Shown piece by piece: positions 1 through 64,000 of a DNA stretch of 64,000 nt. The notes beneath the pieces were generated by a model that was given only the letters and a program-made list of their open reading frames with translations, had not been told where the DNA came from and did no database searches. The translations under genes were made by a program, and so were the position numbers. The stretch's first letter is position 1. Every line of letters begins with the position of its first letter. Location of the stretch: the NCBI GenBank assembly GCA_022710185.1, contig JAKLHK010000003.1, positions 62,001 to 126,000 of the forward strand, given 5' to 3'. The DNA is from Bacteroidota bacterium. GTDB lineage: Bacteria > Bacteroidota > Bacteroidia > Bacteroidales > JAGNHN01.

Positions 1-2
1 TT

Positions 3-518
3 TTCGGAGGCGATCGCAGGGCGGCCTGGGAAGGGCTGAGGTATCTGGCGGAAAAAAGCCCTGGCTTTGCCGTATACGTTGGGGCGGATATGATGGAGGA
101 GGACCAGCTCAAGCCATTTCTTGACTCCCTTATCCATGCCCATCCCGATGACCTGGACCTGCTGGAGCAGGCGGCCTTGTATAGGCATGGATGGAGCAAG
201 GCTGAACGTATGAAGGCCTGGCAGCGGGTGCTGGACCGTGATCCTACCCGTATCCGTGCGCTCAACTCCATGATCAACTCGGCCGACAGCCTGAGCGGGG
301 ACAGTCTTTATGTCGCCTATATCCAGCGCCTTGCCGCTGCCCACCGTAGTGCACCTGCCTTACTCAGGTCCATGGAGCCCAAGATGTATGCCCGGCTGTA
401 CCGGAGACTGGGAGATGCAGAAAAGGCAAGGGAGTACACCAAACAGGCCAGGGCCCTGGATGAGGCGATGATACAGTACAACCTTCAGCTGCCGTTTGAC
501 TGGCTTACCCCTCCCTGA
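3..518 (+). CDS. TPR-like repeat protein, C-terminal part (5' end outside window)
   Basis: The reading frame is open from the left edge of the window to a TGA at 516-518, so this is the C-terminal ~171 residues of a longer protein. The visible part is helical, with repeated stretches such as HPDDLDLLEQAALYRHGWS, a WQRVLDRDPTRIRALN segment and a late RLGDAEKAREYTKQA segment. These have the spacing and residues of tetratricopeptide repeats (alternating small and aromatic residues, a DP before a new helix). No catalytic motif is visible and no signal sequence can be judged because the N-terminus is missing. It converges on mtnA across a ~90 bp gap with no clear terminator. Tetratricopeptide scaffolds usually mediate protein contacts; the partner is unknown. 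Confidence 0.6.
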   Translation, partial: FGGDRRAAWEGLRYLAEKSPGFAVYVGADMMEEDQLKPFLDSLIHAHPDDLDLLEQAALYRHGWSKAERMKAWQRVLDRDPTRIRALNSMINSADSLSGDSLYVAYIQRLAAAHRSAPALLRSMEPKMYARLYRRLGDAEKAREYTKQARALDEAMIQYNLQLPFDWLTPP

Positions 519-611
519 ACAGGGCTATCCCAACTGAATCGTTTACGGAACATTCATCTGGTGTTTTCAGGGTTCAGCAAGCCCGACCTATCCGGAGTGA
601 TCAGGGGTTGA

Positions 612-1628
612 TTACCATCTGGTCCGTATCCCTTCTTCGGTAATATACCCGGTGATGAGCTGGTGGGGGGTGACATCGAAGGCTGGGTTCAGGGCCGGGG
701 ACCCGGGGGAAGTGACGCGGACGGTGCGCAGGACCCCTTCCTCATCCGGTCCGGTTTGGTAATGCACCTCTTCTTCGGAGCGTGCTTCGATAGGGATATC
801 GTCCCCGCCAGGGCAATGGGGGTCGAAGGTGGAAAGGGGTGCCGCGATGTAAAAAGGAATGTGGTAGTGCTGTGCTGCGATGGCCTTTTGCAGGGTCCCA
901 ATCTTATTCGCGGTGTCCCCGTTGGCTGCAATACGGTCGGCCCCGGTGATAACCAGACCGATGCGTCCCTGGTGCATCAGCCAGGCTGCGGCGTTGTCGG
1001 GGATGATGTAATGGGCGATGCCTTCCTGTTCCAGTTCCCAGGCCGTAAGCCGGGCGCCCTGGCTGCGGGGACGGGTTTCGTCGGCAAACACGGTGAACCG
1101 ACGGCCTTCGCGATGGGCGGCATAGAGGGGTGCCAGGGCGCTGCCGTGGTCCACCAGTCCGAGCCATCCTGCATTGCAATGGGTCAGCACCCCCATGCCT
1201 TCACGGATGAGGTGCTTTCCATGCTGTCCTATCCTGCGGCCCGCTTCCGCATTCTGATCGGCCAGTGCAAGGGCTTTCTCCAGGGCGGCCGCCGGGCTCA
1301 GCAAGGCCGCCTGGTATACGGCTTCCAGGCTGGCGAAAAGGTCGCGGGCAGTCGGTCGGGCGGATGCGATGAGGTCGCGGGCCTGGACCAGGCGCTCTTC
1401 ATAGTTCTCCTCCTTCCCGGCCAGCGCGGCCTGTGCCATAGCGAAACCCGCTGCTGCCCCAATGGCCCCGGCCCCACGGGTGACCATGGTTTGTATGGCC
1501 CGGCAAGTGGCGTGGTGATCTTCGCAGCGGACGATGTTAAAGGCAAAGGGCAGCAGGGTCTGATCTATCATGCAGACCGTTCCACCCTCCATCCAAACGG
1601 ACCGGTAAGATTTACCGCGGACCTCCAC
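612..1628 (-). CDS. mtnA: S-methyl-5-thioribose-1-phosphate isomerase MtnA
   Basis: Cytoplasmic enzyme of the methionine salvage pathway that isomerises 5-methylthioribose-1-phosphate to methylthioribulose-1-phosphate. At 338 residues it has normal family length. The substrate loop RGAGAIG is at residues 51-57, the catalytic cysteine lies in THCNAG (C151), the conserved ETRPRSQGARLTAWEL block at ~184-199, and the catalytic aspartate in GADRIAANGD (D231). These are the residues known from the Bacillus enzyme and separate it from the related eIF2B subunits. It is the last gene of a minus-strand run (ABC exporter, M20 hydrolase, barrel protein, mtnA) and starts 3 bp after the upstream gene ends. 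No other methionine-salvage gene is in the window. Confidence 0.95.
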   Translation of the reverse strand: MEVRGKSYRSVWMEGGTVCMIDQTLLPFAFNIVRCEDHHATCRAIQTMVTRGAGAIGAAAGFAMAQAALAGKEENYEERLVQARDLIASARPTARDLFASLEAVYQAALLSPAAALEKALALADQNAEAGRRIGQHGKHLIREGMGVLTHCNAGWLGLVDHGSALAPLYAAHREGRRFTVFADETRPRSQGARLTAWELEQEGIAHYIIPDNAAAWLMHQGRIGLVITGADRIAANGDTANKIGTLQKAIAAQHYHIPFYIAAPLSTFDPHCPGGDDIPIEARSEEEVHYQTGPDEEGVLRTVRVTSPGSPALNPAFDVTPHQLITGYITEEGIRTRW

Positions 1629-1631
1629 GGG

Positions 1632-2102
1632 CTACCAGACGTAACGTATGGAGAAGGCGCCGTCGCTGCCCCAGAAGCCGGAATGGCCCGTCAGGTTGAA
1701 GGCCGGCTTCCAGTCGAGGCCGACGGAGATGGGGACCTCATCGAAGACGTATTCCAGCCCAAGGATGCCATCGATGCCCAGCACGGTGTAGTCCTTGTTG
1801 TCGTCGAACCAGGGGTGACCGTCGTAACCCCCGAAAAATCCAGCATGGGCGCCGAAGCCGTAGAACCAGGAGAGGCCTTCGTGCCTGAGCCCTTCCTGAA
1901 ACTCAAGGAGGCCGGTGACCATGAAGCCCTGCCAGCGGGTGGTAAGGATGCCCTCAAGGGCCTGGTCGCTGCTGGTGAAGTGTTTCAGGGTGATGCCGTT
2001 GGCGAGTCCTCCCCGGAGACCGATGCCGGTTTCGTATTCCTGAGCCCCGGCGGTCAGTCCAAGGCCGAGGAACAACGCGATGATCAAGATGATGCGGTGC
2101 AT
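1632..2102 (-). CDS. Small outer-membrane beta-barrel protein
   Basis: A 156-residue protein with an N-terminal signal peptide (hydrophobic IILIIALFLGLGLTAGAQ, cleavage probably after the AGAQ region). The mature part alternates polar and hydrophobic residues, is rich in Gly, Tyr, Trp and Phe, and ends in an aromatic residue (SIRYVW), as outer-membrane barrels do. About eight short strands could fit, similar in size to small OmpA/OmpW-like barrels. Bacteroidota carry many such proteins annotated only as outer membrane beta-barrel. It sits 25 bp after the M20 hydrolase and 3 bp before mtnA, so it is probably co-transcribed. Substrate or role cannot be read from the sequence. Confidence 0.7.
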   Translation of the reverse strand: MHRIILIIALFLGLGLTAGAQEYETGIGLRGGLANGITLKHFTSSDQALEGILTTRWQGFMVTGLLEFQEGLRHEGLSWFYGFGAHAGFFGGYDGHPWFDDNKDYTVLGIDGILGLEYVFDEVPISVGLDWKPAFNLTGHSGFWGSDGAFSIRYVW

Positions 2103-2127
2103 GATAGTTTATTTTAGGTTGATAATT

Positions 2128-3360
2128 TCATTGGCTTTCCTGGAGCTTTTCCAGGGCCTTCAGGGTGATAAACGCCATCAGGCCGGCTCCTGTTGCAAGG
2201 GACTGTTCATCGATATCGAAGGTGGGGGTATGCAGGTTGGAAGCAATGCCCCGTGCTTCGTTGCGTACGCCCAGCCGGTAGAAGCAGGATGGGCGCTGCT
2301 GGGAAAAATAGGCGAAGTCTTCAGAGGTCATGCGTGCCGGAATCTCCTCCACCTGTGCAGTCCCCAGATACTCCCTGGCCCACTCCATTGCTTCGAGGGT
2401 GAGTGTGGGGTCATTGACCAGGAAGGGATATCCGGGGTCGATGAACACCTCGCATGTCGTTCCGAAGGCTGCGGCCGTTTGCTGGGCGATCCGGGTGATG
2501 TGCTCGCGGGCCTGGGTGCGCCAGGTCTCGTCGAAAGTGCGCAGGATGCCATGCATCTCCACCTGGTCGGGGATGATGTTGGTTCTCCCATCGGCGATGA
2601 CCCTCCCGAAACTGAGTACGGTGGGCAGAAGGGGGTTGGCTTTGCGGCTGACCACCTGTTGCAGGGCGATGAGGATGTGTGCGGCGGCGGTAACCGGATC
2701 GGTCACCAGCTCGGGTGTGGCCCCGTGCCCGCCACGCCCGATCACCGTGAGGTGTACTTCATCGGTGGAGGCCATGGCCGGCCCGGGGTGGAAGCCGACC
2801 TTACCGGTATCCAGGGTAGGGAGCACGTGCTGCCCGAAGATGAAGGCAGGGTTGGGATCCTCAAGGACGCCTTCACGGATCATGCGGATGGCTCCCCCCG
2901 GATATTGTTCTTCGGAAGGCTGGAAGAGGAGCTTGACCGTTCCGCCGAACCCGGCGCGCATCTCCTGCAGCAGGGCTGCGGCCCCCAGCAGGGAGGCGGT
3001 GTGGGCGTCGTGTCCGCAGGCATGCATCACCCCGGGGTTCTGGCTGCGGTAGTCCACGGCATTGGCCTCCGCGATCGGGAGGGCATCCATATCGGCCCTT
3101 AAGGCTACGCAGCCCTGGCCGGGCATCATTCCTTCGATAAGTCCGACCACCCCGGTATCGGCAACACCGGCAGTGAAGGGGATGCCCAGGGAGGTAAGGA
3201 CCTCCTGAATGAAGGCAGATGTCTGGAATTCCTGTTCGGAGAGTTCCGGGTGGCGATGGAGGTGGCGGCGCCAGTCGATGAGGCGGTCGTGCATCTTCAG
3301 CGCGCGTTCCCTGACGGCCCCGGGGTCCGGGGAGAGCATTGGTGGAGTGGGGCTATGCAT
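2128..3360 (-). CDS. M20-family amidohydrolase (N-acyl-amino-acid / hippurate hydrolase type)
   Basis: A metal-dependent amidohydrolase of peptidase family M20D, which hydrolyses N-acylated amino acids or related amides. The protein has RRHLHRHPELS near the N-terminus, the metal-binding HACGHDAH, the catalytic and ligand glutamates in QPSEEQYPGGA, and GQHVLP further on, followed by the dimerisation domain and a C-terminal MTSEDFAYF block. The ATG at 3358-3360 is chosen: it overlaps the end of the upstream ABC exporter by 8 bp, and residues before it would be unlike any M20 N-terminus. An internal ATG at 3339 is an alternative. Length is ~410 residues. The overlap suggests translational coupling with the exporter. 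Its substrate cannot be told from the sequence. Confidence 0.9.
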   Translation of the reverse strand: MHSPTPPMLSPDPGAVRERALKMHDRLIDWRRHLHRHPELSEQEFQTSAFIQEVLTSLGIPFTAGVADTGVVGLIEGMMPGQGCVALRADMDALPIAEANAVDYRSQNPGVMHACGHDAHTASLLGAAALLQEMRAGFGGTVKLLFQPSEEQYPGGAIRMIREGVLEDPNPAFIFGQHVLPTLDTGKVGFHPGPAMASTDEVHLTVIGRGGHGATPELVTDPVTAAAHILIALQQVVSRKANPLLPTVLSFGRVIADGRTNIIPDQVEMHGILRTFDETWRTQAREHITRIAQQTAAAFGTTCEVFIDPGYPFLVNDPTLTLEAMEWAREYLGTAQVEEIPARMTSEDFAYFSQQRPSCFYRLGVRNEARGIASNLHTPTFDIDEQSLATGAGLMAFITLKALEKLQESQ

Positions 3361-5197
3361 GGGGGTCTGGTATGTGTTCCGACTGCTGCATCTGCCACAG
3401 CCGGTGGTATGCACCTTGTTTCGACAGCAATTCCTGGTGGGTGCCCTGTTCGGCGATCTCCCCGGCCTCAAGGACGACGATATGGTCGGCTCCGCTGATG
3501 GTAGAAAGCCGGTGTGCCACGATGATGCTGGTGCGGTCTTTCATGACTATCCGAAGGGCCTCCTGCACTTCGCGTTCCGATTGGTTATCCAGGGCTGAGG
3601 TGGCCTCGTCGAGCAGGAGAATGGGCGGGTTACGGAGGATGGCCCGGGCCAGGGCCAGGCGCTGCCGTTGCCCCCCGCTCAGCCGCAGGCCACGATCGCC
3701 GATCACGGTGTCAAAAGCCTGGGGCAGTTCCATGATGAAACCCTCGGCGCCGGCCAGCCTGGCAGCCGTTCGTATCTCCTCTTCACTGGCCTGCTTCATA
3801 CCAAAGGAGATATTCTCCCTTACCGTATCATTGAACAAGATGGTTTCCTGGCTGACGAGTCCCATCAGCGCCCGCAGCTGATCGATCCGGAGCATCCGGA
3901 TATCCCTTCCGTCAATGGTCAGGCTGCCGCCAGTGATGTCGTAGAAGCGCGGGATGAGGTTGAGCAGGGTGGTTTTACCGCTGCCTGAGGTCCCGACAAT
4001 GGCCGTGGAGGTGCCCTTGCGGAAAGCAAGGTTGATGCCCCGCAGCACTTCCTGGTCTCCATAGCTGAACCGCAAGCCCTCCATGCGGATCTCCTCACGG
4101 AAGCCAGGGACGCTGAGGGCCTGGGGTGATTCGGTGATGAGCTCCGGCGCATCGAGCACTTCCTGTATCCGCTGCATGGAGGCAGCCCCCTTGCGCACGT
4201 TATACCATGCCGAGACCAGGGATTTGGCGGGAGGGATGACCTGGGAGAACACCGCGATGTACAGCATGAAGACCCTGGCATCGAGCGGGCTTTCGGGCCG
4301 CAGGACCTGCTGGCCCCCGAACCAGATGACGGATACCATGGCCAGCACGGCCAACACCTCGGTGAGCGGTACCCCAAGATCGCGCTGACGGTATATGCGG
4401 GTCTGCAGCCGGGCCAGGTCATGGTTCATGGCCCGGAAACGCTGGTCGGTGGAGCCTATGGCATTGAAAGCCTTGATGATGCGTATGCCCCCCAGGGTCT
4501 CTTCGATCATCGAAGCCACCCGGCCCAGCTGCTGCTGGCCTTGCAGGGCCAGTCGGTTGAGCCATTTTCCCGAGAGGCTGATCACATAGCCTGCCAGGGG
4601 GATGATAATAAGGGCGAAGAGGGTGAGCGAAGGGCTGATCAGTAACAGGGCTGTGGTAAAGATGAGCAGTGCGATGGGCTGGCGCAGCATCATGATCAGA
4701 AAGCTCATCACCGACCACTCCACCTCCTGTACATCGCCCGAGATCCTGGACATGATATCTCCACTGCGGCGCTCACTGAACCAGGAGAGCGGAAGTATGA
4801 GCACCCGGGTGTACATGGCGTTCCTGAGGTCCATTACCACCTTGTTGCGAAGCGGCGACATGAAGTAGTTGGCCATGTATCGGAACAAGTTCTTGAAAAA
4901 GAACAGGATAACCACTGCCCCAGACACTATCATGAGGGCACCTTCCCTGCCCTGTTGCTGGATGATCCCTGACAGGTAGTACCGCGACCATTCATTGAGG
5001 GCTTCCGGGCTCAGGCCGGCCTCTGGCCGCACCATCAGCGGGATATCCTGGCGGAAGAGGAGGTCGAGAAAAGGGATGAGCATGGTAAGGGAGAACAGGC
5101 TGAACACCACGGACAGCAGGCTGAACATCGCGGACAGCAGGGCGTAGTGGGTATAGGGCCCAACCAGCCTGAAAATGATCTTCCAGAACCACATCAT
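3353..5197 (-). CDS. MsbA-like ABC exporter, fused permease and ATPase
   Basis: A 614-residue half-transporter working as a homodimer in the inner membrane. The N-terminal ~330 residues hold six membrane segments of the type I exporter fold. The ATPase domain follows, with Walker A GTSGSGKTT (402-410), the signature LSGGQ (506-510), Walker B ILLLDE (526-531) and an H-loop in IVAHRLST. Relatives include the lipid A flippase MsbA and many drug or lipid exporters; the cargo is not determined. It starts the minus-strand run ending in mtnA. A TATCTTTG -7 box lies only 2 bp upstream of the first ATG, implying a very short or absent leader; two consecutive ATG codons (5197, 5194) make the exact start uncertain. 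Confidence 0.9.
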   Translation of the reverse strand: MMWFWKIIFRLVGPYTHYALLSAMFSLLSVVFSLFSLTMLIPFLDLLFRQDIPLMVRPEAGLSPEALNEWSRYYLSGIIQQQGREGALMIVSGAVVILFFFKNLFRYMANYFMSPLRNKVVMDLRNAMYTRVLILPLSWFSERRSGDIMSRISGDVQEVEWSVMSFLIMMLRQPIALLIFTTALLLISPSLTLFALIIIPLAGYVISLSGKWLNRLALQGQQQLGRVASMIEETLGGIRIIKAFNAIGSTDQRFRAMNHDLARLQTRIYRQRDLGVPLTEVLAVLAMVSVIWFGGQQVLRPESPLDARVFMLYIAVFSQVIPPAKSLVSAWYNVRKGAASMQRIQEVLDAPELITESPQALSVPGFREEIRMEGLRFSYGDQEVLRGINLAFRKGTSTAIVGTSGSGKTTLLNLIPRFYDITGGSLTIDGRDIRMLRIDQLRALMGLVSQETILFNDTVRENISFGMKQASEEEIRTAARLAGAEGFIMELPQAFDTVIGDRGLRLSGGQRQRLALARAILRNPPILLLDEATSALDNQSEREVQEALRIVMKDRTSIIVAHRLSTISGADHIVVLEAGEIAEQGTHQELLSKQGAYHRLWQMQQSEHIPDPHA

Positions 5198-5199
5198 GG

Positions 5200-5207
5200 C
5201 AAAGATA
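5200..5207 (-). promoter_or_regulatory. Bacteroidota -7 box for the ABC exporter
   Basis: TATCTTTG on the minus strand matches the Bacteroidota -7 consensus TAnnTTTG. It ends 2 bp before the exporter ATG. No good -33 TTG is seen, so this is a moderate call. Confidence 0.45.
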
Positions 5208-5251
5208 GGGAAATTGGCCCCTGCGGAAGGGGTGTTCCATGGCGGATTGCG

Positions 5252-5259
5252 TACCTTTG
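5252..5259 (+). promoter_or_regulatory. Bacteroidota -7 box for rbfA
   Basis: TACCTTTG is a perfect match to the -7 consensus TAnnTTTG and ends 6 bp before the rbfA ATG at 5266. It excludes upstream ATG 5239 as the rbfA start, since that codon would precede the promoter. No convincing TTG is seen ~20 bp upstream. Confidence 0.5.
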
Positions 5260-5265
5260 CCTCTT

Positions 5266-5601
5266 ATGGAAACGACACGCCAGCAAAAGGTTAACCGCCT
5301 GCTCCAGCGGGAACTCGGCAGCATCTTCCAGCAGGAAGGGCCCGCCCTGTCCCGCGCCATGGTCACGGTGACCAGGGTAAAGATCACCCCCGATCTCGGT
5401 CTGGCCAGGGTACATCTGAGCATTTTCGGGGTGGCCGACAAGGCCGCGGAGCTGAGCCATATCCGCAGCCATTCGCGGGAGATCCGTCACAAGCTGGCGC
5501 AACGTACACGTCAGCAACTCAGGATCATCCCGGAGCTGGAGTTCCACCAGGACGATTCCCTGGACTATATCGAGAATATCGACCGCCTGCTGGACCATTG
5601 A
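5266..5601 (+). CDS. rbfA: Ribosome-binding factor A
   Basis: RbfA binds the 30S subunit near helix 1 of 16S rRNA and helps in late small-subunit maturation. The 111-residue protein starts METTRQQKVNRLLQRELG, carries the family block VTRVKITPDLGLARVHLSIFG and ends LEFHQDDSLDYIENIDRLL, matching the KH-type fold and the usual length. The internal ATG at 5266 is preferred over 5239 because family members begin with the R-Q-x-K-V-x-R motif and a -7 promoter box lies between the two. It is followed after 7 bp by the LolC/E-like permease, a pairing I recall as common in Bacteroidota. Confidence 0.95.
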   Translation: METTRQQKVNRLLQRELGSIFQQEGPALSRAMVTVTRVKITPDLGLARVHLSIFGVADKAAELSHIRSHSREIRHKLAQRTRQQLRIIPELEFHQDDSLDYIENIDRLLDH

Positions 5602-5608
5602 TCCTGCC

Positions 5609-6847
5609 GTGAACCTCCCGTTCTTCATAGCGCGCCGCTATATCCTGTCGCGTAAGAGCCACCAGGTGATCAATATCATCTCCTGGGTCTCGCTGGCCGG
5701 CATTGCTGTTGGGACGATGGCCCTGATTGTGGTGCTCTCGGTTTTCAACGGCTTCGAGCACTTGGTGATCGGCCTGATGAACACCTTCGATCCCGACCTG
5801 GAGATCACCCCGGTGCAGGGCAAGACCTTCGACCCCTACACCCTTCCTGAAGACCAGATGCAGCGCTTGCCGGGTGTGGTCAGTTTTGCCCGGGTGATCG
5901 AGGAAAACGCCCTGATGCGGTACCGGGGCCATCAGCATATCGTGACCCTCAAGGGGGTGGACGAATCCTATGTCCGCAGCAGTCCCCTGGATACCCTCCT
6001 GCTCGACGGGGAGTTCAGGTTGCGCGAGGGCGAGGTAGAGCAGGTGGTGGTGGGTGCCGGCGTGGCCTGGTTCCTGGAGATGAACATCCGCGACCGCATG
6101 AGCCCGGCTGAGATCTACATCCCGCGCAGGGGTAAGGGCTACTCCGCCAATCCCCTGGATGCCTTCAACCGGGAACTGGTCTTCCCCGCCGGGGTGTTCT
6201 CCGTGCAGCAGGAATTTGATACCCGTTATGCGCTGGTGTCCCTGGAGCTGATGCGGCGGCTGTTGAATTATGAACGCGAAGTGACCTCCATTGAGGTCCG
6301 GCTGTCAGAAGGAACGGACGAGGAGGAAGTCAAAGCATCCATGCAGGCACTGGCCGGAGAAAGCTTCAGGGTGAGAGACAGGATGGAACAGCAGGAGACC
6401 TTATACCGCATCATGCGTACGGAGCGCTGGGCCATTTTTTTTATCCTGACCTTCATCGTCATTATCGCCGCTTTCAATATGGTAGGGTCTGTATCGATGC
6501 TGGTGATAGACAAGCGAAAGGACCTGGCCGTGCTATGGAGTTTGGGGGCAAACCGCGCCCTCCTCCGGGGGATCTTTCTGGGCCAGGGGGTGATGCTTAC
6601 CCTGGCCGGAGCCCTGGCCGGACTGCTCGCAGGTGCCATACTCTGCTGGCTGCAGCAGCAGTTCGGTCTCATCCGGCTGGGGGGAACGGAAGGTTCCTTT
6701 GTGGTGGATGCCTATCCGGTGAAGATGGCCTTCCGGGATTTCCTGGTGGTGCTGGTCACTGTTGGGGCCATCGGCCTGGTGGCCAGCTGGCTGCCTACCC
6801 TGCGGCTGAAGGAAGGGGAAAACCGGCGTTTCTACCTGAGCCGTTAG
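5609..6847 (+). CDS. LolC/LolE-like (FtsX-family) ABC permease
   Basis: An inner-membrane permease of the MacB/FtsX superfamily, like LolC/E which release lipoproteins to the outer membrane. It begins with GTG at 5609, giving MNLPFFIARRYILSRKS, a typical start of this family in Bacteroidota. One membrane helix spans ~22-45 (WVSLAGIAVGTMALIVVLSV), then a ~220-residue periplasmic domain, then three helices forming the FtsX domain (~275-410). The motif DLAVLWSLGA on the cytoplasmic loop is the usual coupling segment (compare KDIAILRSMGA). The ATPase partner is not next to it and may be encoded elsewhere. It is probably co-transcribed with rbfA (7 bp gap). Confidence 0.88.
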   Translation: MNLPFFIARRYILSRKSHQVINIISWVSLAGIAVGTMALIVVLSVFNGFEHLVIGLMNTFDPDLEITPVQGKTFDPYTLPEDQMQRLPGVVSFARVIEENALMRYRGHQHIVTLKGVDESYVRSSPLDTLLLDGEFRLREGEVEQVVVGAGVAWFLEMNIRDRMSPAEIYIPRRGKGYSANPLDAFNRELVFPAGVFSVQQEFDTRYALVSLELMRRLLNYEREVTSIEVRLSEGTDEEEVKASMQALAGESFRVRDRMEQQETLYRIMRTERWAIFFILTFIVIIAAFNMVGSVSMLVIDKRKDLAVLWSLGANRALLRGIFLGQGVMLTLAGALAGLLAGAILCWLQQQFGLIRLGGTEGSFVVDAYPVKMAFRDFLVVLVTVGAIGLVASWLPTLRLKEGENRRFYLSR

Positions 6848-6906
6848 TCAAAACCCCTTGATGGTTGTTGCCAGGCAGCCATGCGCTGCACTTGCCAGGG
6901 CAAGCC

Positions 6907-7353
6907 TCAGGAGTGGTCAGGCAGACCGGCAGCAAAGCTGATCATCCACTGAATCCCGAAACGGTCGGTGAGGGTACCGAAATAATCTCCCCAAAACATC
7001 ATGGCCATGGGCATGGTCACCAGGCCGCCTAAGGAAAGTGCATGGTGCAGGCGGTCCGCCTCCTCCCGGCTGCCGGGGCTAAGCATAACAGAGAAATTGG
7101 TGCCCTGTACAAAGCATGCCTCCTGTTCGGGATTGCCCAGGTCACTGCCCATCAACAGGGTGTCCCCACCCATGGGGAGGGCAACATGCATGATCCTTCG
7201 CGCCATGGTCTCGTCCATGCTCACCCCTTCCATAGGGGGCATGTCGCCAAACCGTCCCAGATAGGAGAAGTCCCCGCCAAAGACCGAACGGTAGAAATTA
7301 AAGGCTTCCTCGCAGGTGCCGTTGAAGTTGAGGTAAATATTTGCTGTGGTCAT
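6907..7353 (-). CDS. PhnB-like VOC-superfamily protein
   Basis: A ~148-residue protein of the glyoxalase/vicinal-oxygen-chelate superfamily, PhnB/YdcH-like type. It starts MTTANIYLNFNGTCEEAFNFYRSVFGG, contains RIMHVALPMGGDTLLMGSD in the middle and ends with DYFGTLTDRFGIQWMIS, which are the repeating half-domains of this fold. Such proteins lack most metal ligands and their function is generally unknown. The ATG at 7353 is chosen over 7395, because the latter adds residues not seen in the family and overlaps the next gene. It is downstream of, and close to, a small glycine-zipper protein on the same strand. Confidence 0.82.
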   Translation of the reverse strand: MTTANIYLNFNGTCEEAFNFYRSVFGGDFSYLGRFGDMPPMEGVSMDETMARRIMHVALPMGGDTLLMGSDLGNPEQEACFVQGTNFSVMLSPGSREEADRLHHALSLGGLVTMPMAMMFWGDYFGTLTDRFGIQWMISFAAGLPDHS

Positions 7354-7391
7354 GGTAATGATGGTTATATGTCGGTTTTTGTTGATCAGGT

Positions 7392-7574
7392 TCATTTTTT
7401 CAGCACCAGGCCCAGAGATACGCCCAGGGCCATACCTGCCCCAATTCCCAGCGACAAGCCCAGGGCCAGATCACGGGTGGCCCATCCGATCAGGCTCCCG
7501 CCAAGGGCGCCCACCGCGATTCCAATGGCAACCCCTTTGCCAAGGTTTTTGGTGCTATGGTTATACTGTTTCAT
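7392..7574 (-). CDS. Small glycine-zipper membrane protein
   Basis: A ~60-residue hydrophobic protein consisting of a polar start (MKQYNHSTKNLGKG) and two membrane segments rich in regularly spaced Gly and Ala (VAIGIAVGALGGSLIGWA and LALGLSLGIGAGMALGVSL). The GxxxG-like spacing is that of glycine-zipper proteins, which pack helices tightly in membranes. The ATG at 7574 is preferred over 7601 because the polar start then resembles other short glycine-zipper proteins. No function can be given. It lies 38 bp upstream of the VOC gene and may be co-transcribed. Confidence 0.6.
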   Translation of the reverse strand: MKQYNHSTKNLGKGVAIGIAVGALGGSLIGWATRDLALGLSLGIGAGMALGVSLGLVLKK

Positions 7575-7721
7575 AAGGTATGGGATTATGATGCGGTGCA
7601 AGATAACACCTTACAACATTTCCCGGCATACGCCTGGCGATTTCGGACCTGCAGGGGTTCAGGGGTGTGCCGGATCGATGCGGTCCCGGGAATATTGGCA
7701 GGTGCAGCAAACCATGGACCG

Positions 7722-8093
7722 CTACACCTTTTTCTTCTTATTGAATAAGTAATGAAGAAGATACAGGCCGCCGATGAGGCTGCTGAGACCGGCCTGAATA
7801 AGAAACCCCGCATTGTCACGATTGATCCATGCCAGGATCATACTGATCCCGAGGATGCCCAGGGCACCGGGCAATACCCTGATCCATGCGATGGTATAAA
7901 AGACAAGATAGGTGAGGAAAAACCCTGTGGGATCGTCGTACCAATGGAGCAAGTCGTGAGGCAGGCCAGCCCCCTTCCACCCGGTTTCTGCCACATGGCC
8001 TATGAGATAGCCGCCATAGAATATCAGCATCAGGGCAGTGACCGGTATGCCCACGATCCTGGCTGCCAGGAGGAATGTGCCTTCGCGATGCAT
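7722..8093 (-). CDS. Uncharacterised membrane protein (about four helices)
   Basis: A 123-residue protein with four predicted membrane helices (around residues 10-32, 55-75, 78-90 and 97-117) and a lysine-rich end (NKKKKV). The loop HDLLHWYDDPTGFF is the only polar segment of note. I do not recognise a named family. The ATG at 8093 is preceded by 120 bp shared with the divergent C25 protease gene. The 7575-7721 stretch downstream holds no gene that I can support. Confidence 0.6.
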   Translation of the reverse strand: MHREGTFLLAARIVGIPVTALMLIFYGGYLIGHVAETGWKGAGLPHDLLHWYDDPTGFFLTYLVFYTIAWIRVLPGALGILGISMILAWINRDNAGFLIQAGLSSLIGGLYLLHYLFNKKKKV

Positions 8094-8181
8094 ATTCGCT
8101 TGTGTTTCTACCTTAAAGGTACGATATTATGTTGATGATCAGTGCTTAGTATTGAATCCTCCCCGGGCATCGGAATATTCC

Positions 8182-8189
8182 TACCTTTG
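8182..8189 (+). promoter_or_regulatory. Bacteroidota -7 box for the C25 protease gene
   Basis: TACCTTTG fits the TAnnTTTG consensus and lies 24 bp before the ATG at 8214. A TTG occurs at 8152-8154, but the 27 bp gap is longer than the usual 19-21 bp. Confidence 0.5.
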
Positions 8190-8213
8190 TAATACGCGAT
8201 TGAACCTGCAACC

Positions 8214-11200
8214 ATGTATAAAAGCCTCATTTTGCTCATTTCCGGCCTGGTGGCCCTGCTCAGCGGAGCCAACGCCCAGTGGGTATCCACAGGGTCCGCC
8301 AAATCCCAGCCAGTCCATGTGATCCTGGTGTCGTCCACCCCCCAGTCCACCATCGTCAGGGTGGAAGTCGGGGGCTTTTACAAGGACCAGGTGCCGACTC
8401 CCAAGGGTCCGGCATACAGTATTCGGCTGGATGGGGCCACTCCTTTGCTGGAAGCAGGTGCACCTGACCTGCCCAAGGTCACGGCTTCCCTTACCATCCC
8501 GGACCAGGATGAAATGGGGGTTAGGGTTATCTCCAAGCAGTACACCGATATCCCTGGTATCCTGATCGCGCCTTCCAAAGGGAACCTTACCCGGGATATC
8601 GACCCCTCCACGGTGGCCTATGTATACGGGGAGCCTTATCAGAAGGGCGGCTTCTTTCCGGGCAGCCTGGCTTCACTCAGGGAGCCCTATATCCTTCGCG
8701 ATGTGAGGGGGCAGGCCCTGGTTGTATACCCGTTTCAGTACGATCCTCTTACGCATACCCTTCGGGTAATCCACAGCATGGAGGTCGAGATTTACTCTAC
8801 CGGTCAGCCTGGATACAACACGCATACTGCTCCGGCGACCTCCGCGCTCAGCCGGGAGTTCAGGGAGGTATACCGCAGCCACTTCCTCAATTATTCCGAC
8901 AGCAAGTATACCCCGCTCAGCGACCAGGGAAAGATGCTAGTCATCTGCCACGGTCCCTTTATGAACGACATGATGCCCCTGGTGGAATGGAAGAACCAGA
9001 GCGGCATCCCCACGCAGATCGTGAACGTGTCCACCATCGGCACCACCAGCACGGCCATCAAGAACTACATCAGCAGTTACTATGCCACCAACGGCTTGAC
9101 CTTCGTATTGCTGGTAGGCGATGCAGCCCAGGTGCCAACCATGGTGCTGACCTCGGGGCATAGCGACAATGCCTACGGATACATCAGTGGCAATGACCAC
9201 TACCCGGAGCTGTTTGTGGGCCGGTTTTCCGCCGAGACCGCCGAGGATGTGCAGACGCAGGTGAGGCGCACCATCGCTTATGAGCGGGATGCCAATACGA
9301 GTCAAACCTTCTTCAGCAACAGCATCGGGGTAGCCTCCAATGAGGGTCCGGGTGACGACAACGAAATGGACTACCAGCATGTCCGCAATATGCAGACCGA
9401 TCTGCTGGGATACACCTATAACGGGAACCTGGAATATTTTGAAGGCTCCCAGGGCGGCAACGATGCCGCCGGAAATCCCAGCGCTGCCCAGGTAGCTACC
9501 GGTATCAACGGGGGGGCAGGTGTTATCCTGTACACCGGTCACGGGAGCAATACCTCCTGGGGCACCTCGGGCTTTTCCAATGCCAACGTCAACACCCTCA
9601 CCAACGGGGGCATGCTGCCCTTCATCTGGGCGGTGGCCTGTGTGAACGGCAATTTCGTGGGCAATACCTGTTTCGCGGAGGCCTGGCTCAGGGCCCGTGA
9701 CCTGGAGCAGCCCAAGGGCGCCGTAGCCGCCCTGATGTCAACCATCAACCAGAGCTGGAACCCTCCTATGGAAGCCCAGGATGAGATGGTGGATATCCTG
9801 GTGGAAAGCTATGCTTCCAATATCAGGCGGACTTTCGGCGGCCTCTCCATGAACGGATGCATGAAAATGAACGACAGCTACGGCAGCGGTGGGGATGAGA
9901 TGACTGACACCTGGAACCTTTTCGGGGATCCGTCCCTTATGGTCAGGACCGATACGCCCATGGTCCTGACGGCCAGCTTCCAGCCCAATGTATTGCTGGG
10001 TTCGAGCCAGCTTCAGGTGATCTCCCCAGTGAACGGGGCCCTGGCCACCCTTACCCTCAACGGGCAGATCATCGCTTCCCAGCCCATTTCCGGAGGGATG
10101 GTCACCCTGAACTTTCCCGCCCTGACGGGCCTGGATACCCTGGTCCTGGTGATCTCAGGATACAACCTTATTCCGCTCACCAGCCTGATACCGGTAATCC
10201 CGGCTGTTGGACCTTATGTGATCCACAATCAATATGTGGTCAGCGATCCGACAGGCAACCAGAACGGTCTGGCAGATTTCGGGGAAACCCTGGACCTGCA
10301 GGTAGCCCTGACCAATCTCGGGGTGGCCACTGCCGGCCAGGTGAGTGCCAGCCTCAGCACCAATGACCCCCTGGTGACGATCAATACAGGGCTCCACAGC
10401 TGGGGCGACATCCCCGCCGGGGATACCACCGCCCTGCAGCAGGCCTTCAACCTCAGCATTTCCAATGTCATCCCCGATCAGCATCAGGTACAGTTCACCC
10501 TGAATGCGGCCGACTCATCCGGCAATACCTGGGCCAGCACCCTGATGATGAACGTCAATGCGCCGGCGCTGCACCTGGGTGATGCCACCTTGAACGACCA
10601 GGCTGGGGGCAATGGGAACGGCATCGCCGAGCCAGGGGAGACCGTAGTTTTCACAGTCCCTGTGCATAACAACGGGCACAGCGACGCGCAGGGGTCCCAG
10701 CTGATGCTGGTCAGCACCAACCCCCTGCTTATGGTGGATAGCCTGAGCAAGAACCTCGGGACCCTGGGGGCTGGTTCCGGGCAGTATGTGACGTTCAGCC
10801 TGCAAGTCGACACCGCACTGCAGCTGGGCAGCAGCATAGCCCTGCACTCCGGGGTGCAGAGCGGCAATTATACCGCCAACCGGGTATACTATCTTACCAT
10901 CGGCGAGGTCAGTGAAGATTTTGAGACCGGAGACTTCAGCCGCTTTGCCTGGAGTTTCGGAGGCAATGCCAACTGGCAGACGGTCCAGACCCTGCCATAC
11001 GAAGGGAACTACTGTGCCCGGAGCGGGGTCATAGGGCATAATGCCGCCTCCCACCTGGAGATCACCCTGAACGTACTGGCACAGGATACCCTCTCCTTCT
11101 ACCGTAAGGTTTCTTCTGAGGATGGATACGACTTCTTCTCCTTCTGGATCGATGGGGATAAGAAGGACGAATGGGCCGGTGAAGTGCCCTGGGGTAAGGT

Positions 11201-12059
11201 GAGCTATGCCGTGAGCCCGGGACTGCATACCTTCAAATGGGAGTATGCCAAGGATTATATGGTGGCCAGCGGCAGCGACTGTGCCTGGCTCGACTATATC
11301 ACCTTCCCTCCGGTGAACATGGGTTCCGCGCCCCTGAGCGTTACGGCCGTTGCGGTCCCCTCATCCTATTGCGAAGGGGGCAGTGCCCAGCTCAGCAGTT
11401 TTGTGAATGGTAGTGCAGGAGCAGTGACCTACAGCTGGGCTCCGGCTTCCGGACTGAGCGATCACGCCCTTGCCAACCCCCTGGCCACACCTGCGTCCAC
11501 CACAACCTATGTCCTTACGGTCAGCGATGGGGCCAGTACCTCCACTGCCAGTGTAACTGTGACCGTGTACCCTGCTCCTGCCGCTCCTGTGATCGCCCTG
11601 CAGGGCCAGCAGCTCGTATCCAGTACCGGTGGCAACCTTCAGTGGTACAATGCCACTGGGGCCATTACCGGAGCAAATGCCCAGACCTATACGCCCACCG
11701 CTTCAGGAGATTACTATGTGATCCTGAGTTCGGCAGAAGGCTGTCCTTCCGGCCCGTCCAATACCATCACGATGGTGGGCGCCGGCCTGGATGACCTCCA
11801 GGCAGCCAGCGCGCTCAGCCTCTGGCCCAACCCGGCCAGGGATTACCTGCGGGTGGCCTATGCTCTGGAAGGGCCGGCTATGGTCAGACTGGGTCTGATG
11901 GATCTGCTGGGTCAGGAGGTGAGGCTGTTCAGGAAAAGTATGTTGGCACCCGGAAGGTACAGCGAGCAATTCGATCTGCAGGGCTTACCTGCAGGTCTGT
12001 ACCTCCTGCGTATGGATCAGGGGGGAAAGACCCTGCTGCAGCGCGTGGTGGTGCGCTGA
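8214..12059 (+). CDS. Gingipain-family (peptidase C25) protease with T9SS sorting domain
   Basis: A secreted cysteine protease. Order: signal peptide (residues 1-21, ending SGANA|QW), an N-terminal prodomain-like region to ~220, the C25 catalytic domain (~235-580), Ig-like and repeat domains including a jelly-roll-like segment (~900-1040, starting EDFETGDFSRFAW) and a PKD/Ig-like segment, and a type A T9SS C-terminal domain from ~1200 (LWPNPARDYLRV to LPAGLYLLRM). Catalytic residues are present: His443 in TGHGS and Cys476 in WAVACVNG, with VLLVGDAAQVPT before them. Gingipains cleave after Arg or Lys; specificity here is not readable. At 1281 residues it resembles other Bacteroidota C25 proteins. 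The signal peptide and sorting domain predict export by Sec, then T9SS, with anchoring at the cell surface or release. Confidence 0.92.
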   Translation: MYKSLILLISGLVALLSGANAQWVSTGSAKSQPVHVILVSSTPQSTIVRVEVGGFYKDQVPTPKGPAYSIRLDGATPLLEAGAPDLPKVTASLTIPDQDEMGVRVISKQYTDIPGILIAPSKGNLTRDIDPSTVAYVYGEPYQKGGFFPGSLASLREPYILRDVRGQALVVYPFQYDPLTHTLRVIHSMEVEIYSTGQPGYNTHTAPATSALSREFREVYRSHFLNYSDSKYTPLSDQGKMLVICHGPFMNDMMPLVEWKNQSGIPTQIVNVSTIGTTSTAIKNYISSYYATNGLTFVLLVGDAAQVPTMVLTSGHSDNAYGYISGNDHYPELFVGRFSAETAEDVQTQVRRTIAYERDANTSQTFFSNSIGVASNEGPGDDNEMDYQHVRNMQTDLLGYTYNGNLEYFEGSQGGNDAAGNPSAAQVATGINGGAGVILYTGHGSNTSWGTSGFSNANVNTLTNGGMLPFIWAVACVNGNFVGNTCFAEAWLRARDLEQPKGAVAALMSTINQSWNPPMEAQDEMVDILVESYASNIRRTFGGLSMNGCMKMNDSYGSGGDEMTDTWNLFGDPSLMVRTDTPMVLTASFQPNVLLGSSQLQVISPVNGALATLTLNGQIIASQPISGGMVTLNFPALTGLDTLVLVISGYNLIPLTSLIPVIPAVGPYVIHNQYVVSDPTGNQNGLADFGETLDLQVALTNLGVATAGQVSASLSTNDPLVTINTGLHSWGDIPAGDTTALQQAFNLSISNVIPDQHQVQFTLNAADSSGNTWASTLMMNVNAPALHLGDATLNDQAGGNGNGIAEPGETVVFTVPVHNNGHSDAQGSQLMLVSTNPLLMVDSLSKNLGTLGAGSGQYVTFSLQVDTALQLGSSIALHSGVQSGNYTANRVYYLTIGEVSEDFETGDFSRFAWSFGGNANWQTVQTLPYEGNYCARSGVIGHNAASHLEITLNVLAQDTLSFYRKVSSEDGYDFFSFWIDGDKKDEWAGEVPWGKVSYAVSPGLHTFKWEYAKDYMVASGSDCAWLDYITFPPVNMGSAPLSVTAVAVPSSYCEGGSAQLSSFVNGSAGAVTYSWAPASGLSDHALANPLATPASTTTYVLTVSDGASTSTASVTVTVYPAPAAPVIALQGQQLVSSTGGNLQWYNATGAITGANAQTYTPTASGDYYVILSSAEGCPSGPSNTITMVGAGLDDLQAASALSLWPNPARDYLRVAYALEGPAMVRLGLMDLLGQEVRLFRKSMLAPGRYSEQFDLQGLPAGLYLLRMDQGGKTLLQRVVVR

Positions 12060-12098
12060 TACTGCGCCACATTCTAACCCAGGGATGCCGGGCCGGGC

Positions 12099-13073
12099 TC
12101 AGCGTTCCCTCACCATTACCTTTCTTGCAAACTCCTGTAGCGCAGGCGAAGGGCCACGGGCAGCCTCGATCATGGCCAGGTGTTTCATGGCTTGCTCGTG
12201 ATAGTCCTGCATGAGTCCACGCACCTCGGATGGAATGTCCAGGGCGCGGAAGATGGAGCTGACCTCAAGAATCTTCTCCGAAGGATCCAGGGGTTGGGAC
12301 TGGTAGTGTTGCAGGAGGCGTTCCTTGTGGGAGGGTTCGGCAAGTTCCAGTGCCTTAAGATACAGGAAGGTTTTCTTGTTGGCAGTGATGTCGCCCCCGC
12401 TCTGCTTTCCAAACGTTCGCTCATCCCCGAAGGTGTCCAGGTAATCGTCCTGAAGTTGGAAGGCCATTCCTGCAGCAATACCAAAGGCGTAGAGTTCCCT
12501 GCATAAGGGTTCGCCTGCCCGGGCCACGAGGGCGCCCGTCCTTAGGCTGGCAGCAATGAGTACGGCGGTCTTCAGCCGGATCATTTCGAGGTACTCCTCA
12601 ACAGAGACGTCGTCCCTGTGTTCGAAGTCCATGTCCATCTGCTGTCCTTCGCACACTTCGACGGCAGTGTCAAAGAAAAGCCTCAGCAGTTCGGGTATTG
12701 CATCGGTAGGGGTGTCCAGTAAACTGCGGCCTGCCAGGGCGAACATAGTATCTCCGGAGAGTATGGCGCGATTGGCATCCCAGCGCACATGCACGGTGGG
12801 CTGGCCCCTGCGGATGGGAGCGGCGTCCATAATGTCATCGTGCAGCAGGGTGAAGTTATGGAAGAGCTCCAAACCGGCAGCGGGCCCATAGGCTACCTTC
12901 GGGTCGCCTCCGCAGAGCTCGCAGGCTGCCAGGGCCATGGCCGGCCGCAGCCGCTTGCCGCCCAGGGCCATGATGTAGCGCACGGGCTCGTACAAGCCAT
13001 CAGGTTGGCCATGCAGCCCAACGGCCGCCAGGGCCTCTGCGGCCAGGGCGCTGTAATGGTCCAGATCATGCAT
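12099..13073 (-). CDS. Polyprenyl (trans-isoprenyl) diphosphate synthase
   Basis: A class I all-trans prenyl transferase that lengthens allylic diphosphates with isopentenyl diphosphate; product chain length is not determined. The 324-residue protein has the first aspartate-rich motif DDIMD (79-83, followed by RRG), the second DDYLD (209-213), and GGKRLRP near the N-terminus. Residues 153-157 are RDDVS, encoded by the dispersed 15-base motif described at 12605; related enzymes have similar but not identical residues there (acidic-xx-V-S/T-EEYLEMI). The start overlaps the end of rfbA by 8 bp, so the two are probably translationally coupled within the RND-rfbA-synthase run. Confidence 0.93.
12605..12617 (-). 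repeat. Dispersed motif copy inside polyprenyl synthase gene
   Basis: AGGGACGACGTCT on the minus strand, extended to AGGGACGACGTCTCT. It is in frame with the gene (AGG is codon 153) and encodes RDDVS. It is the leftmost of 29 copies in the window. Confidence 0.85.
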
Positions 13074-13941
13074 AGTCTTTACGGTCGAGCAGCTTCAGAA
13101 GGTAATCCCCGTATCCGCTCTTGAGCAGCGGTTTGGCGAGCTCAATGAGCTGCTCGCCGTCGATATAGCCCATGCGGAAGGCGATTTCCTCAATGCAGCC
13201 GATCTTGAGTCCCTGACGTGCTTCGATCACCTGCACGAACTGGGATGCCTGCAGCAGGCTTTCAAAGGTTCCCGTGTCCAGCCAGGCCGTTCCCCGCCCA
13301 AGGATCCCTACCTTCAGCTTACCCAGCTCCAGGTAGTGGCGGTTTACATCAGTGATCTCATATTCGCCCCGCTTGCTTGGTTTAATGTTACGGGCCACTT
13401 CCACCACGCTGTTGTCGTAATAGTATAGTCCGGGGACCGCGAAATTGGACTTGGGGTTGGCCGGTTTTTCCTCGATGGAGATGGCCCTCAGGTCCTGGTC
13501 AAATTCTACCACCCCGTATCGCTGCGGGTCATTTACGTGGTAAGCGAACACTACGCCCCCGTCGGGATCGGTGTTTTCTCGCAGCAGCTTGCCCAGACCC
13601 ATTCCGAAGAAGATATTGTCACCCAGCACCAGGGCCACCTTATCCTTGCCGATGAAATCCGCCCCAATGACGAAGGCCTGGGCCAGTCCGTTGGGCACTT
13701 CCTGCACAGCGTAGCTGAACTGGCACCCAAGACCCTTGCCATTCCCGAGGAGCCGGCGGAAGCCGGGGAGGTCATCGGGGGTGGAGATGATCAGGATCTC
13801 CTGTATGCCCGACATCAGCAGGATGGAAAGGGGATAATAAATCATGGGCTTATCGTACACCGGCATCATCTGTTTGCTCATGGCCAGTGTCAACGGGTGC
13901 AGCCGGGTGCCGGCGCCTCCGGCAAGAATGATTCCTTTCAT
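13066..13941 (-). CDS. rfbA: Glucose-1-phosphate thymidylyltransferase
   Basis: Makes dTDP-glucose from glucose-1-phosphate and dTTP, the first step to dTDP-L-rhamnose and other dTDP sugars for surface polysaccharides. At 291 residues it has the standard length. It starts [18 protein letters not shown] with the nucleotide-binding GGAGTR loop, followed by [47 protein letters not shown] and [10 protein letters not shown], all diagnostic for RfbA/RmlA. No other rfb gene is nearby. It sits between the RND transporter (13 bp gap) and the polyprenyl synthase (8 bp overlap). Confidence 0.96.
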
Positions 13942-13954
13942 GGGAAGAAGGGGG

Positions 13955-16357
13955 TTATGCCGAGCCGCGGGTGTCCGTGGGCTCCAGTTCGAGGTCGGTA
14001 AGTTCTATGTCCAGCTCCTCGTCCAGGATCTCCAGCATGGGCTCCTTGAAAGAACGGGTGGTGGCCCGTTTGTCGAGCGTGAGCAGCAGGGAGGGGAGCA
14101 GAAGGAGGTTGCTGAGCACCGCCACCAGCAGGGTAAAGGATACCAGGAAACCCATGGCTTCCGTGCCGCCGAAGGAAGACAGGGTGAACATGGCAAATCC
14201 GAAGAACAGCACGATGGACGAATACACCATACCGTAGCTCGTTTCCCTCAGGGCCAGCAGCACCGACTTGCGGATCTGCCAGTTGTTGTATCGCAGCTCG
14301 ATGCGGTATCGGGAAAGGAAATGGATGGCGTTGTCTACCGAAATTCCAAGAGCAATGCTGAAAATGAGGATGGTGGATGGCTTGATGGGAATGGCCGCAA
14401 AGCCCATCAGGGCGGCGGTGAGCAGCTGCGGCAGGAGGTTGGGGATCATGCTCAGGCCTACCATCTTGTAGGAAGTGAACAACAGGGACATGATCAGCAG
14501 GATGACCACAATGGCCAAAAGCAAACTGGTCATCAGGTTATGCACAAGGTATTCGTTCCCCCTGAGGAAGACCAGGCTGGTGCCGGTGATCCGGACATCA
14601 TATTTTTCAGGGGAGAAGATCGAGTCTACTTTGGGCCGGAGGTCGTCATGTATCCTTTCAATATCATTGGTACCGATATTGGCCATCTGCACGCTGATGC
14701 GCGCTACCTGGAGGCTGCTGTCCACAAAATTCTGGAGCAGTGATCGCCGCCCCGTTTCCACTTTCGGCAGATAGGGGGCCATGAAGTTCATCTCGTTGGA
14801 TGATGGCAGGCTATAGGAATCAGGATCACCCAGGTAGAATGCCTGTCTCCCGAATTTGACCAGCTCGGTAATCGAAAGGGGGCGGGAAAACTCAGGGTAG
14901 GTCATGAGCGTGTCCTGCAGCCGGTCCATCCGCTTGAGCACAGCCAGGCTCTGCACGCCCCTGGCCTTGCGCGTATCGATCATGATCTCGAAGGGCAGGG
15001 TTCCCTTGAATTCCTTCTCGAAAAACAACAAGTCCTGGTACAGGGGATCCTTGTGGGGGATATCGTCCACCACATTGCCGGTGGTCCGGAGCATGGTGAT
15101 CCCGACAAACCCGAGCACTACGGCAACTACCGAAGTTCCATAGATCCAGTTGCGGCGGTACTTGACCAGGTGCACTACTTTTTCGACCAGGTATACCGTG
15201 AGCTTACTGCTCAGGTGGCGGGTGTGCCGGGCCTCCGGGGGATCAAGGTAGCTGTAGAAGATCGGGATAAGAAAGATGCTCAACAGGAATACGATCATGA
15301 TGTTGATGGAGGCAACCACACCGAACTCTACCAGGATAGGGTTCCCGGTGACGATGAAGGTGGCAAACCCAACCGCCGTGGTGAGGTTGGTGAGCAGGGT
15401 GGCATTGCCCACGCGCTGAACCACGCGCGAGAGGGCCTTCACCTTGTTCCCGTGGGCCCTGAACTCATGGTGGTATTTGTTCAGCAGGAAGATGCAGTTT
15501 TCCACCCCAATAATGATGAGCAGGGGGGGGATGATGCCCGTCAGCAGGGTGATCTCGTAGCCCAGCAGTCCGATGATGCCGAAGGCCCAGATGACACTGA
15601 TCAGCACGATGACCATGGGAAAGACCATGGCCTTGAAGGACCGGAAGAAGGCCAGCAGCAGGGCCGAGGCCACGATCATGGCCAGGAGCATGAAAAACTG
15701 GAGCTCGTCCTGCACCTTTTTAGAGGTCATGGTACGGATATAGGGCAAGCCGCTGTGATGGACCTGTACCCCGCTTTGTTCCGAGAACTGCTGGGCCCTG
15801 TCGCGGATGGCGTAGACCAGCGGAATGCGTTCCCTGGTGTTAAGCATTTGTTTGTCCAGGGTCACCATCATCAGCGTGGCCTGGCTCTCCTTGTTGAACA
15901 GCAGACCCTCATAGAAGGGCAGACTGAAGAGCACCCTGCGGATGGAGTCCACCTCTTGCTGGCTTTCTGGTCTGATATTGACCACCTTGTGAAAGTCGAA
16001 GCGCCGGGTGGAATCGTTGCGTGCCAGGTTGTATACATTATTAATACATACCACCTGTTCCACCCCATCCATGGCGCGCAGGTCCTCCATCAGATCGTAC
16101 CAGGCATTGAAGTGTTCCAGGGAGAATATCCTGGGGTCACGGATGCCGATAAAATATACGCTGCCGTCCTCTCCAAAGGTTTGCCTGAATTCCCGGTAAT
16201 CTATGCTGGTCGGATCATCGGTGGGAAGCACGCTCTTCATTTCGTAGCTCAGCTTCACCGTGGTCGCATGGTAGCCCATGAAGAGGGTGAGCAGGCCCAG
16301 GACGATAAGATTGAGCAGTCGCTGCCTAAGGATGATCCGAACGAGACGTGTCCACAT
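13955..16357 (-). CDS. RND/MMPL-superfamily transporter
   Basis: An ~800-residue inner-membrane protein with two repeats, each with one helix, a large periplasmic domain and five more helices, the layout of MMPL/HpnN-like RND proteins (EEVKE... sterol-sensing type). Helical clusters are visible around [20 protein letters not shown] in the first half and [20 protein letters not shown] in the second. The second-half cluster carries [17 protein letters not shown], the conserved GxxxDxxxH-like block of this group. The ATG at 16357 gives [13 protein letters not shown], a typical start; the longer frame from 16471 adds a proline-rich stretch with no counterpart and includes the promoter. Members move lipids, hopanoids or other hydrophobic compounds; cargo is not known here. 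It begins the run with rfbA and polyprenyl synthase. Confidence 0.88.
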
Positions 16358-16434
16358 GGCTCTTGATCTGCAGTTCACTGCGCCGGAAACAGGACGCGGG
16401 GCGGCAGGTTTTTTGTAATGAATGTTTGGGCTTT

Positions 16435-16465
16435 CGAAAGTACGGCAATAATTCAGTCTGGGCAA
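16435..16465 (-). promoter_or_regulatory. Promoter for the RND-rfbA-polyprenyl synthase run
   Basis: On the minus strand TTG (16465-16463) is followed after 20 bp by TACTTTCG (16442-16435), one base away from the TAnnTTTG consensus. It lies 77 bp upstream of the transporter ATG. Confidence 0.5.
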
Positions 16466-16548
16466 GTGCATGTCACCATATTGAGGCTGAAAGGCGTATG
16501 TGTCGTGTGGTATGCATTACAGCCGCTGCGGAGGAATTTTAACCCTCA

Positions 16549-16582
16549 TTGTCAGCCGTGGCAGTGCGAATTCCTACTTTTG
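16549..16582 (+). promoter_or_regulatory. Promoter for the 2-hydroxyacid dehydrogenase gene
   Basis: TACTTTTG (16575-16582) matches the -7 consensus; a TTG at 16549-16551 is 23 bp upstream, slightly long. The box lies downstream of alternative start 16549 and so supports the ATG at 16606. Confidence 0.45.
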
Positions 16583-16605
16583 AAAGGCTAAAACAGCGCC
16601 AGGCG

Positions 16606-17556
16606 ATGAGTAAGGGAGTCGTTTGTTTTCTGGATACCACCCATCCCTTCCTGCCGGAGGCATTGCAGGGCATGGGCTACGAAACGGTGTTCTGTTTCAG
16701 GGGTGGCCTGGACCAGATTTCCGGGCAGCTCCGCCGGGCCACCGGCCTGGTGGTGAGAAGCCGCTTGCCTATTGACTGCGCCTTGCTGGAGCGGGCGCCC
16801 TTCCTGAGGTTCGTGGCAAGAGTGGGTTCCGGACTGGAGAATATTGACCTGGAAGCGGCCGGTGCACGGGGGATACAATGCCTCAACGCCCCGGAGGGCA
16901 ACCGAGATGCGGTGGGGGAGCATGCCCTGGGACTGCTGCTGGCGGTCATGAACCACCTGGCAAGGGGTAATGATGAGGTAAGACGCGGGCTATGGAAGAG
17001 GGAGGCTAACCGGGGCCATGAGATCGGCGGGAAGACCGTGGCGATCATTGGCTATGGGAATACAGGAGGGGCTTTTACTCAGCGTTTGCAAGGATTTGGC
17101 GCCAGGGTGATCGCGTACGACAAGTACCGCAATGGTTTTGGTAGTACTCTGGTTGAAGAAGCCCCGATGGAAGAGGTATTCCGAACTGCCGATATCCTGA
17201 GCCTGCATGTCCCCCTTACGGAAGAAACCCGATCTCTGGTAGACCGGGAGTATATCCGGCATTTTCACCGTCCGTTCTGGCTGATCAACACCTCCCGGGG
17301 GCCGGTGGTGAGCTCCGAAGCCCTGGCCTGGGCCCTGGATGAAGGGCGGATACTTGGGGCGGGCCTGGATGTGCTGGAATATGAGAAGCGCTCCCTGGAA
17401 GGATTAAGCTTTGAGGATTTTCCGGAGGCCTTCCGCAACCTCATCGCCCGTGATAACGTGATCTTCAGCCCTCATGTAGCCGGATGGACCGACGAGTCCC
17501 TGCTCCGTCTGGCCCAGGTCCTGGCCGCTAAAATCAAGGCCCTGGATGTTGCCTGA
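16606..17556 (+). CDS. D-2-hydroxyacid dehydrogenase (phosphoglycerate dehydrogenase-like)
   Basis: An NAD-dependent oxidoreductase of the D-isomer-specific 2-hydroxyacid family, ~316 residues from the ATG at 16606 (MSKGVVCFLDTTHP). It has the nucleotide-binding GYGNTG, VGSGLENIDLEAA and NAPEGNRDAVGEHALGLLL as in 3-phosphoglycerate dehydrogenases, the catalytic arginine in INTSRGP, and the catalytic histidine in FSPHVAGWT. It lacks the C-terminal ACT domain of SerA, so it resembles the short Bacteroidota form; use in serine synthesis is likely but not proven. No serC or serB is nearby. Pfp follows after 70 bp. Confidence 0.88.
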   Translation: MSKGVVCFLDTTHPFLPEALQGMGYETVFCFRGGLDQISGQLRRATGLVVRSRLPIDCALLERAPFLRFVARVGSGLENIDLEAAGARGIQCLNAPEGNRDAVGEHALGLLLAVMNHLARGNDEVRRGLWKREANRGHEIGGKTVAIIGYGNTGGAFTQRLQGFGARVIAYDKYRNGFGSTLVEEAPMEEVFRTADILSLHVPLTEETRSLVDREYIRHFHRPFWLINTSRGPVVSSEALAWALDEGRILGAGLDVLEYEKRSLEGLSFEDFPEAFRNLIARDNVIFSPHVAGWTDESLLRLAQVLAAKIKALDVA

Positions 17557-17598
17557 AATCCATGCTGAAGCAAGTCATTAAGTTCGGATGCTTCTGGC

Positions 17599-17606
17599 TA
17601 TTTTTG
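17599..17606 (+). promoter_or_regulatory. Possible -7 box for phosphofructokinase
   Basis: TATTTTTG fits TAnnTTTG and lies 20 bp before the ATG at 17627. No -33 TTG is visible at the usual distance. Confidence 0.35.
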
Positions 17607-17626
17607 CGCCATCAAACTGAGCCTAA

Positions 17627-18862
17627 ATGCGACTGGATAACAAACTGTTCAAGGGCAAGACCCTGGCGATATTATCGGGGGGCGGAGACACCCCGGCCAT
17701 CAATTCCAGCATTGAGTCGGTAAGGAACCGGGCCTCTATGCTGGGCTTCAAGGTATACGGCGTCCGTAAAGGCTGGAAGGGCCTGCTGGGCGAAGGCGAT
17801 ATCGTTGACCTTACCCATCAGCCTTACGATGGCTGGTACGGGGGCACAGCCCTGGGCAGCAGCCGTACCAACCCCTTTCCATCGAAAAAGAACCCGGAGA
17901 GCCGTGTGCCCCAGGTACTGCAGAACCTCAAGCGGTACAAGATCGATGTGCTGGTCACCATCGGCGGCGACGATACCAACGGGGCCGCCAAACGGCTCTA
18001 TGAAACGGAAGGCATCCCCGTGATCGGCTTTCCCAAGACCATCGACAATGATCTGCGTACACGTACCATGCACTCCTACCAGGGAGAAGAAACGGAGGCT
18101 GTCCTCTGTCCCGGCTTCCCTTCGGCGGCCAAGGCCATAGCGGAGTTCACGGGTAATCTCAAGACCACCGCCGAGTCCCACCAGCGCATCATCGTGCTTG
18201 AGGTGATGGGCCGCGATGCCGGATGGCTGACCGGCACGGCCATGTATGGCGGGGCCCAGCTGGGGCTCATCCCCGAAGTGCCCATGAGCAGGGAGCGCAA
18301 GGAACTGTTCTTCGAACTGGTGAAGGAGACCTATCTTTCCCATCCGAAAAAATGCCTGATCATCCCGGTATCGGAGGGCGTGAGGTGGTTCGATGAGGCC
18401 AAGGACAAGCTGGACGTGGTGTATGCCAGCAGCGAGGTGGATGAATACGGGCATCCGCGTTTTGGGGGCATCAGCGGGGTCATTGCCTCCGAGATCAGCC
18501 GCCGCACCGGCATTGAGGCCAGGGCACAGATCAGCGGCTATTACGCCCGCGCCGGAGCCTGTCGGAAATATGACCGCCGGCTTACCATGACCCTGGCCGA
18601 TAAGGTGGTGGACCTGTTGCTGCGCGAGGAATATGGCCAGATGCCCGTGCTTTCGAAGATTGTGGACTATGTGGAACTGGAGGAGTTCAACACCTCGTCC
18701 ATTGATATGGGTGACATCGGAAACAAGCCACTGCCCGACCTTTACTACGATGCCGAGCGATTCCGCTTTACCCCGGCCTACGACCACTTCCTTAATATGG
18801 TGCTGCAGCGTCCGCGCTATACCGACTTCAACTACGACTTCCCGGTGGTGATCCCGCAGTAG
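17627..18862 (+). CDS. pfp: Phosphofructokinase, pyrophosphate-dependent type by signature residues
   Basis: Interconverts fructose-6-phosphate and fructose-1,6-bisphosphate. The phosphoryl donor can be judged from two loops. ATP enzymes have GGDGS and PGTIDND; this one has GGDDTNG and FPKTIDND, that is Asp and Lys at the two discriminating positions, the pattern of pyrophosphate-dependent enzymes. LEVMGRDAGW is the substrate-binding MGRxxGW block. At 411 residues it is longer than the 320-residue bacterial ATP-PFK and fits the group with a short C-terminal extension. A PPi enzyme works near equilibrium and can run in both directions. It starts 70 bp after the dehydrogenase and has its own possible -7 box. 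Confidence 0.9.
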   Translation: MRLDNKLFKGKTLAILSGGGDTPAINSSIESVRNRASMLGFKVYGVRKGWKGLLGEGDIVDLTHQPYDGWYGGTALGSSRTNPFPSKKNPESRVPQVLQNLKRYKIDVLVTIGGDDTNGAAKRLYETEGIPVIGFPKTIDNDLRTRTMHSYQGEETEAVLCPGFPSAAKAIAEFTGNLKTTAESHQRIIVLEVMGRDAGWLTGTAMYGGAQLGLIPEVPMSRERKELFFELVKETYLSHPKKCLIIPVSEGVRWFDEAKDKLDVVYASSEVDEYGHPRFGGISGVIASEISRRTGIEARAQISGYYARAGACRKYDRRLTMTLADKVVDLLLREEYGQMPVLSKIVDYVELEEFNTSSIDMGDIGNKPLPDLYYDAERFRFTPAYDHFLNMVLQRPRYTDFNYDFPVVIPQ

Positions 18863-19231
18863 TCAGGTTAAGTTTTTGAGCCTCATGCATTTTTCCCTGA
18901 CTTTTTTTGTCGGGCAAGGGTTACTTTTCAGTATCTTGCGGTACTAAACTACAGCCAGACCAGCACTCTGGCTTACTTCTTTATGGTATAATATTGATTA
19001 TTAATACCATAAGGATTGATGATAGATGAATCGGGGCCTTGGAGCTCGGCCCCACTGCTTGACTGAGATGAACGCTGCCGCAGCAACAGTATTCCTTTAT
19101 GTATGGCTCAGAGATCAGAAGCCTTGGCCATGCTTTGCCCTTGCGGGAGGATCTGTCAAGGTCCGGAGTGCGAACTTTTCTACCATGTGTATCGTAAACC
19201 AATATTTTGAATAACTAATACCTCCGTTCCG
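18863..19231 (+). other. 369-bp intergenic region with small hairpins
   Basis: No gene is supported here. It holds a GCCAGA/TCTGGC hairpin (18954-18972) followed by a pyrimidine-rich stretch that might end pfp transcription, an imperfect AT-rich dyad around 18985-19008 (GGTATAATA against TATTAATACC), and a GGGGCC/GGCCCC hairpin (19033-19053). A 62-residue frame at 19026-19214 has no start signal or recognisable content and is not called. No clear -7 box for the downstream surface protein was found, so the region may form a structured leader. Confidence 0.4.
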
Positions 19232-22200
19232 ATGAAATCGAAGAACTACTCCCTGGAACATGTGAACCCGGGCTTGCATGCCGGACATGGTCCGTCAGTG
19301 AGGAGGTCCGTCTCCGGGCTGATATTGTTCCTGACGATCGGTATAATGCTGGCTTTTACGCCAGGAGCCTGGGCTACCGAATACCGCACCGCCGCTTCCG
19401 GCCATTGGAGCCACCCCGGTACCTGGGTTGGCGGCCAGGTTGCCCCCTATTCCATCGGAATCGGGGACACGGTGATCATAGAACACGATGTGTTCTATAA
19501 CCTGGGCAAGGATATGACCATTTACGGATTGCTTGAAGTCCGCGGGGACCTCACCACCCGTACCGTACTCACCGTACAATCCGGTCGTTCCACATATATC
19601 GAGGGTGCGGCAGCGAACTTCCGCCTCATCAATGCCGGGTTCAACAATACCGGGGCCCCACCGAGTGGTAATGCCAGCCTTTACAACAATTACGGGAACC
19701 TGTATTCTTTCAACAGCTTCATCGAACTGGCCCGCTTCATGGTGAATACCGGGGCTACGTCTGAATACCGCAACAGTTGTGTTTCTATCGGGCGCGATTT
19801 CACCAGCAAGCAGTCGAGCGAGTACATATTCAACTCTACCATCTCCCTGGGACTGAACACCAAGGGAGGGTTCGAGTTCACCGCTGGCGTGCTTTCATGC
19901 AAGAATGCCAGGGTTGAGGTATTAAGCAAGCAGGATGGGTTCTTCAAACTGAACAGCGGCAGCGTTTCAGGCAACCTGAATGCCATTTCGGTGCAGACCA
20001 GCGGGGGAAGCATCATTGCCAACTCACAGGTGAGCGGCAAGGTAGTACTTGAAAAGTACTGCCTGAACGGAGGAGGACTGTTCAACGGAGGAGCATTCAC
20101 CGTGCTGGGCGGGGCCAACGATTGTGTGGCGGCCTCCAGCTATTTCCCCTGCAGCTCATTCACCCCTGGATTCACCTTCAATGACGGCTATGTTGTTTTA
20201 CCGGAGAACGGCTCAGCCTTGATCGGACTGCTGCCTTTTCTTTATGACCTTGGTTATATCCTGAATCCAGGCAATATCGACCCCACGGAGGTGATTGATC
20301 CTGCCCATGGGACCCTCAATTACGACATTGCCTCAACATCCTTCACCTACACCCCCGATCCAGGGTATTTCGGTACCGATTCCTTCACCTACGTGATCTG
20401 CGATGATCTTCCGTTCTTTGATATCTGCGATACAGCTGTTATACATCTTATAATCAGCCCCATGAATATCCAGGGGGTAGGGCAGCTGGTGGACACGGTA
20501 CTGCATGACTATGCCTTCAACGGGGCCTTTGGGGAATCATGGCCCGATGCCCTTGCCGACGGATGGGCCGGGTTCCAGATCGGACAGGTGTCGGATCCCA
20601 GCCCGATGTACCAACCCAACAATGATTTCCTTGGGCTCAAGTTCAGTGACTACAACACCCTGGGAAGCTGGATCGAATCGCCCCCCATCGATTTCGGGGA
20701 GCTCAAATCCCTCAACATCTCCTTCAACGCGGATGGGTATGGTTCGATCACGGTGTTTATACGCGACAGCCTGAACCAGTACCAGCTGGAACATGTGGAG
20801 TTGCCCAGCGGCTTCGGAGGCATAAACATGGTGACCATCGACATCTCCATCAATAACCCCTGGATCTTCGATCCCGCCTTCAATCCGGAAATCAACGGCA
20901 AGACCACCCTGCTCATCGAGTACACCAACGAGGATGGGGCTGAGTATGGCCGCATGATGAACTTCGAGTTCAATGGCGAAATGGGGACGATATGGACCGG
21001 GGACCATTCCGAGGATTGGTTCCATGAAGGCGACTGGACCAATGGGGTACCCAACCGGAGGAAGGGCGGGCTTGTGCCAGCCGGCCGCCCACGTTATCCC
21101 CGCATTGTGGGCAATGCCGAGGCCAACGGGCTGATCGTGGAACGCGATGCCCTGGTAGTAATCAAGCCCCAGGGTACACTTACGACATTCGATACCGTTT
21201 ATATGGATGGGAAATATGCCCTGTGCATCTATGCTGATAGCCTGGGCACCGGAGCGTTCTACCCGAAAAAGGGCTTCCGCGGGGATGCCACAGCCTATAT
21301 CGAGCAATGGGTGGAAGCTGATATGTGGCACCACATCTCGGCACCCATCGATAGCGGCATGTCCAAGACCTACCTTTCCCTCTACCTTCTCCCCTGGATC
21401 GAGGCCACCAACAACTGGGGCAATTATATTGTACCCCTTGATGTCCCCCTGCCGGTGATGAAGGGTTTCGCCGCCTGGTCCTCCAGCGTCTACCCCCCAA
21501 TGGGTGACACTGTCGTATGGTTCGGGGGCCACATCAATCTTGGTTCATACAGCATCGAGGTCACCAATACAGGGCATACGGGCAATCCTGCCTATGACGG
21601 ATGGAACCTGGTTGGAAACCCCTTCACCACTTCCATTCACTGGGATAGCCTGGGATGGAACAAGAACGCCGTGGAAAGCGCGATGTACCTCTGGGATCCC
21701 CGGACCCAGTCGTACCGGACCTATATGGGCAACGGCATAGGCGTTCCCCTGGGCACCACCGGGGAGATTCCCCACGGTCAGGGGTTCTTTGTAAAGGCTA
21801 AGTCAGGAGCCGGCAGTTTCGGGGTGAATGAACAGGCGCGGATGCTGCCCACCCAGAAGCTGTTCAAAACCGCCGCATCCCTCCCTGCAGAGGCCGCAAA
21901 TATGCTCTATGTTGGCGTTGAAGGCCAGGGATACAACGATCAGGTGCTAGTGCGCATGGAGGAGGCTGCTTCAGCCGCCTTCGACAGTGGCCTTGACGCC
22001 TACAAGCTGTTCGGCGCCGACGCCAGCGCACCCCAGCTCTACCTCAGGGGCGATGCCTCGGTGGTGGACCCGCTGGTAGTGAGTGCCATTGGTGGATCAG
22101 ATTCAGTGGTACGTGTTCCCATTTTCCTGAAGCCTGGAAGCGGGGGTAATTTCGTGTTAAGTCTCGATCAGACACAGACGTTCGCCCAGAATACGGAATT

Positions 22201-23464
22201 CTATCTTGAAGACCTGAAACTGGATACCACCCTGAGGCTGGGCAATCCGGCAGTATATGCTTTCACAGCGGTGAACACTGATGCCGAAGGCCGGTTCATC
22301 CTTTATATCGTACCCGCCTCACTCAGCGGCCGAGTGTCCTATTGCAACAATCCACAGCAGGTGTTCAGCGGCGTAGAAGTGCTGATCACTGATGCAACCG
22401 GCAAGTCGCTTAAGTCAACATTGAGCGGAGGGGACGGTGGTTTCCATGTCATGGGCCTTGCAGACGGACAATACGGGGTACACGCCGGAAGCATTCAGGA
22501 ACCCTGGAACGGGGGCAATGCAACGGATGCCCTTAACGTGTGCCGGTATTTTCTCGGGCTCGAGTCGTTTGACCCCCTCCTTGCTGCTGCTGCCGATGTG
22601 GACAACAGCGGTTATGTCAATACCGCAGATGCCTTGATGATCAGCCGTCGTTTCGTGGGGCTGGTCGCTGGCTTCCCTGGCGGGGACTGGGTGTCTGAAT
22701 CGCGAATGGTACAGATCAGTGGAGCGGGCAACTATGCCACCGATCTGCGCGTGAGCTGCATGGGCGATGTGGATGGCTCCTTCGGAACGGTAGGGACCAA
22801 GGTGGGGATGATTCCGGTGACGGCCGGACTTGAGGTTTTTCAGGAGATGCTGTACACCGATGGGCTTCCCCTGTTTGCGGCCAGCTCTGCCACGCTGGGC
22901 GCAATTTCCTTGAGCCTCTCCCTCCCGGATGGCCTAAGGGTCAGGCAGGTGAGTTCATCAGCCGGGCATGGGGAACTACTCTATCATCAGGAGGGCAGCA
23001 TTCTGACTATTTCCTGGTTCAGCCTGCAAGCGTTTACGGTGCATTCCGGCACCGAAGTGTTCCGTATACTGTTCGAGTCTGGCGTCACACTCCCTGCTGC
23101 CCAGGGCATCAGTGTGGTACAGCCTTCGGAGGTAGCGGATGCCCAGGGCAAGGCCATGCCCGGGTTCGGATTCATGATTCCGGCCCTGGAGGAAACGGGA
23201 CAAACTGTGATCCGGCTCTATCCAAATCCCGGCAACGGAGACCTCAATATGTTCCTGGAGGGATATCCCGAGACTGAACTTATGATCGAGGTGGTCGATA
23301 TCCGCGGGGCAGTGATGGATCGATGGGTTGAGCGCACGGGGGCATCAGGCCACCTGGTAAAAAGGGACCTGAGGCACCTTGCCGCAGGTAAGTACCTGTT
23401 GCGTGTGCAGGACAGGAGCGGCCAGGTATCGGAGCGCTCCGAGGTGCTGATCATAACCAGGTAA
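19232..23464 (+). CDS. Large T9SS-exported surface protein with dockerin-like segment
   Basis: A 1410-residue secreted protein. A membrane-inserting signal lies at residues ~28-49 (SGLILFLTIGIMLAFTPGAWA) after an unusually long polar start. The first part (EYRTAASGHWSHPGTWVGG, then DTVIIEHDVF) resembles G8/beta-helix starts. Around residue 360-395 a DPGYFGTDSFTYVICDD block is an Ig/cadherin-like repeat. About residues 1090-1160 form a type I dockerin-like segment: a degenerate first calcium loop (ATDALNVCRYFLG) and a good second one (DVDNSGYVNTADALMISRRF). The end is a type A T9SS domain (IRLYPNPGNGDLNMFL to AAGKYLLRVQD). It is probably displayed on the outer membrane; binding target unknown. 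A strong terminator made from the dispersed motif follows. Confidence 0.85.
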   Translation: MKSKNYSLEHVNPGLHAGHGPSVRRSVSGLILFLTIGIMLAFTPGAWATEYRTAASGHWSHPGTWVGGQVAPYSIGIGDTVIIEHDVFYNLGKDMTIYGLLEVRGDLTTRTVLTVQSGRSTYIEGAAANFRLINAGFNNTGAPPSGNASLYNNYGNLYSFNSFIELARFMVNTGATSEYRNSCVSIGRDFTSKQSSEYIFNSTISLGLNTKGGFEFTAGVLSCKNARVEVLSKQDGFFKLNSGSVSGNLNAISVQTSGGSIIANSQVSGKVVLEKYCLNGGGLFNGGAFTVLGGANDCVAASSYFPCSSFTPGFTFNDGYVVLPENGSALIGLLPFLYDLGYILNPGNIDPTEVIDPAHGTLNYDIASTSFTYTPDPGYFGTDSFTYVICDDLPFFDICDTAVIHLIISPMNIQGVGQLVDTVLHDYAFNGAFGESWPDALADGWAGFQIGQVSDPSPMYQPNNDFLGLKFSDYNTLGSWIESPPIDFGELKSLNISFNADGYGSITVFIRDSLNQYQLEHVELPSGFGGINMVTIDISINNPWIFDPAFNPEINGKTTLLIEYTNEDGAEYGRMMNFEFNGEMGTIWTGDHSEDWFHEGDWTNGVPNRRKGGLVPAGRPRYPRIVGNAEANGLIVERDALVVIKPQGTLTTFDTVYMDGKYALCIYADSLGTGAFYPKKGFRGDATAYIEQWVEADMWHHISAPIDSGMSKTYLSLYLLPWIEATNNWGNYIVPLDVPLPVMKGFAAWSSSVYPPMGDTVVWFGGHINLGSYSIEVTNTGHTGNPAYDGWNLVGNPFTTSIHWDSLGWNKNAVESAMYLWDPRTQSYRTYMGNGIGVPLGTTGEIPHGQGFFVKAKSGAGSFGVNEQARMLPTQKLFKTAASLPAEAANMLYVGVEGQGYNDQVLVRMEEAASAAFDSGLDAYKLFGADASAPQLYLRGDASVVDPLVVSAIGGSDSVVRVPIFLKPGSGGNFVLSLDQTQTFAQNTEFYLEDLKLDTTLRLGNPAVYAFTAVNTDAEGRFILYIVPASLSGRVSYCNNPQQVFSGVEVLITDATGKSLKSTLSGGDGGFHVMGLADGQYGVHAGSIQEPWNGGNATDALNVCRYFLGLESFDPLLAAAADVDNSGYVNTADALMISRRFVGLVAGFPGGDWVSESRMVQISGAGNYATDLRVSCMGDVDGSFGTVGTKVGMIPVTAGLEVFQEMLYTDGLPLFAASSATLGAISLSLSLPDGLRVRQVSSSAGHGELLYHQEGSILTISWFSLQAFTVHSGTEVFRILFESGVTLPAAQGISVVQPSEVADAQGKAMPGFGFMIPALEETGQTVIRLYPNPGNGDLNMFLEGYPETELMIEVVDIRGAVMDRWVERTGASGHLVKRDLRHLAAGKYLLRVQDRSGQVSERSEVLIITR

Positions 23465-23486
23465 TTGGGTGTTGGATAAAATACTG

Positions 23487-23519
23487 CCGGCAGGGACGAC
23501 GTCCCTGCCGGTTTTTTTT
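23487..23519 (+). terminator. Rho-independent terminator built on the dispersed motif
   Basis: Two perfect 11-bp arms (CCGGCAGGGAC and its complement) enclose the 3-nt loop GAC and are followed by eight T. The inner part of the hairpin is exactly the dispersed motif. It lies 22 bp after the stop of the dockerin-like surface protein. Confidence 0.92.
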
Positions 23520-23550
23520 GGGACGTCGTCCCAAGACAGACGTCGTCCCT
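23492..23550. repeat. Three dispersed motif copies after the surface-protein gene
   Basis: One forward copy (23492-23506, in the terminator) and two reverse copies (23520-23532 and 23538-23550) fill the gap between the surface protein and aspartokinase, which converge. The last copy ends 3 bp before the aspartokinase stop codon. Confidence 0.9.
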
Positions 23551-23553
23551 CAT

Positions 23554-24810
23554 CTAATCCTTGAGAACAGCCTGGTACATAATCCGCGATCTCTGCTCCA
23601 TCACCACCTCCTGCCCCCGGGTATGCAGCTGGATGTCCTCCTCTGAAAAGCGACGGAGGGTGAGCAATGTAAGATGCTCATTATAACGAATATGGAAGGT
23701 AGGTCCAAGCCTCTCCCCAAGTCCGTCCACAATCCCGGTGCCGTTGTCCAGACAAAGGGAGAAGTGTAAAGCTGACGACTGCATCAGGTTGATATGCAAT
23801 CCCAGGTCGCACAGCGCCCCCATGATGGAATGGACGTGTCCCTCAGAGATAAAGGACATATCCTTGGGGATGAGTGTAAGCAGGATTTGGTCCTTTTTAC
23901 GGATGATGGAGCAGGCCAGGGGGTGCAGTTCAGGGTCTGAGGATATCAAGGTGCCCCTGGCGGCTGGGTCGGAAAATGGCCTGACAAATAAAGGGATGTT
24001 TCTGTTTTCCAGTGGCTTGATGGTGTTGGGGTGTATAACCTTCGCACCATAGAAGGATAATTCTACCGCCTCATTATAGGGCATTTTATCGAACTTGACG
24101 CCAGCCTTCAGCTCATTCGGGTCTACATTGAGGACTCCAGGCACATCCTTCCATATAGTTAATTCACTGGCATCCAGAGCTGATGCAAAGATTGCGGCGG
24201 AGAAGTCAGAACCTTCCCTGCCGAGGGTGACCGTATGGCCCTGCTTATCTGATCCGATGAAGCCAGCGACGACCCAAAGGGCAAGCTGGGCAGGCTCAAT
24301 GCAGTTCAGGATATTCCGTTTCGTCACCTCCCAATCAACGACCGCCTTGCGGAATGGCCCATCGGTGACTACGAGTTGGGCCGCATCAAGCAAGGTGTTT
24401 GGCAGTCCTCTATGGGCAAGATATTGGTGAAGGATGAGGGTGGAAATCTTTTCCCCGTAACTGACCACACGATCGTAAAACGCAGCGTAGGGTAGTTCCC
24501 GGGAGGTGTTGAGCGTTGCATGCAGCGATACTATAGCCTGTTCAAATTGGGCGAAGACCTCATTCTGTCTGGGAAACAGGGCATTAAGAATATTCAGGTG
24601 GTAAGTGCGAAGCCCCTGTAATGTTTCGGAATAGTCCGCTTCGTTATGTGCCGCGGATGCGACCAGCTCAAGGGCATTGGTTGTTTTCCCCATAGCTGAG
24701 AGCACGATAACCAGGGGAGAGGAAGATGCGTCGCGGATGATGCGTTCTACCTGCCGGAAAGAGACGTCGTCCCTCACTGATGCACCCCCGAACTTATAGA
24801 CCTTGATCAT
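23554..24810 (-). CDS. Aspartate kinase
   Basis: Phosphorylates aspartate, the first step to lysine, threonine and methionine. It is a 418-residue monofunctional enzyme with the catalytic N-terminal domain (KFGGASV at 6-12, [22 protein letters not shown] around 190-215, [12 protein letters not shown] around 232) and ACT-like regulatory segments in the last ~140 residues. Feedback control is likely from the ACT segments but the effector is not readable. Residues 13-17 are RDDVS, encoded by the dispersed motif just behind the phosphate-binding KFGGASV; relatives have a KDA-type sequence of equal length there. No other lysine or threonine gene is adjacent. Confidence 0.93.
24762..24774 (-). repeat. 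Dispersed motif copy at the start of aspartokinase
   Basis: AGGGACGACGTCT, extended to the 15-base form ending TCT CT, in frame with AGG as codon 13 (RDDVS). Confidence 0.88.
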
Positions 24811-24889
24811 GCTTATCCCTGTTAAGCTTTAACCCTGTAAGAAGGGTGTTGTTGTCCGTTACAAAAACCGATATTTGGCGTCAGAACGA

Positions 24890-24897
24890 CAAAGGTA
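24890..24897 (-). promoter_or_regulatory. Possible -7 box for aspartokinase
   Basis: TACCTTTG on the minus strand matches TAnnTTTG and lies 79 bp before the aspartokinase ATG, touching the start codon of fbp on the other strand. No -33 TTG was found. Confidence 0.35.
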
Positions 24898-25910
24898 TGA
24901 AGACATTAACTGAGTTCATCATCCAGCGGCAGTCGGAGTTCCCTTATGCATCGGGGGATTTCACCCGTCTGCTCAATGATATTGGGATCGCGGCGAAGAT
25001 CGTAAACCGGGAAATCAACAAAGCAGGTCTGGGGAATATCCTGGGCTCGGCCGGGGATATGAATGTGCAGGGAGAAGAACAAAAGAAGCTGGATGTATTT
25101 GCCAACGAGCACTTCAAGGCAGCCTTAAGAAACGGTGGTCAGTGTGCGGCTATCGCCTCCGAGGAAGAAGAGGGGCTGATCATTTTCGACAATGAGATCT
25201 CCCGTAAGGCCAAATACGTGGTGGCCATGGATCCCCTGGATGGTTCCTCCAATATTGAGGTCAACGTAAGCATAGGCACCATTTTCTCTATCTACCGCAG
25301 GATAAGCCAGGATGGCCCTGCATGCATGGAAGACCTCATGCAGCCGGGGAACCGTCAGGTTGCCGCCGGCTATATCATTTACGGTTCCTCAACGATGCTG
25401 GTATACACTACCGGGACCGGAGTGAACGGGTTCACCCTGGACCCTTCCGTGGGGCTCTTCCTGCTCTCCCATCCACAGATGCGCATTCCCGAAGGCGGGA
25501 ACATATATTCCATCAATGAAGCCAATTACATCTATTTCCCCGAAGGGGTGAAGGAGTATATCAAGTATTGTCAGCAGGACGACCCGCCAACACGCAGGCC
25601 CTATACCACGCGCTATATCGGAAGCCTGGTTGCTGATTTTCACAGAAACCTCATCCGTGGCGGCATATACATTTATCCTGGAACCCTCAAGCAGCCCTCC
25701 GGCAAGCTTCGCCTCCTTTATGAGTGCAACCCAATAGCTTTTCTTGCCGAACAAGCTGGCGGAAAGGCTTCGGACGGTTTCCGGCGTATCCTTGATATCA
25801 AGCCTTACGAGCTGCACCAGCGATCGCCCTTGTTCACCGGAACGCAGTCGATGGTAGAGACAGCCGAGGGCATGATGCAGGCTGACGCTGGTCATGATGA
25901 ACAGTTCTGA
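24897..25910 (+). CDS. fbp: Fructose-1,6-bisphosphatase, class I
   Basis: Gluconeogenic enzyme releasing phosphate from fructose-1,6-bisphosphate, cytoplasmic and Mg-dependent. Class I is shown by [13 protein letters not shown] (metal-binding DPLDGSS), SEEEE upstream of it, and the C-terminal blocks [14 protein letters not shown] and [21 protein letters not shown]. From the ATG at 24897 ([12 protein letters not shown]) it is 337 residues, the standard size; an in-frame codon at 24846 would add a non-conserved stretch. With the PPi-type phosphofructokinase 6 kb away the organism can interconvert the two sugar phosphates in two ways. Mfd follows after 48 bp. Confidence 0.95.
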
Positions 25911-25958
25911 TCCTGTGATCAACGGGGCATTCGTTATCCACTCGAATAGCGTTGGGCA

Positions 25959-28900
25959 TTGGACAAGAAAGAGCTGATCAGCCGCTTTGCCAGGCATCCT
26001 AAGTTTCAGGAACTGTTTCTGCAGATGGAACAAGGGGAAAAGTTCCATTGCCGTCTGACCGGGCACATGGGGTCTTCACTGGCGCTGGTAGCTGCTTCTT
26101 CCTATCTCAGGTCATCGGCAGATCATTGGTTCATACTCCCGGACCAGGAGGCGGCGGCCTATTTTTACAATGATGTGGAGAGTCTTTTCGATGAGAGTCG
26201 CAAAGACTTGAACAAGAAAAGAGTACTGTATTTTCCCGCCTCCTATCGGCGGAACTTCACCGCTGGGCAGCGCGATAGTGATCAGGTCCTTCAGCGTACA
26301 GAGGTACTGAACCGCATTGGGTCGGATCGTGGACGCTCGCTAATCGTCACCTATCCTGAAGCCCTGGTCGAGAAGGTGATCGGGAGGGAAGAGATACGCG
26401 GGCAGACGCTGGCGTTACGAAACGGGGAAGCGGTGGACCTGGATTTCGTGGCCGATCTGCTTTTTGAGCATGGGTTCGAGCGGGCCGATTTCGTGGTTGA
26501 ACCCGGTCAGTTCGCCTTACGTGGCGGGATCATCGATGTATTCTCCTATGCGGCGGAGTACCCTTTCCGGATCGAGTTTTCAGGCAGTCATATCGAGTCG
26601 TTGAGGTCGTTCGATCCCGCAAGCCAGCTCTCGAGAGATCGGCTTGCGAGCATCTCTCTCTTGCCTGATGTGGAAGGAAGAGGTGAAGGGCAGCGCAAGG
26701 TACCTGTCCCGGAGGCCGTCGGAAGTCTGGCGATCTGGTGGGTGCATGGAGAGCAGTTTATTGCGGAGAGGATGACGGCTGTATTTGAAACGATATGCAG
26801 TCAGTTGCTGCAGAGGGACGACATCCCTCCGACAGACGTCGTCCCTGAAAAGGTATGCCTCGATTTCATGCCCGGACAGGCCCTGATCAAAGCCCTTCAG
26901 AACAATCCTGTCATCGAGTTCGCCCACCACAGCAGTACCGGGAAGGAGATCCGGCTGAACCAGGAGCCTCAGCCCTCCTTCAACAAGAATTTCGATCTTC
27001 TCCTGGCTCACCTCAATACCAATACCAGGGAAGGCGTGGAGAACCTCATCTTCACCGATAATCCCAGACAAGTTGAAAGGATCTACGCCATCGTTGATGA
27101 CGTGAGCGCCCGCAAAGGAGAAGAAGGCGGGTATAGCTTCTCGGTAATCCCCTCCGCTGTGCACGAAGGCTTCACCGATCGTGATCTTGGGCTGGCATGT
27201 TTTACCGACCACCAGATCTTCGACCGCTATCACAGGTTCCGCCTGAGGGACTCCTATCACAGCAAAGAAGCCCTTTCCATCAAAGAGTTGAGCAACCTCC
27301 AGCCGGGCGACTACATTACCCACATCGATCACGGCGTGGGGCGCTTTGATGGACTGGAGAAGATAGAGAATAGCGGACGATGGCAGGAAGCGATCCGTAT
27401 CGTGTATCAGAACAACGATCTGCTTTACGTCAGCATTCATTCTCTGCACCGCATCTCGAAGTATATCGGAAAGGAAGGATCGGAACCCGCGCTCGATAAG
27501 CTTGGCTCCGGCGCCTGGAAAAAGCTCAAGAACAAGACCAAGCAAAGGGTCAAAGACATCGCCAGGGATCTCATCCGTCTGTATGCTGAGCGCAGGGCCT
27601 CAGAAGGATTTTCCTTCACCCCTGATTCCTACCTGCAACATGAGCTCGAGGCGTCCTTCATCTATGAGGATACCCCGGACCAATTCAAGGCGACAGCAGA
27701 TGTGAAAAAGGACATGGAGGCCGGTTTCCCTATGGACCGACTGGTTTGTGGCGATGTGGGGTTTGGGAAGACCGAGGTCGCCATAAGAGCGGCCTTCAAA
27801 GCCGTTACCGATGGAAAACAGGTAGGGGTGCTGGTCCCTACAACCATCCTTGCCCTACAGCATTTCAAAACATTCAGGGACCGGCTCAGGGATTTTCCCG
27901 TTACGGTGGACTACCTCAACCGTTTTAAGCCTGCCCATCAGCAGCGTGAGACCCTGGCCAGGCTCAGGGACGGCAAGATTGACATCCTGATCGGCACCCA
28001 TCGCCTGTTGAGCCAGGATGTAGTGTTTAAGGATCTGGGCCTGCTGGTGGTGGATGAAGAGCAGAAGTTCGGGGTGTCTGCCAAGGAAAAGCTCAAGAAG
28101 ATCAGGGTAAATGTGGATACCCTGACCTTAACAGCCACGCCTATCCCGCGTACCCTCCAGTTCTCGCTGATGGGCGCCCGCGACCTCAGCGTGATCAACA
28201 CTCCTCCGCCCAACCGTCAGCCGGTACAGACCGAATTGAGGGCCTTCGGGGCAGAAGTGATCACCGATGCCATACAATACGAACTGTCCAGAAGTGGACA
28301 AGTCTTCTTCATTCATAACCGGATCCAGAACATTCGGGAGGTTAGCGACATGCTGCGGAAATTTGTGCCAGGCACCTCCGTTGCTGTGGCGCATGGGCAG
28401 ATGGATGGCAAGGAGCTTGAAAGGACCATGCTGGACTTCATCGATGGTGAGTATGACGTCCTTGTTTCTACCACCATAGTCGAATCAGGCCTGGATATCC
28501 CCAATGTCAATACGATCATCATCAACGATGCACAGAACTATGGCCTGAGTGATCTGCACCAGCTCAGGGGCCGGGTCGGACGTTCGAACCGCAAGGCGTT
28601 CTGTTACCTGCTGGCGCCTCCCCTTTCCATTTTGTCAACAGAAGCACGCAAGCGCCTCAAGGCCATCGAAGAGTTTTCCGACCTGGGGAGCGGCTTCAAC
28701 ATCGCCATGCGCGACCTGGATATCCGCGGGGCAGGGAATATCCTGGGAGCCGAACAGAGCGGTTTTATCTCTGAAATTGGCTATGAAATGTATCAGAAGA
28801 TCCTGGATGAGGCCATACAGGAGCTGAAGCAAGGGGATTATAAGGAGTATTTCAGGGAAGAGGGTCAGGAAGATTTTGTCAAAGATTGCGTAATCGAGAC

Positions 28901-29339
28901 GGACCTGGAGTTGCTCATCCCCGATGATTACGTCGCTCACATTGCCGAACGCCTCAGTCTGTACAAAGAGCTGGATAGTATTGAGGATGAGCAAAGCCTG
29001 GTGGCCTTCGCTGATCGCCTGGCCGATCGTTTCGGCCCTTTGCCTGCAGCGACATCTGACCTGGTGGACTCCATCCGCATGCGATGGCTCGCCCGCGAGG
29101 CCGGCATGGAAAAGCTGGTGCTCAAAGGGGGTAAGATGACGGGTTTCTTCATTCAGGATGAAGCATCCCCCTACTTCCAGACCGATCGCTTCACCGCCGT
29201 ACTACGCTTCGTTCAAGCGCGCCCTGCAGAATGCTATATGAAAGAAAACAACGGCCGGCTGACGCTGACTTTCCGGAAAACAGCCTCGGTATCGGAGGCC
29301 ATTGCCCTCTTGTCCCAGCTTCAACCGGCCGCTTCCTGA
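25959..29339 (+). CDS. mfd: Transcription-repair coupling factor Mfd
   Basis: A DNA translocase that removes RNA polymerase stalled at lesions and recruits UvrA. 1126 residues: UvrB-homology region at the N-terminus, the RNA-polymerase-interacting domain around 470-530 (GDYITHIDHGVGRFDGLEKI), helicase motifs with Walker A GDVGFGKTE (~598-606) and VVDEEQ (~697), LRGRVGRSNRKAF, and the C-terminal TRCF domain. The start is TTG at 25959; an in-frame stop at 25947 leaves no earlier option and the next ATG would remove conserved sequence. Residues ~286-298 read RDDIPPTDVVPE, encoded by two opposed copies of the dispersed motif lying between conserved blocks. The gene converges on the minus-strand surface cluster with a 6 bp gap. 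Confidence 0.95.
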   Translation: MDKKELISRFARHPKFQELFLQMEQGEKFHCRLTGHMGSSLALVAASSYLRSSADHWFILPDQEAAAYFYNDVESLFDESRKDLNKKRVLYFPASYRRNFTAGQRDSDQVLQRTEVLNRIGSDRGRSLIVTYPEALVEKVIGREEIRGQTLALRNGEAVDLDFVADLLFEHGFERADFVVEPGQFALRGGIIDVFSYAAEYPFRIEFSGSHIESLRSFDPASQLSRDRLASISLLPDVEGRGEGQRKVPVPEAVGSLAIWWVHGEQFIAERMTAVFETICSQLLQRDDIPPTDVVPEKVCLDFMPGQALIKALQNNPVIEFAHHSSTGKEIRLNQEPQPSFNKNFDLLLAHLNTNTREGVENLIFTDNPRQVERIYAIVDDVSARKGEEGGYSFSVIPSAVHEGFTDRDLGLACFTDHQIFDRYHRFRLRDSYHSKEALSIKELSNLQPGDYITHIDHGVGRFDGLEKIENSGRWQEAIRIVYQNNDLLYVSIHSLHRISKYIGKEGSEPALDKLGSGAWKKLKNKTKQRVKDIARDLIRLYAERRASEGFSFTPDSYLQHELEASFIYEDTPDQFKATADVKKDMEAGFPMDRLVCGDVGFGKTEVAIRAAFKAVTDGKQVGVLVPTTILALQHFKTFRDRLRDFPVTVDYLNRFKPAHQQRETLARLRDGKIDILIGTHRLLSQDVVFKDLGLLVVDEEQKFGVSAKEKLKKIRVNVDTLTLTATPIPRTLQFSLMGARDLSVINTPPPNRQPVQTELRAFGAEVITDAIQYELSRSGQVFFIHNRIQNIREVSDMLRKFVPGTSVAVAHGQMDGKELERTMLDFIDGEYDVLVSTTIVESGLDIPNVNTIIINDAQNYGLSDLHQLRGRVGRSNRKAFCYLLAPPLSILSTEARKRLKAIEEFSDLGSGFNIAMRDLDIRGAGNILGAEQSGFISEIGYEMYQKILDEAIQELKQGDYKEYFREEGQEDFVKDCVIETDLELLIPDDYVAHIAERLSLYKELDSIEDEQSLVAFADRLADRFGPLPAATSDLVDSIRMRWLAREAGMEKLVLKGGKMTGFFIQDEASPYFQTDRFTAVLRFVQARPAECYMKENNGRLTLTFRKTASVSEAIALLSQLQPAAS
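26814..26846. repeat. Inverted pair of dispersed motif copies inside mfd
   Basis: A forward variant (26814-26828, with one change, GACGACAT) and a perfect reverse copy (26834-26846) lie 5 bp apart. They keep the mfd frame open and encode RDDIPPTDVVPE in the UvrB-homology part. Confidence 0.85.
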
Positions 29340-29345
29340 ACAGCC

Positions 29346-32300
29346 TCAGATCTTGATCAGTCGGATGGCCCGGATGGTGTCTGCAAACCGGAGCGTAAGC
29401 AGATACACTCCGTTTCCTATTGCAGGCAAGTTATAGGTCTGCCCGGTACCTGACTCCCCCAAATCCTTGATCTTCCGGCCATCCTGTCCCATCAGACTGA
29501 CCTGTGCTCGCCCCATCCCCTCGGGCCAGGATAGGGTGAAAGTTCCGAAGGTAGGGTTAGGATAGAGGGTTACCTCAGCTGTTGACCGATGCACATCGGT
29601 ATTGCCCTGGCTTCCCGGTGGGCAGGGACAACCCATTTTGAGCCCAGGGGAAAACAGGGAGCAGTCGACAGGAATGAAGGTGGCTTCCGAACCAGCATAC
29701 AGGGTGAGGCCGGGCAGAAGGTCAATGTTCCTGCTGTACCACAACCCTCCCGAGCCAGGCCACAGGTTAACCATGCACCCGTCACCGCCAAGCCTGAGCT
29801 CTCCGCAGTCATCGGCAAGGTGTTGCCCTGTGTAGAGGTCAAGGTGGCACCAATCCCTTACCCTTTCACAGGGTGGGATAACGTCATTAACCATGTAGGC
29901 ACTACCCCTGTTGCCCTTCCACCCAAAGGCTCCCGCCAGGGCATGGCTGGAAGAGAGGGAAACGCTCCATCCATAGTATTCATAGGCTTCGGGACTGGAT
30001 GGAGTGAACTTCTTCCATTGGATCCAGTCTCCGGTATCGTTCCTCCTGAACAGATACATCGATCCGCCCGAAGGGGCCAGGGTGCCGTCTCCAGGTTTAC
30101 CCGCGAGAAGGTAACGGCCCCGCAGGGCCGCCGATTGGCCGAAGTTCGTGTTCCCGCTGTTCCCATCGGCAGGAACGACAAAGCCATCCACATGCCACTG
30201 GCTGCCATCAAAGGCATAGAGGACCACACGGTTGTTCCAGGTGTCCCCGCATACGGCCAGGGGGCAGTCCAGAGAGACGCCACTGGCATTGTCCTGAAAG
30301 CGTTTTGATACAGTTTGCCACACTCCAGCGGTTTTTTTCCAGAACCATATTTCGTCGGTTGCCGTAGGGTGATAGAGGGTTGTGATGGCATGATCGCCCT
30401 GAATATCCACTGCGTAGCCGAAGCGATCGGGAAGCGAAGCGCTTGCATCTTCCAGCTTGGTCTCAAGGGCCCAGGATCCGCCGTTCTCCTTGTAAACCCA
30501 GGCAGCGCCGGGAAGGGCCTGGGTATGGGAAGGTGCGCCAATGCATAAGATCCCATGATCAATGCTTACGGCCCAGCCAAAATAGTAGTTTTTGGTGGAT
30601 GGACAGGATATCAGGAGTGTCTCCACCCATGAACTCCCGTTGAATTGGAAAATGGCGGCCTTCCCGTGTGAGCTGCTGCTGTTGCCGGGGGCCCCAGCGA
30701 TCAGTCTTTGTCCGTCGAAATCAAGGGCGTGTCCGAAATAATCGTCCTTAGAGCCGTTACTGAGTGCGATCTTCTGAAAGAAGGTCCAGGTGCTGTCAGG
30801 ATTAAGCTTATAGACATAGACGGAACCTGAGGCAGAACCCTGATCGTCATCATGTGGAGCCCCGATAAAGGCCCACTCCCTGTCGGTTGCCACTGCCAAG
30901 CCAAACATGTCGTTCAGGGCAGGGTCAGTGGGCACCAACTGGTTCAGGTCAGCCGTGAGGTCGTTCAGCGCATCGGGGATCACGGTCACATTTTTCATGG
31001 CCACACCAAGCAGGTTGTCCAGGTAGTCCCTCACTTCGAGCCGGACCTGGTAGACCCCCGGCGAGTAGTAGAGGTGCAATGGAACACCGAGCACTTCGGC
31101 AAGGGTGCCGTCGCCAAAATCCCACAACTTGCGCGCGAACGAAGGCCCGCCTGAACACAGGTCGTCAAAGCGGGTGAAGTCTCCGGCTACAGCCGGGCCC
31201 CTCACCCCAAAGTCAACTGCAAGGGCTGAGTTGAAGGGGGGGTACACATAGACGGTCTGCTCCTGTTGATAGGCCTGCCCGGCCAGGTCAGTGATGGTGA
31301 GTACCACGTCGTAAAAACCTGGAGCGTTGAAGATGTGGACCGGACTATGGGCCGTGCTGCTGGATCCATCATCGAAGTCCCAGTATACTCCGCTAATATC
31401 ACCCGAGGAAGTGTTGGTGAAACATACATAGGAGGGAACAGCCAGGTTAAGCTGATCGAAGCTGAACGAAGCATTGGCCCCGCCGTTTCCCATGGATTGC
31501 GGAAGCACGGTGACATAATCGACCCTGAAGCACTGCGAAGGTTGGCCATTCGCGTCTGCGATGGTGAGCGAAGCCGAATAGTTCAGCGGATCACTGGTTA
31601 AGTTGGTGTAGGTAACCGGTGGGGGATATTTTCCTGTCCAGGTCATCCCATTACCAAAGTTCCATTGCCATTGGTCTGGATTGCCGGTGGATACATCTAC
31701 GAAATTCACGGTGAGAGGAGAGGTGCCCAGCACAGGGATACCCACAAATCCTGCCTGGAGGGAACTGGCGTTGGGATTGCTCCCCAGGAAGAACCCATGA
31801 TGATCATCTGCCTGCGTTTTGAGGTTACCGGTCCAGCTCCCGTCGTTATTGCGGTGCGGCAAGGCACTGCCCGGGGTAGGTCCCGGAAACTCAGGCAGGC
31901 AAAGGGCATTCCCTGCCAGGTCAGTGCCCTGGATGCTCATATGCTGGAACCCGGTCTTTCCGGCCTGTATGGCCGTGTAGAGATAGGTAAAAGGGATCAT
32001 TATGCTCCATTCGGTGCGCTGTAGATTGGCAGGGTGCATGCTGTGGTCGCTGAGTCCGGCCAGTATCGAGGGATCCGCGAAGTCCATGGACATAGCGCGC
32101 ATGGGTTCTGAGGTGTGGACCGTAACATGCACATTCAGCATTCCAGACGAGGAAGAATTGGTTGGGAAAATGGTCCACGTCAGTTGGTCGGTGTATGCGT
32201 TCCAGTCGGCCCAGGCGCTGTAAAGCAGATGGTCGGCGTTCACGCTGACCCCCCGGACGAAGGGTTTGAAATTGTCGAGGATCACCTTCTTCTCATCAGT

Positions 32301-33386
32301 TGTATTCAGACCGCTGATGTCCGTACCTCTGGCATAGAGGCTTGTCCTGCCATCTGGGAAGCGGCATTCCAGGTTACACAAGGCTTGGTTCCCAAGCGCG
32401 TCCACACGGGAGGCGAAGTGGTACTTGAAGAAATCCTGGCTGGGCCCGCTGTTGAAGGGATAAATTCCTGTATCGGCCCTGGTCAGGATCTGGGAGGTGT
32501 TAAGGAGCACATGGATGGGAACCCCACTCAGGCCATGATGCTCGTACCGGTATGTCCTCAGTACGGATTCGACACCTCCCAAAGGAACGACCGACAAGCG
32601 CATCTGGTCAAAATCCTTGTCGTGGGACACATTCATCATGGCCGTCAGCAACAGGGGTTGGCCGTAAACATTGCTGTCAGGGAAGTCCTGGGCCTGGGTG
32701 CCAAGATTTTTCTGAGGCCAGAGGAACACTGTAGGGCTGTAGTCATTCTCATGCGCGATGAACCGGAAGGGGTTCTCCCAACCCAGTAATCCATTGGGAC
32801 TGTAATCGATATGCAAGTGATTTTCCCCATTCGACCGGAAGACCAGGTCGCCGGCACTTACAATCCGAGTGGCCGGGATGAACTGTTTGGTGATCGTATC
32901 CTTAATGCTGGTCAGGGAGGGGGAATCGGTCAGGGCCTTGACCGTATTCAGCTTTCCCGACTGATACTCACGGATGAAGATCACATTGTAATAGCAACCG
33001 TATTGGTAATCAGCAGGATATACTCCCCATGTATAATCGGGGTACTCTCCGGTATACATATGGAAGTACCGCCATGGTCCGATCATGATGTAGGAGTTGA
33101 CCCCAGCCTGCACGATCTTGTCGATTGTTCCCCCTGCAACAGCATAAGCTTTCCCGCCCTGGCTGAGCTGGTAGTCGATTCCTACGTGTGGATTGGTGCC
33201 TGCCGGGATATGGCGTGGCCCATAGTCGCTGTTGACCTGTCCGAACTGGGTTGTGCTGCGGGTAATAGGGTCAATCAGTGATTGACCACTTCCGTGCAAC
33301 ACATTTCCCGTCAGGCAAAGGACCGCGATGACCAGGTTTTTCCATGAATCAATCGCTCTTCTGTGGTATTGATCTTTCCTTCCCAT
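29346..33386 (-). CDS. Multidomain T9SS protein: M23 peptidase, PKD and FG-GAP-like repeats
   Basis: A 1346-residue exported protein. After a signal segment (~17-36) comes an M23 (LytM-type) metallopeptidase-like domain with all five expected residues: H67 and D71 in PHVGID, H109 in YFHMYTG, H190 and H192 in ENHLHID. These correspond to the zinc ligands and catalytic histidines of LytM. PKD domains follow (~545-600, ~645-720, ~735-805; for example VYWDFDDGSSS), then five or more FG-GAP-like beta-propeller repeats (~830-1190; FGLAVATDREWAFIGAPHDD), then a type A T9SS domain (LYPNPTFGTFTLSW to GNGVYLLTLRF). M23 enzymes usually cut peptidoglycan cross-links or glycine-rich peptides. The start overlaps the previous gene by 38 bp. 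Confidence 0.85.
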   Translation of the reverse strand: MGRKDQYHRRAIDSWKNLVIAVLCLTGNVLHGSGQSLIDPITRSTTQFGQVNSDYGPRHIPAGTNPHVGIDYQLSQGGKAYAVAGGTIDKIVQAGVNSYIMIGPWRYFHMYTGEYPDYTWGVYPADYQYGCYYNVIFIREYQSGKLNTVKALTDSPSLTSIKDTITKQFIPATRIVSAGDLVFRSNGENHLHIDYSPNGLLGWENPFRFIAHENDYSPTVFLWPQKNLGTQAQDFPDSNVYGQPLLLTAMMNVSHDKDFDQMRLSVVPLGGVESVLRTYRYEHHGLSGVPIHVLLNTSQILTRADTGIYPFNSGPSQDFFKYHFASRVDALGNQALCNLECRFPDGRTSLYARGTDISGLNTTDEKKVILDNFKPFVRGVSVNADHLLYSAWADWNAYTDQLTWTIFPTNSSSSGMLNVHVTVHTSEPMRAMSMDFADPSILAGLSDHSMHPANLQRTEWSIMIPFTYLYTAIQAGKTGFQHMSIQGTDLAGNALCLPEFPGPTPGSALPHRNNDGSWTGNLKTQADDHHGFFLGSNPNASSLQAGFVGIPVLGTSPLTVNFVDVSTGNPDQWQWNFGNGMTWTGKYPPPVTYTNLTSDPLNYSASLTIADANGQPSQCFRVDYVTVLPQSMGNGGANASFSFDQLNLAVPSYVCFTNTSSGDISGVYWDFDDGSSSTAHSPVHIFNAPGFYDVVLTITDLAGQAYQQEQTVYVYPPFNSALAVDFGVRGPAVAGDFTRFDDLCSGGPSFARKLWDFGDGTLAEVLGVPLHLYYSPGVYQVRLEVRDYLDNLLGVAMKNVTVIPDALNDLTADLNQLVPTDPALNDMFGLAVATDREWAFIGAPHDDDQGSASGSVYVYKLNPDSTWTFFQKIALSNGSKDDYFGHALDFDGQRLIAGAPGNSSSSHGKAAIFQFNGSSWVETLLISCPSTKNYYFGWAVSIDHGILCIGAPSHTQALPGAAWVYKENGGSWALETKLEDASASLPDRFGYAVDIQGDHAITTLYHPTATDEIWFWKKTAGVWQTVSKRFQDNASGVSLDCPLAVCGDTWNNRVVLYAFDGSQWHVDGFVVPADGNSGNTNFGQSAALRGRYLLAGKPGDGTLAPSGGSMYLFRRNDTGDWIQWKKFTPSSPEAYEYYGWSVSLSSSHALAGAFGWKGNRGSAYMVNDVIPPCERVRDWCHLDLYTGQHLADDCGELRLGGDGCMVNLWPGSGGLWYSRNIDLLPGLTLYAGSEATFIPVDCSLFSPGLKMGCPCPPGSQGNTDVHRSTAEVTLYPNPTFGTFTLSWPEGMGRAQVSLMGQDGRKIKDLGESGTGQTYNLPAIGNGVYLLTLRFADTIRAIRLIKI

Positions 33387-34542
33387 CGTTCCAACCCTCC
33401 ATCTTAAAGATCATTTTTCTGTCAAAGTACACGAGGAAACCGGAATTTCCTGTATTCCCCATTATCCTGAAATGTCTGAATTCTCCGGATGCCGTCCCTT
33501 TTGCGCGACCTCCGGAGCTTAGCCTGAGGTCTTTTCCTATCAGGTTCATTCCGAAAATGGAATTGGGTGTCAGCTGCGGAAAGATGCCGTAGATCCCCTG
33601 GTACTCCACTTCATGGGTGAGCCCCATGAAAGGCAAGCTGTCGCAGAGGATGTTCATGGGATAGCTCGCCAGGGTGTCTGCCATTCCCTTGCCAAACACC
33701 AGGTAGGCCTTTGCATGGTCATCCCTGACAAGGAAAGTATTGAATCCGGAGGTCAGGATATGGCTCTTGCCCATACCCTTTCCGTACTTTCTCCATTTCT
33801 CCTTCCCTTGATGATCGAGGCAGATGAGCGTATCGGAACGGCTGATAAGAATCTCTGTCCCTTTAGGGTGAAGGGCCCTGAGCATTGGAGCCGTACCTGT
33901 GAAGTATTTCTCCCATTGCTTCCCCTGGCCGAGATCAGTCAACCGCAGGCGGTAGGGCCCCGAACCGGGGTTCAAGGGAGGGTGCAGACTGACAAACAGA
34001 TCGTTCTCCGTGGCATGGAGCAGATGAACCGGTTCCTTTTCCATGAAAAGGATGCGACCCCCTGAGCCAATAAGGCATTGGTGTGTTTCCACCGCCCCCT
34101 CGAACTTGTCGGCGTACACCTGGAAAAAGCGCGGACTTTGCGGATGATAGGAAGATTGCTCCAGGGTGAAAAAGAAGTCCCCTGAATCTACTGTCCACAG
34201 GATCTGTCCCTCTCGGTCAGCCATGCCCAAGTGGTAGAAGTGGGTAGGAGCTTCTTCCACCCCGTGGAGGAGTTCCCGGTACTGGAACAGGGCCTGGCCC
34301 AGTTCGGGGTACAACCAGACCGAAACATCCCTCTGCCGCGAGGCCAATACTTCCCTGCCATCAAAGGCAGGATAGGCAATGGTGTCCAGGGCCCTGAGGT
34401 CTGTACCCAGCATGCCGGGGTATCCTGCAAAGCTCAGTTCGACTGCATCGGCAATGAAAGCGCGGGCGTCAGCCGATGGCGACTGTCCCTTCAAAGCCAT
34501 CAAAGGGATGAAAATGGTCAGGAGAAGGATGAATTTTCTCAT
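33349..34542 (-). CDS. Secreted protein of unknown function
   Basis: A 397-residue protein with a signal peptide (KFILLLTIFIPLMALKG|QS). I do not recognise a named family. The middle part has repeated strand-turn units such as SDTLICLDHQGKEKWRKYG, which resemble PQQ-type beta-propeller blades, and residues ~85-130 read as a separate domain (LFQYRELLHGVEEAPTHFYH). It lacks a T9SS sorting domain and a lipobox, so it should be periplasmic or released. It overlaps the upstream gene by 4 bp (ATGA) and the downstream M23/PKD gene by 38 bp, so all three are probably translated together. Confidence 0.65.
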   Translation of the reverse strand: MRKFILLLTIFIPLMALKGQSPSADARAFIADAVELSFAGYPGMLGTDLRALDTIAYPAFDGREVLASRQRDVSVWLYPELGQALFQYRELLHGVEEAPTHFYHLGMADREGQILWTVDSGDFFFTLEQSSYHPQSPRFFQVYADKFEGAVETHQCLIGSGGRILFMEKEPVHLLHATENDLFVSLHPPLNPGSGPYRLRLTDLGQGKQWEKYFTGTAPMLRALHPKGTEILISRSDTLICLDHQGKEKWRKYGKGMGKSHILTSGFNTFLVRDDHAKAYLVFGKGMADTLASYPMNILCDSLPFMGLTHEVEYQGIYGIFPQLTPNSIFGMNLIGKDLRLSSGGRAKGTASGEFRHFRIMGNTGNSGFLVYFDRKMIFKMEGWNDGKERSIPQKSD

Positions 34543-35501
34543 GGCGAAGAGGTGTTGGTGGTTGGTGTGGGTGCTGAATGAAGATCCTTCTCTAAGTTAG
34601 TGACCTTTTCGTTCAGTTCGATGAGGTAGAGCGAAATCTCTTCAATTTTCCCAAGCAACGCAACGCTCAACCATCCCAAATCGACCGGTTGCGCCAAAGC
34701 TTCGCTTTCGGGAGGTATCCCGGGCAGATGACCATGCTGTCGGATGTAAGGCCTTAGGCTGTCCAGCGGGAACAAATGGGCAGCGGGCGCGAGGACATCG
34801 TCTTTCCATACATCCAGCCTGACCTTCACCTCCTTTGCTGTTAGGGTATTGTCAATTCGCATAGAGCCGTTGGCCTTGATGCTCAGGCTGGTGTCACCAT
34901 TAATAAGCACGGAGAACGCTTCCGTTTCGGGATTTTGCGCCTGACAACGTATGCCGTATCCGGGAACTGCACCCTGGGTCGTCTTCACCAGCAACCCATC
35001 ATAATCTCCGGCACAGACCTCCAGGCGAGCGGCCGGAGCGGAGGTGGCGATGCCAACCTTGCCTGCAGTCCCCGGCCCGGCAGAGGTCCCAATGAAAAAC
35101 GTGGGAACATTGCTGTTGAACCCTACCATCAGCGAGTTGGAAATGGTGTTGACCAATGCTGATGTTGCATACCCTGATCCCAGGGTGTACGACCTGATCC
35201 CTGTGGACTTGACCTGGGTTCCCAAGGCCAGACTATAGCTCCCTGTGCTTTGGGCCGAATATCCGGCCGCCAGACTGTAAAGCCCTGAAGCCAGGGCATT
35301 CATTCCAAACGCATGGGCTGCTGTACCTGAACTTATACTGTTCAGCCCGGAAGCCATTGCAGCCGTCCCCGTTGCCTGGGTGCTCATGCCTATGGCGCTG
35401 GAATTAAGGTTGTTGGTTTGTGTTCCCTGGTAATAGACCTGTGCGCTGGATATACCGGGCCACAGAACCAGGATTAGCAGGATGATTTTCTTTCCCTTCA
35501 T
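34539..35501 (-). CDS. YadA-head-like repeat protein with coiled-coil tail
   Basis: A 320-residue exported protein (signal peptide KKIILLILVLWPGISSAQ). Residues ~30-120 contain seven or more 14-residue repeats of the YadA head/Hep-Hag type (ATGTAAMASGLNSISSGTAA and successors, each with ASG/AAG turns), which form left-handed beta-roll trimers. A middle segment (KVGIATSAPAARLEV) and the C-terminal YIRQHGHLPGIPPESEA block, followed by a heptad-like helix (LLGKIEEISLYLIELNEKV), resemble Bacteroidota tail-fibre or chaperone-of-endosialidase-adjacent proteins. There is no barrel anchor as in true YadA adhesins, so surface attachment would need another route. It is the third gene of the minus-strand surface run. 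Confidence 0.7.
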   Translation of the reverse strand: MKGKKIILLILVLWPGISSAQVYYQGTQTNNLNSSAIGMSTQATGTAAMASGLNSISSGTAAHAFGMNALASGLYSLAAGYSAQSTGSYSLALGTQVKSTGIRSYTLGSGYATSALVNTISNSLMVGFNSNVPTFFIGTSAGPGTAGKVGIATSAPAARLEVCAGDYDGLLVKTTQGAVPGYGIRCQAQNPETEAFSVLINGDTSLSIKANGSMRIDNTLTAKEVKVRLDVWKDDVLAPAAHLFPLDSLRPYIRQHGHLPGIPPESEALAQPVDLGWLSVALLGKIEEISLYLIELNEKVTNLEKDLHSAPTPTTNTSSP

Positions 35502-35523
35502 TGCCTTCCCTCCTTGAATCGTT

Positions 35524-37134
35524 TTAGTGTTGGATTTTGATGAGTTTGATGGATGCGCAGTTACCTGGCGCGCTTTTTATAGTACAGATGTATATGCCAG
35601 CCGGTAGCCCCTCGGTAGAGATTCGCTCTCCTACGGTGAATTCCCTTTCCATGATCAGCTTGCCTGTAAGATCAGATAGCTGGCATCTTCCCCTGATGAT
35701 CCGTTCCTCCGAAAGGATTCGGAATTCGTCCCGGGTAGGGTTTGGGAGTACACGCAGGCCTGTGGCTGTTTCTTGAGCATAAGCGAGGCTGGTGCCGGAA
35801 GACTCATAGGCGCCAATATCCACCTGTGTGCCGGCTACCCGGGGTGCCCCGGTAAGGTCTGTGGCAGGTACGGATATGCCAGGAGGCAGGGCCGTGCCCG
35901 CATCAATACAGGAAGATGCGCCTTGCAGGCGATAGTCGTATGCCAGGTTGAACCCGTAGGTGCCAGGAGTCATTGCCGGGAGCACAAACATGGGGTCGGC
36001 CTGAATCACATTGTTACCATATGCAGGATAATATCCTCCGCTGATGCAGCAATGCATGACCAAGGGAGTATCCACTACCACGAATAGTTGATTTTCGGGG
36101 AGCATGGTGCCATTGTGCCAGATGATGTTGTTGGCGATTGTCAGCAGAGGGGAGTTAACGGCTATCCCTGCATTCTCATTGAAAGCGATGGTGTTGTTGA
36201 GGTATATGCTTTCGGAGAAGTTGTGGCCATTGATGATGCCTGCCCCGGCATTACTGACGATGAGATTATTGGCGACCATCGAAGCGAGTGTACTTTCGTA
36301 GAGCCCGGAGTTGCTGCGGTTGTTCTCGAGCACATTCCTGAAGACGGTCATCCCTCCTGAAGGGAAACTAAGGTGGATGCCGCCCCCATTACCTTGGGTG
36401 ATACCTGGCCCGACAGTATCAGTAGCGAAGTTGTTCAGAAAAACATTTCCTTCGATCCAGGCCGGCTCGTTCCTCGCGCTAATACCGCCTCCGCTCAGCT
36501 CGGCCATGTTGCCAAGGAAGGTGCAATCCTGAATACGTCCCCCCGGACCACCAGTAATCTCCACCGCACCACCGTACATGCCGGACCGGTTGCCCTCGAA
36601 ATGTGTAAGGCGTATCGTAATCCCTGCACTATCGGCATGCACCGCCCCTCCACCGGATTGGGCGAGATTATCCAGGAAAATGCATTCGCTGATCATGGTG
36701 TGCCAGCGTCCACTGGTGCTCAATGCTCCCATACCATCATTCCGGCAATCAGGGCCGGAACCGCAGTGAATGAAATGACAGTGTTCAAAGACCGAGGTGT
36801 CCAAGCTGGCTGATGGTTCAAGCCTGATCCCCCCACCTGCACCGATCCCTCCCACGGAATCCCCAATGAATGTGATCGGTTCCCCTGGTGTTGCGCTGGC
36901 GATGATCTGACCATGGACCAGGAGATAGTACATTCCGGTGAAGGTGATCCGGGCCGATGGCTGGATAATCAACGTTGTCCCCGCAGGTATGCTGATATCA
37001 GTGGATATGATGACAGTATCGGACCACCAGAGGGTGTCCTTGGTGTCAACGAGGCTAATCGGCAGGGCCTTTAGTCCTCCCACAGTCAACATGAAAAGGT
37101 ATAGGCCAGCAGTGAATTTCGGATGGAGCCTCAT
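35524..37134 (-). CDS. Right-handed beta-helix protein with T9SS sorting domain
   Basis: A 536-residue exported protein. After a signal peptide (~8-24) the region 35-400 shows parallel beta-helix rungs with repeated asparagine and glycine turns (for example FEHCHFIHCG, FEGNRSGMYGGAVEI, FLNNFATDTVGPG). The end is a type A T9SS domain (LRVLPNPTRDEFRIL to LPAGIYICTIKS). Helix proteins of this kind include polysaccharide lyases and adhesins, but no catalytic residues of a known lyase are recognisable, so it is called a surface beta-helix protein. It lies 22 bp upstream of the YadA-like gene. Confidence 0.8.
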   Translation of the reverse strand: MRLHPKFTAGLYLFMLTVGGLKALPISLVDTKDTLWWSDTVIISTDISIPAGTTLIIQPSARITFTGMYYLLVHGQIIASATPGEPITFIGDSVGGIGAGGGIRLEPSASLDTSVFEHCHFIHCGSGPDCRNDGMGALSTSGRWHTMISECIFLDNLAQSGGGAVHADSAGITIRLTHFEGNRSGMYGGAVEITGGPGGRIQDCTFLGNMAELSGGGISARNEPAWIEGNVFLNNFATDTVGPGITQGNGGGIHLSFPSGGMTVFRNVLENNRSNSGLYESTLASMVANNLIVSNAGAGIINGHNFSESIYLNNTIAFNENAGIAVNSPLLTIANNIIWHNGTMLPENQLFVVVDTPLVMHCCISGGYYPAYGNNVIQADPMFVLPAMTPGTYGFNLAYDYRLQGASSCIDAGTALPPGISVPATDLTGAPRVAGTQVDIGAYESSGTSLAYAQETATGLRVLPNPTRDEFRILSEERIIRGRCQLSDLTGKLIMEREFTVGERISTEGLPAGIYICTIKSAPGNCASIKLIKIQH

Positions 37135-37158
37135 GGGTTTTCTGTTTTATTCCGAAGG

Positions 37159-38196
37159 TTACCATGCATAGGGTGTCCAGGTGGCTGAGGTATGAGAAAT
37201 CCCATAGAACATGAACAGGATGTGTTCCACGACATAATACCCGTGGGCATCGTAATACTCTGATGGCAGGAGCGCGATGCCGACGGGTTGCTTAAAACCC
37301 AGGGAAGGATCCAATGGATCGGCCAGTGGACGGTTTTGGGTTATAAGTGACTGTATCTGAGTGTAATGAAAGTTCATTTCCTGAGGCGAAAGGCAGGTAT
37401 GGAAGGTGGAATCGAAGGGCGGATGCGTGGTGTTGTAGAAAATGGGGTAGAAGCAGTAGTTTGGGTCAATGCTGCTAGAGTAGGGGCCATTGGGATTGCG
37501 CACGATCACAGCCTCAATGTCCGTATAATAGGCATGGCCTAAGGGTGTGGACAGGTTGAGCATGGCTTTGCGCATGATCTCGGTAGTGGCATCTTTTCCC
37601 TGGCAGCATACCATGCCATTACATCGTCCCATGCCCATGCCATACCACCACCAGTCTTGCGGGCCAAAAGAGGAGGACAAGTAGGAAGGGATGCCTCCGT
37701 GGCCGAAGGCATAGTCCATTGTTACGAAGACCTGTCCATCCTCGGTTACCCACTTAAGGTCGACAAACTCAAGGAATGCGTCCTGGAGCCCGTTTTTTGA
37801 GACCACGGCAAAGAGGGTATCGGAAAGGGCCTGGTACATCAGGGCTACGGTTTGCAGCGGAAGGCTCGGGCCGGTCGCGGAGATCTCCAGCCTGGACTTG
37901 CCGCTGAAAATGTCCGCGCTTTCCCTTAAAGGGTCGGCCAGACTGTAGGTCAGGGAGGATTCCATAAGCCATAGGCATTCTTCCACCTCGAGGCATGTGC
38001 TGGATTTCTGCAGATGGTCCTCCTGGATCATACTCAGAAACTCTATGATCCGTGTCTCCGGATCCTGAAGAATGAGGTCCTGGCGGTGGACTTCATACAG
38101 GTCTGCCTTGCTGCATGCTGAGCCCAGCAGGATGATGAGGAGGTAGAGCGCTCTGGTCCTCAGGTTGTTGGGTGCGTTCGGGATGGCTTTTTTCAT
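37159..38196 (-). CDS. Lipoprotein of unknown function
   Basis: A 345-residue protein with a lipoprotein signal: positive start, hydrophobic ALYLLIILLG and lipobox LLGSAC (Cys28). The mature part contains aromatic and cysteine-rich stretches (SSFGPQDWWWYGMGMGRCNGMVCC) that do not match a family I know. Its position at the head of the run of surface genes (24 bp before the beta-helix gene) suggests an outer-membrane lipoprotein working with those proteins, but that is inference from position only. Confidence 0.6.
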   Translation of the reverse strand: MKKAIPNAPNNLRTRALYLLIILLGSACSKADLYEVHRQDLILQDPETRIIEFLSMIQEDHLQKSSTCLEVEECLWLMESSLTYSLADPLRESADIFSGKSRLEISATGPSLPLQTVALMYQALSDTLFAVVSKNGLQDAFLEFVDLKWVTEDGQVFVTMDYAFGHGGIPSYLSSSFGPQDWWWYGMGMGRCNGMVCCQGKDATTEIMRKAMLNLSTPLGHAYYTDIEAVIVRNPNGPYSSSIDPNYCFYPIFYNTTHPPFDSTFHTCLSPQEMNFHYTQIQSLITQNRPLADPLDPSLGFKQPVGIALLPSEYYDAHGYYVVEHILFMFYGISHTSATWTPYAW

Positions 38197-38290
38197 GATG
38201 TTGGGGGTATTATGCTGCGATGGCAGCGGGTTTATGTCTAATTAGACGTTTTACCCCCCTCGAGGCGGAAAGAAAAAGTTAAGAAAGTGG

Positions 38291-38342
38291 AGGGACGACG
38301 TCTGTCGGGAGGGACGACGTCTGTCGGAGGGACGACGTCCCT
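38291..38342 (+). repeat. Tandem array of three dispersed motif copies
   Basis: Three forward copies start at 38291, 38310 and 38328, a period of 19 and 18 bp, joined by GTCGG-type spacers. The last overlaps the stop codon of the nuclease gene on the other strand (38341-38343). The array fills the gap between the lipoprotein and nuclease genes, both on the minus strand. Confidence 0.92.
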
Positions 38343-39411
38343 ACTCAGGCTTCGCCAGGATCACATAAACCGGGAAATGATCGCTGTACCCACCCAGATA
38401 GGCCCCTCCGGCAAACGAACGGAATGGATATCCTTTGAATGTTCCGGTCTTCTGCTTGAGGAACTCTTTATTGAATACGCGTGTAGCGTACAGAAACCAA
38501 CCCTTCTGTTCGGCAGGTACCAGGCCCGGACTTACGATGATCTGATCGAAAAGGTTCCAGGAGTCTCTGTACGCCAGGGACCCGATCCCCTTATTGAACA
38601 TCTCCTCCATAGGATTGTACATCCTTGAGGGATCCACGTTGGCCTTCTTGCCCACAGCCCTCAGGTGATGCCTCACGCTTATGTCCACCGGATCGTCGTT
38701 GAGATCACCCATGACCATAATCTTGGCTTCAGGATCCATCCTCAGCAAAGAATCTACGATGTGACGCGACAGGTCTGCCGCCGCATTCCTGAGATGACGT
38801 GAACTCTGCTCCCCCCCACGGCGCGAAGGCCAGTGGTTGACGATCACATGCACCTGTTCCCCGTCAAGGTATCCTGATACCAGCAACTGATCCCTGCTGA
38901 GAAAGTCAGGCTCGGTCGGAATCTTTAGCCGGTAGGAACGTGATCCGGTTACCTGGAAGTACTTGGGCTGGTATATCAGCCCTACGTCAACCCCTCTCCG
39001 GTCAGGACTGTCGTAATGAACCACGGCATACCCTCTGGCCTTTAGCTCAGGCCTCCTGATCAGATCTTCAATAACCCCACGGTTCTCGATTTCAGAAAGA
39101 CCGAGCAGGGCAAGCCCGTCAGGAGAATGATCCGTTCCTATCCTGGAAATAACCTCAGCAAGGTTGTTCAGCTTTTCCTCATACCGCTGATTACCCCAGG
39201 CGTTGGGACCTGTAGGGGTAAATTCCTGGTCGTTAACCTCAGGTTGATCAATGGTGTCAAACAGGTTCTCCACATTGTAGAAACCAATACAGGCGATTCG
39301 ATACCTCTTGTCTTCCTGGCACTGAAGGATCCAGGGCAACAAGAGCATACCCACGGCGATCAAGTACATTCTGGATCTCATCATGGCTTGGGTCATACGC
39401 TTATTCCACAA
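38341..39411 (-). CDS. Exported endonuclease/exonuclease/phosphatase-family protein
   Basis: A metal-dependent phosphoesterase of the DNase I-like superfamily, ~356 residues. Motifs: GFYNVENLFDTID near the start, LLGLSEIENRGV (catalytic Glu), VIVNHWPSRRGG, MGDLNDDP (DLN block) and SDHFPVYV (catalytic His) at the end. A hydrophobic segment MYLIAVGMLLLPWILQC follows a few polar residues; with the Cys at about 31 it could be a lipoprotein. Several ATG codons (39411, 39393, 39381) are possible starts. It faces the TonB receptor across a 129 bp divergent gap. Substrate (DNA, RNA, lipid or sugar phosphate) is undetermined. Confidence 0.88.
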   Translation of the reverse strand: MWNKRMTQAMMRSRMYLIAVGMLLLPWILQCQEDKRYRIACIGFYNVENLFDTIDQPEVNDQEFTPTGPNAWGNQRYEEKLNNLAEVISRIGTDHSPDGLALLGLSEIENRGVIEDLIRRPELKARGYAVVHYDSPDRRGVDVGLIYQPKYFQVTGSRSYRLKIPTEPDFLSRDQLLVSGYLDGEQVHVIVNHWPSRRGGEQSSRHLRNAAADLSRHIVDSLLRMDPEAKIMVMGDLNDDPVDISVRHHLRAVGKKANVDPSRMYNPMEEMFNKGIGSLAYRDSWNLFDQIIVSPGLVPAEQKGWFLYATRVFNKEFLKQKTGTFKGYPFRSFAGGAYLGGYSDHFPVYVILAKPE

Positions 39412-39540
39412 AGATCACAATAATCCAGAATGCACGGGATTCTCCGGATACAGCATTCATGGGTCATTCCTCAAAAGGATTTTTCCTCACCTTTGTATGC
39501 TTGACTTGAACTTCCCAACGCAAATCCAAGCATATCTGGA

Positions 39541-42057
39541 ATGAAGATAATTACCATAAGCTTAATGGCCGGCTTCTGCCTGACGCTGGGCTATCCATTG
39601 AAGGCGCAGACGGATACAACGCAGGCAGGTACACCCGGACCGGGGGCGTTACCAGTGGTAACCCTGTCGGCAGCTGAACTCGAGGGGGACCAGGAATCCC
39701 AGGATATCTCCGGACTCCTTCAATCCTCAAGGGATATCTTTGTGAGCACCGCTGGCTATACGCTTTCCTCTGCGAGGTTCAGGATACGCGGCTACGATTC
39801 CGAGAATACTCTGGTCATGATCAATGGGGTACCCGTCAATGATCCGGAATCCGGAAGGGCATACTGGTCTTCCTGGGGAGGGCTGAACGATGTGACCCGC
39901 TATCAGGAGGTCAGGACCGGAATTTCTGCCAGCCAGCAGACCTTTGGCGGAATAGGAGGAAGTACCAACGTGGAGACCAGGGCGTCAGGTTTCCGCAAAG
40001 GTTCCCAGATCAGCTATTCCATTGGCAACCGTTCCTATCGTAACCGGCTGATGTTCACATCCAATACAGGAATGCTGAAGAATGGCTGGTCTTTCTCATT
40101 GTCGGCATCACGTCGCTGGGCCCAGGAAGGCTATGTGGAAGGTACTTTCTATGATGCCTGGGCCTATTTCCTTGCAGCTGAAAAGAAGATCTCCGCCAAA
40201 CATACCCTGGCCTTCACCGGCTTTGCTTCCCCAAGCAGACAGGGTCGCCCGGGGGTATCCACCCAGGAAGCCTATGACCTTGCCGGGTCCAATTTCTACA
40301 ACCCGTACTGGGGCTACCAGGAAGGGGAGAAAAGGAACAGCCGCGTGAGCACTTCGCATCAGCCAATGCTCATCCTGGGTCACTACTGGGATATCAACGG
40401 AAAGACCAAATTCTATCAGGCCCTGTCCTATAGCTTTGGAAGGTCGGGCTTCACTGCCCTGGAATGGTATGATGCCGCAGATCCCCGTCCTGACTATTAC
40501 CGCAACCTCCCCAGCTACTACGTTCCGGAAGATCCGGCAATGGCAGCAGTATACACCGACAATTGGCAGGAGGAGGATTTCCGCCAGCTGGACTGGGAGC
40601 GATTCTATTTTGCCAACCGCAAGAACCTATACACGGTCCTGAATGCCAATGGAATAGACGGAAATAGCATCACCGGCAACCGGTCAAAGTATATCATTGA
40701 GGACAGACGGGTAGATAAATCGCAGATCGGTTACAGCGCCAACCTCCGGCATGCGCTCAAAGAAAACCTGTTCCTTTCTGCCGGCGCCAATGTCTCCGTA
40801 TACAGAGGCAGAAACTACAAGGTTATCGAGGATCTCCTGGGCGGAGATTTCTGGGTGGATGTCGACAAGTATGCGGAACAGGATTATCTTGACCCGGTCA
40901 CAGCCAATAATGACACCCGGATCCCCAATCATGTGATCTATGAAGGCGATGCCTTCGGATATGACTATACCGCAAGCATTGACCAGGCAGACCTCTTTGC
41001 AATGCTGGAGTTCAAAGCAAGCAAGCTGGATGGGTTCGTTGGCATCACAGCTGCAGGAACCCGGTTCTGGCGTACCGGACACATGCAGAGCGGAAAATTC
41101 CCCGAGGACTCATACGGGGATTCCGACATTCATTCCTTTCTGACCTATGGAACGAAAGCAGGGCTCCAGTACAAACTTACCGGTAGGCATTTCATCACGG
41201 CCAATGGTCTGTGGATGACCAGGCCTCCTTTTTATCGCGATGCTTTCGTTTCCATCCGTACCAGAGATCAGGTAGTGGAAGATCTGGGCGAAGAGACGGT
41301 TTACGGAGGCGATATCAACTATATATATAGAGGTACAGGATTGAAGCTCAGGCTCACAGGATATTATTCCAAGTTCATGGATCAGAACTGGTCGCGTAGC
41401 TTCTATCATGAGGACCTGAATACATTCGTGAATTATATCATGACCGGGCTCGATGAGGTCCACACAGGAATGGAGCTCGGAATTGAGGCGGTGGTTACTC
41501 CGGCCCTGACGGCCTCGGTGGTGGCCGCTCACGCCGATTATGTATACAGTTCACGTCCTGATGTATTTATTGCTGCAGACAACGACCCATCCGTTCTGCT
41601 CGAATCCCGCAAGGCTTACCTTAAGAATTTCAAGGTCGGAGGGATGCCCGAATCAGCTTTTTCCATCGGACTGAAGTACAATTCCCGTAAATTCTGGTTT
41701 GCAGGGATCACCTGGAGCTATTTCGATAATATTTACCTCAACCCCAATCCGGACCGCAGAACAGAGGAAGCCCTGGCTGGCCTGGTCTCTGACGATCCCC
41801 AGTGGGAAGCGCTCCTGAGCCAGGAGAAACTGGATGCAGGCATGACCCTCGATTTCTTTGGCGGGAAGTCGTGGACGGTAAAGGGGCACTACATCAACCT
41901 CACGGTGAATGTCAGCAATCTGCTCAACGAAGCAGATTTCGCCATCGGGGGCTTTGAGCAGTTTCGATACGATCCTCGGGACCTCGACCGCTTCCCGCCC
42001 AAGCTCTATTACCTCTACGGACGGAGCTATTTCATCAATGTCAGGTATACACTTTAA
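39541..42057 (+). CDS. TonB-dependent outer-membrane receptor
   Basis: An 838-residue outer-membrane receptor, with signal peptide (GFCLTLGYPLKAQ), a plug domain (residues ~30-150: PVVTLSAAELEG, RFRIRGYDSENTLVMINGVPVND, GGIGGSTNVET) and a 22-strand barrel up to the C-terminal YFINVRYTL. It has no N-terminal carboxypeptidase-like domain or SusC signature, and no SusD gene follows; the partner is a DUF5689 lipoprotein 15 bp downstream. The substrate is unknown; a divergent exported nuclease/phosphatase suggests a phosphorylated compound or nucleic acid, by inference. An imperfect -7 box (CACCTTTG, 39488-39495) lies upstream. Confidence 0.9.
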   Translation: MKIITISLMAGFCLTLGYPLKAQTDTTQAGTPGPGALPVVTLSAAELEGDQESQDISGLLQSSRDIFVSTAGYTLSSARFRIRGYDSENTLVMINGVPVNDPESGRAYWSSWGGLNDVTRYQEVRTGISASQQTFGGIGGSTNVETRASGFRKGSQISYSIGNRSYRNRLMFTSNTGMLKNGWSFSLSASRRWAQEGYVEGTFYDAWAYFLAAEKKISAKHTLAFTGFASPSRQGRPGVSTQEAYDLAGSNFYNPYWGYQEGEKRNSRVSTSHQPMLILGHYWDINGKTKFYQALSYSFGRSGFTALEWYDAADPRPDYYRNLPSYYVPEDPAMAAVYTDNWQEEDFRQLDWERFYFANRKNLYTVLNANGIDGNSITGNRSKYIIEDRRVDKSQIGYSANLRHALKENLFLSAGANVSVYRGRNYKVIEDLLGGDFWVDVDKYAEQDYLDPVTANNDTRIPNHVIYEGDAFGYDYTASIDQADLFAMLEFKASKLDGFVGITAAGTRFWRTGHMQSGKFPEDSYGDSDIHSFLTYGTKAGLQYKLTGRHFITANGLWMTRPPFYRDAFVSIRTRDQVVEDLGEETVYGGDINYIYRGTGLKLRLTGYYSKFMDQNWSRSFYHEDLNTFVNYIMTGLDEVHTGMELGIEAVVTPALTASVVAAHADYVYSSRPDVFIAADNDPSVLLESRKAYLKNFKVGGMPESAFSIGLKYNSRKFWFAGITWSYFDNIYLNPNPDRRTEEALAGLVSDDPQWEALLSQEKLDAGMTLDFFGGKSWTVKGHYINLTVNVSNLLNEADFAIGGFEQFRYDPRDLDRFPPKLYYLYGRSYFINVRYTL

Positions 42058-42072
42058 AGAACGTCCAATCAT

Positions 42073-43443
42073 ATGAAGTCAATGCGCATTCACCCCATTC
42101 TGCTTCTGCTCTCTTTCACCCTGGTGTTCACCGGGTGCATCAAGAATGAGTTCGATGAGCCACCTGTCCGCACTATCCCGGTAGGCAACATTAAAACCAT
42201 TGCTGAGATCCGTGCCTTGTTTCAGGGTCAGCCGGTGAAGATCACAGAAGATTGGTCCTTGTATGCCGTGGTAACCATGGACGAGCGCTCCGGGAATATT
42301 TATCGCAGTGCCTATATTCAAGACCAGACAGGTGCCATCAACCTTCACTTGAACTCCGCCGGAGGACTTTATCAGGGGGACTCCATCCGTCTGTACCTCA
42401 AGGGAACCGTGATCAGCGACTATTCGGGGATGCTTCAGATCGACAGTGTGGACGTGGACGAGCATGTGGTAAAGCAGGCCACCCTGGTAGACGTCGTCCC
42501 TCAGACCGTCACTATTCAGGAACTCACCACCGGTTTCTATCAGGCAAGGCTCGTTCGCCTCGACAGTGTTCAGTTCAAAACTTCAGAATTGGGGCAAACC
42601 TTTGCCGATCCCGTCCTGCTTTACTCCGAGAACCGGATGCTGGAGGATTGCGATAAGAATGAGATCATTGTGAGAACCAGTGGCTATGCCAACTTCGCCG
42701 GGGAACTACTTCCCGAAGGAAGGGGGTCGCTCGTAGCAGTGGTTAGCGAATATAGCGGAGACCTTCAGCTCTACATCCGATCATATGCAGAGATCGATAT
42801 GACCGGCCCCCGCTGCGGAGGAGGAGTTGGACCTCAGGAGCTTCTCCCTGTCAATAATCTTCGTGCCCTGTTCTCTGGAACCGCTACAAACGTTCCAGCA
42901 AACAAGAAGATCCGCGGAGTAATCATTTCCGATCGGGCAAATTCCAACCTCACCGGGCGCAATGCCTTCATTCTTGATGAAAACGGGGATGGCATTGCCC
43001 TCAGGTTTGAGGAAACGCATAACCTGAATCTCAACCAGGAAGTGGAGATCAATGTTTCCGGAATTGAGCTTTCGGAATACCAAGGCTTGTTGCAGCTCAA
43101 CAATATCCCGAACGACAATGTGGCTGTGATCGGGACGGTTGCTGCCCCGACACCCCTGAATGTACATATCGAGGATCTTATCGATGACTTTGAAGCGTAT
43201 GAAGCTAAACTGGTTCGTCTGACGAATGTTACAATCTCCAAAAGCGGTGGGTATACCGACTATAAGTACACCTGTATTCTGAATGACGGTACAGGAGAGA
43301 TAGATATGTACACCACGGATTATGCCTCATTCGCAAATACCAACTTCCCGACGTATCCGGTCCATATCACCTGTATCGTATCACAGTACACAGATCCTCA
43401 GGTTCTTATAAGGAATCTGTCGGATGTGGTGCAAGCCAAATGA
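42073..43443 (+). CDS. DUF5689-domain lipoprotein
   Basis: A 456-residue lipoprotein (lipobox LVFTGC, Cys22) probably on the outer membrane beside the TonB receptor, whose gene ends 15 bp upstream. It carries DUF5689-type units with OB-like strand order: residues ~40-230 (AEIRALFQG to YIRSYAEIDM) and a second ~260-455 (NNLRALFSG to NLSDVVQA), each with an inner duplication. Family members are found in Bacteroidota next to TonB receptors and nucleases, but have no proven ligand. Residues 140-144 (DVVPQ) are encoded by the dispersed motif in reverse orientation. Confidence 0.78.
   Translation: MKSMRIHPILLLLSFTLVFTGCIKNEFDEPPVRTIPVGNIKTIAEIRALFQGQPVKITEDWSLYAVVTMDERSGNIYRSAYIQDQTGAINLHLNSAGGLYQGDSIRLYLKGTVISDYSGMLQIDSVDVDEHVVKQATLVDVVPQTVTIQELTTGFYQARLVRLDSVQFKTSELGQTFADPVLLYSENRMLEDCDKNEIIVRTSGYANFAGELLPEGRGSLVAVVSEYSGDLQLYIRSYAEIDMTGPRCGGGVGPQELLPVNNLRALFSGTATNVPANKKIRGVIISDRANSNLTGRNAFILDENGDGIALRFEETHNLNLNQEVEINVSGIELSEYQGLLQLNNIPNDNVAVIGTVAAPTPLNVHIEDLIDDFEAYEAKLVRLTNVTISKSGGYTDYKYTCILNDGTGEIDMYTTDYASFANTNFPTYPVHITCIVSQYTDPQVLIRNLSDVVQAK
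42489..42501 (+). repeat. Dispersed motif copy inside the DUF5689 gene
   Basis: AGACGTCGTCCCT in frame, encoding V-DVVP. The same reading phase (DVVP) is used by the reverse copy in mfd. Confidence 0.8.
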
Positions 43444-43503
43444 TAGGATGGGCTGGATTAAGGTGACCAATTATCTGTAAATTCGTTTAAAATCCAGGTA
43501 GCC

Positions 43504-44241
43504 GTGTCAGATAGCGTAATTATCATTCCTACATACAACGAGAAGGAAAATATAGAGAAGATCGTTCGCAAGGTGTTCTCGCTGGAAAAGGATTTTGATA
43601 TTCTCGTGGTTGAGGACAGCTCACCTGATGGAACTGCCGCGATCGTGAGGGGCTTGATGAAAGAGTTTCCGGAACGTCTGCACATGGAAGAACGCAAGGG
43701 AAAGCTGGGACTGGGCACAGCCTACATCCATGGTTTCAAGTGGGCCCTTGCGCGCAACTATGGATACATCTTCGAGATGGATGCAGATTTCAGCCACAGC
43801 CCCGACGACCTGATCAGGCTGTATCATGCCTGCACTGCCGAAGGAGCAGACCTGGCCATAGGTTCGCGTTACATCAAGGGGGTTAATGTAGTCAACTGGC
43901 CGATGGGGAGAGTGCTGATGTCGTACTATGCTTCTGCCTATGTTCGCATGGTTACCCGGATGAAGATCCGGGACACGACAGCAGGATTCAAGTGTTACAC
44001 GCGGCGTGTTCTGGAAACCATAGCCCTTGACCGTATCCGCTTCACTGGATATGCTTTCCAGATCGAGATGAAGTTCACCACCTGGAAGCATGGTTTTCAT
44101 ATTATTGAAGTGCCCATCATATTCACTGATCGCACAGAAGGGCAGTCCAAGATGAGCAAAGGAATATTTAAGGAAGCCGTGTTCGGAGTGATGTCCATGG
44201 CGATGAAATCTTGGTTCCGAAAGTACGATAAGGTTGCCTGA
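43504..44241 (+). CDS. Polyprenol-phosphate mannosyl/glycosyl transferase (GT2)
   Basis: A 245-residue cytoplasmic-face GT2 enzyme of the dolichol-phosphate mannose synthase type, which moves a sugar from a nucleotide sugar onto a lipid phosphate. It has IIIPTYNEKENI, the donor site LVVEDSSPDGT, the metal site EMDADFSHSPDDL (DxD) and the family block GSRYIKGVNVVNWP, and the C-terminal EGQSKMSKGI. No C-terminal membrane helices are present, as in the short Bacteroidota form. The start is GTG at 43504. Product sugar could be mannose, glucose or other. Dihydroorotase follows after ~70 bp. Confidence 0.92.
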   Translation: MSDSVIIIPTYNEKENIEKIVRKVFSLEKDFDILVVEDSSPDGTAAIVRGLMKEFPERLHMEERKGKLGLGTAYIHGFKWALARNYGYIFEMDADFSHSPDDLIRLYHACTAEGADLAIGSRYIKGVNVVNWPMGRVLMSYYASAYVRMVTRMKIRDTTAGFKCYTRRVLETIALDRIRFTGYAFQIEMKFTTWKHGFHIIEVPIIFTDRTEGQSKMSKGIFKEAVFGVMSMAMKSWFRKYDKVA

Positions 44242-44310
44242 TCTGTAATGTGCCAATATGATAGAGGGGGTGGGCAATCATTGCTTTCCCCCTTTTTAAT
44301 ATCGACCGAT

Positions 44311-45648
44311 ATGTTGATTCAAAATGTAGTAATCGTCAATGAGGGTCGCTCTTTCGCAGGGGGCCTGCTAATTGAAGGAGAAATAATAGTTGCTGTGCTT
44401 GAAGGGGATGCCTTACGGCAGGCGCTACTCCAATATCAGGGTGAACGTTTTGATGGGGGGGGGGGCTATCTTATGCCAGGCCTGATTGATGACCAGGTTC
44501 ATTTTCGTGAGCCTGGACTTACGCACAAGGGAGATCTGTCAACAGAATCCCGGGCGGCTGCAGCCGGAGGGATCACCTCTTTCATGGAAATGCCGAATAC
44601 CCAACCGCAGACGCTGACCCAGGGATTGCTGGAGGAGAAGTATGCGTTGGCGGCAGAGCGCTCCGCGGTTAATTATTCCTTTTACATGGGGGCCTCCAAT
44701 GATAACCTGGAGGAGGTAAAGAAGACTGATCCCACGCGGGTATGTGGGGTTAAGGTGTTTATGGGGGCCAGCACAGGAAATATGCTGGTTGACAATCCAA
44801 GTACGCTGCAAGGGATATTTGCCGAGTCACCATGTCTGGTAGCGGTGCATAGTGAAGATGAGGGGATTATCCGGAGGAATATGGAGCTGTATTCCCTCAG
44901 GGACGACGTCTCTTCGCATCACCATTCCCTTATCAGATCCAGGGAGGCATGTATTCGCTCCACAGAGAAAGCGATGGCATTGGCAGCGAGAAATAATACC
45001 CGGCTTCATGTTCTACATGTTTCAACAGCGGAAGAAGCGCTGATGATGACCGAAGGCCCCGTAAGGGGGAAACGGATCACAGCGGAAGCCTGTGTACACC
45101 ATCTGTGGTTCTCATCGGAGGATTATGCCCTGAAAGGCAATTGGATCAAATGGAATCCATCTATTAAGGATCCGAAGGATAGGACGGAGATTCGTAATGC
45201 TCTAAAAAACAATCGTCTGGATATAGTAGCGACAGACCATGCCCCACATACCATCGAGGAGAAGTCCAGGCCATATCTCCAGGCCCCTTCGGGCGGACCG
45301 TTGGTGCAGCATTCTCTGCTGGTCATGTTGGAGCTGGCATTGTTGGGCGAGTGGTCTGTCGAGTTCGTGGTGAATAAGATGTGTCATGCCCCTGCTGACC
45401 TCTTCAGGATAAGGGACAGGGGATATATTCGTGAGGGTTATAAGGCGGACCTTGTCCTTGCGGCTAAAACCTCTCCCTGGAGTGTTACCCCGGATCAGCT
45501 GCTATACAAATGCAAGTGGTCTCCTTTCGATGGGGTCAGCTTCCAACACCGGGTGGCAGCAACATGGGTGAACGGTGTAATGGTGTATGATGGCAGGGTA
45601 GTGAGGGACGACGTCTATGGGCAGCGATTGCTATTTGACTCCGTTTAA
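44311..45648 (+). CDS. pyrC: Dihydroorotase
   Basis: Cyclises carbamoyl aspartate in pyrimidine synthesis, cytoplasmic. About 445 residues from the ATG at 44311 (MLIQNVVIVNEG). Metal and substrate residues are in DDQVHFREPGLTHKGD, HSEDEG, VLHVSTAEEA and DIVATDHAPHTIEE, matching the Porphyromonas enzyme, where the first His of the usual HxH is Gln. Two copies of the dispersed motif encode RDDVS (197-201) and RDDVY (432-436). The first falls in a loop that varies in length among relatives, the second near the C-terminus. An 11-G run (44455-44465) lies near residue 50. The stop codon overlaps another motif copy. Confidence 0.94.
   Translation: MLIQNVVIVNEGRSFAGGLLIEGEIIVAVLEGDALRQALLQYQGERFDGGGGYLMPGLIDDQVHFREPGLTHKGDLSTESRAAAAGGITSFMEMPNTQPQTLTQGLLEEKYALAAERSAVNYSFYMGASNDNLEEVKKTDPTRVCGVKVFMGASTGNMLVDNPSTLQGIFAESPCLVAVHSEDEGIIRRNMELYSLRDDVSSHHHSLIRSREACIRSTEKAMALAARNNTRLHVLHVSTAEEALMMTEGPVRGKRITAEACVHHLWFSSEDYALKGNWIKWNPSIKDPKDRTEIRNALKNNRLDIVATDHAPHTIEEKSRPYLQAPSGGPLVQHSLLVMLELALLGEWSVEFVVNKMCHAPADLFRIRDRGYIREGYKADLVLAAKTSPWSVTPDQLLYKCKWSPFDGVSFQHRVAATWVNGVMVYDGRVVRDDVYGQRLLFDSV
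44899..44911 (+). repeat. Dispersed motif copy inside pyrC (loop)
   Basis: AGGGACGACGTCT, extended to the 15-base form, with AGG as codon 197 (RDDVS). Confidence 0.88.
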
Positions 45649-45714
45649 GGGACGACGTCTATAGGTAGCGCATGCTGATTGACTAGTCTGCAGCGCTTTG
45701 AAGGGACGACGTCT
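45604..45714 (+). repeat. Duplicated motif units at the pyrC end and beyond
   Basis: Forward copies at 45604, 45648 and 45702. The first two head similar ~38-44 bp units (motif, TAT, GG, AGCG, TGCT, TTGACT), one coding the last residues of pyrC and one just after its stop, so this looks like an old tandem duplication. The third copy lies 37 bp before the next gene. Confidence 0.85.
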
Positions 45715-45751
45715 GCCCTGGATCCAACGAATCACCTTAGAATAGAATATT

Positions 45752-46210
45752 ATGGGCAATGAGCAGAATCACAACCGCCATGGTTTCATGTCCACGATGC
45801 TGATCGCAATAATCACTTCCAGTGCGATAGTGGCTTCGTGTCAGGGTAAGTTGGAAATGAAGGTTGTGGAGCAGTGGGAAGATGGGACAACGAAAACAGC
45901 CCAATACTATCGTTATCACGATGAGGTTAGAATCCAGGTGTCGGAAAGGCATTACTATCCTGATGGTCAGATACGTATGGAGGGAGGGTTAATGGGGGGA
46001 AAACGTCATGGCAAATGGAAGTCATACTTTGAGAATGGGGAAATGTGGAGCAGGGGTGTCTATGAAAATGGGCTGAAAGAGGGTCCGTGGATTGTATACT
46101 ACCCCGATGGTAATGAACATTATAAAGGGACCTATCATAAGGGTGAAAAGGTAGGGAGGTGGCAGTTTTGGTCCAGGGATGGGTCAGCCGTATTGGAAGA
46201 AACCTATTAA
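45752..46210 (+). CDS. MORN/YwqK-like lipoprotein
   Basis: A 152-residue protein with about four to five MORN_2 (toxin-antitoxin YwqK-type) repeats: YYPDGQIRMEGGLMGGKRHGKW, YFENGEMWSRGVYENGLKEGPW, YYPDGNEHYKGTYHKGEKVGRW (each cited in part). The N-terminus has a lipoprotein signal ending IVASC (Cys30); an in-frame ATG at 45788 gives a shorter leader. These repeats form a beta-meander that often binds partners or lipids; function here is not known, and I see no adjacent toxin. Upstream and downstream spacers are occupied by the dispersed motif. Confidence 0.72.
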   Translation: MGNEQNHNRHGFMSTMLIAIITSSAIVASCQGKLEMKVVEQWEDGTTKTAQYYRYHDEVRIQVSERHYYPDGQIRMEGGLMGGKRHGKWKSYFENGEMWSRGVYENGLKEGPWIVYYPDGNEHYKGTYHKGEKVGRWQFWSRDGSAVLEETY

Positions 46211-46214
46211 CGTA

Positions 46215-46319
46215 GGGACGTCGTCCCATCATTGACAGACGTCGTCCCATCATTGACAGACGTCGTCCCTATTCCCATCATGGACAGACGTCGTCCCATC
46301 ATGGACAGACGTCGTCCCT
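46215..46319 (-). repeat. Five-copy tandem array of the dispersed motif
   Basis: Copies of GACGTCGTCCC start at 46217, 46238, 46259, 46287 and 46308. Spacing is 21, 21, 28 and 21 bp, with ATCATTGACA or ATCATGGACA between them. The array lies directly after the MORN lipoprotein stop and before the convergent S4 gene. Given as minus strand because AGGGACGACGTCT reads on that strand. Confidence 0.95.
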
Positions 46320-46383
46320 ATTCCGTTCATCTCAGCCTTGCTTATCGCGGATGAACAGGCAGCGGTCCAGTCACAGATCCATT

Positions 46384-46776
46384 TCAAGATATATCTTTAA
46401 CCCTCCCGATGTTCCTGCGCTCCTTTTTGGTTGGTCGCCCGCTACCCTTGTCGCGTCGCTCATAATTCATTTCTTTGAGCATAAGGATGCGCTGTAGTTC
46501 TTCTTTTGGGGTAATGTCATGATAGCATTCGCGGGCAATGGAGGCTGATACCCTTGTGTCAATCACCCGAATCACCTCAATCTGGCGCGTGATGCCACCA
46601 TACCTGATGGAGTAGTGTTCTCCTGCCTGTACTTCTTTTGAGGGCTTCACTGGCCCATGGGCTGATGAAACCCAACCCTTTCGGCATACTTCACTGGAAA
46701 TGGATCGTGATTTGAACAGGCGAATTGACCATAGGTACTTGTCAATTCGCACATTGTCAGTGTTTTCAGACGTCAT
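46384..46776 (-). CDS. S4-domain RNA-binding protein (Hsp15-like)
   Basis: A 130-residue protein with an S4 RNA-binding domain ([20 protein letters not shown], cited to 20, through [15 protein letters not shown]) and a basic C-terminal tail ([16 protein letters not shown]). This is the layout of heat-shock protein 15, which binds stalled 50S subunits carrying a peptidyl-tRNA. It overlaps the upstream der gene by 4 bp (ATGA type), so it is probably translated with it. Confidence 0.88.
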
Positions 46777-48077
46777 TTCTTGCGGAAAAATATCTGAATT
46801 GGAACTCCGCTGAACTCAAATCGGCTTCTTATCTGATTTTCAAGGAACCGCTTGTAAGGATCCTTGACCTGCTGGGGATAATTGCAGAAAAAGGCGAAGG
46901 CTGGACTATGTTTGGGGAGTTGGGTAATGTATTTTATCCTGACATAGTTGCCTCGATAGCTTGGAGGCGGAGTTTCAGCGATGGCTGGAAGTAGCTCTTC
47001 ATTCAGCCGGGAGGTGGGAATCTTTCGCATCCTGTTCTGGTAAACAGCCATGGCTGCTTCCAATACTTTCAGCACCCTCTGTTTTTCCTTAACAGAGATG
47101 AATATGATGGGAATGTCGGTGAAGGGGGAAGTCCTGGATAATATCCGCTGTCGGTACTCCTCATGTGTGCGGTTGTCCTTCTCAATCAGATCCCATTTGT
47201 TTACTGCTATGACCAATCCTTTACTGTTCCGCTCGATGAGTTGGAGTATACTTAGATCCTGGCTTTCAATTCCTGATGATGCATCAATCATCAGTACACA
47301 GACATCGGAATGCTCAATTGCCCTGATTGAGCGCATTACAGAGTAATATTCGATATCCTCGAATACCCGGGACCGCTTTCGTAGACCCGCTGTGTCAACC
47401 AGCACGAAGTCGAACCCAAATTTCTGATATCGGGTATATATGCTATCACGCGTAGTGCCAGGCACATCAGTAACGATATGCCTTTCTGTATCCAATAATG
47501 CATTTATCAGCGATGACTTTCCGACATTAGGTCGACCGACAACTGCAAAACGAGGCAATTCAGGTTCCTCCTCTTCCTCGGTGTCATTCATAAGGCTGAC
47601 CACTGCATCCAGGAGATCTCCGGTACCATGACCGTTTATTGAAGAAACAGGCCAAACCTGCCCCAATCCCAGACGGTAAAATTCTTGTGCATCTCCATGG
47701 AGTGCTGTGTTGTCTACCTTATTGGCTACCAGGAACACCGGCTTCCCGCTTCTTCGCAGCACATCTGCGACATCCTCGTCCATAGGGGTCAGGCCTGCAA
47801 TGCTATCCACAACAAAGAGGATAATATCCGATTCCTGGACTGCGAGGTTGACTTGTTTTCGTATTTCAGATTCAAAGGCATCATCCGAACCGATGATGTA
47901 GCCCCCGGTGTCGATTACGGAAAATTTCTTACCGTTCCAGTCGGAACTTCCGTAATTACGGTCCCGGGTCACGCCACTGATCTCATCTACAATGGCCTCT
48001 CTCATACCAACAAGACGGTTGAAGAGTGTTGACTTGCCTACATTCGGTCTTCCTACTATTGCTACAATACTGCTCAT
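46773..48077 (-). CDS. der: GTPase Der (EngA)
   Basis: An essential GTPase of 50S ribosome assembly with two tandem G domains. First P-loop [14 protein letters not shown] (~8-20), switch DTGG, NKVD; second P-loop [14 protein letters not shown] (~180), [13 protein letters not shown]; then the C-terminal KH-like domain ending IQIFFRKK. 434 residues is the usual length. The era gene (also a ribosome-assembly GTPase) lies 45 bp upstream on the same strand, and the S4 gene overlaps downstream, so the three make a ribosome-assembly run. Confidence 0.97.
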
Positions 48078-48122
48078 CAGATGGATTGTGGGAAATTCTT
48101 CAGTGCGGCAAAGGTAAGGTTT

Positions 48123-49004
48123 TCAGAGGGGGTTGTAGCCAAACCATCGGAGTTGCTTGGGGTTGTCTCTCCAGTCCTTGATCACCTTCACCTTCAGTTC
48201 CAGATGAACTTTCTGGTCAAGGAAACCTTCGATCGATCGGCGGGCTTCTATTCCGAGGCGTTTTATTGCCTTGCCCGCATTTCCGATGATTATTGCTTTC
48301 TGACTTTCTCTTGATACCACAATTGTTGCGTAGATTCTGACCAGAAGGCGGTCCTCAATGAAATCATCAATAATAACTTCCGCTGAGTATGGAATTTCCT
48401 GTTGATAGTGTAGTAGTATCTTCTCTCGAATTATTTCCGATACAAAGAAACGTAGGTTTCTGTCCGTTAATTCTTCTTTATCGAAGTATGGAGGGGACTC
48501 AGGAAGGAGATCCAATATCCGCGCTTTTAGCCAGTCCAGATTGAAACCATAGAGCGCGGATATAGGGATGATGCTTGCTTCAGGAAACATATCACTCCAG
48601 TGGGCAATATCCCTTTCAACTGAAGCCTGATCGGAGAGGTCAACCTTGTTGAGCGCAATGATCAGCGGGATCTGGTCATGAAGCAGTTTTCCTGTATGGT
48701 TTGCGTCTTCCCTGGTGTCGTCTCTTGTAACAACCCATAGATAAACATCCCCATCTTCGATGGCTGTGTTCACATACTCCATCATGGACTCCTGAAGAGG
48801 GTATTTTGGAGTGATTACCCCGGGGGTATCGGAGAATACGATCTGGTAATCATCCCCATTCACAATTCCCAGGATTCTGTGTCTGGTTGTTTGTGCCTTG
48901 GGGGTTATTATTGACAATCGTTCTCCCGTCAGGGCGTTCATGAGCGTGGATTTACCTGCGTTGGGGGCCCCCAGGATATTGACGAAGCCGGCTTTATGGG
49001 TCAT
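48123..49004 (-). CDS. era: GTPase Era
   Basis: A GTPase that binds 16S rRNA near its 3' end and helps mature the 30S subunit. G domain: GAPNAGKSTLMNAL (~12-25), DTPGVITPKYPLQ, NKVDLSD; C-terminal KH domain with QKAIIIGNAGKAIKRLGIEA. 293 residues is normal. It starts 92 bp from the divergent initiator tRNA gene, whose promoter lies in that gap. Confidence 0.97.
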   Translation of the reverse strand: MTHKAGFVNILGAPNAGKSTLMNALTGERLSIITPKAQTTRHRILGIVNGDDYQIVFSDTPGVITPKYPLQESMMEYVNTAIEDGDVYLWVVTRDDTREDANHTGKLLHDQIPLIIALNKVDLSDQASVERDIAHWSDMFPEASIIPISALYGFNLDWLKARILDLLPESPPYFDKEELTDRNLRFFVSEIIREKILLHYQQEIPYSAEVIIDDFIEDRLLVRIYATIVVSRESQKAIIIGNAGKAIKRLGIEARRSIEGFLDQKVHLELKVKVIKDWRDNPKQLRWFGYNPL

Positions 49005-49028
49005 TCGGAATTTTTTGTCGTATACCTC

Positions 49029-49059
49029 TTGTCTAACAAATAAACAAAATATATCTTTG
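49029..49059 (+). promoter_or_regulatory. Promoter of the initiator tRNA gene
   Basis: TTG (49029-49031), a 20 bp spacer and TATCTTTG (49052-49059) match both Bacteroidota promoter elements at the ideal distance. The tRNA starts 38 bp downstream of the -7 box. Confidence 0.75.
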
Positions 49060-49096
49060 CATCCCCATTGAAGATACTTGTATTAATTCAAGATAC

Positions 49097-49168
<72 letters not shown>

Positions 49169-49173
49169 CATGT

Positions 49174-49204
49174 AATTCCCGGTGCGATGCGCCGGGAATT
49201 TTTT
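49174..49204 (+). terminator. Terminator of the initiator tRNA gene
   Basis: AATTCCCGG and CCGGGAATT form a 9-bp stem around a 9-nt loop, followed by a run of T. It starts 6 bp after the tRNA. Confidence 0.88.
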
Positions 49205-49218
49205 ATTCCCTTATCCTT

Positions 49219-49233
49219 AGGGACGACGTCCCT
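49219..49233 (+). repeat. Dispersed motif copy upstream of the RAYT-like gene
   Basis: AGGGACGACGTCCCT, the near-palindromic form, 99 bp before the transposase ATG and 15 bp after the tRNA terminator. Confidence 0.88.
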
Positions 49234-49331
49234 CCCTCACTCACTCACGGGTTCCAGGGCTCTATTCCCGAAATTTTTGTCCGTTTTACTACCCCCAGAA
49301 CGTCTAATTCTATATCGAAAAACATAGAGTT

Positions 49332-49916
49332 ATGCCTTCAAAGAAGTATACAACACCAATAAGGGAGGGAAGAGTCTTTCATATCTTTAATCGCGGGATC
49401 AACCATCAGGATGTATTTCTGTGTGATGAGGACAAAAAGTGCTTCCTGAATAGGGTTCGGAAGTACCTGTCTGATTATGCAGATATCCTTGCATACAGCA
49501 TACTAGACAACCATTACCATATCCTTGTGCGTATCAAGGAAGGTAACGACCCATCAAGCTGCTTCTCAAAGCAGTTTGCAAAGCTGATATTGTCCTACAC
49601 CTATTACTATAACCGAAAGTACGGTCATTCAGGACCAATCTTTCACCGATGCTTCAAGCGGCTGGAAGTCAACACTCAAGACTATCTTCGTAAGGTCTTT
49701 TGGTATGTTAATGCAAACCCAGCTCACCACAACTCAGCAGCAGACTATAGGAATTATGGCTTTAGTTCACTTGCGTGTTATCTGGGAGGTAAGCCCGACG
49801 GCTTGACTTCACACAGCCTGGTGGCAGAAATCTTTGGTTCACGTCGGTCATTACTGGATTTCTTAGAAGGCTCTCACGATGTATTGAGCCTGGGGATTCT
49901 CACGATGGAAGGATAA
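49332..49916 (+). CDS. RAYT-like Y1 (HUH) transposase
   Basis: A 194-residue protein of the IS200/REP-associated tyrosine transposase (Y1_Tnp) family. It has the family start REGRVFHIFNRG, the metal-binding HUH motif in DNHYHILVRI (His-Tyr-His), the middle block YYYNRKYGHSGPIFHRCFKR and, after it, a Y1-type tyrosine in DYLRKVFWYVNANPAHH, which would be the nucleophile. RAYTs cut and join single-stranded DNA at hairpin-forming repeats and are thought to spread REP elements. There are no flanking IS ends or partner tnpB. It lies between the initiator tRNA terminator and the cyclase gene, with one motif copy directly upstream. Normal RAYT size; no sign of decay. Confidence 0.88.
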   Translation: MPSKKYTTPIREGRVFHIFNRGINHQDVFLCDEDKKCFLNRVRKYLSDYADILAYSILDNHYHILVRIKEGNDPSSCFSKQFAKLILSYTYYYNRKYGHSGPIFHRCFKRLEVNTQDYLRKVFWYVNANPAHHNSAADYRNYGFSSLACYLGGKPDGLTSHSLVAEIFGSRRSLLDFLEGSHDVLSLGILTMEG

Positions 49917-49939
49917 GCAACATTAACAGTTCGATGGGA

Positions 49940-50578
49940 TCAGAGAATGACTCTGGCGACGGCCCTGACAGGAGCACCGTCTGCTGATTTTACAGCGATT
50001 GGAAAGCATAGTATTTCCACGGGCTTATCGATAATCTCCTCCAATCCAGTAAGGTTCTCGATGATTAATACCTCCTTCATCATCAATATCTTATGGCAGT
50101 TGAGCGCTTCAGATTCTATTGGATCTGGGGAAATGGTATCCATCCCAACACCTCGAATAGTTCTTTCTGCAATCCACCGGCATAAATCGGGACTTAATAC
50201 TGGATAGTCCATGTATTTTGGGGTGCCCCAGTATTGGGACCAGCCGGTACAGAAGAGGATAAAATCTGCGTCCCCTATGAATCCTTCATAGGCTGCAACC
50301 ACTGATAATCCTATTTCGCTTGCATTATTCCTGCAGTCTATGGTTATCGCTTTGCCATGGAATGAACCGAGAGAATACTCATCCAGTAGCTTCCCTCCTT
50401 GAATGATGTGTCCAGGGGCGTCGATATGAGTGCCCGTATGCAGATGCATTGTTAGCTTTTGCTCTGAATAACCATCCTTCTCCACACTGTGGATCTGTTC
50501 AATCCGGGGCATAGGTGTTCCGGGGTAGAGACTCATGCCGGATGCGATAGGATGGCTAAGGTCTAAATATCGGTGCAT
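49940..50578 (-). CDS. Cyclase-family (kynurenine formamidase-like) hydrolase
   Basis: A ~212-residue metal-dependent hydrolase of the cyclase/formamidase family. It begins MHRYLDLSHPIASGMSLYPG, has the metal motif HTGTHIDAPGHI and ends with EILCFPIAVKSADGAPVRAVA. Members include kynurenine formamidase KynB and carbamoyl or isatin hydrolases; the substrate is not determined. The ATG at 50578 is used; the frame extends to 50746 but those residues are not conserved and contain the repeat copies. The region between this gene and the divergent aldo/keto reductase holds a motif pair and a strong promoter. Confidence 0.88.
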   Translation of the reverse strand: MHRYLDLSHPIASGMSLYPGTPMPRIEQIHSVEKDGYSEQKLTMHLHTGTHIDAPGHIIQGGKLLDEYSLGSFHGKAITIDCRNNASEIGLSVVAAYEGFIGDADFILFCTGWSQYWGTPKYMDYPVLSPDLCRWIAERTIRGVGMDTISPDPIESEALNCHKILMMKEVLIIENLTGLEEIIDKPVEILCFPIAVKSADGAPVRAVARVIL

Positions 50579-50611
50579 CGGTGCTGATTTGAGCTCCGAA
50601 GTTAGCAAACA

Positions 50612-50672
50612 GTAAGCAGGGACGACGTCCCAAAGTTTAGCGTCCGCTTGTAAGCAGGGACGACGTCCCAAA
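50612..50672 (+). repeat. 38-bp direct duplication containing two motif copies
   Basis: GTAAGCAGGGACGACGTCCC starts at 50612 and again at 50650, with the 3 following bases also identical (23 bp), a 38 bp period. It lies 34 bp upstream of the cyclase gene ATG. Confidence 0.9.
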
Positions 50673-50730
50673 ATTAAACCTACACTTGGGGGATCGTTTG
50701 TTGTTCTGCCTGAACAGACGATGAATATGT

Positions 50731-50761
50731 TTGCGCTGCAGTGCATGGGAAATTAACTTTG
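50731..50761 (+). promoter_or_regulatory. Promoter of the aldo/keto reductase gene
   Basis: TTG (50731-50733), 20 bp, TAACTTTG (50754-50761): both Bacteroidota elements at the standard distance, 43 bp before the ATG. Confidence 0.72.
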
Positions 50762-50804
50762 CAAGGAAACATGCGCATGATAACCCATAATCAATGATGA
50801 TTCA

Positions 50805-51638
50805 ATGGACCTGACATTACATTCAGACTATACACTCAATAACCAGGAACGAATACCCGTATTGGGGTGCGGATTCTTCAAGGTTCCCGACGGACATCAG
50901 ACTATCGATGCTGTCCTAGATGCATTAGCACTGGGTTATCGGCTCATAGACACTGCCTCTGTATACGGAAATGAACGCTCGGTAGGCGAAGCAATAAAAA
51001 GGAGTGGTATAAATCGAGATGAGATCTATGTTACCACTAAGTTATGGAATGAAGATCAGGGATATGAGCAAGCAAAGCGTGCGCTGGAGGGCAGCCTGAA
51101 GAAGCTGTCGATGACGTATGTAGATTTGTACCTTTTACATTGGCCAGTAGCAGGTAAGCGCCAGGAAAGCTGGCGAGCCATCGAAGATCTACATGATCGT
51201 GGTTTCTGTAAGTCTATCGGTGTGAGCAATTACTTGAAGCCTCATCTTGTGGAATTACTTATGCACTGTCGCGTAAAACCTGTGGTCAATCAGCTTGAAA
51301 TCAGTCCATTCAATTATCTTTCCCGTTTGGATACAATTCAGTTCTGCAGAAAGAACGATATCCATATTGAGGCCTATAGCCCCTTAACCAAGGGACTGAA
51401 ACTTTCAGACCCTCGTTTGCTCAAGATTGCGAGAAAGTACTACCGTTCTCCTGCGCAAGTCTTACTAAGGTGGTCGTTGCAGGAAGGATTCACTGCAATC
51501 CCAAAGTCATCAGGCAAAGAACATCTGCTCGAGAATTCCAAGGTATTTGACTTTTCGCTTTCAATTAGTGACATGGATCTTCTTTCAGCAATGAACGAGA
51601 ACCTGACAACGGGTTGGAATCCTGAGGATCAGGCATGA
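50805..51638 (+). CDS. Aldo/keto reductase
   Basis: A 277-residue NADPH-dependent (beta/alpha)8 reductase. Catalytic residues are recognisable: Asp in LIDTASVYGNE with the acid Tyr, Lys in VTTKLWNEDQGYE, and His in LLHWPVAGKR. The cofactor block IPKSSGKEHLLEN is at the C-terminal side. It matches the diketogulonate reductase/prostaglandin synthase group; substrate unknown. Its own promoter and ~190 bp of motif-containing spacer precede it. Confidence 0.93.
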   Translation: MDLTLHSDYTLNNQERIPVLGCGFFKVPDGHQTIDAVLDALALGYRLIDTASVYGNERSVGEAIKRSGINRDEIYVTTKLWNEDQGYEQAKRALEGSLKKLSMTYVDLYLLHWPVAGKRQESWRAIEDLHDRGFCKSIGVSNYLKPHLVELLMHCRVKPVVNQLEISPFNYLSRLDTIQFCRKNDIHIEAYSPLTKGLKLSDPRLLKIARKYYRSPAQVLLRWSLQEGFTAIPKSSGKEHLLENSKVFDFSLSISDMDLLSAMNENLTTGWNPEDQA

Positions 51639-51710
51639 ACAGCTGAAACATTCTGGCGTGGGGGTACCTATTAGGATCCTCGAGAATTAATTAATGTGAA
51701 GTTGTCCCAT

Positions 51711-51723
51711 AGGGACGACGTCT
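51711..51723 (+). repeat. Dispersed motif copy after the aldo/keto reductase
   Basis: AGGGACGACGTCT followed by ATT; a decayed opposed copy sits right before it, so the two could form a hairpin. Confidence 0.85.
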
Positions 51724-51802
51724 ATTGACTTCAACCGACCTTGCTAACATGCTTATGTGGAAAAACATTTTAGGTATTCCTCGCACCCCCATCTTCAAAC
51801 CC

Positions 51803-51810
51803 TATCTTTG
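51803..51810 (+). promoter_or_regulatory. Possible -7 box for the T9SS type B gene
   Basis: TATCTTTG matches TAnnTTTG; no -33 TTG at the usual distance. A ~95 bp leader would follow. Confidence 0.4.
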
Positions 51811-51907
51811 TTGTTAATAAAAGGTGAAAAATGTTGTTACTGGATGAGGAATGGTTTCATTAGGAAGTGAATAGCTCTGCTTCGTCAATGCAACCTGACT
51901 GTTCCAA

Positions 51908-53956
51908 ATGATCCGGAGCATTGTGAAATTGTATCGCGATAATAAATATCCAAGGCCCTTCACCAGGATGGTTCTGGCAGGACTTATGTTCGTTTTCGGT
52001 CAATTTCTTGTATCAGGACAATGCAATATTCAAATTTGTATCGATACAACACCCCTGGACTCAATTGAAATTTGTTTAGGTGACTCGCTGAGTATTTCTG
52101 CCACAGGGGAGTGCATATTGCTATCTGAATCGTTTGACAATATGGCTTTCGGGTCAACTGAATGGATCTATTACCCTCCGAATATTCAGTATACCAACCC
52201 TTGCATGAGCAGTGCCAACGGTAGTTCTTATGCATGGTTCGGAGCAGCATGCCCACCTACCAGAGAGATAGTTACCAAGGACTTTGACCTCATGGCCGGA
52301 GGATATATATCATTCGATCTGAGGTATGGGCTACAAGGGGCAAATACACCCTGTGATGGTCCTGATGCGATGCGGGAAGGAGTATCTCTCCAATATTCAA
52401 CAGATTATGGAGATAACTGGCATGATATAGCGTATTTCGCTCCAACGGGTAGCGTTTTACCCTCAAATCCCTTCACCACGCTTCCGACAACCTTTGGACC
52501 GACTATGTTCACGTCCTGGGGCAACTATGTTTTCCAGATACCGGCCGGAGCATGTACACCACATACACGAATACGATGGGCTCAGTACTATATTAACTAT
52601 TATAATGGCCATTTTGATGATAGTTGGGGAATCGATAATATCTTAATATCCAGATCTATAGAGTTGGATACCCGATGGGATTTCGGGTCAGATACCACCT
52701 CTCCAGGGTTTGTTCATCCTACCGGGGATAGTGTGTTCATTGCCTACCTATTGGACTATCATTTCCCCTATGATACCATCGCTTCGGATACGCTGGCAGT
52801 TTGGGTACACCAAATGCCGGAATTTGATTTCCTTATGGACACGAACAGAATATGTCTGAGGGACTCACTTTCTATACACCTGACTGGCGCATATGCCTAC
52901 CAATGGAGCAATGGCTTGCTGGGGAACGCCGTGACTGTGTCGCCAAGCGCCGATGCTCTATTCACGGTAACAGGAACCGATGATATTGGTTGTTCCTCAG
53001 AAGATTCATTATGGATTTATGTAGAACCCTTGCCGGTAATTCATTTGACAGGGGATACGGTTTGTGCGGGGGATACGGCAATCCTGAGTGCATCTGGTGG
53101 TGTGCGATATGAATGGAGGGAAGGTGATACCCTGGCCTCAATACAGGTGGTGCCCCAACACAGTACCATTTATCATATCACGGTTACAGGAGCTAATAAT
53201 TGTAAAGACACCGGCAGTGTGTTATCATACGTATGGCAGCTTCCGCAAGGCACATCCTCTGAAGATACTACTATTTGTTTTGGCGGCGAGGTCATACTCT
53301 GGGCATCAGGAGGGGTGGAATACCAGTGGAGCGATGGTGCCCATACTCCCTCAATCACCGTTTCTCCGAAAATGGACGAATTATTCTTTGTGACGATCAC
53401 TGATGATCATCAATGTGCAGTGAGGGATTCCGTCCTTGTTCGGGTTAATCCTTTGCGTGAGGTCTTGCTGGAGGCCAATCCTGATACGGTCTGCAGAGGG
53501 ACGTCGTCCCTAATTAATGCGTTGGGAGGAGTTGAGTACATATGGAGTACTGGGGCGTATGGATCACAAATCGAAGTATGGCCTGGTTCTCCCACAGTAT
53601 ATCATGTAACCGCAACTGAGACCTACGCCGGGTTGACGTGTATGTTGACCAATTCAATATACCTCTATGTGGAAGAGTGTAATACTTTACACATGGCCAA
53701 TGCCTTTAACCCGGAAGGATACACAAATGTTTTTAAGCCGATCGGGAACTTCTTCAGCATTAGCGATTATTACTTTGCCATATACGACCGTTGGGGTAGA
53801 ATGATCTTCGAAACCCACAATTGGGATGAGGGTTGGGACGGCAGAATCCATGGTGCACCAGCGCCAAATGGAGCCTATGTATACCTTGTTAAGTTCACGA
53901 AAGAGTATGTAGATCAGACCTTTGAGAGGATAGGGACAGTAACGGTGATACGATGA
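51908..53956 (+). CDS. T9SS type B (gliding-motility CHU_C) surface protein with PKD/Ig-like repeats
   Basis: A 682-residue exported protein. The signal peptide is ~residues 19-37 (MVLAGLMFVFGQFLVSGQ). A domain at ~60-250 (SFDNMAFGSTEWIYYPPN, DSWGIDNILIS) is laminin-G/jelly-roll-like. Then 3-4 repeats of ~75 residues each start DTVC and run to YEWR or YQWS (for example GGVEYIWSTGAYGS). The C-terminal ~85 residues, from NAFNPEGYTNVFKPIG to GRMIFETHNWDEGWDG and PNGAYVYLVKF, form the type B sorting domain. It should be exported by T9SS, and adhesion is a possible role. One repeat contains the dispersed motif in frame. Confidence 0.88.
   Translation: MIRSIVKLYRDNKYPRPFTRMVLAGLMFVFGQFLVSGQCNIQICIDTTPLDSIEICLGDSLSISATGECILLSESFDNMAFGSTEWIYYPPNIQYTNPCMSSANGSSYAWFGAACPPTREIVTKDFDLMAGGYISFDLRYGLQGANTPCDGPDAMREGVSLQYSTDYGDNWHDIAYFAPTGSVLPSNPFTTLPTTFGPTMFTSWGNYVFQIPAGACTPHTRIRWAQYYINYYNGHFDDSWGIDNILISRSIELDTRWDFGSDTTSPGFVHPTGDSVFIAYLLDYHFPYDTIASDTLAVWVHQMPEFDFLMDTNRICLRDSLSIHLTGAYAYQWSNGLLGNAVTVSPSADALFTVTGTDDIGCSSEDSLWIYVEPLPVIHLTGDTVCAGDTAILSASGGVRYEWREGDTLASIQVVPQHSTIYHITVTGANNCKDTGSVLSYVWQLPQGTSSEDTTICFGGEVILWASGGVEYQWSDGAHTPSITVSPKMDELFFVTITDDHQCAVRDSVLVRVNPLREVLLEANPDTVCRGTSSLINALGGVEYIWSTGAYGSQIEVWPGSPTVYHVTATETYAGLTCMLTNSIYLYVEECNTLHMANAFNPEGYTNVFKPIGNFFSISDYYFAIYDRWGRMIFETHNWDEGWDGRIHGAPAPNGAYVYLVKFTKEYVDQTFERIGTVTVIR
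53497..53511 (+). repeat. Dispersed motif copy inside the T9SS type B gene
   Basis: AGGGACGTCGTCCCT, encoding GTSS within DTVCRGTSSLIN. The sister repeat has DTVCAGDTAILS at the same place and length. Confidence 0.8.
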
Positions 53957-53994
53957 AAAGACTTTCATTCTAGATCGGAGCATCAAGGACTAAG

Positions 53995-54795
53995 TCACCG
54001 ATTCTTCTCCAGGAATTCTCGTACAATACTAACCAAATCGTCTGCTGCTTCCAGATGCCCCATATGCCCGGTGTTGGCTAGAATTTGAACCGCTATATTT
54101 GGAGAAAGTGAAGATTGTTGGATTATTTTTTCGACAGGAATCCGAGAATCTCGATCACCCCCTATGAATATGACGGGAATATCTGTTGATTCAAGTAGGT
54201 CCATGGAGTCCCTGCGCTCACGCATTCCCTTAATTGCAGCGATAATGGCGTCCGGTTGCATCTTCTCAGCATTGACCCTGAGCTCATTAATGCGTTGATC
54301 AAGGCGTTTCAGATTTTCAGGTGCGAACAATCCGTCAATGAATGAGTAGAGAAACTCTCTTCTGTCATGCTTGATGATCTCAATGGCCCGCTGACGGTTT
54401 TTGAGGGTAGCTGCATCGTCCCCTGATGCATGCGAATGAAGCAGAATTAATCCGGACAATTTTCTGTTATATGTGCGCAGATACTGAAGAGCCACATAAC
54501 CACCCATTGAGTGACCAATAAATGTTGCTTCCGGAATGGACTCTCTCTCCATTACCAGGTTTGTGAGCATGGCCATGAAGGCCATGCTATGAGTAGAAGC
54601 GAATGTGGAAGTGCGACCGTGTCCTGGCAGATCAATGGCAATGCATCGGTAATCCTGCTGCAATTTGATAATCAGGTCTTCCCACATTGTGGAAGACTCA
54701 AGGAAGCCATGAACCAAGAACAGCACAGGGCCATTTCCTTCGCTGTCCAAGTAATGGATCCTCCTCTCACGAAACGCGATCGATTTAGTTTTCAT
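53995..54795 (-). CDS. Alpha/beta-fold hydrolase
   Basis: A 266-residue hydrolase with the nucleophile elbow GHSMGGY (Ser), the oxyanion block FLVHGFLESSTMW, the acid in GGDRDSRIP and the catalytic His in TGHMGHLE. The closest known types are carboxylesterases and BioH/MhpC-like enzymes; the substrate is not readable. It starts 88 bp downstream of the aminopeptidase P gene on the same strand, with an inverted pair of motif copies between them. Confidence 0.9.
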   Translation of the reverse strand: MKTKSIAFRERRIHYLDSEGNGPVLFLVHGFLESSTMWEDLIIKLQQDYRCIAIDLPGHGRTSTFASTHSMAFMAMLTNLVMERESIPEATFIGHSMGGYVALQYLRTYNRKLSGLILLHSHASGDDAATLKNRQRAIEIIKHDRREFLYSFIDGLFAPENLKRLDQRINELRVNAEKMQPDAIIAAIKGMRERRDSMDLLESTDIPVIFIGGDRDSRIPVEKIIQQSSLSPNIAVQILANTGHMGHLEAADDLVSIVREFLEKNR

Positions 54796-54823
54796 GGTGA
54801 GTTCAAATGGAAGGGGACTGAGA

Positions 54824-54902
54824 AGGGACGACGTCTATTCTGGTAGAAAATGAAACTGAAGGATAGACGTCGTCCCTTTCACGTCAGACAGACGTCGTCC
54901 CC
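54824..54902. repeat. Inverted pair and third motif copy at the aminopeptidase P end
   Basis: Forward 54824-54836 and reverse 54865-54877 have 16-bp complementary arms (AAGGGACGACGTCTAT) around a ~25 nt loop. A third copy (reverse, 54890-54902) lies at the end of the aminopeptidase gene and encodes its last residues (GTTSV). Confidence 0.9.
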
Positions 54903-56287
54903 TTCATGAATTCCTCTACCTCACCAGGATAAATCGGTATCCTCTCCCCAATCAACCTACACCCATCGCCGGTAACCAGAAGATCATCCTCCAACCGGAT
55001 ACCCCCAAAGGTTATATAGGATTCCAACTTGGAAAAATCAATGAAGTCCTTATTGGTCCCTTCTCTCCTCCACTGTTCGATCAGGGCAGGAATGAAATAG
55101 ATTCCCGGTTCATTTGTCAACACATACCCCTCTTCCAGTTTTTTACCCAATCGGAGGTAGGCTGTCCCAAATTGTGTACTACGCCTTGTTTCATCGTCAT
55201 ACCCTACATTATTCTCCCCCAAATCCTCCATGTCATGGACATCAAGCCCCATCATATGACCAAGGCCATGAGGGAAAAACATCGCGTGGGCTCCGTTGAT
55301 CACCGCATCCGAAACATTCCCCTTCATCAGGCCAAGTTCCTTCAAACCTGATGTGATAACCCCTGCAACTGCCAGATGGACCTCCCGGTAAGCTATCCCT
55401 GGCCGGACCATACTGGTCGCTTTGTCAACGGCGTCAACAACGATCTGATAGATATCCCGCTGCTTCGGGCTGAATGTCCCACCCACAGGAAGTGTGCGTG
55501 TATTATCGCTGGCATAGTGAAGCTCACTCTCAGCTCCACAGTCTACCAGTAACAAATCCCCCTTTCTGAGGGTGTTGCTGTGGTCATGATTATGCAGGGT
55601 CTGGCCATTGCGCGTAAGGATGATCGGGAATGATACAGAACCTGCACCATGCGACAACGCGATGCCCTCGATATGTCCGGCAATTTCACGTTCAGTAATC
55701 CCCTCGCGTGCCATACGCATGGCAGCCGTGTGCATTCTGTAACCAATTGCTGCCGCCTTTTCCAGTTCATCAATTTCAAATCTATCCTTCTTGCTTCTAA
55801 GGCGAATTACTGCCTTTACCAACTCCCGCGAGGCATGTTCCCTGACCCTGTCGGGGATTAGGCCAAGCAGTCTGCCCAAAAACATTTTGGATTCAGCCCT
55901 GTAGGGAGGAAGAAAATGGATCGGTCTGCCTGTAGAAAGTGCCTGGCCAACTACTTCTTGGACATTCTGCAGCGGCGCAGTATGCTGAATCCCTGCCTTC
56001 TGTGCTAGTTCTTGCATCGAGGGCTGGGGACCCATCCAGATAATGTCATCAATTTCAACATCATTGCCGAAAATGAGATCCATGCCTTCGTCAAGGTCCA
56101 TAAAGCCCACCAAATCAGGCATATCTAGGCCAAAGAAGTACAGGAATGAACTGTCTTGCCGGAAGTGGTAACCATTGGCCGGATAATTCATAGGAGACTC
56201 TCCGTTGCCGGGGAAAATGACTACTCCGGATCCTAACATCGAACGCAGGCGATTCCTGCGACTGATATATACCTCTGCTTTGAACAT
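54884..56287 (-). CDS. pepP: Xaa-Pro aminopeptidase (aminopeptidase P, M24)
   Basis: A dinuclear-metal aminopeptidase that removes N-terminal residues before proline. 467 residues: N-terminal creatinase-like domain to ~170 and the pita-bread domain with the ligands in LLVDCGAESELHYASD (two Asp), HGLGHMMGLDVHD (His), LTNEPGIY (Glu) and FGGIRLEDD (Glu). The last residues GTTSV are encoded by a motif copy (the frame of the end therefore is unusual). A paralogue precedes it with an 8 bp gap. Confidence 0.93.
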   Translation of the reverse strand: MFKAEVYISRRNRLRSMLGSGVVIFPGNGESPMNYPANGYHFRQDSSFLYFFGLDMPDLVGFMDLDEGMDLIFGNDVEIDDIIWMGPQPSMQELAQKAGIQHTAPLQNVQEVVGQALSTGRPIHFLPPYRAESKMFLGRLLGLIPDRVREHASRELVKAVIRLRSKKDRFEIDELEKAAAIGYRMHTAAMRMAREGITEREIAGHIEGIALSHGAGSVSFPIILTRNGQTLHNHDHSNTLRKGDLLLVDCGAESELHYASDNTRTLPVGGTFSPKQRDIYQIVVDAVDKATSMVRPGIAYREVHLAVAGVITSGLKELGLMKGNVSDAVINGAHAMFFPHGLGHMMGLDVHDMEDLGENNVGYDDETRRSTQFGTAYLRLGKKLEEGYVLTNEPGIYFIPALIEQWRREGTNKDFIDFSKLESYITFGGIRLEDDLLVTGDGCRLIGERIPIYPGEVEEFMKGTTSV

Positions 56288-56295
56288 AATGGTTG

Positions 56296-57597
56296 TTATT
56301 TGGATTTTCTGTTGGATAAAATCAGGGCTTCAATTTCGTCAGCGGCACTGGGAATGCCCTCACAAAGGTCGAGAGGCGCCGTCCCTACGAGAATATCATT
56401 TTCAATTCTTATGCCGATGCCTTCTGACGGTAGATATAGTCCAGGCTCGCATGTAAGCACCATCCCTTCTTCAAGAGGCCTGTCAGGTATGACTACATCG
56501 TGGACATCCAATCCGAGATGATGGGTGACGCCATGGACCATAAATGGCTGGACCGCTTGCTGAATGCGGGAAGGGGTAGAGACGTCGTCCCTGTTGAGCA
56601 GGCCGACCCCCACCAACTCCTCCGCCATCAGCTGCCGGGCAACCTGGTTGATCTTCTCTATGGTCCCTCCAGGCACATAATGCTCCCTGAGCGCAAGCAT
56701 GACGCGATGGACTGCATTGTAGAGTTCCCGCTGTCGCGGACTGTAGCGGCCTGAAACCGGGATAGTCCTTGTGATGTCAGCCGCATAATGATACCACTCT
56801 GCACCAAAATCCATCAATAGCAGCTCCCCCTCACTGCACTCCTCCGCATTGCGGATGTAATGCAGGATGGTGGCATTCTTCCCGCTGGCCACAATGGGGG
56901 GATAGGCCGGCCCAACCGACCCCTGCCGGAGCATTTCGTGCACCAGCTCAGCCTCCACCTCATATTCGCGGATTCCAGGACGAATCATATCCAGTACTCG
57001 ATAAAACCCATCGCTGGTGATGGCAAGGGCCTGACGTAGCATGTCCAATTCGTCGGCATCTTTAACCATCCGAAGCCTGGTGACCAAAGGGGCCACCCTG
57101 CCGAAATGGTGCAGAGGGAAGCGCTCGCGCATGGCCTTTGCGAAGCGCAGGTCCCGGTAGGGAACCTCAGTGTTGAATTTCGGGTATTCGTTCAGGTTCA
57201 GCAGGATTTCTCCGGCTTCATTGACCAGTCTGGAAAGCATACCGTCCAGCTCGCCCAGGTAACGGACATTGGCGATCCCCGAAATCTCCCGGGCACGCTC
57301 AGGTGTGAGCAGAGGCCCTGACCACTGTTCTGTCACCGGGTCCGGATCGCTGATGAACAGGATCTCGCGCATGGAAGTACGGGGGTGCGAAGGAAAGATC
57401 AGCAGCACGCTTGCTTCCTGCACGATCCCGGTCAGATAGAACAAGTCACTCTGCTGATGAAATGTGTAGGGCAGGTCCCCATTGCGAGGCATCAAGTCAT
57501 TCGAATTGAAGATCGCCAACCCCCCCCCTGGAATCAGGGCAGCCAGTCGGGTCCTATTGCGGGTATGAAGACCTGCCAGGGTCAGGGACGTTCTCAT
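56296..57597 (-). CDS. Second aminopeptidase P-family enzyme (M24)
   Basis: A 433-residue paralogue of the downstream gene with the full ligand set: LLLMDFGAEWYHYAAD, HGVTHHLGLDVHD, LTCEPGLYL, GIRIEND. It may be an Xaa-Pro peptidase with a different preference. A motif copy encodes RDDVS at 336-340, between LLN and TPSRIQQ, in a region where relatives vary. A 9-G run (9 C on the plus strand, 57530-57538) lies near codon 22. A -7 box for this gene was not found. The downstream paralogue starts 8 bp later, so the pair is one transcript. Confidence 0.92.
   Translation of the reverse strand: MRTSLTLAGLHTRNRTRLAALIPGGGLAIFNSNDLMPRNGDLPYTFHQQSDLFYLTGIVQEASVLLIFPSHPRTSMREILFISDPDPVTEQWSGPLLTPERAREISGIANVRYLGELDGMLSRLVNEAGEILLNLNEYPKFNTEVPYRDLRFAKAMRERFPLHHFGRVAPLVTRLRMVKDADELDMLRQALAITSDGFYRVLDMIRPGIREYEVEAELVHEMLRQGSVGPAYPPIVASGKNATILHYIRNAEECSEGELLLMDFGAEWYHYAADITRTIPVSGRYSPRQRELYNAVHRVMLALREHYVPGGTIEKINQVARQLMAEELVGVGLLNRDDVSTPSRIQQAVQPFMVHGVTHHLGLDVHDVVIPDRPLEEGMVLTCEPGLYLPSEGIGIRIENDILVGTAPLDLCEGIPSAADEIEALILSNRKSK
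56580..56592 (-). repeat. Dispersed motif copy inside the second aminopeptidase gene
   Basis: AGGGACGACGTCT, extended to the 15-base form, with AGG as codon 336 (RDDVS). It is the last clear copy before the right end of the window. Confidence 0.88.
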
Positions 57598-57708
57598 GCA
57601 GTTATTAATATTTACCTATTTAGATGCCTTCCAAATAAAAAGGCCGATAGGCCGGGATTACACGAATACCCTATATTTGTTAGTCCCGCAAAGAAAACCA
57701 AAATCCCA

Positions 57709-57736
57709 TTGAATTCATAGTCAGATACTAACTTTG
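57709..57736 (+). promoter_or_regulatory. Promoter of the sdhCAB operon
   Basis: TAACTTTG (57729-57736) matches the -7 consensus 12 bp before the sdhC ATG. TTG (57709-57711) is 17 bp upstream, a little short. A second TATATTTG box lies at 57672-57679. Confidence 0.5.
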
Positions 57737-57748
57737 AGCGTGTGAGAT

Positions 57749-58426
57749 ATGAGCAATTCCATTCTTCGGTTTTCGTCACTGACGAAAAAGTTCATCATGG
57801 CCCTCGCCGGACTTTTTCTCATCACCTTCCTGTTTGTCCATCTGGGCATCAACCTCCTCCTACTGGTCGATGATGGAGGCGAACTCTTCAACAGAGCCGC
57901 TCATTTCATGGCCAGCAACCCCCTGATCCAATTGTTTCAATGGGTGTTGTTCGCAGGCTTCATCATTCACATGATCTATGGCATCATCCTGCAGGTCCAG
58001 AACTGGCTGGCCCGTCCTTCCCGCTATAAGGTAGAGGGATACTCCCATTTATCCCCCTTCAGCAAGTTCATGATTCACACAGCGGCCATCATCCTGCTTT
58101 TCCTTGTCATCCATCTGGTCAATTTCTTTTTCAAAGCCAAGTTCGGGCATATTGGAGAGGTAAATTACGAGGGCATGGTGCTTGAAGACATGGGTGGCCT
58201 GGTAAGGGCGCAGTTCCAGGAAACAGGGCTGGTCGTCTTCTATATCTTTGCCCTCATCATCCTGGCGTTTCACCTGCACCATGGATTTCAGTCGGCATTT
58301 CAATCGATGGGTTGGAACCATAGCCGTTACACCCCTTTTGTAAAAATCCTTTCCACCCTGATCGCGATCCTTGTCCCCCTGGGATTCATTGCGATACCGA
58401 TCTGCATTTATTTCAACCTTGCATAA
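57749..58426 (+). CDS. sdhC: Succinate dehydrogenase cytochrome b subunit
   Basis: The membrane anchor of complex II, ~225 residues, with five helices and conserved His residues (for example in [26 protein letters not shown]) for two b hemes. This is the single-subunit, diheme type typical of Bacteroidota, so no sdhD is expected and none is present. sdhA follows after 19 bp and sdhB after that. Confidence 0.93.
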
Positions 58427-58445
58427 TTCCCGAAAGCATACTGAT

Positions 58446-60383
58446 ATGACCACATTGGATCCGAGAATACCGGAGGGCCCGCTGGCCCAAAAATGGACCA
58501 ACTTCAAGGCCAAGGCAAAGCTCGTGAACCCGGCGAACAAGCGTCGCCTGGATATTATTATCGTGGGTACCGGCCTGGGGGGAGCTTCTGCAGCTGCCAG
58601 CCTGGCTGAAATGGGATACAACGTCAAGGCCTTCTGCTATCAGGACAGTCCACGCCGGGCACACAGCATCGCCGCACAAGGAGGCATCAATGCCGCCAAG
58701 AACTATCCCAATGACGGGGACAGCATTTACCGCCTGTTCTACGACACCATCAAGGGCGGGGACTACCGTTCGCGCGAAGCCAATGTTTATCGGTTGGCGG
58801 AGGTGAGCAACAACATCATAGACCAGTGTGTGGCTCAGGGAGTTCCGTTTGCCCGGGAATATGGGGGTTACCTCGATAACCGGTCCTTCGGCGGAGCCCA
58901 GGTGTCTCGAACCTTTTATGCCCGCGGTCAAACAGGTCAGCAGCTCCTGCTCGGGGCATATGCCGGACTGAGCAAGATGGTATCCAAGGGTAAGGTCCAG
59001 CTATTCACACGCAGGGATATGCTCGACCTGGTGATCGTGGACGGCAAGGCACGCGGAATCATTGTGCGCAACCTGGTGACGGGGGAAATTGAAAGGCACT
59101 CGGCCCATGCGGTCGTTCTGGCCAGCGGAGGATACGGCAACGTGTATTACCTCTCCACCTATGCCATGGGTGCCAACGCCAACCCCGCCTGGGTGGCCCA
59201 TAGGCGGGGCGCCTTCATGGCCAACCCATCCTTTGTACAGATTCACCCCACCTGTATGCCCGTGCATGGGGAGTTTCAGTCGAAGCTCACGCTGATGAGC
59301 GAAAGCCTGCGCAATGACGGTCGCATCTGGGTGCCCCGGAAAATAGAGGACGCCCGCAAACTGCAGGAAGGCAAGATCAAGGCGAACGATATCCTGGAAG
59401 AAGACCGCGATTACTATCTCGAAAGGCGTTACCCTGCTTTCGGAAACCTGGTGCCCAGGGACGTCGCCTCCAGGGCCGCCAAGGAACGCTGCGATGCGGG
59501 GTTCGGGGTAAACGAAACCGGTCTGGCCGTATTCCTTGACTTCTCCGATGCCATCCGGCGCCTGGGGCGCAAAGCCATCGAGGAAAAGTACGGTAACCTC
59601 TTCGAGATGTACCAGAAGATCAACGACGAAGACCCCTACGAAACACCCATGATGATCTACCCGGCTATACATTATGCCATGGGCGGGCTTTGGGTCGACT
59701 ATTCCCTTATGACTACAGTGCCTGGGCTTTTTGCCATCGGCGAGTGCAATTTCTCCGACCATGGCGCCAACCGACTGGGAGCCTCGGCCCTGATGCAAGG
59801 CCTGGCCGACGGTTATTTCGTCCTCCCTTATACCATCAGTGATTACCTGGCAGACCAGATCCAGGTTCCCCGGTTCAGTAATGAGCTTCCGGAGTTCAAG
59901 GCAGCCGAAGACGGCGTCAGGGCCCGACTCGACAGGATCATGGCCATACAGGGCAAGCAAACTGTGGAGACGTTCCACAAGCGACTGGGCCGGATTATGT
60001 GGGATTATTGCGGGATGTCGAGAAATGAAGCGGGGCTGACCAAAGCCCTGGGGATGGTACAGGAGCTACAGCAAGAGTTCTGGAGCGATGTTAAGGTCCC
60101 CGGTGGACCAGGGGAGTTCAATGCGGAGCTGGAAAAAGCCGGCAGGGTAGCCGAGTTCATGGAACTGGGAGAGCTCATCATCCGCGATGCCCTCAACCGT
60201 CGCGAATCCTGCGGAGGACATTTCCGCGAAGAATCACAGACTGAAGAAGGGGAGGCCAAGCGTGACGATGACAACTTCACCTACGTGGCCGCCTGGGAAT
60301 ATATGCCCGGAAATGCACCCCGGATGCATAAGGAACCGCTCCAGTTTGAAGTGGTCCAGTTGATCCAGCGCAATTACAAATAA
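58446..60383 (+). CDS. sdhA: Succinate dehydrogenase / fumarate reductase flavoprotein subunit
   Basis: The FAD-binding catalytic subunit, 645 residues from ATG 58446 ([17 protein letters not shown]). Dinucleotide fold [21 protein letters not shown]-linked His in [15 protein letters not shown], active-site block [20 protein letters not shown], and [17 protein letters not shown]. The N-terminal extension and lack of the E. coli type C-terminal features fit the Bacteroidota/epsilon-type enzyme, which can act as succinate dehydrogenase or fumarate reductase. An earlier in-frame ATG at 58371 lies inside sdhC and is not used. Confidence 0.96.
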
Positions 60384-60426
60384 CGGCCCGTGGCCCAGTG
60401 ACAGCCCGGCACAAACCCAGACAGAT

Positions 60427-61176
60427 ATGGATTTCAAACTCAAGATATGGCGCCAGAAGAGCGCCGCGGTCAAAGGAAGGTTCGAAACCTACAAGGTAAG
60501 CGGGATCACCGGCGGCACCTCATTTCTCGAAATGCTGGACGTGCTCAATGAAGAGCTTATCGCAAAAGGAGAGGAGCCTGTTGCCTTTGACCACGACTGC
60601 CGTGAAGGAATATGCGGTACCTGCAGTCTTTACATCAATGGCAGGCCTCATGGCCCCGACGACAGGGTATGTACATGCCAGCTTTTCATGCGCAGATTCA
60701 AGGATGGAGACACCATCATCATAGAGCCTTTCAGGGCCCGCCCCTTTCCCGTGCTACGCGACCTGGTGGTGGACCGCAGCTCTTTCGACAAGATCATCCA
60801 GGCCGGGGGATTCATCAGCGCAAGCACCGGCAATGCTCCTGACGCCAACGCGATACCCATTCCCAAACGCAATGCCGACAAAGCCTTCGACGCTGCCGCT
60901 TGTATCGGGTGCGGAGCCTGTGTGGCCGCGTGCAAGAATGCCTCTGCCATGCTCTTTGTCTCTGCCAAGGTTTCGCACTTCGCCTTACTGCCCCAGGGCA
61001 AGGTGGAAGCCAGGGAAAGGGTGCAGAAAATGGTGGCTAAAATGGATGAGCTTGGCTTCGGCAACTGCACGAATACATACGCCTGCGAGGCGGAATGCCC
61101 CAAGGGAATATCCGTCGAGAATATTGCACGGATGAACCGTGAATTCCTCAGCGCCAAACTGGTGACAGACAAGTAA
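60427..61176 (+). CDS. sdhB: Succinate dehydrogenase / fumarate reductase iron-sulfur subunit
   Basis: The electron-transfer subunit, 249 residues. 2Fe-2S ligands in [12 protein letters not shown] and VCTC; 4Fe-4S and 3Fe-4S ligands in [15 protein letters not shown] and CEAECPKGI. It completes the sdhCAB operon (43 bp after sdhA). A terminator follows at 61201. Confidence 0.96.
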
Positions 61177-61200
61177 CAGCCCATCAAGCCCGGATAGTTC

Positions 61201-61234
61201 AGAGGCCTTGTCCCAGAAGGGAAAGGCCTCTTTT
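61201..61234 (+). terminator. Terminator of the sdhCAB operon
   Basis: AGAGGCCTT and AAGGCCTCT form a 9-bp stem around a 13-nt loop, ending in TTTT, 24 bp after sdhB. Confidence 0.85.
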
Positions 61235-61256
61235 ACGCCCTCGTGGGCATTATTGG

Positions 61257-61264
61257 TATCTTTG
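61257..61264 (+). promoter_or_regulatory. -7 box for holB
   Basis: TATCTTTG matches TAnnTTTG, 19 bp before the ATG at 61284. No strong TTG is seen upstream. Confidence 0.5.
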
Positions 61265-61283
61265 AGCATTGTATGGTATTGCC

Positions 61284-62444
61284 ATGAGATTTCAGGAGAT
61301 CATAGGGCAGAATGAGTTGAAAGAGAAGCTGGTACGTACTATACGATCAGGGAGGATCAGTCATGCCCAACTGTTTTTCGGACCGGAAGGCAGCGGGGCC
61401 CTGGCCCTGGCCCTGGCCTATGCCCGCTTCCTGCACTGCAGTTCCCCCCTTCCTGCCCCCGCAGCAGGCGGCTCTGCGGATGCCTGTGGACAATGCCCTT
61501 CCTGTCAGAAGTACCATAAACTGGTCCACCCTGACCTCCACTTTATTTTCCCTGTAGCCGGAACCCCGCAGGTGCCGAAGAACCCCGTTAGCAAGAACTT
61601 TTATGATAAATGGCGTGATTTCGTGCTGAATACCCGGGGATATGGTAGCCTTATCGACTGGTACAACCACATCGGCATCGACCGCAAGCAAGGGCTCATC
61701 AATGCCGAGGATGCCAGTGAGATTCTGAAAACCCTCAGCTACAAGTCATTCCAGGGGGGATATAAGATTATGGTCATCTGGATGGTGGAGAAGCTATTTC
61801 ATGCGGCAGCACCCAAACTCCTCAAGGTGCTGGAGGAACCACCGGACCGAACGCTATTCCTTCTGGTCACCGAAAACCCAGATCAGATTATCCGGACCAT
61901 ACAATCCAGAACCCAGCTGGTGAAGGTCCTACCTATCGCGGATCCCGACATGAACCAGGCCTTGGCTCGCATTGAGAATCCAGGCCAGGTCAGGATTGCA
62001 GATGTGGTTCGCATGGCCCAGGGCAATTATCGCGAAGCCCTGAGGCTCTTCGGGCAGGACAACCCTGACAAGGAGCTCTTTGAGCGTTTCAGGCAATGGA
62101 TGAGGTTGTGTTTTCAGAACAAAGCTCAGGACCTGCTGGATCTGGTGAGGGTGATGGCATCTGAAGGCAGGGAAGCCCAGAAACAGTTTCTGTCGTATTC
62201 CCTTCGCATGGTGCGGGAAAGCCTGCTGCTGGGTGTCCGGGGGGAAGCTTTGAGCAAGTTAACCGCGGAGGAGCTCGACTTTGTCCGTAACTTTTCACCC
62301 TACGTCAACCCTGCCAACGGTCCGGCCTTTGCCCAGGCCCTGGAAGAAGCCATACAGCACACCGAGCGCAATGCCAATGCCGGAATACTCTTCACCAATC
62401 TGTCGCTCAGGTTCAGTGCGCTGCTCAAGGTAAAGGCCGCCTGA
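61284..62444 (+). CDS. holB: DNA polymerase III subunit delta'
   Basis: A clamp-loader subunit, ~386 residues from ATG 61284 (MRFQEIIGQNELKEKL). It has the AAA+ fold with a degenerate P-loop (FGPEGSGALALA, lacking the catalytic Lys, as expected for this subunit) and a zinc-binding group in ADACGQCPSCQ with the preceding Cys of FLHC. Sensor and arginine-finger-like block: KLLKVLEEPP and QSRTQ. It lies in a holB-ricT-gldH group. A -7 box precedes it. Confidence 0.93.
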   Translation: MRFQEIIGQNELKEKLVRTIRSGRISHAQLFFGPEGSGALALALAYARFLHCSSPLPAPAAGGSADACGQCPSCQKYHKLVHPDLHFIFPVAGTPQVPKNPVSKNFYDKWRDFVLNTRGYGSLIDWYNHIGIDRKQGLINAEDASEILKTLSYKSFQGGYKIMVIWMVEKLFHAAAPKLLKVLEEPPDRTLFLLVTENPDQIIRTIQSRTQLVKVLPIADPDMNQALARIENPGQVRIADVVRMAQGNYREALRLFGQDNPDKELFERFRQWMRLCFQNKAQDLLDLVRVMASEGREAQKQFLSYSLRMVRESLLLGVRGEALSKLTAEELDFVRNFSPYVNPANGPAFAQALEEAIQHTERNANAGILFTNLSLRFSALLKVKAA

Positions 62445-62459
62445 TCGGCGGTGTTTTCT

Positions 62460-62467
62460 TAACTTTG
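62460..62467 (+). promoter_or_regulatory. Possible -7 box for ricT
   Basis: TAACTTTG matches TAnnTTTG, 15 bp before the ATG at 62483, which it supports over the TTG at 62465. No TTG is seen upstream. Confidence 0.45.
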
Positions 62468-62482
62468 TTCCAAGGAAATCCA

Positions 62483-63601
62483 ATGGAAGAAGACAGATCC
62501 CAACATATAGATTATAACGAAGGCCCATACCTCAGCCGGGGTTGTTGCGGTGCACCCTCTTCCGATGAGCATCAGCAGTATTCCTGCGACCTGAAATGTG
62601 CCAAGCTGAGCTCCTGGGATTGGCTTAAAGACCTCCCGGTATCTCCCTATTCCCAGGATCAGCACATCGTTGAGGTCCGGTTCAAGAACAACCGCAAGGA
62701 ATATTATCTGTCACCGGATAATCAGCCATGCACCTCAGGAGATATCGTGGCAGTGGAAGGGAGCCCGGGCCATGATATAGGCATCGTGAGCCTGACCGGT
62801 CCGCTGGCTGTCATCCAGATGCAGCGCAAAGGCATTAAGATTGAGGGAGAGGGCCTGAGGAAGATCTATCGCAAGGCGCGAGGCACCGACATCGAGAAGT
62901 GGAACCTCGCGATCAGTCGTGAGGAGCCGGCCAAGATCAGGACGCGGCAGATCGCTGCTGAGCTGGGACTGCAGATGAAGGTGAACGATGTGGAGTTCCA
63001 GGGCGATAATTCCAAAGCCATCTTTTTCTACACGGCAGATGAGCGGGTGGACTTTCGCATGCTGATCAAACGGCTGGCAGAGGAGTTTCACGTCAGGGTA
63101 GAGATGCGCCAGATCGGCGTACGACAGGAAGCCAGCCGTCTGGGCGGCATTGGCTCCTGTGGCAGGGAGCTGTGCTGCTCCACCTGGCTTTCCGATTTTC
63201 GTTCGGTTACTACCCAGAGCGCCAGGATACAACAGCTTTCCCTGAACCCCCAGAAGCTGGCAGGGCAGTGCGGTAAGCTGAAGTGCTGCCTTAACTATGA
63301 GGTCGACATATACAAGGACGCCATTCGTGACCTTCCCAATGCAGACGTCGTCCTTAAGACTAAAAAGGGAGATGCCGGTTTCCAGAAGGCGGATGTATTC
63401 AAGCGCATCGTCTGGTATGCTTATGTTAACGATGAATCCAACTTCCTGGCTATCCCCGTGGATAAGGTAAAGGAAATCATCGAAATGAACCGGCGTAGGG
63501 AATTCCCCGAGAAACTGGAAGACTATGCCCTCAAGCTGGAGAAGAAGACCGAGTTTAATACCGTCCTTGAAGAGGGTGACCTCACACGATTCGATGATTG
63601 A
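62483..63601 (+). CDS. ricT: PSP1-domain protein RicT (YaaT-like)
   Basis: A ~372-residue PSP1-domain protein; in Bacillus, RicT acts with RicA and RicF on RNase Y. Conserved blocks: SPYSQDQHIVEVRFKNNRKE, EFQGDNSKAIFFYTADERVDF, and the cysteine groups GSCGRELCCSTWL and GKLKCCLNYE that hold an iron-sulfur cluster in the Bacillus complex. It is longer at the N-terminus than the Bacillus protein, with four additional cysteines (RGCC, CDLKC). A degenerate motif copy (AGACGTCGTCCTT, 63343-63355) lies in the ADVVLKT segment. The start of gldH overlaps its end by 8 bp. Confidence 0.9.
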   Translation: MEEDRSQHIDYNEGPYLSRGCCGAPSSDEHQQYSCDLKCAKLSSWDWLKDLPVSPYSQDQHIVEVRFKNNRKEYYLSPDNQPCTSGDIVAVEGSPGHDIGIVSLTGPLAVIQMQRKGIKIEGEGLRKIYRKARGTDIEKWNLAISREEPAKIRTRQIAAELGLQMKVNDVEFQGDNSKAIFFYTADERVDFRMLIKRLAEEFHVRVEMRQIGVRQEASRLGGIGSCGRELCCSTWLSDFRSVTTQSARIQQLSLNPQKLAGQCGKLKCCLNYEVDIYKDAIRDLPNADVVLKTKKGDAGFQKADVFKRIVWYAYVNDESNFLAIPVDKVKEIIEMNRRREFPEKLEDYALKLEKKTEFNTVLEEGDLTRFDD

Positions 63602-64000
63602 TTGGGGGATTGGACATAGCATAAGGACGGTGGGCCTGTTCCTGCTGGGCTCGGTCCTTTTCCTTGCCTGTGACGATGCCCTGATCGTCAACCAGGTGCA
63701 GGAATTTCCATCCGAAGTGTGGTCGGAAAAGGATACCCTCTCCTTTCCTTTCCATATTGAAGATACCCTCAGGCCCTATGATATATACCTTACGATGAGG
63801 CATACACAAGCCTACCCCTATATGAACCTGTTCCTGTTCGTAGGCACCGAGTTCCCAGGGCAGGCCTACCGGCGCGATACCATTGAGTTCGTTCTGGCCG
63901 GCAAGGATGGCACCTGGCTGGGGGAAGGCTTCGGTAGGCTGAGGTATAACGGTTTTTTGGTCAGGAAAGCCTTGGTTTTCCCTGACACCGGTACCTACAG
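63594..64000 (+). CDS. gldH: Gliding-motility lipoprotein GldH (3' end outside window)
   Basis: GldH is an outer-membrane lipoprotein of the Flavobacterium gliding apparatus and is also found in non-gliding Bacteroidota. From ATG 63594 the first ~136 residues are visible: a lipoprotein signal ending LFLAC, then EFPSEVWSEKDTLSFPF, MRHTQAYPYMNLFLFVG and LAGKDGTWLGEGFG, the family's conserved strands. The ATG lies within the end of ricT (8 bp overlap), suggesting translational coupling. In Bacteroidota I recall a penicillin-binding protein following gldH, but that is outside the window. Confidence 0.9.
   Translation, partial: MIDWGIGHSIRTVGLFLLGSVLFLACDDALIVNQVQEFPSEVWSEKDTLSFPFHIEDTLRPYDIYLTMRHTQAYPYMNLFLFVGTEFPGQAYRRDTIEFVLAGKDGTWLGEGFGRLRYNGFLVRKALVFPDTGTY

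Follow-up and report, generated by a model that had tools for sequence, protein, structure and literature searches.

Why does one 11-bp sequence occur five times in tandem between two genes of a Bacteroidota bacterium? The array lies in a window of 64,000 nucleotides (the whole stretch of DNA analysed here) and can be described as follows:

46217..46318, minus strand: five-copy array of GGGACGACGTC (minus-strand reading), with TGTC and a spacer, defined by exact matching and TRF

GACGTCGTCCC is found exactly at positions 46217, 46238, 46259, 46287 and 46308, in steps of 21, 21, 28 and 21 bp, and the TRF call covers 46217-46318. The array is flanked on one side by a MORN-repeat gene, whose stop codon is at 46210, and on the other by the 3' end of an S4-domain gene; the copy adjoining that stop codon is a full palindrome, GGGACGACGTCCCT. 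The first-pass annotation had listed the five copies with these positions and steps, all of which proved exact on checking the sequence, as well as two similar spacers, which are present as ATCATTGACA and ATCATGGACA. Its suggestion of local tandem duplication gains support, since the spacer is common to the units of one array and differs among arrays. It had further taken the 21-bp step to mean that a protein would bind all copies on the same face of the helix. This idea did not hold: other arrays of the same core show steps of 17, 18, 19, 20, 22, 24, 25, 35, 38, 41, 44 or 54 bp, so that the copies come to lie on different helical faces, and we rejected helical phasing. The common feature of the arrays is the hairpin-forming core rather than the phase. 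An origin of the array from heptamer repeats was rejected as well: its own steps are multiples of 7, but those of the other arrays are not.

Perfect heptamer tandem arrays are plentiful in this genome: there are 51 in the stretches read, where period 6 accounts for 6 arrays and period 8 for 1. They were sampled on the window's contig (C23) outside the repeat sector and at loci from C2, C8, C13, C15, C19, C20 and C21; AGATATC, ACTAGCC and AACATAG are recurring units, and similar short heptamers in tandem occur in cyanobacteria and Beggiatoaceae.

The 11-mer family beyond the five copies, with many further arrays and single copies, had escaped the first-pass annotation. Allowing at most one mismatch we counted 38 matches in the window, while shuffled windows gave a mean of 0.86 and a maximum of 4; 28 of the copies in the window are exact (read as GGGACGACGTC). 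The whole genome (3.28 Mb) holds 80 exact copies compared to 25 for the reversed control. Of the exact copies 42, forming 19 loci, are found within 30 kb of position 111.6 kb on the 212-kb contig, the site of a RAYT gene. The rate in the rest of the genome predicts 0.56 loci in this interval, and the loci have a mean offset of 1.8 kb from the RAYT gene. Outside this sector the 11-mer is mostly single, intragenic and near the control level, with the exception of a nine-copy array with the same core and the spacer ACCCCC (L055:9917-10085). The latter continues right up to where contig C15 ends, so arrays of this kind are probably points at which the assembly breaks. The features of the window other than the five-copy array are:

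23493..23549, no strand assigned: three copies where two genes converge; the first supplies the stem of a hairpin (23486-23512) that resembles a terminator
24763..24773, minus strand: copy in lysC, RDDVS where the sister species has KDAPS, no indel
26815..26845, no strand assigned: inverted pair, one copy degenerate, in mfd, where 6 codons are inserted compared with the sister species
38292..38339, plus strand: three-copy array at a distance of 1 bp from a gene 3' end, with steps of 19 and 18 bp
42490..42500, minus strand: copy in a lipoprotein CDS, DVVP where the sister species has NTEP, no indel
44900..44910, plus strand: copy in pyrC, aligned beside a 2-codon gap
45605..45713, plus strand: three copies, steps of 44 and 54 bp, across the pyrC 3' end
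49219..49233, plus strand: complete hairpin of 15 bp, AGGGACGACGTCCCT, roughly 100 bp upstream of where the RAYT gene starts
49332..49916, plus strand: gene for a RAYT/TnpAREP-like Y1 HUH transposase, 194 aa, with H61-Y-H63 and Y125
50619..50667, plus strand: two-copy array, step of 38 bp, close to where a minus-strand gene begins
51712..51722, plus strand: single intergenic copy
53500..53510, minus strand: copy in a T9SS-type CDS, GTSSL where the sister species has GTSAT, no indel
54825..54901, no strand assigned: inverted pair and a further copy at the pepP 3' end
56581..56591, minus strand: copy in a second pepP, RDDVS where the sister species has SQDAM, no indel

Twelve of the 19 loci are extragenic and seven lie in coding sequences. 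Copies show random orientation, and they are arranged mostly head-to-tail, with about four inverted pairs. Ten loci are multi-copy with different spacers and one common core, which single copies share too; at 45605..45713 two diverged direct duplicates have retained the core. A plain minisatellite, that is a chance sequence amplified by slippage with other copies being coincidental, would fit the identity of spacers within arrays and their difference between arrays, as well as a genome with many other short tandem repeats, heptamers in particular. It is contradicted already by the dispersed copies: ten multi-copy loci with different spacers and single copies all carry one core where 0.56 loci are expected, and coding sequences hold 12 copies compared to 0.02 by a codon shuffle that ignores amino-acid order. 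We thus consider such an origin very improbable, and the shuffled-window, locus-expectation and codon-shuffle counts led us to reject a chance origin of the family altogether. Among Rfam elements tRNA was the sole match, and matches to the exact 11-mer in the literature, judged by titles and abstracts, looked unrelated.

The full element is a 15-bp odd palindrome, AGGGAC-GAC-GTCCCT, for which DNA folding predicts a 6-bp stem with a 3-nt GAC loop. Most array units consist of AGGGACGACGTCTGTC or AGGGACGACGTCTATC together with a few spacer bases; in several of the arrays one full palindrome forms the end. A single derivative unit is predicted not to fold, but two neighbours together would give one longer, bulged hairpin.

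The gene at the centre of the cluster encodes a protein that matches NCBIfam NF047646 (REP-associated tyrosine transposase) with an E-value of 1.9e-11 and 44 bits, which is under the 80-bit cut-off. H61, H63 and Y125 are invariant across 12 aligned homologues, and the homologue profile matches the TnpAREP structure PDB 4er8 (E 7.2e-7). A RAYT with both the HUH motif and the catalytic tyrosine is hence present in the same genome as the repeat. The full copy upstream of the gene has no counterpart within about 700 bp downstream. A second, unrelated RAYT (L061, C16:40741-41307) has its own hairpin, CGCGTCACAGACGCG, at three spots; in addition contig C40 ends in a shortened RAYT copy with 98% identity, and contig C52 begins with dense hairpin arrays (L213/L214).

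We propose, with a probability of roughly 0.7, that the array represents an atypical REP expanded in tandem, made up of the 15-bp mini-hairpin and its derivative AGGGACGACGTCTRTC, and that the RAYT/TnpAREP-like HUH transposase encoded 3 kb away most likely uses this REP as its recognition element. The analysis itself shows the hairpin potential, the copy excess, the clustering around the RAYT gene, the intact HUH and tyrosine residues, analogous repeats at homologous RAYT genes and the absence of both repeat and RAYT from the sister species. Recognition by the RAYT, nicking, movement and any effect on the host we infer from this arrangement. Each copy may thus still be a target for a protein, most plausibly for the resident RAYT acting on single-stranded DNA. 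The RAYT would recognise and nick the hairpin in single-stranded stretches such as those at replication forks; nicking would seed new copies, mostly no farther than about 30 kb from the RAYT gene, and slippage or nick-and-rejoin at direct repeats would give rise to head-to-tail arrays. Gene 3' ends, where most arrays are found, would be sites of little harm. Points against the proposal are that only one copy adjoins the RAYT gene, on its upstream side, that the RAYT is under the NCBIfam cut-off and that the GTAG/GGAG tag is missing.

The same-genus genome G001, the sister species used here, contains 0 copies of the 11-mer and no RAYT gene, while gene order relative to it is conserved on C14, over the left part of the sector. 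Copies in lysC, the lipoprotein gene (42490), the T9SS-type gene (53500) and the second pepP (56581) align with the sister species without indel, and in the three compared base by base 5-6 of the 11 bases of the motif differ. As several coding copies align in this way, simple insertion fails to explain them. Either the family is young and moves in a manner able to replace sequence, or its core is under selection. RAYT-driven copying of the REP almost only into about 30 kb on either side, overwriting coding sequence at constant length, for example by annealing of single-stranded REP DNA at the fork instead of cut-and-paste insertion, is a tentative and rather doubtful extension of the proposal. 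Some repeat copies encode C-terminal residues, namely VRDDVYGQRLLFDSV in PyrC (45605-45648) and GTTSV in PepP (54884-54901).

Core conservation bears on a different explanation, in which the 11-mer is the selected site of a DNA-binding protein organising the 55-kb sector in the manner of matS or parS, arising by point mutation in genes and by array multiplication between them. The core is nearly invariant, with 42 exact and 3 one-mismatch copies in the sector and no excess of two-mismatch copies, and neighbouring units differ at 1 of 99 core positions compared to 12 of 86 in the rest (p 0.0007, the units not being independent). The near-absence of decayed copies counts against the REP reading and could reflect selection for a binding site; the indel-free copies in genes and the coincidence of the repeat sector with a GC valley point the same way. 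matS is likewise a 13-bp odd palindrome of similar look that is clustered regionally, whereas the repeats here occur in arrays, in a genome without a MatP family protein and on a contig without a dif-like site. The random orientation of the sites and the core array on contig C15 also speak against a protein-organised sector, and such a sector does not predict the same hairpin architecture and array layout, with other sequences, at homologous RAYT genes. Altogether we regard this explanation as unlikely. A replication terminus with matS-like sites was rejected, since MatP, a dif-like site and a clear skew change are all missing.

The elements might instead act mainly as RNA, as 3'-end hairpins or terminators. 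Five of the 19 loci are located between convergent genes, several are at most 7 bp from a stop codon, and the copy at 23493 is the stem of a terminator-like hairpin. At the five-copy array a terminator-like site was looked for at the locus and none was found, orientation relative to genes is mixed, seven loci are intragenic, and an RNA role leaves the confinement to one sector unexplained. We therefore give this possibility very little weight.

The G+C content of the window shows a valley from 23000 to 60000 with its minimum at 46000-54000, going from about 0.58 to 0.45 and back, which roughly matches the repeat sector; GC3 of the genes in it falls from about 0.75 to 0.5. This drop in GC and GC3 over about the same sector would be expected if the sector had been imported from a relative carrying the motif genome-wide. 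However, genes inside and outside the sector look similar in their identity to G001, gene order is conserved, the GC change is gradual and the motif is numerous in none of the relatives searched, which makes an import highly improbable.

Turning to RAYT homologues of other Bacteroidota, recurring 5-3-5 hairpins were found in 19 of 49 flanks, compared to 3 of 84 control stretches and 0 in shuffles, and GAC was the commonest triloop (7 cases). The homologue loci L161 and L182 carry AAAGATGACATCTTT with the same layout and the centre GAYGACRTC. In G047, a genome of the same order, direct tandem arrays of GGGACTCCATCCC with steps of 20-22 bp are found within about 10 kb of its RAYT gene; this layout reproduces that of the window with another sequence. 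Copies near the RAYT make up a large share of the total in G207 (8 of 14), G340 (5 of 8) and G238 (3 of 3), and a marked local excess in G017 (18 of 94). At many RAYT homologues the repeats flank both sides, unlike at the RAYT of the window. One repeat copy of G017 lies inside the RAYT gene itself (L205, G017:C665:41625).

How REPs move is so far a matter of inference, not of observation. With a single REP family that is restricted to the vicinity of one RAYT, missing in the sister species and present in readable arrays, this genome bears a footprint of the mechanism. Such a pattern predicts seeding over short distances and offers a compact locus for testing REP movement.

Canonical REPs are tagged with GTAG/GGAG, come as inverted doublets and are scattered across the genome (Bertels and Rainey 2011, PMC3116915). 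The family described here resembles REP/REPIN and RAYT systems (Nunvar 2010, PMC2817692; PMC3116915) in its short palindrome, its many mostly intergenic copies and a resident RAYT with a copy beside the gene, and tandem REP arrays are described there too. It differs in that the GTAG/GGAG guide tetranucleotide is missing from the repeat contexts inspected, the stem is shorter, and head-to-tail copies, not REPIN inverted doublets, are the main unit. Instead of random dispersal over the genome, which we did not see, the copies are restricted to a stretch of about 55 kb surrounding the RAYT. CGTC-tagged REPs have an 8-9 bp stem, a 4-5 nt loop and a CCA tail and are reported not to be associated with transposase genes (Di Nocera 2013, PMC3733652). 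The core in the window likewise has CGTC followed by GTCCC, but a 6-bp stem, a 3-nt loop and no CCA tail, and so falls outside that definition. A global search with the doubled core yielded 68 stretches, mostly from GC-rich genomes, and those inspected were CGTC-like repeats of Massilia. At L125, L129 and L091 these also yield tandem halves containing GGGACGACGTC plus a spacer, in steps of about 19-22 bp, and represent an independent case of REP-half arrays. The closest described kind, with membership by description only, is TnpAREP subclass 2.6, found mostly in Bacteroidetes and characterised by atypical hairpins without GT[AG]G (Quentin 2018, PMC6006769). Common to both are a Bacteroidota-type RAYT, the missing GT[AG]G, weak short hairpins and copies elsewhere in the genome. 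The description of the subclass gives no account of confinement around a RAYT or of 20-bp head-to-tail arrays, and the HuH-to-Y distance is 62 in the window's RAYT against a subclass median of 82. Searches that demand GTAG or a long stem thus miss the mini-REPs of Bacteroidota. Given the missing tag, the mostly head-to-tail arrangement and the local distribution, yet the nearness to subclass 2.6, we call the family a variant of the REP/RAYT kind with presumed recognition and movement, unusual in its confinement, its head-to-tail arrays and its indel-free copies within genes.
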